Positions 1 through 41,396 of a DNA stretch of 41,396 nucleotides are shown here, piece by piece. Below the pieces are notes generated by a model. The model ran no database searches, was not told the DNA's origin, and saw nothing but the letters and a program-made list of their open reading frames with translations. The first letter of the stretch is position 1; the number at the start of each line of letters is the position of its first letter. This DNA comes from Clostridia bacterium (GTDB lineage Bacteria > Bacillota > Clostridia > Lutisporales > Lutisporaceae), in NCBI GenBank assembly GCA_035628995.1, contig DASPIR010000014.1, forward strand, positions 1 to 41,396, read 5' to 3'. The translations under genes were made by a program, and so were the position numbers.

Positions 1-62
1 ATGCGGAATGCTTCGTATTTCATCCACCCAGGATAATGTTTCATACCTTTTTTCCCTGCCAT
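1..62 (-). CDS. IS transposase OrfA-like N-terminus (cut by window edge)
   Basis: Only the first 20 codons are visible; the reading frame runs off the left edge. It begins with Met-Ala-Gly-Lys-Lys-Gly and has the basic, helix-forming start seen in helix-turn-helix OrfA proteins of IS3-like elements. A GGAGG ribosome binding site lies at 70-74. The assignment is inferred from this short stretch together with an IS-like terminal sequence just outside (115-140). The family cannot be fixed without the sequence to the left. Confidence 0.5.
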   Translation of the reverse strand, partial: MAGKKGMKHYPGWMKYEAFR

Positions 63-140
63 AGCAAAACCTCCTATCATAGTTTTATTCTACAATAGGA
101 GGCTTTTAGTTTCACTGTCCGTTTTTTAGGGTTCTATTCA
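63..140 (-). mobile_element. End of insertion sequence: terminal repeat, promoter and RBS hairpin
   Basis: Reading on the minus strand there is a probable terminal inverted repeat (140-115, containing AACCCTAAAAAACGGACAG), a promoter-like pair (-35 GTGAAA at 115-110, 17-base spacer, -10 TAGAAT at 92-87), then a hairpin whose arms CCTCCTAT (102-95) and ATAGGAGG (77-70) match perfectly. The right arm contains the transposase ribosome binding site. The start predicted from the promoter is near 80, inside the loop, so only transcripts entering from outside carry both arms. The exact outer end and any target duplication cannot be set from one end. Confidence 0.45.
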
Positions 141-160
141 AGTAAATGCAGTGCTTTCTA

Positions 161-820
161 TTAACTCTTTCTAGCAAAGACACGAACTCTTTCAAATCTG
201 CTTTCCTTCCCTGCAATGAGCCTTTTTATATTGCTCCTATGTGTATAAAATATAAATGCCGCTATAATAAAACTGAACACAAGTGCCACCAGTCCGATAT
301 TATCCATATTTAATAAATAAAGTGTAATCATTGCGATGGGAAAGGCAACAGCTGCCGTCAATGAGCTTAGAGACACATAGCCACTGCTGGTCAGCACTGC
401 AGCAAATGCTGCAGCCGAAACCAAAAGTGCGATTGGGAATAATGCAAGCAGCACCCCTGTTGAAGTAGCTATTCCTTTTCCGCCTTTAAAATGCGCAAAT
501 ATAGTGAAACAATGCCCTAATACAGCAGCAGCACCCGCAAGTATGGGAACAAGTATACCGTTTTCAGTAGGAACTCCGGATATATTTAATCTTGATACCC
601 ATGCTGCTGCAGCAAAGCCTTTAAAAATATCCACAGCTACAACCAAAATTCCGGCCTTCCAGCCCATAACCCTGAAAGAATTTGTGCCTCCAGCATTTCC
701 ACTTCCATAGTTTCTAATATCAATTCCTTTTATAATCTTACATACAATTATGCTGGTAGGTATGGAACCAATAAGGTAACTGAGAATGATTATAACAACA
801 ATGTTGACCATACTAATCAT
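161..820 (-). CDS. plsY: Acyl-phosphate:glycerol-3-phosphate acyltransferase PlsY
   Basis: PlsY is the membrane enzyme that transfers an acyl group from acyl phosphate to position 1 of glycerol-3-phosphate, the first step of phospholipid synthesis in most Gram-positive bacteria. The 219-residue protein has the usual family length and about five membrane segments. The conserved loops are present: GSIPTS near residue 18, the GSGNAGGTN motif near residue 40 and the glycine-rich GHCFTIFAHFKGGKG near residue 105-115. GGGGAGG lies seven bases before the ATG. It is a housekeeping gene; its product competes for the same glycerol-3-phosphate that the glp locus here produces and consumes, but the AAA/VWA pair separates the two and I infer no operon. 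Confidence 0.95.
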   Translation of the reverse strand: MISMVNIVVIIILSYLIGSIPTSIIVCKIIKGIDIRNYGSGNAGGTNSFRVMGWKAGILVVAVDIFKGFAAAAWVSRLNISGVPTENGILVPILAGAAAVLGHCFTIFAHFKGGKGIATSTGVLLALFPIALLVSAAAFAAVLTSSGYVSLSSLTAAVAFPIAMITLYLLNMDNIGLVALVFSFIIAAFIFYTHRSNIKRLIAGKESRFERVRVFARKS

Positions 821-954
821 TATTATTCCTCCCCATTTATATTAGATAGCAGTTATTTAGCTTGTCTTACCTAATACGTTCTCTTCTTATTGGATATATA
901 CAGCAAGCTGCTGCTCCTTTTGTTTAATGCAAAGAACATGTAAGCACTTTAATG

Positions 955-2355
955 TCACATTTTAAAACTGTTGATGTTAAATGTCTTCCCCTTTGCAGCT
1001 TCTATAATCTTATCAACGGCTGATGTTTCATCTGTCGTGCAAATGCAGCACAGATTAAAACCCTTTTTCTTAATAAGAGCGGAAACCTCAATACAATCTG
1101 TCAGTGGGCAATCACTCTTAAAGGGTACATTCGGTTCACCGTCAGTAAGCAATACAATATTTATATTCTTCTTTAAGCTTCTGGCTGCATATTCATACGC
1201 AACATTTAACCCATGGGCAAGAGGGGTAACCTCCTGAATCTCAATCTTGTCTATCAATTTCCTGATAGACTCTTTGTTATTTGTAAACTTTGAGTACAGA
1301 TATGCATTTTTACTTGAAAACGTAACTATTGCAGCCCCTCCTTTCAGCTTACGGCATATTTCAATCACCATTCTTTTGACTGATTCTATATTATCCCCCC
1401 TCATACTCTGGCTGTTATCTATTATAAATATGGTATTCCTATAATCTTTTACAGCTCCTCTATATACTTTTATATCTCTATCCTCAATTTCACTGTCCTG
1501 ATTTATCCAATATCTCTTTTTGAGCAGAGAAACTACTGTCCCGCTAATATCTATATTTTCAATCCAGTCATCTTTATGATAAGGAATGTATATTTTACTA
1601 TTCTCATCTTTATCTCCTTCTGTTTCTTCTTTTATGAGACAAGAATTCTTTTTCAGATATCTGATAACCTTCTGGATTTTATCAGTGTTTTCTATCTTGT
1701 CGATACCATTATTTTTACTGAATAAGCCTCCTCCGACCAAAGCGCTGATATCCATGCCTCCTCTTTTCATTCGTATTGGAGTATCGGAGTATTCACCGCT
1801 AAACTTATCCCTTGGACTTTTGAATATGAGAAAACTGCTGAAAATTCGATATCTTCGGCATCTGAACTTCTTTATTTTTTTAAGACTTAATCCCTCTGAC
1901 AATATACACTCTTCTATAGTACAAACCGCAGGAATTATCTTTCCATACATGTCAGACCGTATCTTTATGGCAATATGAACATGAGATCTGTTTGTAAAGC
2001 TGTTACGCAAAAACAGATCCTTGCCGTTTCCTGCGATAGCACCATTACTCTCTTTATCCTGTACAACAATTTCCACACCTTGAATGAATAATTCTTTCAA
2101 TCTTTTCAATATTTCACTGCAATTAACATTTCCGCCGCTGTGAAAAGTATCAATATGAACATATGAGCCTGCGCTTTCCTGTCCGTAAAGGCTATTCCCC
2201 AAATCCTTTGACTTTATGATTATAACCTCACCTTTACCGACATTGAAAAGATGGAGTTTTGTGCTCACAATGCTGCTTTCCCCAATGCGCACACCCCGAT
2301 GGCTGTTTAATTCGGATATTATCTTATTCTTGAAGAAAATCTCATTGTGTATCAA
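955..2355 (-). CDS. VWA-domain protein, BchD/CoxE-like partner of the adjacent AAA ATPase
   Basis: This 466-residue protein has an unrecognised N-terminal half (with a basic Cys/Arg-rich patch near 165-170) and a C-terminal von Willebrand factor A domain. The metal-ion-dependent adhesion site is intact: DNSQS at 313-317, Thr377 and TDGE at 404-407. VWA proteins of this type work as substrate-binding partners of MoxR/BchI-type ATPases in metal insertion or complex remodelling. The start is TTG, preceded by AAGGAAAA, and overlaps the end of the upstream ATPase gene by 14 bases, so the two are translationally coupled. There are no membrane segments. The substrate is unknown; a magnesium chelatase role is unlikely because no tetrapyrrole genes or ChlH-like subunit are present here. 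Confidence 0.8.
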   Translation of the reverse strand: MIHNEIFFKNKIISELNSHRGVRIGESSIVSTKLHLFNVGKGEVIIIKSKDLGNSLYGQESAGSYVHIDTFHSGGNVNCSEILKRLKELFIQGVEIVVQDKESNGAIAGNGKDLFLRNSFTNRSHVHIAIKIRSDMYGKIIPAVCTIEECILSEGLSLKKIKKFRCRRYRIFSSFLIFKSPRDKFSGEYSDTPIRMKRGGMDISALVGGGLFSKNNGIDKIENTDKIQKVIRYLKKNSCLIKEETEGDKDENSKIYIPYHKDDWIENIDISGTVVSLLKKRYWINQDSEIEDRDIKVYRGAVKDYRNTIFIIDNSQSMRGDNIESVKRMVIEICRKLKGGAAIVTFSSKNAYLYSKFTNNKESIRKLIDKIEIQEVTPLAHGLNVAYEYAARSLKKNINIVLLTDGEPNVPFKSDCPLTDCIEVSALIKKKGFNLCCICTTDETSAVDKIIEAAKGKTFNINSFKM

Positions 2356-3550
2356 TTTTCCTTATGTCCTTTCCTGTAACCACCCAATTATCTTCATCAA
2401 TATCTATAAGGGGCCTTGCATCCTCCAGGGATTCGCTGTTTGAACTGCTTTTTCCCTTCGCATTCTTTTTAGACATACTTGCCAGTCTGGACATAAAACC
2501 CTCACGCGGTAAATCCAGACCGTCCGGATTATTGTTTATGTTGTCAGAATCGGTCTTCAAATATTGAATAGCCTTTTCCTTATATTCACTCTCTATATTT
2601 GACATATAGCTTATTACCTTCACAACATTTTCTTTCGTAACGCGATTCCTATGCTCAAGCATTGAAAGTATTTTTGCTCCTTGCAGAATTGACTTTATAG
2701 GTCTTATGCTTTCCATACTGAAATTTTTATAGAGCTTTGCCATTAGCAAATATATTTCATCAGGGACTTCCGGTTCCCCTACCTTTTCTTCACTGAATAT
2801 TTTCAGAGTGTGCTCCAGATCATCAAGATAAAACCGGCCGGGTCCACAGATAACTTCTTTTATCTCTTCAATCGATTCAGGCCTTTTCACATTAACCTCA
2901 AAGTCAAACCTATCGCTCAACTGTTTCCTTATATCCTTAATATGTCCTGGTTCCTCATCAGGATTTGAAGCTGCCCAGATTGATATACTTACAGGAAGTT
3001 CAATATCAGAAAGTCCTGTCTCTTCAATCTGTATCCTTCCCGGTTTTGTCCCCATTACATCAAGCAGTATATCTGTGATCTGAGCTGATGTTTCTGCCAG
3101 GCGATTGATTTCGTCAATAAATATAATACCCCGGTTTGCTCGTGGGATTGTCCCCAGTAAAAAAGCAGCTTCCGGGCTGTCCTTGTCTATCAGCTTTTTA
3201 AGATCTATACCCCCAGCTACGGTCCCCGGTTTTGCTGAATGGGATATTTCCAAAAAAGGCATAGGTATATATTCTCTACCCAGCGATTCTATTCCTTCTT
3301 TGCTCATTCCACGGTGCATATTACATACCGGATGTTCCGGGCTGCAGTTAAAAGAACAGTCTTTTATCCTTTCTATGTAAGGAAGTACATTCTTAAATGC
3401 CCTGATTATCGTCGTCTTGCCGATCCCTCTCAGCCCTGTGGCATGTACATGTACCGGCACCCCAATGTAAGTCGATAGTGCTGATATTTTAAGACATTCA
3501 ACCATATTCCTGTTTCCATTATGCAATACAATATCATTGTTATATTTCAA
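2342..3550 (-). CDS. MoxR/BchI-like AAA+ ATPase
   Basis: This AAA+ ATPase of 402 residues has Walker A GLRGIGKT at 39-46, Walker B GIIFIDEIN at 141-149 and a sensor-1 segment WAASNPDE near 193-200. The layout, with an insert before a substrate loop and a helical lid, matches the helix-2-insert clade (MoxR/BchI/ChlI). Cysteines 65, 69 and 76 form a small cluster in the insert after Walker A, which could bind metal. The start is TTG behind GGAGGGATATAA. It is the first gene of a two-gene unit with the overlapping VWA gene. The pair probably acts as a chaperone that remodels or metallates a client enzyme. Its position next to the glp redox genes suggests, but does not show, a client there. Confidence 0.8.
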   Translation of the reverse strand: MKYNNDIVLHNGNRNMVECLKISALSTYIGVPVHVHATGLRGIGKTTIIRAFKNVLPYIERIKDCSFNCSPEHPVCNMHRGMSKEGIESLGREYIPMPFLEISHSAKPGTVAGGIDLKKLIDKDSPEAAFLLGTIPRANRGIIFIDEINRLAETSAQITDILLDVMGTKPGRIQIEETGLSDIELPVSISIWAASNPDEEPGHIKDIRKQLSDRFDFEVNVKRPESIEEIKEVICGPGRFYLDDLEHTLKIFSEEKVGEPEVPDEIYLLMAKLYKNFSMESIRPIKSILQGAKILSMLEHRNRVTKENVVKVISYMSNIESEYKEKAIQYLKTDSDNINNNPDGLDLPREGFMSRLASMSKKNAKGKSSSNSESLEDARPLIDIDEDNWVVTGKDIRKIDTQ

Positions 3551-3660
3551 TTATATCCCTCCCTATACTATTATTCTTAAAAGTGTTACTATTATGCTCT
3601 CTTATAAAAATAACTTTAACTCAATAGTACTTATAGGGTGGGGTATACTATCTATATGAA

Positions 3661-3702
3661 ACACCCTTCGGTTTAAATCTGCAATCTGAAACCGGAGGGT
3701 GT
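3661..3702 (-). terminator. Terminator-like hairpin after the sigma-54 activator gene
   Basis: Arms 3661-3674 and 3689-3702 are complementary at 13 of 14 positions (ACACCCTTCGGTTT against AAACCGGAGGGTGT) around a 14-base loop. It lies 25 bases beyond the activator stop codon. The U-tract on the minus strand is weak (TTTCATAT), so termination may be partial, with some read-through into the AAA/VWA pair. Confidence 0.65.
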
Positions 3703-3727
3703 CTGCAATTGATTAATACGATACATT

Positions 3728-5146
3728 CTATTTAACAATATCATATCTCCGGGCTTTCAGCGCCACCGTCTTATGCGTAATCCCCAAAGCCTTCCCCGCA
3801 GCGTTGAAACTCCCATACTTCACCAAGGCCTGTTTTATTATCTCCTTCTCATACTCTTCCAAAGTAGCTATATTCCCTGCGTTATTCATATTAATAAGCG
3901 TTGCATTGCAGTCTGTACATACGTTTACTTGATAAAGTGAAGATATGTATGAAGGAAGATTGCTGATTTCTATCTCATCGCCATCAGCCAGGGCAATGAC
4001 TCTTTCTACTAGATTTTCCAATTCTCTTATATTGCCAGGCCAATCGTAGTTATGCAGACAGCTGTTTGCCTCTTTGGAGATACCTTTAATTTCCCTTCCC
4101 ATATTTGAACTTATTTCTTTTACAAAATACTGAAGCAGCATGGAAATATCCTCTCTTCGTTCCTTCAAGGTCGGTACATAGATAGGCACGACATTAAGCC
4201 TATAATACAGGTCCTCTCTGAAAGCTCCTTTCTCCATCAGTGCTTCAAGGTTGCAGTGAGTTGCAGCGATAATCCTTACATCACATTTTATCGTTTCATT
4301 GCCGCCAATCCTTTCAAATTCTTTATCCTGTATGACTCTCAAAATCTTTACCTGCATATCCACCGGCATATCGCCAATCTCATCCAGGAAGATTGTTCCG
4401 CCATTTGCCTGCTCGAATTTTCCTATCTTCCTTCTATTAGCCCCTGTAAAGGCACCCTGCTCATATCCGAATAGCTCCGATTCCAAAAGCGTCGATGGTA
4501 TAGCTCCGCAATTCACTATTGAATATGGACCTTTTGCCCTGCTGCTGTTATTGTGTATGCCCTTGGCTATCAACCCCTTCCCTGTGCCGCTTTCTCCCGT
4601 GATCAGCACATTGGAACGAGTTTGTGCTGCTTTGTATGCTATCATAAGTACTTTTTTGATTGAGCTGCTTTCACCGACTACCTCATCAAACATCCCTCTA
4701 CCATCAAAATCATTGTTATAAGAAGATAAATTGAGCTCGATAATTTCTCTTTTTCTATGCTTTTCCTTTGTATCCTCTTCCCTGTAAATTGCTATTACTC
4801 CCTTGAATTCAGCATCAAAATATATTGGAGATGCACTTACGCTTACAGGGTCAACGCCCTTTTTTAAAGCAAGATTGCCGCGTATACATTTTTTCTTTCT
4901 AAATGCAGTCAAAATTACATCATCATTTTTAGTCATGAATATATTAGTCCCAACTTCGATGTGGCTTCCAACCTTCATTATCCTTTCATAGCTGCTGTTG
5001 AAATACTTAATATATCCGCGCTCATTTATTATGCATACTCCATCAGGTAAATTGTCAAACAGGTGATAGCTCTCAAATCCTGAGAAGTCCTTGTTTGTTG
5101 GTATGCTGGATTTAATATTCAAGCTAGTAACACCATTATTCTTCAC
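3728..5146 (-). CDS. Sigma-54-dependent transcriptional activator (PAS-AAA-Fis)
   Basis: A bacterial enhancer-binding protein that uses ATP to open sigma-54 promoters. The 472 residues contain an N-terminal PAS sensor (about 30-125), a central AAA+ domain with Walker A GESGTGKG (184-191), the sigma-54 contact loop GAFTGA (231-236) and Walker B TIFLDEIGDMP (about 251-261), and a Fis-type helix-turn-helix at about 440-465. All catalytic motifs are intact. There is no receiver domain, so the signal is probably a ligand or redox cue sensed by PAS, not phosphorylation. Start is GTG after GGAGGG. It follows the DUF1667 gene by 22 bases on the same strand and is thus probably the last gene of the glp operon. 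A -24/-12 promoter at 11431-11446 before glpP is its obvious target. Confidence 0.92.
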   Translation of the reverse strand: MKNNGVTSLNIKSSIPTNKDFSGFESYHLFDNLPDGVCIINERGYIKYFNSSYERIMKVGSHIEVGTNIFMTKNDDVILTAFRKKKCIRGNLALKKGVDPVSVSASPIYFDAEFKGVIAIYREEDTKEKHRKREIIELNLSSYNNDFDGRGMFDEVVGESSSIKKVLMIAYKAAQTRSNVLITGESGTGKGLIAKGIHNNSSRAKGPYSIVNCGAIPSTLLESELFGYEQGAFTGANRRKIGKFEQANGGTIFLDEIGDMPVDMQVKILRVIQDKEFERIGGNETIKCDVRIIAATHCNLEALMEKGAFREDLYYRLNVVPIYVPTLKERREDISMLLQYFVKEISSNMGREIKGISKEANSCLHNYDWPGNIRELENLVERVIALADGDEIEISNLPSYISSLYQVNVCTDCNATLINMNNAGNIATLEEYEKEIIKQALVKYGSFNAAGKALGITHKTVALKARRYDIVK

Positions 5147-5168
5147 CTTTAACCCTCCATTTCACGTA

Positions 5169-5531
5169 CTAAACGGTTCTTGAAGAAATTACATTTGCCC
5201 CTGTGGAAAAAATATTTTCAATCAATATAGCTCCGAGCTTAACGGGTGCATCTATTTCTATAGAGTTAATTTCTTTCATGCAAGCAAATATCAGTTTTTT
5301 GGGTATTGGTTTATCTGTCCTGACTGGCAGTCTTTTTAAGTTGGTATTTTTCAGCTTTACTGTTGAAGTTAATATTCTGGTGGGATTAGTAACCTCTGTA
5401 ATCCCATACCCTTCACCTCTCTTGCAGCTGTTGCCCCTAACAAGATAACCCGAAGTACTGCTTTTATCCTCGCTTACTTCCATAGTGCAGCCGATCGGGC
5501 AGATAGTGCATGTTATAGCCGTCTTACCCAT
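5169..5531 (-). CDS. DUF1667 cysteine-rich protein of glycerol-3-phosphate oxidation
   Basis: A small protein of about 120 residues with an N-terminal cluster CTICPIGC (residues 8-15) and another cysteine near 36, in the layout of DUF1667 proteins. These genes commonly sit directly after a GlpA-like dehydrogenase and a second flavoprotein in anaerobic Firmicutes and Thermotogae. The cysteines could carry an iron-sulfur centre or disulfide for electron transfer. I chose the ATG at 5531 because AAGGGGGT lies seven bases ahead; an in-frame GTG at 5549 would overlap the stop of the upstream gene by four bases and is the alternative. The biochemical role is not established to my knowledge. Confidence 0.8.
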   Translation of the reverse strand: MGKTAITCTICPIGCTMEVSEDKSSTSGYLVRGNSCKRGEGYGITEVTNPTRILTSTVKLKNTNLKRLPVRTDKPIPKKLIFACMKEINSIEIDAPVKLGAILIENIFSTGANVISSRTV

Positions 5532-5545
5532 ATTCATACCCCCTT

Positions 5546-6799
5546 TCACTCAACGTCAACAGTTAATAATGAATGATCTCCTGCCTTTAAATCCTCAGCA
5601 GTAATATTTATGTGCTCCATTTCTCCAGGCCGCATGTATGCTTTGTTTATTTTCTTTATGACAGTTTCACCGATCCTTACTACCAGCTTCTCATTCTTAA
5701 ATATTCTATCCACTCGCATATACAAGTCAATTGAGTGCTCTACGTTGTTCTCTCTTATAATCTGTGGCACTATATATCTAATGCCTTTACCCGGCTTTGT
5801 ATTTATTACATGACCATAAACACTTGTTTTATCTTTTATAAACCTGGCAGCATTTCTTCCTGCCTTCCGGCTTTCTTCCGTCACATTATCAACAAGGTCA
5901 TGGACATGCACTACATTACCACAGGCAAACACGCCCTCAACTGTTGTTTCCATGGATTCATTTACAACAGGCCCACCGGTAACCGGATCTATTTTTACAC
6001 CGAAGCCTTTGGACAGCTCATTCTCCGGGATCAAACCCACTGATAAGAGGAGGGTATCACATTCATAATACTGTTCTGTCCCTTTAACCGGTTTTCTCTT
6101 TTCATCAACCTCTGCTATTGTGACTCCCTCAATTCTGTCCTTTCCCTTAATATCTACAATTGTATGACTGAGGAGCAGCGGAATATCATAATCGTCGAGA
6201 CATTGTACAATATTTCTTATAAGTCCACCCGGATAAGGAAGGACTTCCGCTACTACCTGAACCTGTGCCCCTTCCAGAATGAGCCGCCTGGCCATTATCA
6301 TGCCAATGTCCCCTGAACCTAGTATTACTACCTTTCTGCCGACCATATAGCCTTCTTTGTTGACAAACCGCTGTGCCGTACCAGCGGTAAATATACCGCT
6401 TGGTCTTGAACCCGGTATATTTATTGCTCCCCTTGACCTTTCCCTGCATCCCATAGACATCACAATTGCCTTTGCCTTGATACTGACAAGTCCGTCCGAG
6501 CTGCTGACTGTGCTGACAATCCTATCTTCAGTTATGCCCAATACCATGGTGTCAAGTTTGTAGTCTATTCCAAGATCCTTTAGCTCATTGATAAACCTTT
6601 CCGCATATTCCGGTCCTGTCAATTCTTCCTGGAATATATGAAGCCCAAAACCATTGTGTACGCATTGCTGCAGAATACCTCCGAGTTCTATGTCCCTGTC
6701 AATGATTAATACTTCGTCTGCTCCATTCTTTTTAGCCTCTATGGCAGCTGCCAATCCAGCCGGTCCTCCTCCAATGACTGCAATATCATATTCATGCAT
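5546..6799 (-). CDS. FAD/NAD(P)-binding oxidoreductase, partner of the GlpA-like dehydrogenase
   Basis: This 417-residue flavoprotein has two dinucleotide-binding folds: GGGPAG near residue 10 for FAD and GSGDIG near residue 160 for NAD(P). The closing segment with FACGNVVHVHDLVDNV matches class-II pyridine nucleotide-disulfide-type oxidoreductases. It lacks a redox-active CxxC; a single Cys lies near 47. In position it replaces GlpB of the GlpABC complex. I infer that it takes electrons from the GlpA-like protein, perhaps through DUF1667, and passes them to NAD(P) or another soluble carrier. AGGAGGTG stands seven bases before ATG; it follows the glpA-like gene by 12 bases and overlaps the alternative start of the DUF1667 gene, so the three are one unit. 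Confidence 0.87.
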   Translation of the reverse strand: MHEYDIAVIGGGPAGLAAAIEAKKNGADEVLIIDRDIELGGILQQCVHNGFGLHIFQEELTGPEYAERFINELKDLGIDYKLDTMVLGITEDRIVSTVSSSDGLVSIKAKAIVMSMGCRERSRGAINIPGSRPSGIFTAGTAQRFVNKEGYMVGRKVVILGSGDIGMIMARRLILEGAQVQVVAEVLPYPGGLIRNIVQCLDDYDIPLLLSHTIVDIKGKDRIEGVTIAEVDEKRKPVKGTEQYYECDTLLLSVGLIPENELSKGFGVKIDPVTGGPVVNESMETTVEGVFACGNVVHVHDLVDNVTEESRKAGRNAARFIKDKTSVYGHVINTKPGKGIRYIVPQIIRENNVEHSIDLYMRVDRIFKNEKLVVRIGETVIKKINKAYMRPGEMEHINITAEDLKAGDHSLLTVDVE

Positions 6800-6811
6800 T
6801 ATATCACCTCC

Positions 6812-8296
6812 TCAAATTTCTTTTGATGCTGCAGCAAACTCATTGATAACTTCATATAAACAGTGGTCTTTGGTTTCCCCTGTCAGAATATAAGATTTCC
6901 GACTGTTTTTTACTACATCTTTAATATCAATTTTCAATTCTCTTGCCAGTATTTCCATAACCCTCGGTCCGCAAAAGCCTCCCTGACACCGCCCTGTACC
7001 AGGCCTTACCCTTTTCTTTACGCCGTCTACAGTCCTGGCTCCAACCTTTCTATGGATTGCATCAACTATTTCTCCTTCCGTTATGCTCTCACACCTGCAT
7101 ATGATCCTACCGTACCTTGGGTCCTGTTTTATAAGCTTGTTTTTCACCTCTTCCGGAAGCTCCATGAATCTCATAACTTTTCTCCTAATAGGATTGAAAT
7201 TCATGTTCTCATCAGCTCTACCCATTAACTCTTTTAATATGTCCGCTACATACACTGCTATTGCTGGGGCAGATGAAAGACCTGGCGATTCAATCCCTGC
7301 GACATTTATGAACCCGCTTGCCTCTTTTGATTCACCTATAACAAAATCATCTGTATCTGATCTTGCTCTGATACCCGCAAAAGCTGTAATCACTGCCCCG
7401 GGCAGTAATCCTTCTGCTGATCTGGATGACGCATTCCATATATATGAGATACCTTCCAGTGTAGTCTGTACTGCGTCCTTCTCTTCTACATCCTCTGCGT
7501 CAGGGCCGATGAGAATATTACCATGGACCGTAGGAGATATTAGAACCCCTTTGCCAACATCCGAAGGACACTGGAATACAACAGTGTTTACAAAGTTGCC
7601 TATACTTTTATCAAATATGTTGTACTGACCTCTTCTTGGCAATATTTTAAAACTCGGAGCTGCCACCATGTTATTGATCTTATCAGAATATAAACCCGCA
7701 CAATTTATAACATATTTTGCATCTATATGTTTATCTGGCATGTACACTCTGTAACCTGCTGCAGTTTTCTCAATATTGATTACCTCACTGTCAAGCAGAA
7801 TCTCCACACCATTCTCTACGGCATTCTCTGCTAAAGCTATTGCCATCTCCCATGGTGAAACTATACCTGCGTTTCTTGCGTACAACGCTCCAACTACTAC
7901 ATTGCTCAAATTTTTATCTATTTCATGTACTCTTTCTTTGCCTATAATCTCTAAATCAGTTACACCGTTAGAAATGCCTTGATCATATAATTTTTGTATT
8001 GTCTTCATTTCTTCAGGTCTGAAAGTCAGAACAAGCGATCCTGTCTTTTTATAAGGAACATCAAGCTCCCCGCATATCTTTTCAAACATCATACTGCCTG
8101 GAGCATTGAATTTTGCCTTTAAAGTACCCGGTTTTGCATCATATCCAGCATGGACTATTGCACTGTTGGCCTTTGTTGTACCATCAGCCACATCACTGTT
8201 TTTTTCAATCAATACAGTCTTAAAATCATACCTTGAAAACTCCCTTGCAATAGAACACCCGACAATTCCAGCACCGATAATTGCTATATCAAACAT
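6812..8296 (-). CDS. glpA: GlpA-like glycerol-3-phosphate dehydrogenase with C-terminal BFD [2Fe-2S] domain
   Basis: An FAD-dependent DAO-fold dehydrogenase of 494 residues, predicted to oxidise sn-glycerol-3-phosphate to dihydroxyacetone phosphate. The FAD motif GAGIVG lies near residue 8. The C-terminal quarter is a BFD-like domain with the cysteine pattern C-x-C near 406-408 and C-x4-C near 441-446, as in GlpA, which binds a [2Fe-2S] cluster. The context, directly after glycerol kinase and facilitator genes, supports this substrate; members of the same family act on other 2-hydroxy acids, so the substrate remains an inference. RBS GAGGAGG is clear. A strong terminator (8333-8392) separates it from glpK, so its expression probably depends on antitermination. 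Confidence 0.85.
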   Translation of the reverse strand: MFDIAIIGAGIVGCSIAREFSRYDFKTVLIEKNSDVADGTTKANSAIVHAGYDAKPGTLKAKFNAPGSMMFEKICGELDVPYKKTGSLVLTFRPEEMKTIQKLYDQGISNGVTDLEIIGKERVHEIDKNLSNVVVGALYARNAGIVSPWEMAIALAENAVENGVEILLDSEVINIEKTAAGYRVYMPDKHIDAKYVINCAGLYSDKINNMVAAPSFKILPRRGQYNIFDKSIGNFVNTVVFQCPSDVGKGVLISPTVHGNILIGPDAEDVEEKDAVQTTLEGISYIWNASSRSAEGLLPGAVITAFAGIRARSDTDDFVIGESKEASGFINVAGIESPGLSSAPAIAVYVADILKELMGRADENMNFNPIRRKVMRFMELPEEVKNKLIKQDPRYGRIICRCESITEGEIVDAIHRKVGARTVDGVKKRVRPGTGRCQGGFCGPRVMEILARELKIDIKDVVKNSRKSYILTGETKDHCLYEVINEFAAASKEI

Positions 8297-8330
8297 TTAT
8301 ATTCCTCCTCTTTTAGAGAAATCTTATTTT

Positions 8331-8392
8331 TATTAAAAAAATAAAGCCGCACTAGTTCAAACCTATCATTCCATAGGTCAACTTGTGCGGCT
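8331..8392 (-). terminator. Intrinsic terminator between glpK and glpA-like gene; candidate GlpP target
   Basis: On the minus strand, arm AGCCGCAC (8392-8385) pairs with GTGCGGCT (8352-8345), and the inner bases pair further (ACCTAT with ATAGGT), giving a long stem with a short loop, followed by a U-rich run (8344-8333). It lies inside the operon, 49 bases before the dehydrogenase start codon, where B. subtilis has the glpD leader terminator that GlpP overrides. The structure is seen; control by GlpP is inference. Confidence 0.85.
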
Positions 8393-8465
8393 CTCCAATT
8401 CAAAAGCCCTCAATATTCATTTCTAAGTAAAGCTTATCATACAGATTAAGCTTTGTAAATAGTGT

Positions 8466-9974
<1,509 letters not shown>

Positions 9975-9993
9975 TTATTTTCTGTGTCTTGAT

Positions 9994-10689
9994 CTAGAAT
10001 AATCCCAAATAGAGGAATGAACCTAATATTGCGCCGACTATCGGACCAAATACTGGAACCCAGGAATAACCCCAATCCGCACCGCCTTTCCCTGCTATAG
10101 GGAGTATGGCATGGGCAATACGCGGGCCAAGGTCACGACAAGGATTGATTGCATACCCTGTCGGTCCGCCGAGTGAGCAACCTATTGCTGTTATCATTGC
10201 AACACTCATCATTGGTCCAAGGCCGTCAACCATTTTGTTGGCTCCGATGGCCAGGGCCATAAATGCCAGAACAGCAGTAACAATCATTTCAGTAAGGAAG
10301 TTTTTTCCATAATCTCTGACAGCAGGAGCTGTACAGAATACACCCAACTTTGCAGATTTATCCTCGGTTATCGCCCAGTGGGGCAAATAAACCAACCATA
10401 CTATTGTAGCACCTATTATAGCTCCAATCATCTGTCCGGCTATAATTCCAGGTACCAAAGCCCATGCTAAAGATCCAACTACTGCGCTTGCTATAGTAAG
10501 AGCCGGGTTAAATGAAGCTCCCGGTGCTGCCAAAGCACCCATACCAACTGCAAGACCCCATCCTACAGCTATCACAATCCAGCCTGATGCCTGTGATTTT
10601 GACTTGTTTAGCGTAACTGCCGCACATACGCCTCCACCAAATATAATAAGTACCATTGCGCCTATGAGTTCATTTAAAAACGGTGACAT
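9994..10689 (-). CDS. glpF: Glycerol facilitator (aquaglyceroporin) GlpF
   Basis: A MIP-family channel of 231 residues with six membrane segments and two half-helices. The first signature is NPA (SFNPALT near 60). The second reads NPCRDLGPR, with Cys in place of Ala; the Asp after Arg marks the glycerol-conducting subgroup. It lets glycerol diffuse into the cell, where the adjacent kinase traps it. RBS AAGGAGG is eight bases before ATG. It lies between glpP and glpK. Confidence 0.95.
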   Translation of the reverse strand: MSPFLNELIGAMVLIIFGGGVCAAVTLNKSKSQASGWIVIAVGWGLAVGMGALAAPGASFNPALTIASAVVGSLAWALVPGIIAGQMIGAIIGATIVWLVYLPHWAITEDKSAKLGVFCTAPAVRDYGKNFLTEMIVTAVLAFMALAIGANKMVDGLGPMMSVAMITAIGCSLGGPTGYAINPCRDLGPRIAHAILPIAGKGGADWGYSWVPVFGPIVGAILGSFLYLGLF

Positions 10690-10834
10690 AATGTTTACCT
10701 CCTTATAATTTTGGATTTTCTAAGCTGTTTCTACAATGTCGATATAATAGCGTAACCTATAGTTTTTTTGCTTCCCGCCCCCCCTTTCTCTTTTATAGTT
10801 TTCCCACCAGTAACATGAAGGGAAAATTGCATTT
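10690..10834 (-). promoter_or_regulatory. glpP-glpF intergenic leader with hairpin and G-run
   Basis: This 145-base gap on the minus strand holds a hairpin with seven-base arms (TTTTCCC at 10826-10820 and GGGAAAA at 10805-10799) and then a run of seven G, C, three G (10784-10774), striking in such AT-rich DNA. The hairpin lacks a U-tract. It could be a processing or GlpP-binding structure, but I see no second clear terminator before glpF. Confidence 0.35.
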
Positions 10835-11401
10835 CTACATATACCAGATTTCCTTTATGCTGGTGGATATGCCTATAGCACCGGCATTCAGACTCCCAAT
10901 CACATCCTCTTTATCCCTTATCAGGCCGCCCGCTATAACTGGAATTCTGGTTTTGCTATGAACCTCTCTAATAACCTTGGGTATTATACCGGGTAAAATT
11001 TCAACAGCATCCGGCTTCGTTGAGTGCAATGATTCTATCCCACTTGCTAAAGATAACGAGTCCAGCGCAAAGAGCCTTTGTATGATGAATATGCTGTTAT
11101 TCTTCGCTATCTTTATAAGACTGCTTTTTGTCGTTATTATCCCATCAGGCTTTATATTGTCGTGGAAATATTTTAACGTTACGGCATCCTTTGAAAATCC
11201 CTCTATCAAGTCAATATGTACAAGTACACACTTTCCTGCATCTTTAAACTTTTCAACGATACTTTTTATATTGGAAATGTCACCCTTCAACAGAAAAACT
11301 ACATTGCATGGTGATTTAATTGCAAGGTCAATATTGTTGAGATCATTTATAGCAGCAATAATCGGGTTTTTATAAATCATAGTATAAAATTCATTTGACA
11401 T
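10835..11401 (-). CDS. glpP: Glycerol-3-phosphate-responsive antiterminator GlpP
   Basis: GlpP folds as a TIM barrel, binds glycerol-3-phosphate and then prevents termination in glp leader RNA. The protein (188 residues from the ATG) shows the family's segments: an HIDLIEGF strand near 65, DGIITT near 90, AVEILPGIIPKVI near 135 and the phosphate-binding end AGGLI-x-nAGAIGIST near 155-180. The length is normal. The ATG at 11401 has GGGAGG seven bases ahead; a TTG one codon earlier is less likely. It is the first gene of the glp set and lies 30 bases downstream of a sigma-54 promoter. Its probable RNA target is the terminator at 8331-8392. Confidence 0.93.
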   Translation of the reverse strand: MSNEFYTMIYKNPIIAAINDLNNIDLAIKSPCNVVFLLKGDISNIKSIVEKFKDAGKCVLVHIDLIEGFSKDAVTLKYFHDNIKPDGIITTKSSLIKIAKNNSIFIIQRLFALDSLSLASGIESLHSTKPDAVEILPGIIPKVIREVHSKTRIPVIAGGLIRDKEDVIGSLNAGAIGISTSIKEIWYM

Positions 11402-11430
11402 CAAAATACCTCCCTAATTTAATTTATTAT

Positions 11431-11446
11431 AGCAATATCCATGCCA
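11431..11446 (-). promoter_or_regulatory. Sigma-54 (-24/-12) promoter of the glp operon
   Basis: The minus strand reads TGGCATGGATATTGCT. It has GG at -24 and GC at -12 with exactly ten bases between, matching TGGCAC-N5-TTGCW with a single mismatch. The predicted start is near 11420, just before the glpP ribosome binding site (11414-11409). A matching activator gene ends this same gene set. Confidence 0.8.
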
Positions 11447-11835
11447 GAACTTAAAAGCACTATTATTCTCAATATTTTATAGCATTTAGAAACTTCGTTG
11501 ATACTTTTTACCAAATTTTATTGAATAATGGTAATAATCGTTGGTAAACTATAGCAATTTTTTAGATGCATTATAATTTGAGAGTGTACAATTAAAGTTC
11601 TTTAAATTATTTACTATTCCTCCATATTTTTCTAAGTTTTAATAATTTATTTAGTGTCGAATTTGCTCTAATAAAGTCAATTATTGTATAGATAATCAAC
11701 ACAATTTATATATTCAAAATTTAATAAAACCTTTACATAGAAGATGTACCAACTCAATAATTACTACTATACATTTCTCGAATTTATGCTTAAGTGAATT
11801 TTTAATTTTGCTCAATCAGAATACAAAAAATTTAA
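11447..11835. promoter_or_regulatory. AT-rich upstream region of the glp operon with candidate enhancer sites
   Basis: No coding sequence is visible here. An inverted repeat TTTACCAA (11507-11514) / TTGGTAAA (11541-11548) is centred about 105 bases upstream of the predicted sigma-54 start, and a third element TGGTAA lies at 11529-11534. That distance suits an enhancer-binding protein site. I see nothing else recognisable in the rest of the stretch. Confidence 0.4.
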
Positions 11836-11865
11836 AGCACTACATTCTATATAGAATGTAGTGCT
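11823..11865 (-). terminator. Intrinsic terminator after the chemoreceptor unit
   Basis: A perfect palindrome with 15-base arms (AGCACTACATTCTAT / ATAGAATGTAGTGCT, 11836-11865) is followed on the minus strand by a U-rich run (11835-11823). It ends transcription from the chemoreceptor and the decayed binding-protein gene before the glp control region. Confidence 0.85.
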
Positions 11866-11898
11866 GGAAGTCAGTGTTGAACAGTTATTATCTCTGCT

Positions 11899-12018
11899 TT
11901 ATTCATTTATATAAGTATTCACTCTATCCTGGATAGTCTTTACCGTGTCCTCGGCTGTCTTTTGTCCTTCAAAGAAGGCTTCAGTCTCTTCTTAGACGAT
12001 TGCTAATACCTGTGATAT
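11899..12018 (-). pseudogene. Decayed 3' end of an extracellular solute-binding protein gene
   Basis: Just after the chemoreceptor stop codon, and in the same frame, the minus strand encodes about 30 residues ending ...FFEGQKTAEDTVKTIQDRVN and a few more residues before a stop. This is the typical C-terminal helix of family-1 ABC sugar-binding proteins (pattern AEE-x4-IQ-x-RV-x-YLNE). An in-frame TAA interrupts it four codons before EETEAFF, and further stops lie upstream. No other part of the gene is present, so this is a remnant of a lost transporter gene. Confidence 0.65.
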
Positions 12019-12024
12019 CCTCTA

Positions 12025-13671
12025 CTATATCTCCATACCTGCTGACAATACCCCTATTACCTGATTCATCTCATCCATTATGGGTGCTGCTACATTTACA
12101 CCTAATCTATTGGATTGGCTGGATACAAATGGTACGGATACATTTGGTCTACCCTGTGAAGCCTCTTGGAACCAAGGGCGGTATATGACAGTTTCAGTTT
12201 TTTTCTCGCTTGTTATATATATACATTCTCCATTCATATCTCTTGATCCAATGAATAAAAAACCGAATTTATTTGCTTGCTCCTTAAAAACCTTTCTTTG
12301 CATTTCAATATTACCTTTTCTCACAAACTCTTCCTTCGAAAGCTTTATCAATTCAACCTTGGCCTTTTCTATATCCGCCTTGACCTCCTCAGGAATTTGA
12401 TATTTAGCAATTATCCCAGTGGATATATTATGTAAATCATTCGATATGGAATATAACGTTTCTGCATTATCTCTTATACCTTCAAAGGACTCCATCTGCT
12501 GCTCACTTGAAGCCGCAACCTCCTGGGCACCTGCTGCCGTCTCCTCCGACACAGCTGCCATTTTTTCAGCTGCATCCAATACTATTCGAACATTGGATAC
12601 CTGATTTAATGACAAATGTTTAATACTTCCCATTGAGCCGTCCAGTTCATTAATCCCATTTACCATCTCATCAAAAAATACGCTTGAGCTTTCGCCTCTA
12701 TTGATATTCTCCTTTGCCTTATCCTGACCTCTTATGATTACCTCTGCTGCTTTATTGGCTTCAGCCTGAATTTCCATGGCAATAATTCTGATCTTTTCCG
12801 CTTCCCTGGAAGATTGCTCGGCCAATTTCCTTACCTCTTCTGCCACCACCGAAAAACCTCTACCATGTTCTCCAGACCTTGCAGCTTCTATTGCTGCATT
12901 TAGAGCTAACAAGTTAGTCCTTTCAGCGATTTCTGTAACTATATTGACAAAATCAGTTATTTTTGATGTCTTATCCTTCAGATTTTTCATGCTTTCCACT
13001 GAGTTGCTGCTATCTTCTGCTGATAATTTTAAGTGTTCCAACAGACCTTCCAAAACTTTTTTTGTATCCTCAACCTTTAATACTATGTTCTTTATAATAG
13101 CCTCGCCTTTACCCGTTTCATGATCAATCTCCTCTGCCATGCCTACCAGACTGGTTATATTTTCTGATGTTTCCTGGGCTGCCAGAGCCTGTTCACTTGC
13201 CCCTTTAGCAATTTCCTCTATTGATACTGCAATTTGCTGAGCTGCAGTATTTGCATTTTCTGTTTCCTTTGCAAGATTATCCACATAAAAATTCAGTTGA
13301 TCCGATGTTCTTTGCATCTTCCCAATCATTCTTAAAAAACCTTCTAAAATCTGTTCGACTGACTTAACAACTTGAAGTAGGATTTTGTCTTTGATTTTTA
13401 TACCTTTTGATTTTTTCAGATATGCAGCTATATCGCCATCTTCAGCTTCAGCCAAGTGTTTTGAAATGCCAATAAAAGACTTGAACCATAAATGATAAAT
13501 TACCGGAGCTAGGAGCATAACCACAGCCAGGGTAATTAGAAGAAATACAACTGAATTGTTAATAACACTTTGCAATATGCTTTGAATAATGTAATAGATC
13601 AAAATAGGCGTCCATAAAACCAATACCAGGCTAAAAAAGTTTTGAAATCTGTTTCTGCTAATTGAGTTCAT
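12025..13671 (-). CDS. Methyl-accepting chemotaxis protein with C-terminal Cache-like segment
   Basis: A chemoreceptor of 548 residues. Two membrane helices (about 12-32 and 38-60) are separated by only a few residues, so there is no extracellular sensor. A linker leads into the methyl-accepting coiled coil, with the conserved hairpin tip [19 protein letters not shown] around 250-270. After the signalling domain, about 110 residues end with a motif ([19 protein letters not shown]) typical of the second half of Cache/PDC sensor domains, so sensing may occur in the cytoplasm at the C-terminus. RBS GGGAGGAG precedes ATG. A palindromic GntR-type site lies 136 bases upstream (13807-13829). The gene ends where a solute-binding protein remnant begins, so the very C-terminus could have been altered by that rearrangement. 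Confidence 0.88.
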
Positions 13672-13806
13672 AAAATATCTCCTCCCTATAATGCAACAAT
13701 TTCTAGAATCTTAAGTGCTTTTCAAATTGTCATTTTGCAACGTAATCCTTATAATTTGTTTCATGTTGAATCTTGCACTTCATTATGTCTACTCAATTGT
13801 ACTCAT

Positions 13807-13829
13807 ATTGTATACAGTTTGTATACAAT
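13807..13829. promoter_or_regulatory. Palindromic operator upstream of the chemoreceptor (GntR-type)
   Basis: ATTGTATACA and TGTATACAAT form perfect ten-base arms around GTT; each arm also contains the self-complementary GTATAC. TTGTATACAA-like sites are typical for FCD-type GntR regulators. The rest of the gap 13672-14005 contains no gene and no clear sigma-70 promoter that I could fix. Confidence 0.5.
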
Positions 13830-14005
13830 CGAGCATAAACGAATATAAGTTAAATTCTATATTGACTTAAAAATTCCTCCTAAGAAATATACATTTTTGA
13901 GAAACTATTCAAAAAATGTATTTATTATGTCCGAACAAACAGAGTACTGAATTTGCTTCCAATAGGGTACAACCTTTAAAATTACATTTCCCAGCAGCAT
14001 GAAAT

Positions 14006-14053
14006 AAAAAGATAAGCTGTATTAGTCAATACGACAAGTACAGCTTATCTTTT
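14006..14053 (-). terminator. Intrinsic terminator after the EFR1 gene
   Basis: Arms AAAAGATAAGCTGTA (ending 14021) and TACAGCTTATCTTTT (14039-14053) pair perfectly around a 17-base loop. On the minus strand the stem is followed by CTTTTTATTTC. It lies immediately after the EFR1 gene. Confidence 0.8.
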
Positions 14054-14058
14054 ACTTT

Positions 14059-14847
14059 TTATATCTTTGAGTTTGAAAACAAATCCGACAGCCTAACCTC
14101 CGGATTCTGATAACGCTTCCTTTTTGCTGTTCTATCAGCATATTCAATAGCTTGCATAGGGCACCACTGTATACAGGCGACACATTGCTCGCAGGCATTG
14201 CCCCATTTGGGCTGCACACCCTCCATTTTAATATTGCCGACTGGACATACCCGTTCACATGTTCCGCATCCGTTACATTTTTCAGTAGTGTGGAAATTTT
14301 CTGCCATACTGCCGATTCCAGTCAATATTTTGTTCACAGGGCCAATAGTAAGCCGGGATAATAAATCCCCTTTCATTATACGAGTAGATTTTCTTTCCTT
14401 CACTGTTATTGAAATACTGCCGGCTCTTTTCTTTTCTTTTTTTAGAAGTGTCCTCTGGATTACATGGGGAAATGCACCATATTTAACGATATAGTTTCCC
14501 GGCATAGGCACCCGAAAATTTGCATTTAAAAATCCACCACGTTCTGCAATCAATTGGCTTAATTGCGAGAAGGCCAACCCATGAGTCCCTCCGAAAGTTA
14601 CAACACCGAAGATATACTGAGACTTGTTGAAGCTCAGCTTTTTAATGAACCGCCTTACAATAGCAGGAACACTGGAATAATATACTGGAAAAACAAAGCC
14701 GATCCTTTCAAATGACAGGTCTACACTGTTTTCTTTCATTGCCTCCGCAATCGACACAACTTTGGTATCTCCGATTTTATCAGCGATATCTCTCGCTACC
14801 GCCAAGCTGTTTCCAGTACCAGTAAAGTAGAATATTATATTTGCCAT
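14059..14847 (-). CDS. EFR1-family ferredoxin with flavodoxin domain
   Basis: This 262-residue redox protein has an N-terminal flavodoxin fold whose FMN phosphate loop reads FTGTGNS (about residues 7-13), and a C-terminal pair of four-cysteine motifs, CNGCGTCERVC and CEQCVACIQWC, each followed by P as in two-[4Fe-4S] ferredoxins. EFR1 proteins are common in Clostridia and move electrons between low-potential carriers. I chose the ATG at 14847 because AAAGGTGG stands nine bases before it; an in-frame ATG seven codons earlier lacks a binding site. The gene follows the TetR gene by 41 bases on the same strand, so the pair is probably co-transcribed and self-regulated. The redox partner is unknown. 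Confidence 0.9.
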   Translation of the reverse strand: MANIIFYFTGTGNSLAVARDIADKIGDTKVVSIAEAMKENSVDLSFERIGFVFPVYYSSVPAIVRRFIKKLSFNKSQYIFGVVTFGGTHGLAFSQLSQLIAERGGFLNANFRVPMPGNYIVKYGAFPHVIQRTLLKKEKKRAGSISITVKERKSTRIMKGDLLSRLTIGPVNKILTGIGSMAENFHTTEKCNGCGTCERVCPVGNIKMEGVQPKWGNACEQCVACIQWCPMQAIEYADRTAKRKRYQNPEVRLSDLFSNSKI

Positions 14848-14888
14848 TATGAGAAACCACCTTTCCATTTAATATGCCTTGTCTTACA

Positions 14889-15479
14889 CTATTTCTTCAT
14901 TAAACCATCGAGTATTAATGAAACTGTAAATTTTATTTCCTTTAAAGTCTCATTATATGTCTCATCCGATGATAAATGGCAGTCTATCCTGCTTCTGATA
15001 GCCTCAGCAACAATAATAATACTTTTTGCAATTCTGTCAGTCTCACAAGAAATAATTTCTTCGTCTTTGATGCAGCATCCCAAAATTCCAGATAAATGTG
15101 CTATTTCTTTTTCGATGATTCTACTGTACATTTCATTAAATAAGGGTGCTATTTTCTGGGCACTGTCAATACTCAGCTGATTCAGATTCAATGCATCTTT
15201 TATAAATTTGAGCCGCTCCGTCAGATAGGTGAGTATTTTTTCCTTACACCCTTGAACCTTATCCACTTCAGCAAAAACACTGCTCAAAAATGTATTCGTT
15301 TCTGAATAAATGACTTCTGTATAGATGCTTTCCTTGTTCTTAAAGTAATAATACAAAGACGCTTTGTTCAAACCCACCAATTTTCCTATATCATCAAGTG
15401 TGGTTTTTTCGTACCCATACCTGGCAAAGCATGAACTTGCAGCCTTTACTATATCCGTCCTCTTATCTTGAGTTTCCAT
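14889..15479 (-). CDS. TetR/AcrR-family transcriptional regulator
   Basis: A 196-residue regulator with an N-terminal TetR helix-turn-helix (about residues 5-55; GYEKTTLDDIGKLVGLNKAS followed by LYYYFKNKE) and an all-helical ligand-binding domain. The chosen ATG at 15479 has GAAGGAGG just ahead; an upstream in-frame ATG at 15506 has none. A good sigma-70 promoter lies upstream (15512-15541). It probably represses itself and the downstream EFR1 gene, and may also affect the divergent gene at 15729. The ligand is unknown. Confidence 0.9.
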   Translation of the reverse strand: METQDKRTDIVKAASSCFARYGYEKTTLDDIGKLVGLNKASLYYYFKNKESIYTEVIYSETNTFLSSVFAEVDKVQGCKEKILTYLTERLKFIKDALNLNQLSIDSAQKIAPLFNEMYSRIIEKEIAHLSGILGCCIKDEEIISCETDRIAKSIIIVAEAIRSRIDCHLSSDETYNETLKEIKFTVSLILDGLMKK

Positions 15480-15511
15480 TTTGCCTCCTTCAAACCTTCT
15501 TACCATCTAAC

Positions 15512-15541
15512 ATTCTACACTTTTGTTTGATTGTTTGTCAA
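15512..15541 (-). promoter_or_regulatory. Sigma-70 promoter of the tetR-EFR1 unit
   Basis: The minus strand has TTGACA (15541-15536), an 18-base spacer and TAGAAT (15517-15512). The spacer contains the repeat AAACAATCAAACAAA, a possible repressor site. Confidence 0.65.
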
Positions 15542-15728
15542 GAATAGTTTAGCTTTATTTTGCTTTCTCTATAATACTAAAGCTATTAGTTATTTTTTTG
15601 TATCCTCTCCTTGAATAATCTGTTTTTCTTGATTACTCCTTAATAGTGTTTATATTATGTTTGTTCCAATTGGTAAATATGGTATTATATTAATGATTGA
15701 CATTTTCAGTTTAAGGCGGTGGTTTGGT

Positions 15729-18203
15729 GTGAGCATAGTATCCGGCTCAAATGGCAGCTGCACATTTAAAGCAGGCAAGCCCATTTTCTTACAGGGTCAA
15801 AGTGCTAATTCTGTAAATATACTTGCAAAGGGCAAGGTAGATGTATATATATCTCCACTTGAGGACCTGCAAAACATAGATGAAAATCAACTGATAGCTA
15901 AAAGTTATAAGCTTTTCAGCATCGACCAGAATATATTCATTGGAGCCAATGACTTATTCTTGTCAAACAAGCATACTTTCAGCTATCGTGCTTCAGAGGA
16001 CTCAATAATTTTTTCCTATTTTGTAGACAACGTTAGTGGAATAGAAGAATTATTCATGCAAAAGAATGACTACTCGACCTATATTATGAATTCTATCTCC
16101 GAATTAATAGAATATTCCTATGCGTCACTGCAAAAGCTGGAGCAGCTTATCAAATTTCTTAGTATAACAGCTGATAATCTATGCCTTTTCTTTTGGATGC
16201 TAAAGGACAAGCATGGTTTTGCATACGAACCTGTTCATTCAGCTTTTAGAGACAGTACGTTTAAGCTTCAAGAAATGAAAGAAGAAAAAATGCTTTTGCC
16301 CTGTTCTTTTGATATTGAATTCCTAGGGTGCAGTCATTTTGAATATGATTATTTTCCATGTGAGGAAATTGACACATTAAAAATGAACTACTATAAATAC
16401 ATATGCGGCCTTAATGTAGATTTGAAAAAGCAGTTCTTAAATGAAAGCTTTATTATATCACAATATAATTGTACTGATAGTTCACTCCTTTTAGAAAGTA
16501 TCTTGCATAAAATCAAAGAAGCCTTCAACATTGCTGAAAAATATGTAGAATTGTTATATTCTGAAAATCAAACAAGCATTTTGGGGGAATATCTTAAGGC
16601 AGGAGCTCAGCTGGAAAAGAGTATACATGACCCGATAGATATGATTGAAGTACAGAATTATATAGTATATATAATAAAGGATATAGCAGCAATGTTTAAG
16701 AGTGACTATGACCACGTGCTTGCAGTCAATACTAAATCATTAGAGCATAAGGTAGAGCATTCAATAACTGGTTTAAAGCGTAAGGTTACAAATACTTCAT
16801 TATTATCTGAATCCCATGCAATTAATGAAGATATACCTGAGGAGCTTAAAAACAGTGCTGAGAAAATACTAGAGTATTCTAACATTTCAAAAGAACGTTA
16901 TGATCTGTTTATGTCCTCTTTAAGTGTATTTCGTGGACTCAAGGAAAAGCTGTCAGATGATGAACAGATAAAAAGCTTAAGAAGGGATTTGACATCAGTC
17001 TTTTTTGAAGTATACGAAGCAGTTCTTAAGAGGGTTACTATCGAAAAAAAACAGGATAAGCTGTTCCATATGTTTCTGACATATTCCTATATGGATGAAA
17101 AGCTGCTAAGCCCTAAGAATTTATGGGCGCTTTATGAAATCAGTGAAGAAACCGCCAAAGAACAAACCGCGGTATTCAGTATGAAAAGCTGGCTTCAATT
17201 AATATATAATAAAAAGAAGAATCCTTCAGTCAATGATTTTTCAATGGACTATTTTGACATGTTCAGAGAGTTAAAAAAGCAAGGCGAAGTTAAAGATGAG
17301 GATAAAGCAGAATATGAAAATAATGCAGATGCCCGTCTGAGCTTTGAAATAAGCAATATGTTCAAGCAAAATCATAGGCTGTGCAATAGGAATATAAGCA
17401 CTTACTTTCCTATACTTTATGACGAAGTTATTGTAAGGGATATGGATAAGGCTTTGGTGACTCCCGAAAAAGTAAATAATGCCATTCAGAAGGTTCTTGC
17501 TATTGACTTTTCGGCTTTTCATCGTGAGCTTTCATATTTTAATATGAAAAAAGGAATTGAAAAAGAATTCATCATGCAATCCGTTAGGCCCGATATAATT
17601 CTGATGCCTGCTTACGGAACCAATTCAACAATGTGGCAGGAAATAAGCGGTAGAGTAAGAAATACTCCAGGTCGCTTCATAATACCGATTTTCACTGATG
17701 GAAATATCGATGATATGATTCAAAGATTAATAGGAGAATTCCGTTGGGAATTGTGTAAAACTATGATGGGTGTGTCTTGGAATGATATCAGTATAAAATC
17801 TTTAACATCAGAATATATGGATTACCTCCAGTTTTATAAGAAAAATAAGGATATTTCTGAAGAGAGTAAAGAAAAGTTAAAGCTGCAGATAAAGAAATAC
17901 AAGAATATTTCAAGGCATATTTTTGCTTCAGATTATATAACCTGGTTAAATTATGAGTCTAATGGAAATACACGGCTTAATAAGCTCACAAGAGACATTT
18001 TTCTCAAATATTGTCCCTTCCCCAAGGAGATAAGAGAAAAGCTGCTCAATCACCCCAGCTTCGCTGCAGCAGCAAATCAATTTAGAAATCTGAGGGCTAA
18101 ACAAGCTAAAGATCTTGAAAACAGATATGCAAGATATACTCGAAAAGGGATCATTCTTGATGAAGAAATGATCGAGACACTGAACTTCTATAAAAATTTA
18201 TAG
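15729..18203 (+). CDS. Large cytoplasmic protein with N-terminal cNMP-binding-like domain
   Basis: An 824-residue protein without membrane segments or a signal peptide. The first 110 residues resemble a cyclic-nucleotide-binding (Crp/cNMP) domain: a hydrophobic start, the turn FLQGQSANSVNILAKGKVDV, and a later GA-NDLFLSNKHTFSYRA segment. No Crp helix-turn-helix follows. The remaining 700 residues are helical, rich in Lys, Glu and Tyr, and not recognised, with a more structured C-terminal region containing PDIILMPAYG and FIIPIFTDG (about 645-680 of the protein). GTG at 15729 is chosen because AAGGCGGTGG lies ahead and the domain starts there; upstream in-frame ATGs lack a binding site. It is a lone gene between divergent TetR and convergent MYG1 genes. 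I cannot name a function. Confidence 0.8.
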   Translation: MSIVSGSNGSCTFKAGKPIFLQGQSANSVNILAKGKVDVYISPLEDLQNIDENQLIAKSYKLFSIDQNIFIGANDLFLSNKHTFSYRASEDSIIFSYFVDNVSGIEELFMQKNDYSTYIMNSISELIEYSYASLQKLEQLIKFLSITADNLCLFFWMLKDKHGFAYEPVHSAFRDSTFKLQEMKEEKMLLPCSFDIEFLGCSHFEYDYFPCEEIDTLKMNYYKYICGLNVDLKKQFLNESFIISQYNCTDSSLLLESILHKIKEAFNIAEKYVELLYSENQTSILGEYLKAGAQLEKSIHDPIDMIEVQNYIVYIIKDIAAMFKSDYDHVLAVNTKSLEHKVEHSITGLKRKVTNTSLLSESHAINEDIPEELKNSAEKILEYSNISKERYDLFMSSLSVFRGLKEKLSDDEQIKSLRRDLTSVFFEVYEAVLKRVTIEKKQDKLFHMFLTYSYMDEKLLSPKNLWALYEISEETAKEQTAVFSMKSWLQLIYNKKKNPSVNDFSMDYFDMFRELKKQGEVKDEDKAEYENNADARLSFEISNMFKQNHRLCNRNISTYFPILYDEVIVRDMDKALVTPEKVNNAIQKVLAIDFSAFHRELSYFNMKKGIEKEFIMQSVRPDIILMPAYGTNSTMWQEISGRVRNTPGRFIIPIFTDGNIDDMIQRLIGEFRWELCKTMMGVSWNDISIKSLTSEYMDYLQFYKKNKDISEESKEKLKLQIKKYKNISRHIFASDYITWLNYESNGNTRLNKLTRDIFLKYCPFPKEIREKLLNHPSFAAAANQFRNLRAKQAKDLENRYARYTRKGIILDEEMIETLNFYKNL

Positions 18204-18217
18204 CAAATGAAAGTTTT

Positions 18218-18241
18218 AGGACGGCTTACACCGTCCTATAT
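18218..18241. terminator. Hairpin between convergent genes
   Basis: TAGGACGG and CCGTCCTA pair perfectly around a six-base loop, in the 68-base gap between two converging genes. It lacks a strong U-tract on either strand, so it is a weak or bidirectional terminator. Confidence 0.45.
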
Positions 18242-18271
18242 TAATGTTAAGATTGCTCATTACTACTTACC

Positions 18272-19252
18272 TTATGGGCGTTCACGGAATGTCAATCTTC
18301 TTAGGTTGTGCAGGAATCCTCTTTTAACTGCTGCAACAGGCTCTCTGATTGCTATATCAGCCATCTTTAAGATACTCTCAAAAGACTTAGCTCCAGCAAT
18401 AAACCTTGCCGGATGGCAAAAAATCGCATCCTGAATACCAATCACTTCGTTAAGCTCATGCTCCCGCTTGCCTGCCCAGGACTTGGGAAGGCTTTTCCTA
18501 TTCCTGTAAGACCCACCGCTGCCTCGTACTGTCTGAATTAGAAATTCTCCATCCCTCGGGAAGATTACAAACAATATCTCTTTCCTAATGTCAATCTCAT
18601 TTAATATGGATGTCCATGGGTAAGGCTTATCCAATACAAGAACTTCTTGCCTTATGCGTTTTCCATATGCTTCGATTATCTGCGCTTTCGCTTTCATTAC
18701 AGCAATTTGCTCATTTAATGCATTATCAAGCACTGAGGACCCAATTTTGACTGCTTCACTAAAGTACTGATTATTTTCTGATATACTGACATCCCATGGC
18801 GGATTAAACCCAGAAATAATAGTTGAAATATTCATTGTAGGAATTATGTTTATAACCGTCCTAACCCCATTATCAATAGCATCAATGCCCTGTATTATGC
18901 CTAGATCAATATGTTGAAAAATTGTTACTGACTCTTCCAAAGACAACTCCTGACATTTTGAATGTATGACTTCTGTTCCAAACCGCCTCCAGATTAAACC
19001 ACAGGCTGCATAAGGTGTTCCGTTTTCACGATATTTCTTCTCAATATTATGGTGGTCGTATTCACCGTCTCCCACATCATAAACTATATCAAGGCTGCCT
19101 AGTATGCCCATATCCCTTGTTCTGACAACTTCTAAATCATAAAGCTCCTTAAGTATAGCTGTTGCCATTACTTCATCGGCATGAAACCGACCATCATGTG
19201 TCCCAACTCTTTTGAATTCCTTTTTTATACTGATAGTATCACTTCTCCTCAC
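18272..19252 (-). CDS. MYG1 family protein (DHH-like metal-dependent hydrolase/exonuclease)
   Basis: A MYG1 (UPF0160) family protein of 326 residues. The conserved opening THDGRFHADEVMA and the metal motif DVGDGEYDHHN near residue 60 are present, followed by the family's C-terminal block (around 215-290). Eukaryotic MYG1 is a 3'-5' RNA exonuclease; bacterial members are uncharacterised as far as I know. The frame opens with GTG at 19252 without a convincing ribosome binding site, and family members often begin near the KRVGTH segment, so the true start may lie a few codons inside. It is the last gene on the minus strand, beyond a tmRNA-like repeat with a terminator, so it is probably separate from the sugar operon. 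Confidence 0.88.
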   Translation of the reverse strand: MRRSDTISIKKEFKRVGTHDGRFHADEVMATAILKELYDLEVVRTRDMGILGSLDIVYDVGDGEYDHHNIEKKYRENGTPYAACGLIWRRFGTEVIHSKCQELSLEESVTIFQHIDLGIIQGIDAIDNGVRTVINIIPTMNISTIISGFNPPWDVSISENNQYFSEAVKIGSSVLDNALNEQIAVMKAKAQIIEAYGKRIRQEVLVLDKPYPWTSILNEIDIRKEILFVIFPRDGEFLIQTVRGSGGSYRNRKSLPKSWAGKREHELNEVIGIQDAIFCHPARFIAGAKSFESILKMADIAIREPVAAVKRGFLHNLRRLTFRERP

Positions 19253-19301
19253 TAAAGCATTAATCCTTGTCTAGTATTTGGCGAAATAACCGCATATATA
19301 C

Positions 19302-19333
19302 AAAAGCACTGCATCAAAAATGCAGCGCTTTTT
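19302..19333 (-). terminator. Terminator following tmRNA-end repeat A
   Basis: On the minus strand AAAAAGCGCTGCAT pairs with ATGCAGTGCTTTT around a short loop, ending in a T run. It lies 21 bases after the tmRNA-like CCA end, as the ssrA terminator would. Confidence 0.75.
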
Positions 19334-19353
19334 ATGTAAATTCACATATTTTT

Positions 19354-19475
19354 TGGTGGAGGCGAGGGGAATCGAGCCCCTTTGGCCAGCGCAGTCAGTG
19401 ATTTAAAATTCCCTCTGCCATACGCACACTGATAGGCTTACAGTGTTAGCAGCTTCATAATGCGTCAGTTACCTC
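19354..19475 (-). repeat. tmRNA 3'-end repeat, copy A
   Basis: The minus strand ends with a T-arm (GGGGCTCGATTCCCC), an acceptor 3' strand CGCCTCC and ACCA: the 3' end of a clostridial tmRNA. About 85 further bases upstream are shared with copy C, including TGACGCATTATGAAGCT and a CACTG...CAGTG hairpin, but the tmRNA 5' end, tag reading frame and first pseudoknot are absent. This is a fragment and not a working ssrA gene. The remainder of the gap up to 19580 shows nothing else. Confidence 0.7.
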
Positions 19476-19580
19476 AAAGCTTTGACAAAAACGTTCACAT
19501 CATTAAAATTTACACTTCTTCATATAGAACATTACTCTATCTTCACAAGTATGGATACTACTTTAGAGATTCCGATAGGA

Positions 19581-20396
19581 CTAAGATAAATTACGTCTAA
19601 ACTCTTTTACTTTAGTCATAAATGTCTTCACCCTATTTTCATCCACAAGGTTTTCAAACTTCCCCTCTATTTTGAAAGTAGTTCCAACAACTGCACCTGA
19701 TGCTATAGAAAGCTGCTTTTCAATGTTATCTAATCGCATTCCTGTATTGGCAAAAACTGGCGTGTCTCCTGCTACATTTGATACGATTTCCAATGATTGT
19801 GAATTGGTTTCTGTGCCTGCAGTCAAGCCTGAAACACACAATGCATCCGGTTTGCAGTTAAAGATTGTGCCCCGAGCAATATCAGCAATTGACCTATCGC
19901 CAATATATTTTGCAGCTTCTGGGACGATGTTAAACAGTAACTTCACGTCTTCTGCCCCAATGTGGGATCTATGGCGCACAACATCTCCACAATTTGTATT
20001 CCAGAGTCCAAAGTCACTGGAATATACCCCTGTGAATATTTCTCTTACAAACCTTGCACCCGTCGCAGCAGCAAGATCAATAGATGCTTTAGGATCCCAT
20101 AAAACATTGACACCAAAAGGCACTGAAATTTCACTCATTAATTCTCCAATGACTCTTGCCATCGAAGCTGTGGTCTCAGGACGTACTGTTGTCATATATG
20201 GCATACTGAACTCATTTGAAAACATAACTGCATCTACTCCACCGTTTTGAAGCGCGTGCAAATCATGGCGTGCTTTTTCCATTACGTTTTTCATTCCTCC
20301 AACCTTATCATAACCCGGGTCTCCAGGCATTGCTTGTAGATGACACATGGCAATAATAGGTTTATTTGTTTTTAGTATATCTATAATCCAGCTCAT
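19581..20396 (-). CDS. BtpA/SgcQ family protein
   Basis: A 271-residue TIM-barrel-type protein of the BtpA/SgcQ family. It shows the family's start (AMCHLQAMPGDPGYD), the strand GGVDAVMFSNEFSMPY and the segment FVREIFTGVYSSDFG. The cyanobacterial BtpA is linked to photosystem I, but most bacterial relatives sit in sugar or nucleoside operons such as E. coli sgc, where the activity is not established. AAAGGAG lies eight bases before ATG. It is the last gene of the ABC-sugar operon, 74 bases after the M42 gene. Confidence 0.87.
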   Translation of the reverse strand: MSWIIDILKTNKPIIAMCHLQAMPGDPGYDKVGGMKNVMEKARHDLHALQNGGVDAVMFSNEFSMPYMTTVRPETTASMARVIGELMSEISVPFGVNVLWDPKASIDLAAATGARFVREIFTGVYSSDFGLWNTNCGDVVRHRSHIGAEDVKLLFNIVPEAAKYIGDRSIADIARGTIFNCKPDALCVSGLTAGTETNSQSLEIVSNVAGDTPVFANTGMRLDNIEKQLSIASGAVVGTTFKIEGKFENLVDENRVKTFMTKVKEFRRNLS

Positions 20397-20470
20397 ATTC
20401 TTTCTCCTTTTTTGGCATACGGTATTAACCTAGCCCATAGCTTATTTACTGTAATTATTATATTTCAATG

Positions 20471-21556
20471 CTATCTCTCGAACTTAGCTCCTGCTTTGAT
20501 AGCATATACTACCGCCATCACCAAGTCACTAGTTAATTCTACATCCTTGATGTCACATAACTCTACTGGTGAATGAGTATATCTTGCCGGTGTTCCTATG
20601 TCAATACCTACAACACCAGTTCCCTCAAGCTGTACATATGCAAGGTCGGTAAGACCACCAATAGACGCACTGCGCTGCAGATTAATCTTTTCTCGCTCGG
20701 CAACACGCTTAACAAGCTTTACCATTCCCGGATGAGGAATCGTTCCGTTGAGAGTCCCTCTTCCATGAAAGTTATACATGCTCATTACCGGACCATTTCC
20801 CATCACGACATCATTCTTACCCACCATATCCGGTGTTTGGCCATCGATATTTACGTCAAGTGCAATTGCAATATCTGGCTTGATAGTCCTTGCTGCCATC
20901 ATTGCACCACGTAAGTTATATTCCTCTTGAACACTTCCCACAAGATAAACATTCGCTTCTGGAGGATTTTCCTTTAATCTATATGCCATATCCATGATAA
21001 TTGCACATGCCACCCTATTATCAAATGATGTGCCATAAGCACGTGTTCCCTGAAGCTTTACAAAATTCGGCTTGTAAACAACCGGAGCGCCAATCTCAAT
21101 TCCAAGTGCTACGACTTGTTCTCGGCTTGTTGCTCCTATATCGATATACAGGTTCATATAAGTGTCCACCTTGTATTTCTCTTCTGCAGGAGTTACATGA
21201 TGACTCTTGACGCCAATAATCCCATCAATCATTTCACCATTTTCAGTCTGAATCTGTACTGGTGTAGCAGGTAGAACCTTTTCAGGAATTCCACCAAGCC
21301 GTTCTAGTCTCAAAAATCCATCAGGATCAATTCTACGTACCATGAAGCCAAGTTGATCCATATGCCCAAACACCATTACAGTCGGAGCTTTCGGATCCGT
21401 TCCGCCCACCTTGGCAATACAGTTGCCAAATGTATCAATAGTAGTTTCATAACCTATCTCTTTGAATCTTTTTTCCATATACGCAGCCATTTTTTGTTCT
21501 GCTCCCGCAAGCGCAGGGATAAGAGCCATTTCTCTCAGTAGAGTCTCCATTCTCAT
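20471..21556 (-). CDS. M42-family metallopeptidase (SgcX/FrvX-like)
   Basis: A 361-residue co-catalytic zinc aminopeptidase of family M42. Visible metal and catalytic residues are His-x-Asp in VFGHMDQLG (near 65), Asp in SFDNRVA (near 178), the Glu-Glu pair in VQEEYNLRG (near 210), Asp in ALDVNIDG (near 234) and His near 330 in YTHSPVE. Relatives form large dodecamers that trim peptides; some, such as SgcX and FrvX, are encoded in carbohydrate operons with unknown substrates. RBS GGAGG precedes ATG. It lies between the FGGY kinase (gap 29 bases) and BtpA genes, arguing for a role linked to that sugar, perhaps removal of an acyl or amino acid group. Confidence 0.93.
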   Translation of the reverse strand: MRMETLLREMALIPALAGAEQKMAAYMEKRFKEIGYETTIDTFGNCIAKVGGTDPKAPTVMVFGHMDQLGFMVRRIDPDGFLRLERLGGIPEKVLPATPVQIQTENGEMIDGIIGVKSHHVTPAEEKYKVDTYMNLYIDIGATSREQVVALGIEIGAPVVYKPNFVKLQGTRAYGTSFDNRVACAIIMDMAYRLKENPPEANVYLVGSVQEEYNLRGAMMAARTIKPDIAIALDVNIDGQTPDMVGKNDVVMGNGPVMSMYNFHGRGTLNGTIPHPGMVKLVKRVAEREKINLQRSASIGGLTDLAYVQLEGTGVVGIDIGTPARYTHSPVELCDIKDVELTSDLVMAVVYAIKAGAKFER

Positions 21557-21585
21557 GCTATAACCTCCAATACTGATTTTTCATA

Positions 21586-23103
21586 TTAATAACTATGCAT
21601 TATCTCTTTAGTACAATTGTAAATTTGGGCATATTTCTCTTTGTAACCACGATAGATTTCCATCTTTTGTACATCAGGAATCGTTACATACTTTTCTCTG
21701 ATCCATCCCTTAACCTCTTGTCTTGACTTGATAAGCCCTACACCAAGCCCTGCGAATATTGCGTCACCATAGGCTGCACCAACTGTTATTTCAGGGATTG
21801 ACTGAATGCAGCCAGTAATATCGCTTATTATTTGCATCCAACCAAGGCTTTTTGTACCTCCTCCAACTGCTGTAATGCGATTAATTGGAGATTCCGAGCT
21901 GCGGATTAACTCCAAACATTGGTCAATGCCATATCCAACACCCTCTAGGACAGCTTTAAATATATGGCTTCTCGTATGTGTTAGGTTCAAACCGAAAATA
22001 ACTCCCTTTGCACTTGGGTCATTAATAGGAAGACGTTCACCGCTAAAATATGGCAAAACTATTACTCCATCTGCCCCCGGGCCTATATTGTCTATCTCAG
22101 CAAACAATGTATCATAAGCATTTGGTCCGCCTAACTGTTCTCTTTCAACTAACTCCTTTGCAAAATTGTCCCTAACCCACCGTGTAAGAGAGCCGGTTGT
22201 AGCCATACCTCCAACCACAGAACTAAACTCTGGAAACACATAGGTTGCACTCCGCATATTTGTGTTTTGTGGTGGTTCATTCATTACTTTTATCATATAT
22301 ACTGTTGAGCCGTACATTATCATAAAGTCTCCCGGTTCTACTACGCCAACGCTAACTGCTTCAGCAGACGCATCAGTGCTCCCTCCAACGACGGGTGTAC
22401 CCTCAGCAAGTCCTGTTTCCTTTGCTGCTCTACCAGTAACATACCCAACTATTTCAGTTGAGTCTACTATTCGCGGCAATCTTTCCTTCTCTGTGATATA
22501 GGATGTTAAGCTGTCATCCCAAGTACCCGTCTTACAGTTATACATGGGTCCAGCTCCACTGGCAGAATACTTATCTAAAATATATTCCCCTGTTAGTCTA
22601 GCAACCAAAAATCCCTGAGTCATGGTGAAATGCGCGGCCTTTTCATAAATTTCAGGTTCATTTTGCTTTATCCATAGAATCTTTGGGCCTGTGAAATCAA
22701 CAGTAAGAGGATTGCCACAGATCTCCTTAATCCTTTCTTCGCCTATAGTGCTGTTTAATTCTTTTATCTGAGGAACTGACCTTGTGTCAATGCCATAGAG
22801 AATGGCATTACGCAGTGGATTGCAGTTTTCATCCACAGGAACCAACGCTGTCGATATGGCACTACAGCCAATAGCAGCTATATCCCGTGGGTTTATTCCT
22901 GTATTTTCTAATAGTCGTTTGGTAATACTGCAAAAATCTGCCCACCAATCACCCATGGGGTCATGTTCTGCCCAACCTGGCTTAGGTATCTTAATAAGAT
23001 GAGGAGACGTCTGCATGTTGAGTATTTTACCATCGGCATCACATAACACACCCTTTGATTCATATGTGCCGACATCAACCCCCAAAAGATACTTTTTATT
23101 CAT
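21586..23103 (-). CDS. FGGY-family carbohydrate kinase (xylulokinase-like)
   Basis: An ATP-dependent sugar or polyol kinase of 505 residues. The N-terminal GVDVGTYESKGVL phosphate loop, the GWAEHDP substrate segment, GGSTDASAE near 240, the signature region PYFSGERLPINDPSAKG (about 350) and the C-terminal GGGTKSLGWMQI are in place. The active-site Asp lies in the GGSTDASAE block. It resembles xylulokinases and LsrK/rhamnulokinase-like enzymes, but the true substrate cannot be read off. It sits between the DeoR gene (gap 73 bases) and the M42 gene and probably phosphorylates the sugar imported by the ABC transporter of the same operon. Confidence 0.92.
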   Translation of the reverse strand: MNKKYLLGVDVGTYESKGVLCDADGKILNMQTSPHLIKIPKPGWAEHDPMGDWWADFCSITKRLLENTGINPRDIAAIGCSAISTALVPVDENCNPLRNAILYGIDTRSVPQIKELNSTIGEERIKEICGNPLTVDFTGPKILWIKQNEPEIYEKAAHFTMTQGFLVARLTGEYILDKYSASGAGPMYNCKTGTWDDSLTSYITEKERLPRIVDSTEIVGYVTGRAAKETGLAEGTPVVGGSTDASAEAVSVGVVEPGDFMIMYGSTVYMIKVMNEPPQNTNMRSATYVFPEFSSVVGGMATTGSLTRWVRDNFAKELVEREQLGGPNAYDTLFAEIDNIGPGADGVIVLPYFSGERLPINDPSAKGVIFGLNLTHTRSHIFKAVLEGVGYGIDQCLELIRSSESPINRITAVGGGTKSLGWMQIISDITGCIQSIPEITVGAAYGDAIFAGLGVGLIKSRQEVKGWIREKYVTIPDVQKMEIYRGYKEKYAQIYNCTKEIMHSY

Positions 23104-23176
23104 AAACGCACCTCTCTTTTTTTAGGTAATCAGTAAAGATAACCATTTCTATTTCCAATGAAAACATGACGTAATT

Positions 23177-23974
23177 CTATCTACTTTTTTCTTTCTGTTC
23201 CAATTCCTTACTCGCAGAAGCAATAATCACCTCAAGACCACCCTCAATAAGCTTCTGTCGGGTTGGCTCATCTATTTTATCAATGATAATCTTATGTACA
23301 TCATATAAATCACAGACATGAGCAAATACCTTTTTATGCAGCTTAGTGCTGTCTGTGACTAAAATGACTTCTTCTGCAGCGCGCATCATAGCCTGCTTGA
23401 CACTCACCTCTCGAAAGGTTCTGTTAGTTATTCCAAGCTCTAAATCCATAGCATCGCAACCTAAAAACAATTTATTTACATGCACCTTTGAAAAGAAATT
23501 TGCTGTTTCCTCCCCGAGCAATGTATAAACTGATTGCTCCAACATCCCTCCGGTCATAATTAGCTTGTTATTCGGATAACGGGCTACTTCCATTCCAATT
23601 TTTAAATCGTTTGTAATAATGGTGACGTTGCTGCTCTTAATATGCCTAGCAACCTCTAGGGTAGTTGACCCTGCATCAAGTATGATAACCTCATCATTAT
23701 TTATCAGCTTTGCTGCACAATTACCAATATTGCGTTTTGCCTCTATATTAATGGCGAATTTACTTTTTGATGGTATTTCGATAGTAATGTGATTTTGAAT
23801 AGACAATGCACCGCCATGGGTTTTTATTACAAGACCCTCTTTAGCAAGCTCATTAATATCGCTTCGTATAGTAACTTTTGAAGCGTTAAACACCTCGCTA
23901 AGTTCGTCGATTTTTGCCTTTTTATGGCTATTTATATACTCTAAGATTTTTTCAATTCTTTCAATTTGAAACAA
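23177..23974 (-). CDS. DeoR/GlpR-family transcriptional regulator
   Basis: A 265-residue DeoR-family regulator. Residues 1-58 form the winged helix (IDELSEVFNASKVTIRSDIN), and the rest is the sugar-phosphate sensor with the DAGSTTLEVARHI and CDAMDLELGITNRTFREV segments. The start is TTG with AGGTAGGTG ahead. It is embedded in the operon between the permease and kinase genes and most likely represses the operon until a phosphorylated sugar, the product of the adjacent kinase, binds. A long palindrome upstream of the first gene (28971-28999) is a candidate operator. Confidence 0.93.
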   Translation of the reverse strand: MFQIERIEKILEYINSHKKAKIDELSEVFNASKVTIRSDINELAKEGLVIKTHGGALSIQNHITIEIPSKSKFAINIEAKRNIGNCAAKLINNDEVIILDAGSTTLEVARHIKSSNVTIITNDLKIGMEVARYPNNKLIMTGGMLEQSVYTLLGEETANFFSKVHVNKLFLGCDAMDLELGITNRTFREVSVKQAMMRAAEEVILVTDSTKLHKKVFAHVCDLYDVHKIIIDKIDEPTRQKLIEGGLEVIIASASKELEQKEKSR

Positions 23975-24025
23975 CTTAATTTCACCTACCTTGATTACTA
24001 TTTCAGTTTTAATTCTTTATTGAAA

Positions 24026-25054
24026 TTACTTATCACTGCTCTTTGCCTTAAGTGCCTTCTGGTTTGTTGTATAGTTTATGGCCATTACTAAAAGTAATAG
24101 AAGACCCCAAACTAAGTCCTTATAAAATGCGTTAAATCGCAGCATATTAAACCCACTTGTTAAAAATTGCAGCGATACAAGCGCAAGCAGCATTCCACTT
24201 ATCTTCCCGTAACCTCCTTTAGGATCTACCCCTCCAAGCAATGCACAAAGTATAGCATGCAACAAATATGAATTTCCATAGTCTGCTTTTGCTGAATTCA
24301 TTCTAGCTAGAAATATTATCCCTACAAAAGAGGATAGGACACCTGAAAATATATAGGTTTTGAGTACCACTGGCAAATTTTCAATTCCAGAAAACCACGA
24401 TGCGATGGAATTAGAGCCATAGAATCGTAATTTAAACCCATAGGATGTATTGTTCAATATAAAAGCAGATATTGACAGTGCTATGATGAACATTATTAGC
24501 ACGATTGGGATTCCTAAGATATGTCCATTCCCTATCACTAAGAATGCCGGTGGGAAATTTGATATTGCCAGACCCTTCGTAAGCACAATTCCTATACCAG
24601 TGAATAAGTTCATCGTGCCCAGAGTGACTAGAATAGGAGGAATGTTGAACTTAGCTATGAAAAAGCCATTTATCAATCCACATACACATCCAATTGCTGT
24701 ACTTATAAAGAAGACAAGTAAAATTGTGAATATAAGCCCTGCTCCTGTTTGTTCCCTGGCACTTACTAGAATAAATGAACAGACTATGGCAGAAAGATTT
24801 GCAATACTAACAATGGAAAGGTCTATGCCACCAGATATAATAACAAAGGTCGTTGCAATTGCTAAAAATCCCAGTTCCGGGAATTGATATGCCATTGACA
24901 TAAAGTTTGCTTTAGACAAAAATAGATTTGGCCTAAGCGAGGACATAAGTATAAAGACAAATATTGTTATCAAAAAGAGTTTATTTATATTCTTATCCTT
25001 TAATAGACTTATAGATTTGCACCTGTCCACATAGTCTAGGACTTTTTTGTACAT
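24026..25054 (-). CDS. Sugar ABC transporter permease (RbsC-like), second
   Basis: A permease of the branched-chain/ribose type (CUT2 family), 342 residues with about nine to ten membrane helices. Family motifs include the SGGIDLS segment near 68 and NGFFIAKFNIPPILVTLGTMN near 125-148 that contacts the ATPase. It has an extra cytoplasmic N-terminal stretch (about 25 residues) and a short tail. It is paired with the permease gene just upstream (gap 61 bases), so a heterodimeric channel is likely, as in the autoinducer-2 and rhamnose transporters. Confidence 0.93.
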   Translation of the reverse strand: MYKKVLDYVDRCKSISLLKDKNINKLFLITIFVFILMSSLRPNLFLSKANFMSMAYQFPELGFLAIATTFVIISGGIDLSIVSIANLSAIVCSFILVSAREQTGAGLIFTILLVFFISTAIGCVCGLINGFFIAKFNIPPILVTLGTMNLFTGIGIVLTKGLAISNFPPAFLVIGNGHILGIPIVLIMFIIALSISAFILNNTSYGFKLRFYGSNSIASWFSGIENLPVVLKTYIFSGVLSSFVGIIFLARMNSAKADYGNSYLLHAILCALLGGVDPKGGYGKISGMLLALVSLQFLTSGFNMLRFNAFYKDLVWGLLLLLVMAINYTTNQKALKAKSSDK

Positions 25055-25115
25055 ACGTAATCACCTCATATGAAAATTTGCGTATCGTAGAACATTTTCA
25101 TCAAGAAATTAACCA

Positions 25116-26108
25116 CTATAATGCAATACCCTTGATTTTTTTCTTCTGATTATATGACTGGATGGACGTGCCTACGATTATTATTACGCCCATGACTACC
25201 TGTTGCCAATATGAAGGTATTTTTAGGAGCGTCAAGCTGTTACTAATAATTGTTATCAGCAGTATCCCAAGTAAAGCTCCGAAAGTCGTTCCCTTTCCCT
25301 CTGCCATGTTTGCACCACCGAGTACAACTGCTGCAATTACTGTAAGTTCATTGCCCACAAGATCTGATGGTACTGACATTCGAAAAAGAGCCGTATGCAT
25401 AAGCCCTGCAAAGCCAGCAAGCGCACCAGTAGCACCATATACAAAGCCCAAGATAAGATTTACGTTTATGCCTACCCTTTTGGCTGCGACAATGTCACCG
25501 CCGATTGCGTACATGCAGCGTCCAAGCATAGTATACTTTAATAGCATAGTGGCAAGTATGTATAATACAATGACAATCAGTACGCCAATATGCAGGCCAC
25601 TTGTTGAACCATCACTATTCTTAATGATGAAAAGCTGCGCCTGCGAGAAGGTTATCATTGACTTCGGAACATTCACTAAAAACATTGTTCCTACCAAGGC
25701 AAGCAGCACCCCACGAAAAAGATTCTGTGTACCTAAGGTGACAATAAAAGAAGGCAACTTGAATCTTGTTATGAAAAATGCATTGACAAGACCAAGAAGG
25801 ATTCCTATCAATGTAGATACTATAAACATAATCGTAATTGAGCCGGTCCACTGCAGAGCAATAAATACCTTTGTTGTCACATACATTGAAAAGGCAGCAA
25901 TAGCCATAAAGGAAACGTCTATCCCCCCCGATATTGTGACAAATAGCACGCCAATACCAAATATGCTTAGTACAAGACACGCCCTTAATATATTAAAGCA
26001 GTTGCCAATTGTTAAAAAACTTGGATTTATAAATCCAAACAGAATTGATAGTCCGATAATTAAAATCATAAGTAAAATTTCGTTTGATTTTAGAAGTTTT
26101 TTAAACAT
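25116..26108 (-). CDS. Sugar ABC transporter permease (RbsC-like), first
   Basis: A CUT2-family permease of 330 residues with about nine to ten membrane helices. SGGIDVSFMAIAAF near 60 and the ITRFKLPSFIVTLGTQNLFR loop near 112-131 mark the family; GGDIVAAKRVGIN near 205 is typical of RbsC proteins. It lies between the ATPase and second permease genes and forms the channel with the latter. Confidence 0.93.
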   Translation of the reverse strand: MFKKLLKSNEILLMILIIGLSILFGFINPSFLTIGNCFNILRACLVLSIFGIGVLFVTISGGIDVSFMAIAAFSMYVTTKVFIALQWTGSITIMFIVSTLIGILLGLVNAFFITRFKLPSFIVTLGTQNLFRGVLLALVGTMFLVNVPKSMITFSQAQLFIIKNSDGSTSGLHIGVLIVIVLYILATMLLKYTMLGRCMYAIGGDIVAAKRVGINVNLILGFVYGATGALAGFAGLMHTALFRMSVPSDLVGNELTVIAAVVLGGANMAEGKGTTFGALLGILLITIISNSLTLLKIPSYWQQVVMGVIIIVGTSIQSYNQKKKIKGIAL

Positions 26109-26172
26109 TTGCTTTCCCCCGTGTTAGTTTCATTACGAAGGTATGACCGGGGTTGTGAATCACAACCTGCTG

Positions 26173-27675
26173 CTATGCGTAAATATACTCTTCAATCAAC
26201 TTACGCTCAAGCTCTTCTATGGTTGTCTCCGTGCTTAATACCTCCGACACCACATTACCCTGGTTCATTACCATTATTCGGTTACAAATCATCAATATCT
26301 CAGGAATATCATCCGATATCACTATTATGCCTATACCTGTTTTAGCTAGATTTTTGATTACTTCATGTATTTCGCTTTTGGAGCCTACATCCACTCCAAC
26401 AGTCGGGCAGTTTAGTATAAGTATTTTGGGGTTTGCTGCAAGCCATTTAACAAGAACTACCTTTTGCTGGTTGCCTCCAGATAGGGATTTTGCTTGCTTG
26501 TCATATGCCATCCCCTCAATCTTTATGCTATTTAAGCCTTTCTCCATCTGTAATTTCATCTTATTTTTGTCGAGGTTCTTTATTTTTCCTAAGAGTTTGT
26601 CAATAATGCAAATCACTGAGTTTTCACCTATAGTCTGTTCCATATGAAGCCCTTCAGTGAGTCGGTCCTCCGGTACATATCCAATATTGCTTTTTATAGC
26701 ATCTTGGACACTCTCCATTCTTGTTCGTACCCCATTCACAAAAATCTCGCCACTACTAGCTGGCATAAGTCCGAAAAGCGATTTCGCAAGTTCGGTTCTC
26801 CCACAGCCGAGAAGACCTGTGATTCCAAGAATCTCCCCAGGCATCAGATTAAAGCTTACATTAGAAAAATGATTGGTTAAGCTTAAGTTCTTAACCTCCA
26901 TAAGCGACTTTTCATCTTTTAGTTCAAAGATGTATGGCTCCGCTTCAATTTCCTTACCTGTAATATAATAAATGAGTTCTCTCTTGCTTAAGTCCTTTGC
27001 ATCTCCATCAAAAACGTTCATTCCATTTCGTAAAACTGTAATCTTCTGCGAAATTGTTAGCACCTCATCCAACTTATGGCTTACAAACAGCACTGCAATT
27101 CCTTTTTTATGCAGCTCCTCAACAATATTATAGAGAGATATGATCTCTTTATAGGTAAGTGCAGTTGTTGGCTCATCCATAATGATTAGTTTTGCATCCT
27201 GAAGTATGGCTCTAGCTATTGCTACAAGTTGCTTCTGTGCTACATTCAAATCGCCAACCAGGGCATTTAAGTCTATAGTAATCCTCAGGTTGTCTAGTGA
27301 TTTTTGCGCCATGTCCTTCATTTCCTTCCAATTGACCATCTTCCGATTTTGTGAAAGAAATGAATTCATAGTAATATTCTCGGCGACTGTCATGTTTGGA
27401 AAGAGAGAAAAATCTTGATAGATTATCTGTATACCTTCTTTGATTGATTCCATCGGACTAATTTTTTTGCAATGCTTACCATTAATGAAAATATCTCCGC
27501 TATCATGTGTATAAAAGCCTGAAATAATTTTTATAAGCGTTGATTTACCGCACCCATTTTCACCAATCAAACAACGAGACTCACCAGCTTCAATGGAAAA
27601 ATCAACATCATTTAGAGCTTTCACACCATAAAACGCTTTGTTAATACCCTTTAGCTCAAGTAGTTTTATACCCAT
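26173..27675 (-). CDS. Sugar ABC transporter ATP-binding protein (RbsA/MglA-like)
   Basis: A duplicated ATPase of about 500 residues that powers the CUT2 transporter. The first half has Walker A GENGCGKS and an atypical signature (LNVAQKQLV), with Walker B LIIMDEP; the second half has a degenerate P-loop GLLGCGRTE and a good LSGGNQQKV signature, with Walker B KILILNCPTVGVDVG. This asymmetry is normal for the family. NCP replaces the usual DEP in the second Walker B, so the second site is probably inactive. I prefer the ATG at 27675 (AGTAGGA six bases ahead) to an ATG six codons upstream (27693), which has no binding site. It is 135 bases downstream of the binding-protein gene, with a stable hairpin between. 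Confidence 0.9.
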   Translation of the reverse strand: MGIKLLELKGINKAFYGVKALNDVDFSIEAGESRCLIGENGCGKSTLIKIISGFYTHDSGDIFINGKHCKKISPMESIKEGIQIIYQDFSLFPNMTVAENITMNSFLSQNRKMVNWKEMKDMAQKSLDNLRITIDLNALVGDLNVAQKQLVAIARAILQDAKLIIMDEPTTALTYKEIISLYNIVEELHKKGIAVLFVSHKLDEVLTISQKITVLRNGMNVFDGDAKDLSKRELIYYITGKEIEAEPYIFELKDEKSLMEVKNLSLTNHFSNVSFNLMPGEILGITGLLGCGRTELAKSLFGLMPASSGEIFVNGVRTRMESVQDAIKSNIGYVPEDRLTEGLHMEQTIGENSVICIIDKLLGKIKNLDKNKMKLQMEKGLNSIKIEGMAYDKQAKSLSGGNQQKVVLVKWLAANPKILILNCPTVGVDVGSKSEIHEVIKNLAKTGIGIIVISDDIPEILMICNRIMVMNQGNVVSEVLSTETTIEELERKLIEEYIYA

Positions 27676-27741
27676 TCCCATTCCTACTTTCATGACATTT
27701 TGCTAAATGTTTGCATTAAATCTTTTTCCATACATATAAGA

Positions 27742-27782
27742 CATTTGGATGAAATAAGCATCATTCTTATTTCATCCAAATG
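27742..27782 (-). terminator. Intra-operon hairpin between binding-protein and ATPase genes
   Basis: Perfect 17-base arms (CATTTGGATGAAATAAG and its complement) enclose a seven-base loop. No U-tract follows on the minus strand, so it is better seen as an mRNA-stabilising or attenuating hairpin that keeps the binding protein in excess of the membrane subunits. Confidence 0.6.
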
Positions 27783-27810
27783 CAAATAATCTCCATGTAT
27801 GTCAGTCTGT

Positions 27811-28854
27811 TTAGAAGTTATAGTCTCCCATATTGTCTTTTGTAACGTCGACCCAAGCTGCTCCGAATATCAGCTTACCTTCAACAAGTACCTTGTTGTA
27901 TCCTGGTACACCGAGATCCATGCCATCTGTAATTGGCTTGTTTTCTTTAACAAGAGTTATTATTTTAGCCATTGCTTGTGCTGCAAGACCTGGATCCCAG
28001 AAAGTAATTCTGCTGATTGAACCGCTTTCAAGGTATTGTTTGGACATTGATACCAGTGAAGTACCAACACATTTAATCTTGCCTGCGTTTCCAGTCTCTT
28101 CAAGTGCAAGTGCAATTCCTGGCGGATTAACAGCATCCATTCCGATAACTCCACCAAGGTTTGAATATGCTGTAATAAGTTCTTTTGCTTTAGCATAGGC
28201 ACCTTGTTGACCAGCTGTACCTGACTCAACATAAGATGTTACAAGCTTCATTTCTGGATATTTCTCTTTTTGCCTGGCTACCGCTCCATCTGCCCACTCA
28301 AGGTGTGTCTGCATTGTAAGACCACCAACCATAATAGCGTATTCACCCTTGCCTCCCATAAGTTCGGCTAGCGAATCCATAAGGTGCGCACCATAGTCCG
28401 CATTCTTGAAAGCTTCAAGGTCAAAGTCAACGTTCTCTAGGTTTGAGGCCTCATGACTAACTACGATTATTCCTTGATCCCTTGCCTTTTTTAACACAGG
28501 CTCAAGAGATTTTGGATCAACCGGGATAACGGAAATTCCAGTAACTTTTTGTGCTATGACGTCCTCAAGTACGCGAACTTGTTGGGATGCGTCAGGCTGT
28601 GTTGCACCAGTCTGGAAGATTTCGACCCCTTTATTGTCTTCAACAAACTTTTTGTTCCCCTCATTAAATCTGTCCCACCATGCAATTCCGATCATCTTTG
28701 GTACGTTTGCAATTGTTATTTTGCCATCACTTGATGGAGTTTGTTCCGCTGCTGCATCCCCCGTAGTTGTTTGTGGTGCCGGGCTGCTGCATCCACTAAA
28801 CACCAGTATAAGGCTAAGCAACATTACAAGAGCGAATGAAATTTTCCTTTTCAT
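27811..28854 (-). CDS. Sugar-binding lipoprotein, LsrB/RhaS-like
   Basis: The periplasmic-type binding protein of the CUT2 transporter, anchored as a lipoprotein: a signal peptide ends in the lipobox FSGC with Cys22. The 347 residues form a two-lobed type-1 binding protein most like LsrB and RhaS: the opening VPKMIGIAWWDRF, the hinge block WDPGLAAQAM near 285 and the end NMGDYNF are shared features. Of the autoinducer-2 contacts known in Salmonella LsrB, the first Lys is kept, but the later Asp and Asp-Gln positions read His-Glu and Thr-His, so autoinducer-2 is unlikely. It is the first gene of the operon, behind a consensus promoter (28887-28915). Confidence 0.9.
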   Translation of the reverse strand: MKRKISFALVMLLSLILVFSGCSSPAPQTTTGDAAAEQTPSSDGKITIANVPKMIGIAWWDRFNEGNKKFVEDNKGVEIFQTGATQPDASQQVRVLEDVIAQKVTGISVIPVDPKSLEPVLKKARDQGIIVVSHEASNLENVDFDLEAFKNADYGAHLMDSLAELMGGKGEYAIMVGGLTMQTHLEWADGAVARQKEKYPEMKLVTSYVESGTAGQQGAYAKAKELITAYSNLGGVIGMDAVNPPGIALALEETGNAGKIKCVGTSLVSMSKQYLESGSISRITFWDPGLAAQAMAKIITLVKENKPITDGMDLGVPGYNKVLVEGKLIFGAAWVDVTKDNMGDYNF

Positions 28855-28886
28855 AATTTTCTCTCCCTTCGGATTATTCTGTTAAT

Positions 28887-28915
28887 ATTATATAAATTTT
28901 ACAATAGATTGTCAA
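28887..28915 (-). promoter_or_regulatory. Consensus sigma-70 promoter of the sugar ABC operon
   Basis: The minus strand reads TTGACA (28915-28910), a 17-base spacer and TATAAT (28892-28887): perfect consensus in both boxes. The start would be near 28880, and GGGAGAG precedes the ATG at 28854. Such a strong promoter is likely repressed, with the DeoR protein as the obvious repressor. Confidence 0.85.
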
Positions 28916-28970
28916 TCTTAAATTTTGCTTTTACTTTCTTTTTCTTTTTTTTACTTTTTATTTAGTGATA

Positions 28971-28999
28971 TTATTAGATTATATGATATAATCTGATAA
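28971..28999. promoter_or_regulatory. Long palindrome upstream of the sugar operon promoter
   Basis: TTATTAGATTATAT and ATATAATCTGATAA face each other around a single central G, with one mismatch in 14-base arms. It lies about 56 bases upstream of the -35 box. It could be an operator or activator site (DeoR or a global regulator); its proximity to the next transcription unit's terminator leaves this open. Confidence 0.45.
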
Positions 29000-29010
29000 T
29001 AAAACAAAAT

Positions 29011-29047
29011 AAAAACAGTCCGAGAATTGAATTCTCAGGCTGTTTTT
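29011..29047 (-). terminator. Terminator following tmRNA-end repeat B
   Basis: On the minus strand AAAAACAGCCTGAGAATT pairs with AATTCTCGGACTGTTTTT; the stem has two mismatches and ends in a T run. It lies 11 bases after the tmRNA-like CCA end and shares its design with the terminators next to copy C. Confidence 0.8.
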
Positions 29048-29058
29048 ATTTATGTATT

Positions 29059-29075
29059 TGGTGGAGGCGAGGGGA
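29059..29075 (-). repeat. tmRNA 3'-end repeat, copy B (interrupted at the T-loop)
   Basis: Only the last 17 bases of the tmRNA end remain contiguous: TCCCC of the T-arm, CGCCTCC and ACCA. Outside it, 26 bases including TTTATGTATTTGGTGG are identical to copy C. The sequence stops matching exactly between CGAT and TCCCC, inside the T-loop, where unrelated structured sequence is found. Confidence 0.65.
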
Positions 29076-29400
29076 CACCTTATTCCATTGTCTCCAATGG
29101 TGCTGACTATATCATGAACTTCCATGCGGAAGTCCTCTGGCGTATTATAGAAGCTGTATTATAGTTGGTAAGCTTCTATCTTAGTACAACCAAGTTGGCT
29201 GCCTATAAGTCGATACAGGGCTGGTGGATTACTCCTCATACCCCTCGGTATTGCCGTCTGCTTTTATGTTACGATACACAACTATAAAGTTAGACTTTCA
29301 ACGGTTCCCCTGACACTATGAAAACTAGTGTCAAGTACAGCACTTAAGAACTTATCTATCGCAATTGAAACAATATGTTCTTATGTTCTGTACCTGGTAC
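29076..29400 (-). ncRNA. Structured region resembling the 3' part of a group I intron (candidate)
   Basis: Directly before the tmRNA fragment on the minus strand are, in the order seen at group I intron 3' ends: a hairpin ACTTCC-GCAT-GGAAGT (29133-29118), the S-like element GATATAGTC (29113-29105), a hairpin closed by a GAGA tetraloop (29100-29085) and a terminal G (29076). Further upstream are other stems, for example TGACACTA/TAGTGTCA (29333-29311). I could not trace a complete P3-P7 core or a 5' exon, so it may be a truncated intron or another structured RNA. It occupies the gap after the lipoprotein gene and no protein is encoded in it. Confidence 0.4.
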
Positions 29401-29419
29401 GATAGTTTTATACAACCTC

Positions 29420-30121
29420 TTAACTTGCAGGATGTTCACCAAATTCAGTGTTTATAAGTCCATCAAGCTCACTTAAAGGTACACTTAGCTCTACCCAAGC
29501 TTTAGCATCATCATCTAAAGGCATATAGAAAAATACAACATAATCTCCTTCGAAGTATAAAAATACCCCTTCTGCTTGGAAACCCTTCGCAATCCCTGAA
29601 TTTTTAGCTTTGACATTAAGCAGCTTTATCACCTCTGCACGACTTCTTTCATCCTTCTTAATAAAGTTTTCATATGCAATGGGATTTGTGGATTTCACAT
29701 CCAAATTAACGCTTTTTTGAATGTTTATTTCTCTCGAACCACTGAGTTTACCGGTACCTTTGAATAATATACTAACTACTTTGTCATCAATCCTTTTGAC
29801 TTCATAATCCAATTGGACATCTGTATAATCTGCCGCTTTGGCAAAAGATTCTGCAAGCTGCTTAATACTCTGGTTCATATAATCCATTGAAAGTTCCCCT
29901 TTATAGCCTTGCAGCTTTGGGTAATATATCTTCGTGTTTTTGGAGGATACCTCTAATAGCTGTCGAGTTGTGCCATAATCCTGACTTGAGTCCTTTGTTT
30001 CTATTTTTTGTTGATCATTATTGCTTGCTGTGTTTGCTTTCACCTCTGCAATTTGATTGCTGCATCCGGCTAGTGTAATCATCAATAGCCCTACACATAT
30101 TATACTGATTGGCTTCTTCAT
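29420..30121 (-). CDS. Lipoprotein with DUF4163/DUF3298-like fold
   Basis: A secreted lipoprotein of 233 residues: a short signal peptide ends in ITLAGC with the lipid-bearing Cys near residue 19. After a low-complexity linker, the body (from about 60) has the pattern of PdaC/RsiV-type extracellular domains (YYPKLQGYKGEL near 70, then VSILFKGTGKLSGSREIN and NLDVKSTNPIAYENFIKKDE). It follows the anti-sigma gene closely (14 bases), so it belongs to the sigma operon and may be its effector or co-sensor at the cell surface. The ATG at 30121 has AAAGG at suitable distance; an ATG three codons earlier is an alternative. No enzymatic residues are evident. Confidence 0.75.
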   Translation of the reverse strand: MKKPISIICVGLLMITLAGCSNQIAEVKANTASNNDQQKIETKDSSQDYGTTRQLLEVSSKNTKIYYPKLQGYKGELSMDYMNQSIKQLAESFAKAADYTDVQLDYEVKRIDDKVVSILFKGTGKLSGSREINIQKSVNLDVKSTNPIAYENFIKKDERSRAEVIKLLNVKAKNSGIAKGFQAEGVFLYFEGDYVVFFYMPLDDDAKAWVELSVPLSELDGLINTEFGEHPAS

Positions 30122-30135
30122 ACTTATCATCCTTT

Positions 30136-31011
30136 CTATTTTATATATTCACTACTTACCAGGACATTTGATATCGTTTCTGTAGGAATCTCAAATTCAA
30201 TTACACCCATATACCCTGGCGCAACTTCATACTTATCGAAGGATATAACCAGCTTATTGTTGCTGCTTATATAAAAGCTCTGGTCCGCTTTGATCTTTTC
30301 AAAGGGTGAGATATCTCCCTCTTCAACCCAGTAGAATTTTTGTTCATCATCTTTCATCTGTTGTCTCATTTGCTCTTTTACCTTTTGGCTTATTATCTCA
30401 ACATAACTGTCGTCCTTAAACAAGCTTGGCAGTGTGATTAGAATTTGATTTTGCTTATCTACAGTATCATATTTAAATGTTGTGGAAGAAGATCCTACAG
30501 TATTTACAACATATCGTCCTATAGATAGTATTTTGTCGGTATCGGTCTTTATCACATACCCACTGTTAACACCCAGATGCCCACCGCCTGCCGCCTTTAA
30601 TTCTTCTATTTCTTTACTGAATTCTGCATATAGCTTTTCATTCTCTGCAAGATATTTCTCATTCAATTTGTTTTGCAATTCCTGGTTTTCCAATCCCTCC
30701 ACAGCTGGAACTTTTACTTCCGCATTATACGTATCTTCATTGATCTTATATTCTTTAATCAATAGAACTTTTACAAGCTTGCCGACTACAGGCACCTCGG
30801 ACATAGCATATGCTATAGAGCTATTCATGTTAACTGCTGCAAATAGGACAATCACCGCAGCAGCCACTCCAGAAGTCCATTTCAATCCCTTTTTACTCCT
30901 CTTTTTCAACTTACTCTTATGTGTATTAATTGCTTTTCTAACCACAAAATCTAATTCTTCAGGTATTTGTACGTCTTCATAATTTTTTTTCAATTCTTTC
31001 ATCTTCTCCAT
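30136..31011 (-). CDS. RsiV-like anti-sigma factor (transmembrane, DUF3298)
   Basis: A type-II membrane protein of 291 residues that probably binds the sigma factor encoded just upstream. The cytoplasmic part (about 1-45) contains EELDFVVRKAINTHKSKLKKR, a membrane helix follows (about 46-64, GVAAAVIVLFAAVNM), and the extracellular region ends with a DUF3298 domain (QSFYISSNNKLVISFDKYEV, then APGYMGVIEFEIP). This is the layout of B. subtilis RsiV, whose DUF3298 region binds lysozyme and triggers RsiV cleavage. By analogy it may sense a cell wall hydrolase; this is inference. The ATG at 31011 has AAGGAGG seven bases ahead, so a longer reading frame overlapping the sigma gene is rejected. Confidence 0.87.
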   Translation of the reverse strand: MEKMKELKKNYEDVQIPEELDFVVRKAINTHKSKLKKRSKKGLKWTSGVAAAVIVLFAAVNMNSSIAYAMSEVPVVGKLVKVLLIKEYKINEDTYNAEVKVPAVEGLENQELQNKLNEKYLAENEKLYAEFSKEIEELKAAGGGHLGVNSGYVIKTDTDKILSIGRYVVNTVGSSSTTFKYDTVDKQNQILITLPSLFKDDSYVEIISQKVKEQMRQQMKDDEQKFYWVEEGDISPFEKIKADQSFYISSNNKLVISFDKYEVAPGYMGVIEFEIPTETISNVLVSSEYIK

Positions 31012-31027
31012 AATTAGCCTCCTTAAT

Positions 31028-31522
31028 TTAAACTTCCATCTCAATGAGAAGCCTTTTCAAGCCTGCATATAATCGGGTTTTTACTGTATTTAGGTTTTCG
31101 CCAAGAATAGCTGCAATCTCTTCAAGCTTTAAATCCTCAAAATATCTTAAGCTAATAATCAGTCTGTAGTTATGCGGCAAATTGTCCATGGCATTTTGTA
31201 AATCTAAGTTTTCATATATGTCATCTTTTGCTTCAGAATTCAAATCCAAGACAATATCTTCAACATAGTTTAGCTTTCCTTTTTTTCTTAATACATCCAA
31301 GGAAGTATTAACAAGGATCCTATAGAACCAAGTTTTTATATGCTCCGCATTTGTCAAACTGTCTATAGAGTTTAAAGCTTTCAATATGCTCTCCTGGACA
31401 ATATCCAATGCATCATCCTTATTTTTTACATAACTGTAAGCCAGTCTGTAATGGGATTCTTTATTTTGCAGAATATAGTTTTCTAGTATTGTGTACATTC
31501 TATTTTTCATCATTTTGCGCAA
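31028..31522 (-). CDS. ECF-family RNA polymerase sigma factor (SigV-like)
   Basis: An extracytoplasmic-function sigma factor of 164 residues. Region 2 (about 18-85) contains YVKNKDDALDIVQESILKAL and IKTWFYRILVNTSLD; region 4 (about 110-160) has LPHNYRLIISLRYFEDLKLE and a helix-turn-helix IAAILGENLNTVKTRLYAG. The start is TTG behind AAAGGAG; ATG codons three and four codons later are alternatives. The anti-sigma gene follows after 16 bases. An ECF-type promoter, TAAAAC-N17-CGTC, lies at 31568-31594, consistent with self-activation. Confidence 0.92.
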   Translation of the reverse strand: MRKMMKNRMYTILENYILQNKESHYRLAYSYVKNKDDALDIVQESILKALNSIDSLTNAEHIKTWFYRILVNTSLDVLRKKGKLNYVEDIVLDLNSEAKDDIYENLDLQNAMDNLPHNYRLIISLRYFEDLKLEEIAAILGENLNTVKTRLYAGLKRLLIEMEV

Positions 31523-31567
31523 TAAACTCCTTTTTAGATATATATCTTTTTTAGTTTATATTATATA

Positions 31568-31594
31568 GACGATTTAGTTATTAAAATAGTTTTA
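31568..31594 (-). promoter_or_regulatory. Candidate ECF-sigma autoregulatory promoter
   Basis: The minus strand has TAAAAC (31594-31589), a 17-base AT-rich spacer and CGTC (31571-31568), one mismatch from the TGAAAC-N16/17-CGTC pattern of SigV/SigW-class promoters. It lies about 46 bases before the sigma start codon. A TATAAT-like sequence nearby could serve sigma-70 as well. Confidence 0.5.
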
Positions 31595-31631
31595 AACAAA
31601 ATAGGTTTCATTAGCAATAAAAAATCTTCTA

Positions 31632-31672
31632 AAACAAAAAAACAGACTAAGAATCAAAATTCTAAGTCTGTT
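31632..31672 (-). terminator. Terminator following tmRNA-end repeat C
   Basis: ACAGACTTAGAAT pairs with ATTCTTAGTCTGT on the minus strand and is followed by TTTTTTTGTTTT. It lies 13 bases after the tmRNA-like CCA end. Confidence 0.85.
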
Positions 31673-31684
31673 GATTTATGTATT

Positions 31685-31895
31685 TGGTGGAGGCGAGGGG
31701 AATCGAACCCCTTCGGCTGGCTCGTAGGGGCATTCCCACTAACAGGCTTACAGTGTTAGTAGCTTCATAATGCGTCAAATTGACTTCTGCCTTAGGAGAA
31801 TGTTCAACTACAAGCCTTATCTCTACTTTTTCAGGTATTCGTAGGACGCTATGCGCTCAACTTTTTGGCTGCCTACATTCACAAATTATCGAATA
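31685..31895 (-). repeat. tmRNA 3'-end repeat, copy C
   Basis: The minus strand ends AAGGGGTTCGATTCCCCT, CGCCTCC, ACCA: an intact tmRNA T-arm and acceptor 3' strand. Upstream, about 85 bases match copy A (TGACGCATTATGAAGCTACT and the CACTG hairpin). Only about 210 bases separate this end from another terminator (31905-31945), too short for a complete tmRNA, and no GGGG-type 5' end or tag reading frame is visible. It is a fragment, possibly an integration site. Confidence 0.7.
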
Positions 31896-31904
31896 TTAAA
31901 CAAA

Positions 31905-31945
31905 CAAAAACAGACTGAGAATCCCAATTCCTAGTCTGTTGATTA
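31905..31945 (-). terminator. Second copy of the tmRNA-type terminator
   Basis: ACAGACTAGGAATTGGGATTC and its near-complement form a stem followed on the minus strand by TTTTTGTTTG. It closely resembles the terminator at 31632-31672, so copy C is flanked on both sides by related terminators, as expected if an ssrA end had been duplicated in tandem. It also separates the plus-strand catabolic cluster from the sigma module. Confidence 0.75.
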
Positions 31946-32038
31946 TTGTATCTTACAACAATTTTTGTACCTAGCACCATATTCCCATTCCATACAGCGT
32001 CCCTAAAATTAATGTTTTTTATATGTACCATATTTAAC

Positions 32039-32068
32039 TTGACTTTCATTTTTGCTCAATTGTATAAT
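32039..32068 (+). promoter_or_regulatory. Sigma-70 promoter of the DUF6282-TRAP-RraA cluster
   Basis: TTGACT (32039-32044), an 18-base spacer and TATAAT (32063-32068). The start would be near 32075, inside a row of operator-like repeats. Confidence 0.75.
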
Positions 32069-32071
32069 AAT

Positions 32072-32109
32072 GTTGTAAAACAAAATTGTAATACAATATT
32101 GTTTTACAG
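32072..32109 (+). promoter_or_regulatory. Array of three TTGTA-N-TACAA operator-like sites
   Basis: Three 11-base sites follow each other about 13-14 bases apart: TTGTAAAACAA (about 32073-32083), the perfect palindrome TTGTAATACAA (32086-32096; it extends to ATTGTAATACAAT) and TTGTTTTACAG (32099-32109). They cover the predicted transcription start, fitting a repressor. FCD-type GntR proteins bind such sites, and one is encoded at the end of the cluster. Confidence 0.6.
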
Positions 32110-32134
32110 TATTGTCAAACAGAAAGGAGCAAGC

Positions 32135-33022
32135 ATGAAATCATTAATTGATGGTGCATATGACCTACACATCCATTCTGCCCCAGATGTATTACCCAGG
32201 AGAATGGATGATTTAGAAATGGCGCAAAGGATTATCAAGGCAGGCATGAAAGGCTACGCAATCAAATCACATTACTTTGTGACATCAGAAAGAGCTGCAT
32301 TGGTGAACAAATTATATCCGGAGTGTGACCTTATCGGAACAATTACCCTTAATAACTCTGTAGGGGGGATTAATCCCTCCGCGGTAGAAATGGCCGCAAG
32401 ATCCGGTGCAAGACTAGTCTGGTTTCCAACATGTGACGGAAAATATGAGCAAGAATGTGTTTTTGACGAAACAAATCCCGGTAAGAAACTTCCTTATTGG
32501 GCACAAATTGTGATTCAAATGAAAAATGATGGAGTCGTTTCCTCTCCAATTTCAGTATTTGATGAAAGTGGAAGGCTCACAGATAATACAATTCAAGTTC
32601 TTGAGATCATAAAAAAATACAATATGATTTTAGCGACATCGCATCTTTCACACGAAGAGACTTTCGCCCTAGTAAGAGAAGCGAAGTCACGCAATCTTGA
32701 GAAAGTAATCATTACACACGCGGATTTTCCAACAACCTTCTACACAATTGAAGAACAGCGCGAACTGGTGTCAATGGGAGCGTTTATCGAGCATTGTTAC
32801 ACAACATGGGCAACAGGCAAAGTAGAATTCAAAACAACGCTGGAGCAAATAAAAGCTATTGGTTGCGATCATATTGTATTGTCAACAGATTTGGGACAGC
32901 CAACAGCTGTCTATCCGGACGAAGGTCTTCTTGCATTCGCGACCAGACTGGTTGAAGCAGGTATTCCAGAGCAGGAAGTTGTTAAAATGACCGTTAGAAA
33001 TAACCTTACTCTTCTTAAATAG
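32135..33022 (+). CDS. DUF6282 metal-dependent hydrolase (amidohydrolase-like)
   Basis: A 295-residue cytoplasmic TIM-barrel-type protein of the DUF6282 family. Likely metal ligands are HIH in YDLHIHSAPD (residues 12-14), His in KSHYF (near 47), the His pair in ATSHLSHEE (near 170), His in IITHADFP (near 192) and Asp in LSTDLG (near 250), the usual pattern of amidohydrolase/PHP-type hydrolases. The ATG at 32135 has AGAAAGGAG seven bases ahead; the longer open frame from 31946 crosses the promoter and is rejected. It is the first gene of the cluster, 19 bases before the GalB-like gene. By position it may open a lactone or amide to feed the hydratase, as LigI does for pyrone dicarboxylate; this is inference. 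Confidence 0.85.
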   Translation: MKSLIDGAYDLHIHSAPDVLPRRMDDLEMAQRIIKAGMKGYAIKSHYFVTSERAALVNKLYPECDLIGTITLNNSVGGINPSAVEMAARSGARLVWFPTCDGKYEQECVFDETNPGKKLPYWAQIVIQMKNDGVVSSPISVFDESGRLTDNTIQVLEIIKKYNMILATSHLSHEETFALVREAKSRNLEKVIITHADFPTTFYTIEEQRELVSMGAFIEHCYTTWATGKVEFKTTLEQIKAIGCDHIVLSTDLGQPTAVYPDEGLLAFATRLVEAGIPEQEVVKMTVRNNLTLLK

Positions 33023-33041
33023 AAAAGACAGGAGGCCAATT

Positions 33042-33764
33042 ATGGAAGGTAAAAAAATGCTGGTCTTCAGCGCACATGCAGCAGATTTTGTATGGCGTGC
33101 TGGTGGAACAATAGCCAAGTACATTAATCATGGAGCTGACGTGACCATTGTTGTTATGAGTTATGGCGTAAGGGGTGAATCAAATGATTTATGGAAGGGA
33201 GCTAATCAGACAGCTGACAATGTAAAAGCAATCCGCCATGAAGAGTCCTTTAACGCATCACAGAAATTAGGTGTCAAGAATATTGAATTCTGGGATCTTG
33301 AGGATTATCCAATTAATACCGGAAGAGATGTACTTGACCGAATCACACAGAAGATCAGGGCTGTCCAACCGGATATCATACTCACACATGATGCAAAAGA
33401 TGTTATTAACCCGGATCATGATGCGGTCAGACAGCTTGTTTTTCAGGCAAGTATAATGTCTAATTCAGCGGGTGTTCAAATCCCTGGGCTTCCAGTCACA
33501 AAGCAGATGATGATATTTGGTTTTGAGCCACACCAGACAGAGCTTAGCGACTTTAAACCAGGAACTTTCATTGATATTACTGAAAGTTATGATGCAAAGA
33601 TTGCGGCAATGAATTGCTTTAAAGCTCAAAATCACCTGATTGAATACTATACGCAAAGGGCATTTTTAAGAGGCAATCATGCAAGACGATTGTCAGGTGT
33701 TAAGGATTATAAGTACGCAGAGTGTTTTTCAAACTTTTTCCCACGTGTCGCACCCGAATTCTAA
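33042..33764 (+). CDS. PIG-L-fold protein resembling 4-oxalomesaconate hydratase GalB
   Basis: A 240-residue protein of the PIG-L/LmbE fold. In deacetylases the first motif is AHPDD; here it is AHAAD (residues 11-15), which keeps the His and second Asp metal ligands but lacks the Asp used as general base. The second motif NPDHDAVR (near 124) keeps its histidine. AHAADFVWRAGG, GFEPHQTELSDFKP, AQNHLIEYYTQRA and the ending FPRV are, as I recall, hallmarks of GalB, the zinc hydratase that converts 4-oxalomesaconate to 4-carboxy-4-hydroxy-2-oxoadipate in gallate degradation. The RraA-like aldolase gene in the same cluster supports this reading. RBS AGGAGG is clear. A deacetylase role is the less likely alternative. 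Confidence 0.75.
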   Translation: MEGKKMLVFSAHAADFVWRAGGTIAKYINHGADVTIVVMSYGVRGESNDLWKGANQTADNVKAIRHEESFNASQKLGVKNIEFWDLEDYPINTGRDVLDRITQKIRAVQPDIILTHDAKDVINPDHDAVRQLVFQASIMSNSAGVQIPGLPVTKQMMIFGFEPHQTELSDFKPGTFIDITESYDAKIAAMNCFKAQNHLIEYYTQRAFLRGNHARRLSGVKDYKYAECFSNFFPRVAPEF

Positions 33765-33815
33765 ACAGTTTGGTAAATATTCAAAATTAATGAATAATGA
33801 AGGAGAGAAAGAAAA

Positions 33816-34823
33816 ATGAAAAAAATGATTAGACTGATTAGTATCTTAACCGCTATCATCCTGGTGCTGAGCGGATGCTCGGCAGGTGGAAACACAACCG
33901 ATTCAGGAAGTTCCCCCGCACCTGACGCTTCACAAGGTAAAAAACAAGATCTTATTATGGGGACAGGCGGCACCGCAGGCACTTACTATATTGTTGGTGT
34001 TGCTATGGGCCAGGCTGTTTCAGAACATTCAAGCATTAACAACATTGTTGTTCAATCTTCACTCGGTTCAATGGAAAATATTAATTTGACTAATACAAAT
34101 GAAATGCAGCTGGGATTCTCCAATGAGGACGGCATCTATTTTGCCTATAACGCAACAGGCCCTTATGAGAAAACTGGAAAGCAAGACATTTTGGGTGTCA
34201 TGTCCCTATATCAGAGTGCCGGCCAAATGGTTACAAAAGCAGACTCAAACATAAAGACTTATGCGGATCTCAAGGGTAAAAAAGTTTGTTTAGGGCCACC
34301 TAGCACAACTATTATAGAAATGTCAAAAGCAATACTTAGGGAATATGGCATAGATCCTGAGAAGGATATCACTCCTTTCTACTTATCTTTTGATGAAGGT
34401 ATTACTAAAGTTGTAGACGGAGAATTAGACGCTACATTCTATGTAGCCGGAACACCAACTGCAGCTCTTATGAATGCTGCTTCAACAACTCCTATGGCAT
34501 TGGTTAATGCTGATCAAAGCTTACTAAACTCTATAGCTGAAAAACAGCCTTACTATAAGCCATATGTGATTCCTGCTAACACTTATAAAGGTATAGATTA
34601 TGATGTAAATACATTAAAAATCATGACAACAATTTTTACAAATTCAAAGGCATCAGAAGAAGCTATATACGATTTTGTAAAGAACTCTCTTGAAAACATC
34701 GACACCTATAAAAATGCCCATGCAGTTGTTTCAGAAATAACACCTGAGACTGCAGCCCAAATGGCTATACCACTTCATCCGGGAGCAGAAAAGTACTTCA
34801 AAGAGAAGGGCGCTATTAAATAA
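33816..34823 (+). CDS. TAXI-family TRAP transporter solute-binding lipoprotein
   Basis: A 335-residue extracellular binding protein of the TAXI type. The signal peptide ends in the lipobox LSGC (Cys21), so it is lipid-anchored. The family opening MGTGGTAGTYYIVG (near 49-62), the segment YADLKGKKVCLGPPSTT near 150 and EGITKVVDGELDATFYVAG near 193-212 are present. It captures the substrate and delivers it to the fused permease encoded next (gap 34 bases). TAXI proteins bind carboxylates such as glutamate or 2-oxoglutarate in characterised cases; the rest of this cluster suggests a di- or tricarboxylate. RBS AAGGAGAG precedes the ATG. Confidence 0.93.
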   Translation: MKKMIRLISILTAIILVLSGCSAGGNTTDSGSSPAPDASQGKKQDLIMGTGGTAGTYYIVGVAMGQAVSEHSSINNIVVQSSLGSMENINLTNTNEMQLGFSNEDGIYFAYNATGPYEKTGKQDILGVMSLYQSAGQMVTKADSNIKTYADLKGKKVCLGPPSTTIIEMSKAILREYGIDPEKDITPFYLSFDEGITKVVDGELDATFYVAGTPTAALMNAASTTPMALVNADQSLLNSIAEKQPYYKPYVIPANTYKGIDYDVNTLKIMTTIFTNSKASEEAIYDFVKNSLENIDTYKNAHAVVSEITPETAAQMAIPLHPGAEKYFKEKGAIK

Positions 34824-34857
34824 ATCAGAATAGTTCATCAAATTAGGGAGGTTCAGT

Positions 34858-36738
34858 ATGGGAGATACCACTTCAACTTTTAACAAGTCAAACAAGTTGA
34901 CGGACAAAATTCCTCTGTTTATAGCTATTTCACTATGTGCATTCCATACCTACACAGCATCCATCGGAATTTTACCCGGATATGCCCTTTCGGCAATCCA
35001 TTGGGCTTTGGTTGGTACTTATATCGTTTTCACAAAACCCCTGAAATTTAAATATGGTAAAATCCTTGATATGCTGCTGATGGCTGTAAATATCTATATC
35101 AGTATATATCTTCTAAATTTACAAGAAGAAATGGTTTTCAGATCTGGTATATACACGGACTTTGAAGTCTTCTTGTCAATCATTGCAATTATAAGCGCTC
35201 TGGCAATTTCAGGACGTGTTCTTGAAAAATCCTTGTCAATCCTAAGTGTTGCATTTATTGCATACGCGCTTTTCGGAAACTATATTGCCGGCATGTTCCA
35301 TACTGTTAAATTTTCTGTAAGCCGTATTGCAACTTATTTATACACATCAACAGATGGACTTTATGGCGAGACTTTGCTGGTTTCAGCAAGATTTATCTTC
35401 ATCTTCCTGATCTTTGGCTCTGTTCTGGAGATTACAGGTGCCGGTCAATTCTTCGTTGACCTCACGCTGTCCTTTACAGGCAAATTCAGAGGCGGCCCTG
35501 CTCAGGCATCTGTTTATGCCAGCATGTTGATGGGAACAATCAGTGGTTCAGGTGCAGCCAACGTTGCAGCAACCGGACCATTTACAATCCCTCTGATGAA
35601 GAGAGTAGGCTATAAGCCTGATGATGCAGCAGCCATCGCTTCTGTTGCGGCCTCTGGCGGACAAGTAATGCCACCGGTAATGGGTGCGGTCGCATTCCTG
35701 ATGAGTGAAATTACAGGAATAGAATACGGTACAATTGCTCTGGCAGCATTTGTACCAGGTGCACTTTACTATATAGCCTTGTCTTTCATCGTATATTTCA
35801 GTGCAAGAAAAAACAACATGGAGCTGATTCCAGAAAGTGAAATTATGCGCCCATGGGAAGTCTTCAAGAAAGGCTGGCTGTATCTTATACCAATTTTCCT
35901 CTTGGCTTATCTTTTGTTAAATGGATACAGTCCACAGCGCGCCGCTCTTGTTGGTATCATAGTTACTTTGATTATCGGCTTCTTCCTCAACAGGAAATCC
36001 TTGAGTCTGGAGTCTTTTAAAAGAATATGTGTTGACTCTGCAAATGGAATCAGAAGCATTGCTGCTTCATGTCTTCTGGCGGGAATAGTTATTGGAGTGC
36101 TGAATATAACCGGTTTGGGTATTAAGCTCAGCGGTATCATTGTTACCTTGGCAAATGGAAATCTGGTTCTTGGACTGATTCTGGCTATGTTTGCCAGCCT
36201 GATTCTGGGTCTTGGATTACCGACATCAGCATCCTATTTAATTCTTGCAGTATTAGTAGGTCCAGCTTTGATTGATATGGGTGCTTCAGTATTGTCAGCG
36301 CATTTGTTCTTGATATACTTTGCGGCATTATCCTCCATATCACCTCCAGTTGCCATAACTGTATTTACAGCTTCAGGTATTGCCAATTCCGATAACATGA
36401 AATCAGGATGGCTGTCAATGTTCTACGCATTAGGCGGAATTATCCTACCGTTTATGTTCGTTCTTAATGGCAATTACTTATTGAGCGGTACAGTTGTGTC
36501 AATTGCAATAACAATTATAATGGGTATCATCGGCTGTATTATACTAGCAGGCGGTATTATTGGTTGGTTTGGTACCAATATCAATATAATATCCAGAATT
36601 TTATTACTGGTAGCAGGTACTCTGGTAATGCTTGCAACGCCTGTGGAATCATCAATCGGCCTTTTGACCGGAGCTTTGGTTGTCGGGGTTGCGTTCTATA
36701 CCAAAAAAAAGCGTATGAGAGCAACAATGGAATCATAA
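34858..36738 (+). CDS. TRAP transporter fused permease (DctQM-type, 4TM/12TM fusion)
   Basis: A 626-residue membrane protein combining the small DctQ-like and large DctM-like TRAP subunits, with some 16-18 helices. Typical large-subunit motifs are MGTISGSGAANVAATGPF (near 222-239), ASGGQVMPPVMGAVAFLM near 264-281, and the second repeat LGLGLPTSASYLILA near 448 and SSISPPVAITVFTASGIA near 493. Fused permeases normally partner with TAXI binding proteins, as encoded upstream. Transport is driven by an ion gradient, not ATP. RBS GGGAGG precedes ATG. Gene order puts it between the binding protein and the aldolase. Confidence 0.94.
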   Translation: MGDTTSTFNKSNKLTDKIPLFIAISLCAFHTYTASIGILPGYALSAIHWALVGTYIVFTKPLKFKYGKILDMLLMAVNIYISIYLLNLQEEMVFRSGIYTDFEVFLSIIAIISALAISGRVLEKSLSILSVAFIAYALFGNYIAGMFHTVKFSVSRIATYLYTSTDGLYGETLLVSARFIFIFLIFGSVLEITGAGQFFVDLTLSFTGKFRGGPAQASVYASMLMGTISGSGAANVAATGPFTIPLMKRVGYKPDDAAAIASVAASGGQVMPPVMGAVAFLMSEITGIEYGTIALAAFVPGALYYIALSFIVYFSARKNNMELIPESEIMRPWEVFKKGWLYLIPIFLLAYLLLNGYSPQRAALVGIIVTLIIGFFLNRKSLSLESFKRICVDSANGIRSIAASCLLAGIVIGVLNITGLGIKLSGIIVTLANGNLVLGLILAMFASLILGLGLPTSASYLILAVLVGPALIDMGASVLSAHLFLIYFAALSSISPPVAITVFTASGIANSDNMKSGWLSMFYALGGIILPFMFVLNGNYLLSGTVVSIAITIIMGIIGCIILAGGIIGWFGTNINIISRILLLVAGTLVMLATPVESSIGLLTGALVVGVAFYTKKKRMRATMES

Positions 36739-36752
36739 GGAGAATTGTGAAT

Positions 36753-37427
36753 ATGGAAGGAAAAATAGGATTTAGAATTAAAAAGGACTTTCAAAGATCC
36801 GACAAGCAGGTTCTAGATAGATTTAAGAAGATCGGAACTTGTGCAGTCAGCGACGGCTTGAATAAATTCAATACCATGCATCATTCAATTAAGCCAATCA
36901 TTGATGACGCTGTCATCTGCGGCAATGCACTTACAGTAAAAATGAGACCGGGTGATAACCTCATGCTCCATAAAGCCATCGGACTGGCTCAACCAGGTGA
37001 TGTTATAGTTGTAGACACTTGCGGGTCAGAGACCAACAGTGTCATGGGTGAGCTGATGGCTATGTCAGCTTTCAAAAGCGGTGTTGAAGCAATAATAGTT
37101 GATGGAGCCATCCGAGATATTAGAGAGCTAAAGGAACACCACTATCCTGTATTTGCTAGATGTGTCACACCGGCAGTCGGTGATAAAGACGGACCCGGTA
37201 TCATTAATGGTCTTATCTGCTGTGGTAATGTTGCTGTTCAACCAGGCGATATAATACTGGGAGATGCTAACGGTGTCGTGGTTATCCACCAAGATGAAGC
37301 GGAAGAAGTGTTGACAGCTGCTGAAAAGAAGCTGGCCGGCGATCAAAACAGAATGAAGGAGATTTTGAATGGGGTCATTACAAAACCTGATATTGATAAA
37401 ACCTTAAAAGAAAAAGGTGTCATTTAG
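36753..37427 (+). CDS. RraA/GalC-like class II (HMG/CHA) aldolase
   Basis: A 224-residue RraA-fold protein. It carries the aldolase signature: GELMAMSAFKSGVEAIIVDG (near 91-110), followed by the Arg-Asp pair in AIRD that binds substrate and divalent metal in 4-hydroxy-4-methyl-2-oxoglutarate / 4-carboxy-4-hydroxy-2-oxoadipate aldolases. Such enzymes split off pyruvate by retro-aldol cleavage. True RraA regulators of RNase E lack this Arg-Asp pair, so an enzyme is likely. The ATG at 36753 follows GGAG at ten bases; the open frame continuing upstream overlaps the permease and is rejected. It is 14 bases after the permease stop, clearly in the same operon as the GalB-like gene. Confidence 0.85.
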   Translation: MEGKIGFRIKKDFQRSDKQVLDRFKKIGTCAVSDGLNKFNTMHHSIKPIIDDAVICGNALTVKMRPGDNLMLHKAIGLAQPGDVIVVDTCGSETNSVMGELMAMSAFKSGVEAIIVDGAIRDIRELKEHHYPVFARCVTPAVGDKDGPGIINGLICCGNVAVQPGDIILGDANGVVVIHQDEAEEVLTAAEKKLAGDQNRMKEILNGVITKPDIDKTLKEKGVI

Positions 37428-37595
37428 ATTTCCCCCATTCCCATTTGAAACCGTCATAGATGTAACTATATCAGGGCATCTTGAGATGGTTCTTTATGGT
37501 TATATTATATTCGACATATTGAATGTCTGCTTGAATTTTGGTACAATTGGAATATTATAACACAATATATTAGAATAGATTGCGAGGTGAACTCA
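37428..37595 (+). promoter_or_regulatory. Gap with promoter of the gntR gene
   Basis: No strong terminator follows the aldolase gene. A candidate promoter is TTGAAT (near 37532) with TATTAT about 16 bases on. The spacer contains TTGGTACAATT, a partial match to the TTGTA-N-TACAA sites at 32072-32109, which would allow weak self-repression. Confidence 0.4.
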
Positions 37596-38237
37596 TTGTC
37601 TCGAACAGGCAAGAAAGCATATGAGATAATTAAAGAAAGAATTCTTGATGAAACTTATGCACCAAATGAACCCTTAGTGGAATCAACACTAGCTGAAGAG
37701 TTAGGTGTTGGCCGCAATACAATCAGGCAAGCATTATTGCATCTCGAAGGAGATAAGCTTATTGAAATGCAAGAAAATAGAAGTGCCATTGTAAAATATC
37801 CTACCAAGAAAGAAGTCATCCACCTCTTTGAGATAAGGGAGCGCCTTGAGGGCTTGATCACATATTTTGATGCGGTAGATTTGACAGATGAGGATCTTAA
37901 CGCACTTAAAAATTACATTACTGAGATGAAACAGTATCTGAGCCAGAGTCAATTAGTTGAATACTCTAATACAAATGATAAATTTCACAAAGTTCTGTAC
38001 GAAGGTTGCACTAATAAAGAAGCCGTTAGGCTACTGAAAAGTATCAATTTGCAGCTGAGAAGATACAAGAAAAGAACCATCCTCATTACTGGCCGAGGTG
38101 ATACTTCCTGTAAAGAACATGAAATGATTTATGAAGCTTTAATGCTCCGTGATTCGGACGCCGCAGAAGCTGCAATGCGTAAACATGTTCGAAATGTGAG
38201 AAAAACACTAGTAGCGAATTACGAAATTTTATATTAG
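37596..38237 (+). CDS. GntR-family (FadR/FCD) transcriptional regulator
   Basis: A 213-residue regulator with an N-terminal GntR winged helix (LVESTLAEELGVGRNTIRQA, then LLHLEGDKLI; about 25-65) and a C-terminal FCD effector domain of six to seven helices. FCD metal ligands are plausible: an Asp in the TNDKFHKVLYEG helix with its nearby His, and His in CKEHEMIYEAL near 172 and MRKHVRNV near 194. FCD regulators commonly sense carboxylic acids, matching the cluster. TTG at 37596 has GAGGTG six bases ahead and is preferred to a GTG three codons earlier that overlaps this site. Its likely operators are the three sites at 32072-32109. A strong terminator follows. Confidence 0.92.
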   Translation: MSRTGKKAYEIIKERILDETYAPNEPLVESTLAEELGVGRNTIRQALLHLEGDKLIEMQENRSAIVKYPTKKEVIHLFEIRERLEGLITYFDAVDLTDEDLNALKNYITEMKQYLSQSQLVEYSNTNDKFHKVLYEGCTNKEAVRLLKSINLQLRRYKKRTILITGRGDTSCKEHEMIYEALMLRDSDAAEAAMRKHVRNVRKTLVANYEILY

Positions 38238-38270
38238 TATTGCAGGTAGTATTTAATATTTTGTCTATGG

Positions 38271-38315
38271 GATACCTCCCAAATGGAAATAATCCATTTG
38301 GGAGGTATCTTTTAT
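38271..38315 (+). terminator. Intrinsic terminator ending the catabolic cluster
   Basis: Perfect 16-base arms (GATACCTCCCAAATGG and its complement) with a seven-base loop, followed by TTTTAT. It cleanly separates the gntR gene from the BlaI unit. Confidence 0.9.
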
Positions 38316-38400
38316 AGGAAGATCTTGATCTTTTGATTGACGTTTTTCTCTATACTCTCCGAATTTAATCCGATTAGTTGCGGATTTAACTTACATAAAT

Positions 38401-38434
38401 ATTTGTAAAGACTATCGAAATAGTCTTTACAAAT
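38401..38434. promoter_or_regulatory. Perfect 15-base palindrome upstream of blaI-like gene
   Basis: ATTTGTAAAGACTAT and its exact complement flank CGAA. The second arm contains TTTACA (38425-38430), which may serve as the -35 box of the blaI-like gene, with TAGTAT (38449-38454) as -10 after 18 bases. It can act as an operator or form a stable hairpin. Confidence 0.55.
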
Positions 38435-38436
38435 GT

Positions 38437-38478
38437 AGACTACTGCGGTAGTATATAAATATACTACCGCAGTAGTCT
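38437..38478. promoter_or_regulatory. BlaI-type double operator (perfect 20-base palindrome)
   Basis: Twenty-base arms, AGACTACTGCGGTAGTATAT and its exact complement, flank AA. Each arm is itself a dyad of the BlaI/MecI kind (ACTAC-N4-GTAGT), so two repressor dimers could bind side by side. It overlaps the likely -10 region and ends two bases before the Shine-Dalgarno of the BlaI-like gene, so self-repression is expected. Confidence 0.75.
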
Positions 38479-38490
38479 GGAGGTTTTATT

Positions 38491-38847
38491 TTGGAAACAG
38501 TAAAATTATTTGACAGCGAACTTAAAATTATGGACATTGTGTGGGATAAAGAGCCTGTATCGGCAAAGGAAATTACCCTTATAGCCGCCGAAACAATCGG
38601 CTGGAATAAGAATACAACTTATACCATTATCAAAAAACTTATCGAAAAAAAAGCAATTGAACGGACTGAACCGAACTTTATCTGCACTTCGCTTGTCAAA
38701 AAAGAAGATGTACAGAAGGCTGAAACCCAAAGCCTTATCAACAAGCTTTATAACGGCTCTAAGAAAGTTTTTTTTGCCGCATTCATTGAAGATGATATTT
38801 CTGATGATGAACTTGAGGTGTTGAAAAAGCTGATAGAAAAGAGGTAG
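38491..38847 (+). CDS. BlaI/MecI/CopY-family transcriptional repressor
   Basis: A 118-residue winged-helix repressor of the BlaI/MecI family. The DNA-binding part (about 5-70) includes LKIMDIVWDKEPVSAKEITL and NKNTTYTIIKKLIEKKAIER; the C-terminal dimerisation helix ends with DDELEVLKKLIEKR. Start is TTG with GGAGG seven bases ahead. It is followed three bases later by an M56 protease gene, the classical signal-transduction pair in which the membrane protease triggers loss of the repressor. The palindromic operators just upstream fit this family. No beta-lactamase or PBP gene is present here. Confidence 0.93.
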   Translation: METVKLFDSELKIMDIVWDKEPVSAKEITLIAAETIGWNKNTTYTIIKKLIEKKAIERTEPNFICTSLVKKEDVQKAETQSLINKLYNGSKKVFFAAFIEDDISDDELEVLKKLIEKR

Positions 38848-38850
38848 TCT

Positions 38851-39762
38851 ATGCTATGCGAAATATTCTACTGGGTACTTAATATGGGTATCATCGGCAG
38901 TGTTGCCGGATTGGTTGTTTTGTCACTGCGCAAAATCAAAGCTCTGCCGCGTTTTGCGGTATATGTCTTATGGGCTCTTCCTCTCATCAGGTTGTGGCTG
39001 CCTTTTGGAATTGCCAATGAATACAGCCTGCTAAGCCTGATTTCAAGATTCACCACAAAAACAGTGGTTATCTGGGAAGAGCTGCCGCAGCTCACAACCA
39101 CCAACAGTATAATGGTGGCAAACAGCTATTTCCCTATTGAATACAAAACTGACCTGCTTGAAAATGTGTTTAATGTCGCATCGGTAGTTTGGATTATAGT
39201 TTGCTGTGCTGCCATTCTGACCTCATTGTTGTTATACATCTTTACAAAATCGGAGTTGAAGTCGGCGGAGCCTATAAAAGGCAACATCTACAAATCTGAC
39301 AGAGTCACTGAGACCGCTGTATATGGTGTTATTAGTCCCAAAATCATTATTCCTGCTGCTATAGCTGATAAGGATATAGATTATATCATCCTGCACGAAC
39401 AAGTGCATATAGAGCGCAGGGACAATCTGTTTCGTGTTGTTGCCGTGATAACTGCGTGCGTTCATTGGTTCAATCCTCTTTTGTGGATATTCTTAAAATG
39501 CTTTTTTGCCGACATGGAGCTTGCGTGTGATGCAAAGGTTTTGAAGTGCCTGAACGAAAGACAAACCAAGGAGTATGCTCGCACCATTCTTACCTGCGCC
39601 TCCGGCAAAACTTTCTTTGCATCGGCTTTTGGCGGAGCAAAAACAAAGGTGCGAATTGAAAATATATTGTCATATAAAAAGCTTACGCTTTTATCGTTAC
39701 TCTGCTTTGCTGCATTGGTAGCGGTAATTGCTGTAATCATTATCACGAATGCGACTGTTTAG
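38851..39762 (+). CDS. Short M56-family (BlaR1-like) membrane metallopeptidase
   Basis: A 303-residue integral membrane zinc protease with four predicted helices (about 5-25, 35-52, 106-130 and 280-300). The zinc motif HEQVH lies at 188-192, and the downstream Glu of MELACDAKVL near 227 completes the site. It ends right after the last membrane helix, so it lacks the extracellular penicillin-binding sensor of BlaR1. It is coupled to the BlaI-like gene (3-base gap) and is followed by a small lipoprotein gene (11-base gap) that may supply the missing outer part. The signal is unknown. Confidence 0.9.
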   Translation: MLCEIFYWVLNMGIIGSVAGLVVLSLRKIKALPRFAVYVLWALPLIRLWLPFGIANEYSLLSLISRFTTKTVVIWEELPQLTTTNSIMVANSYFPIEYKTDLLENVFNVASVVWIIVCCAAILTSLLLYIFTKSELKSAEPIKGNIYKSDRVTETAVYGVISPKIIIPAAIADKDIDYIILHEQVHIERRDNLFRVVAVITACVHWFNPLLWIFLKCFFADMELACDAKVLKCLNERQTKEYARTILTCASGKTFFASAFGGAKTKVRIENILSYKKLTLLSLLCFAALVAVIAVIIITNATV

Positions 39763-39773
39763 GAGGTGCTTTT

Positions 39774-40166
39774 TTGAAAAGAGTATTTTTTATAATGCTG
39801 GCTGTTGCCTTGTTACTGACAGGATGTGCAAAGCCGGAAAGTAACAACCTGATAAAGGCAGACAATATTACAATTTTTTATGGCGTTTCAAGTTATGCTA
39901 TGTTTAGTGCAGATCAATCGGTCATTGATGACTTGCTTAACCAGTTCAACTCTCTCAGCTTTGAAAAAACCACAGAGGAAATGGATTTAACAAGTGCCTT
40001 TCATGTGAATTTTTCCTATAATGGGAACGGTGTTAAAAGCTTCTGGGTTGATAAGAACGGCGTGTTTTGGCTTGACGGTGAAACGCAATGCTATAAGGTT
40101 TCTTCCGGCTCATTTGATTATCAGCATTTAAAAGCAATATATAATGACAGTAGAACATCCCAGTGA
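39774..40166 (+). CDS. Small lipoprotein of the BlaI-M56 unit
   Basis: A 130-residue lipoprotein: the signal peptide ends in LLTGC (Cys18). The mature part shows a compact alpha/beta pattern (NITIFYGVSS, then DDLLNQFNSLSFEKTTEE, NFSYNGNGVKSFWVD and ending HLKAIY) resembling the extracellular tails attached to longer M56 proteins of clostridia. No named family is recognised with confidence. Start is TTG behind AGGAGGTG. Its place directly after the short M56 gene suggests that it is the detached sensor or an inhibitor of the protease. Confidence 0.75.
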   Translation: MKRVFFIMLAVALLLTGCAKPESNNLIKADNITIFYGVSSYAMFSADQSVIDDLLNQFNSLSFEKTTEEMDLTSAFHVNFSYNGNGVKSFWVDKNGVFWLDGETQCYKVSSGSFDYQHLKAIYNDSRTSQ

Positions 40167-40278
40167 AAACAGCATTTGTGGTTATTTCTATAATCCAACA
40201 GAATGATATTTATTGCTAGATAACTCTTATTCAAAATTTATTTAGCTGATCTTGGCTATTATGAAAGGATAGAGATTC

Positions 40279-41220
40279 ATGAAATATAAAAATTTTTATT
40301 TACTGTCGCTGCTTGCGATTATTTTAGTATCTGTTTATCCCATATACATGGGCGTTGTAACGTTGGGCAGTTATTTGCAAAATGGATCTATTGATGTGGC
40401 TGATTATAAAAAATACATCATACCATACACACCTATATGTATTTCGTTAATTATTTCGACCGCACTCATGCCGCTAATCTTTAAGCTATTCAAGCGGTAC
40501 ACTCTAGCTGTCGTTTCATTTTTGGGAACCGTAATATTCTTTGTTTCCGAATTCGGGTTTGAACAGATCAAGGTGATTGAGGGATATGTGGAAATGCCCC
40601 TTGAATCATGGCAATTAAGCTTGTGCATGGCAACTCCGGAGGTTCTCCGCTCCATCGGCGAGCCCATCTATGCAGCGAATAATCCGGCTTTCAAAATTCA
40701 CTTTTACATAATTGCTATTGTCATCATACTTGCTGTACTGAATATGATATATGGTTTTTCAAAAATGCTCAGAGAGCAGGACTTCGAAAAAAGGCGCCCG
40801 CTGATTGCTCAAGCTGTTTCTGTTGTGCTTTTCATCGGCCTTTGCATACTTGCTTGTTTTTCCGCTTTTTATAGAAACGGCACAATCAATATTTCGACAT
40901 TATCAGCGATACTTATGTCTGTATTTTTCATAGTATTCGGCATTACGGTCGGTATTTATAGTGGCTCTATATTTTATGGAAAAAGCAAGTTGTTATCGAA
41001 GATCATACCTGCGATAGCTGCCTCGTTAACAACACTCATCATGTATATCGGTGAGCTGGTGCTGATGGGTGGAGTGCTTTTCAAATATGGCAATGGGTTC
41101 TTCTTTGAACCTATAGAGGCAATTCCCTTCTCCGCAGCCGACATTGTTATTATTATGGTTTCCGGTGTGATTACATATATCATTATGCAACTTCTTAACA
41201 ACCCAAACAAAATAGAGTAA
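40279..41220 (+). CDS. Multi-pass membrane protein of unknown function
   Basis: A 313-residue protein with seven to eight predicted membrane helices (about 8-28, 52-72, 78-95, 140-160, 178-197, 205-226, 238-262, 285-306). A single larger outer loop (about 98-135) contains EMPLESWQLSL. No catalytic motif is seen and I do not recognise a family. AAAGGATAGAG precedes ATG. It is 112 bases after the lipoprotein gene on the same strand without an obvious terminator between, so it may be part of the BlaI-regulated unit and could be an effector such as a permease or immunity protein. Nothing recognisable follows to the end of the window. Confidence 0.7.
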   Translation: MKYKNFYLLSLLAIILVSVYPIYMGVVTLGSYLQNGSIDVADYKKYIIPYTPICISLIISTALMPLIFKLFKRYTLAVVSFLGTVIFFVSEFGFEQIKVIEGYVEMPLESWQLSLCMATPEVLRSIGEPIYAANNPAFKIHFYIIAIVIILAVLNMIYGFSKMLREQDFEKRRPLIAQAVSVVLFIGLCILACFSAFYRNGTINISTLSAILMSVFFIVFGITVGIYSGSIFYGKSKLLSKIIPAIAASLTTLIMYIGELVLMGGVLFKYGNGFFFEPIEAIPFSAADIVIIMVSGVITYIIMQLLNNPNKIE

Positions 41221-41396
41221 CCGAGATGCATTTCCCATATATTGGTCAAAACTGTGGTGCCAGGGAAACCGCTGAAAAACGGCTATAAAAAATAAGATTT
41301 TTCTTCGGGTTGAATGATTATGCATTGGATTTTTTATCAATTACCTTTATATGTTAAAGTATCTTTGGTTATTCGTATATATAAGCACATATAGCA

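Follow-up and report, generated by a model that had tools for sequence, protein, structure and literature searches.

Concerted change of mirror-image BlaI-type dyads at a clostridial blaI-M56 promoter

The blaI promoter described here carries an operator of a known type with a real and unusual mode of evolution. Its third dyad, O3, tends to mirror its second, O2, and does so even at the quickly evolving centres of the dyads; this is the new part: the O2 and O3 arms have undergone concerted change in separate lineages. Paired changes across a stem are usually taken to indicate a functional RNA. In this case the signature resembles RNA covariation and probably arises on DNA, by copying at hairpins: only one of the two operators lies in the predicted transcript, and the paired changes therefore probably come from DNA hairpins formed during copying. 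If this is true, the promoter is a warning that covariation alone is not enough to call an RNA structure, and its relatives are a natural promoter set for measuring template switching. The work also describes a blaI-M56 operon, predicted to be autoregulated, in which no penicillin sensor was found.

Palindromes, dyads and promoter

The promoter lies near the end of the window, by which we mean the whole 41,396-base stretch of DNA that was analysed (Table 1). A preliminary description had placed two perfect palindromes two bases apart in front of a BlaI gene, one of 34 bases (15-base arms) and one of 42 bases (20-base arms), and both are exact. It had read the second as a mirror of two BlaI-type dyads; this is correct, and palindrome 1 adds a third dyad. 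The gene behind them does encode a BlaI-type protein, with the Penicillinase_R repressor domain of the BlaI/MecI systems. Long exact palindromes had been called unusual, and the counts agree: the window holds five inverted repeats whose arms, 12 or longer, match perfectly across a short loop, both palindromes among them, and five mononucleotide shuffles of the window hold none. The two palindromes are far beyond chance.

Table 1. Promoter features and operon genes, with their positions in the window
Feature	Position	Strand	Description
Hairpin	38271..38309	+	17-bp arms, then TTTTAT; 3' of GntR-family gene (37587-38237); outside operator
Palindrome 1	38401..38434	.	arms 38401-38415/38420-38434, 15-bp perfect, 4-nt loop; contains O1
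O1 dyad	38409..38426	.	AGACTA-N6-TAGTCT; within palindrome 1
-35 element	38426..38431	+	TTTACA; in palindrome 1
Palindrome 2	38437..38478	.	arms 38437-38456/38459-38478, 20-bp perfect, 2-nt loop; O2/O3 mirror images
O2 dyad	38437..38454	.	AGACTA-CTGCGG-TAGTAT; covers promoter spacer and -10
-10 element	38449..38454	+	TAGTAT; inside O2; 15/15 close loci
O3 dyad	38461..38478	.	ATACTA-CCGCAG-TAGTCT; in 5' leader
Shine-Dalgarno	38479..38483	+	GGAGG; 7 nt 5' of TTG start; GGAGG or GGGGG in 15-locus alignment
blaI-type repressor	38491..38847	+	118 aa; PF03965 E 8.6e-23, 81.3 bits vs cut-off 22.6
M56 (BlaR1-type) membrane protease	38851..39762	+	303 aa; HEQVH motif; PF05569 E 4.2e-44, sole Pfam match
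Putative lipoprotein	39774..40166	+	130 aa; operon member; no Pfam match; 11/15 close loci
Putative membrane protein	40279..41220	+	313 aa; operon member; no Pfam or NCBIfam match; 13/15 close loci

The hairpin upstream of palindrome 1 is probably the terminator of the GntR-family gene, and it is absent from the terminator-like sites given by a terminator scan. Elsewhere in the window, a perfect 30-bp palindrome with 15-bp arms and no loop (11836-11865) sits between reading frames 10835-11404 and 12025-13671, and a 17-bp perfect inverted repeat with a 7-nt loop (27742-27782), possibly a terminator, separates the minus-strand frames 26173-27693 and 27811-28854.

All three dyads share the motif ACTAY-N4-RTAGT (motif starts 38411, 38439 and 38463), which in the 18-bp form reads AGACTA-N6-TAGTCT or its TAGTAT/ATACTA variant. 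A sigma-70-type promoter with a 17-nt spacer runs through them; in a promoter scan, the promoter-like sites of the region were not above shuffles (3 vs 2.5). To see what relatives keep of this arrangement, we used 41 related loci taken from named genome contigs and further matches from wider genome sets. A tblastn search over all collected loci gave 112 rows, which are 92 distinct promoters. The 15 loci, window included, whose BlaI proteins are at least 70% identical form the close clade. The footprint of promoter and dyads is common to the 15 close blaI promoters, and the O2/O3 arrangement is also found in 32 more distant ones, in keeping with the earlier reading of the dyads as BlaI-type operators. 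In the close loci O2, O3 and the Shine-Dalgarno sequence align, the half-sites are nearly invariant (177/180 matches), and the -35 element, TTTACA in 14 and TTGACA in one, always stands 17 nt from TAGTAT. The dyads are very probably BlaI operators, a role assigned by analogy with the BlaI/MecI family, and their simplest function would be BlaI autorepression. The transcript is predicted, from the position of the -10 element, to start at about 38460-38462; because this element lies inside O2, the mRNA would carry O3 only and O2 would fall outside it.

O1 is the least conserved of the three sites. Both its halves are intact in five of the 15 close loci, one of these with a 5-bp centre, and its right half TAGTCT is found in ten. 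Beyond the O1 dyad, palindrome 1 runs on for 8 bp in either direction, over the -35 element, and it does so in the window only (1/15 loci); the next best locus has 6/8 scattered matches, and by our own arithmetic from local base composition a single locus would show an 8/8 extension with a probability of about 4 in 100,000. Free divergence of the arms among relatives, which the preliminary description had named as the finding that would speak against it, is thus seen for palindrome 1 (O1 5/15) but not for palindrome 2, whose arms covary.

Mirrored change of the O2 and O3 centres

In the 15 close loci, where O2 and O3 are always 6-7 nt apart, we compared the centre of O2 with the reverse complement of O3. 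Over the six centre bases (N6) there are 68 matches out of 90, against 53.5 when loci are permuted (P 0.0003), and the mirror is perfect in five loci, each with a centre of its own, where 0.66 would be expected (P 0.0002). Over the four innermost bases (N4) the mirror matches number 45 of 60, against 33.7 permuted (P 0.0005). A direct, non-mirror match of the N4 bases is not raised in the same 15 loci (34 vs 32.2, P 0.30). With one locus per subclade, the N6 value is P 0.0036 or 0.0054 in two choices of locus; without the window, N6 and N4 both stay at P ~0.003; without the clade of L112-L116, N6 stands at P 0.012 and N4 is weak at P 0.044. The mirror is a tendency: eight of the 15 loci have no perfect N4 mirror, and L109 and L110 match at only one position of four.

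A structure count describes the same arms in other terms. It finds 94.8% of cells paired and a covariation of 0.176 against 0.090, with none of 500 shuffles as high, and slid versions of the structure give 0.008-0.091. Cells changed on both sides number 16, against 6.5 shuffled (0/500 as high). Pairs with a change on both sides, five against 3.4, are reached by 37 of 500 shuffles and are not decisive.

Shared descent was put into a simulation along the CDS tree of 14 loci (L056 left out), with per-site frequencies and 4,000 runs at each of seven rates, in which the arms start as a perfect mirror and then evolve independently. The share of runs that end with five distinct perfect centres is at most 0.0003. 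The observed total of matches, taken by itself, is unremarkable when rates are slow (N4 P 0.61 and 0.17 for the slowest two), and P is at most 0.0013 for N4 at rates that give about the observed diversity.

As a control we took promoters in which the dyads abut (spacer 0-1). Out of 47 other promoters of at least 100 bits, 32 fit the operator pattern and the 15 that did not were left out. The 30 abutting-dyad loci show no mirroring (N4 35/120 vs 36.8, P 0.82, no perfect centre); they differ from the close loci in lineage as well as in spacing, which makes the comparison suggestive only. We also considered a single multi-base event in the arms of the window's own lineage and do not claim it: the near relatives differ from one another, and the polarity is ambiguous between L048, L127 and L110.

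Transcript, hairpin copying and selection as sources of the mirror

To explain these results we propose, as the rather more probable account, a three-dyad BlaI operator around a sigma-A-type promoter, combined with homogenisation of its arms by template switching. By analogy with the BlaI/MecI family, BlaI dimers on O1, O2 and O3 would block RNA polymerase and repression would be lifted by the M56 protease in response to a signal, such that the operon of blaI, M56, lipoprotein and membrane protein genes would regulate itself. During replication, O2 and O3 would pair as a DNA hairpin, and repeated template switches (quasipalindrome correction) would rewrite either arm to match its partner. Changes in the centres of the dyads would then come in matching pairs, though one arm only lies in the predicted mRNA. 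The arms of palindrome 2 would be so perfect because template switching at the hairpin homogenises O2 and O3, and palindrome 1 may owe to the same process its 8-bp extension over the -35 element, which is found in this lineage only. Template switching as the source of the mirrored arms, taken by itself, we hold to be evenly balanced: the statistics establish the concerted change, and the mechanism is one we infer. It would fit mirrored rather than direct matching, the many different centres, arms set apart by a spacer, and the way palindrome 1 is extended.

The preliminary description had also suggested that the palindrome could act in RNA, as a hairpin next to the ribosome-binding site. For the operon's own transcript this is not supported. 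The two arms are not predicted to be transcribed together from the operon's own promoter in any of the 15 loci, the -10 element lying within O2, and the native leader with O3 alone folds like its shuffles (-6.2 kcal/mol, z -0.07); only read-through RNA would form the long hairpins (-53.1 kcal/mol, z -12.3). No Rfam family reaches its gathering score in 37500-41396, and a known RNA element was rejected. A stem under selection as RNA would be expected to accept G-U more readily than A-C. The mismatched centre cells of the 15 loci comprise 11 G-T, 8 A-C and 3 others, and the whole arms have 11 G-T and 10 A-C mismatches: there is no significant G-U excess and no clear RNA signature in these cells.

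Read-through does leave room for an RNA-level account, in which transcripts from upstream fold both arms and bury or crowd the Shine-Dalgarno sequence, only own-promoter transcripts are translated, and selection on the RNA keeps the pairing; IS10 transposase fold-back inhibition is a precedent. We think such insulation rather unlikely. The contrast in folding between read-through RNA (z -12.3) and native leader (z -0.07) speaks for it, as does a left flank that complements the Shine-Dalgarno sequence, with at least four contiguous pairs in 5/15 loci and up to nine in L117, where GGGGG faces CCCCC. Likewise, the 18-bp arms of L056 hold Watson-Crick or G-U pairs only, and the upstream DNA varies between loci (by eye). 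However, the centre mismatches have no clear G-U bias (11 G-T, 8 A-C), the stem leaves the window's own Shine-Dalgarno sequence unpaired with no flank pairs at all, a probable terminator lies upstream at 38271-38309, and in L115 a GGGGG Shine-Dalgarno sequence stands with a left flank CTCC, without covariation.

Selection could also act on the DNA, if the promoter needs two BlaI sites of matched affinity and the asymmetric halves AGACTA and ATACTA favour the mirror orientation. The near-invariant half-sites (177/180) and the keeping of the dyads across the family are what plain selection for equal sites would leave, but five different perfect centre pairs mean that no single centre is required, and centres are unmatched in the 30 relatives with abutting dyads; this explanation is unlikely. 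Very improbable, in our judgement, is one inherited inverted duplication of an operator with no continuing process behind it. Strict mirrored pairs are indeed rare (11/45 genomes of the Desulfosporosinus family, 2/390 of the class of the genome carrying L051), and abutting relatives lack mirrored centres, as a single event would have it. Perfect mirrors of different centres in different lineages count against it, however, as do the simulations from a perfect mirror, which give five distinct perfect centres at no more than 0.0003. We regard as quite doubtful a further reading, in which the O2-O3 palindrome is a DNA hairpin or cruciform switch kept by selection with the help of template switching. 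Since O2 and O3 are reverse complements, extrusion would make of each arm a duplex with a complete BlaI operator; BlaI could then bind linear or extruded DNA, and extrusion would remove the -10 element from the linear promoter.

Known systems, operon and spread among relatives

Three operators, OP1-OP3, are described for the BlaI/MecI systems of Bacillus licheniformis and Staphylococcus aureus (PMC3305447). The present system resembles them in its dimeric PF03965-type repressor, its several operators at the repressor's own promoter and its adjacent M56-type protease. The probe for B. licheniformis OP1 contains TACATATGTA (PMC3305447), and O2 and O3 here have TAC-N4-GTA in the same register. 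The differences are a core of ACTAY-N4-RTAGT with no TACA/TGTA core, the TAC-N4-GTA register being confined to O2 and O3; a single promoter with three dyads, of which two mirror each other right into the centre; and an M56 protein on which no penicillin-sensor domain was found, in an operon where no beta-lactamase gene was seen. CopR-CopY has two paired operators proposed to block the -35 element and RNA polymerase (PMC7253601). It is alike in its related repressor family and its two operators, and unlike in its consensus, RNYKACANNYGTMRNY. NCBIfam CopY_TcrY scores far below its cut-off on the BlaI of the window (55.8 vs 121.95 bits).

Template switching at quasipalindromes is established in E. 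coli, where it perfects arms, with lacZ reporters and a thyA hotspot (PMC7202029), reported for yeast genes (PMC8604942) and proposed to create and maintain the hairpins of RNA genes in evolution (PMC8794818). What these cases share with ours is an imperfect inverted repeat with a short spacer, in which the two arms come to be identical; ours differs in concerning repressor operators that straddle a promoter, across species, and in being inferred from sequence comparison. Among the matches listed, no paper has template switching in bacterial operators in its title, which is not proof of absence.

The BlaI protein matches MecI and BlaI structures in a phmmer search (MecI 1okr, E 1.2e-11) and is the only PF03965 match of its own genome. 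In the M56 protein Pfam finds no penicillin-binding sensor domain, and NCBIfam blaR1_generic scores 93.3 bits against a cut-off of 400. Beta-lactamase genes were not seen in the operon, whose two other genes have no Pfam match. The predicted fold of the lipoprotein (mean pLDDT 79.7) has no PDB match at E<=0.001. These lipoprotein-like and membrane-protein-like members are candidates for a sensor that replaces the missing penicillin-binding domain. By tblastn, the 15 close loci have BlaI in all 15, M56 in 14 (one partial), the lipoprotein in 11 (in pieces in one of them) and the membrane protein in 13 (whole or partial, some in pieces), counts that are affected by the end of the DNA examined, which cuts some of the loci.

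The genes upstream of the operon in the window, which we take to be of TRAP and RraA type with a GntR-family neighbour, are in none of the 14 other close loci over the 810 to 5,000 nt of upstream DNA examined. The DNA upstream of O1 is also mostly unlike between loci (by eye), and the operon with its promoter may thus be a transferable unit. As for vehicles, viral spread was rejected, a tblastn search of viral contigs with BlaI giving no relative; eleven plasmid records match BlaI, all below 60% identity and the best at 34%. A wider regulon in the window's own genome was likewise rejected: each strand has 21 copies of ACTAY-N4-RTAGT and 60 of the reversed control, so there is no genome-wide excess. 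The longer GACTAY-N4-RTAGT has five matches elsewhere in that genome, all unpaired, and the two inspected both lie in reading frames.

BlaI matches at E<=0.001 were found in 60 of 99 genomes, own included, and in none of five other genomes of the window's own genus. At E<=1e-36, two of 22 genomes of its order match, own included, and further matches lie in 12 of 397 genomes. In the family of a Desulfosporosinus carrier, 13/45 genomes match at E<=1e-25. A strict pattern for the mirrored pair occurs in 11 of these 45 genomes and in two of the 390 in the class of L051's genome, with no hit for the reversed control in either set.

Mirrored pairs also stand in front of other genes. The loci L098-L102 are from Desulfosporosinus genomes. 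In L098, L099 and L102 the gene behind the pair encodes a putatively exported protein of ~500 aa that has no Pfam match; behind the pair of L100 lies a similar-looking frame, and in L101 the pair is followed first by a short blaI-like remnant. A second blaI-M56 operon is present in L103, and after it lies another gene of this putatively exported kind. The putatively exported proteins of L099 and L101, the two that were compared, are 56% identical. In L098-L100, three of the five loci L098-L102, the palindrome spans the -35 region to beyond GGAG. The four central bases of L098-L102 are TGCA, which is self-palindromic, so these centres cannot separate mirror from direct copying. Finally, in another genome, G861, the mirrored-pair pattern matches twice (L154 and L156), with partly matching centres, and these are possible independent mirrored cases.
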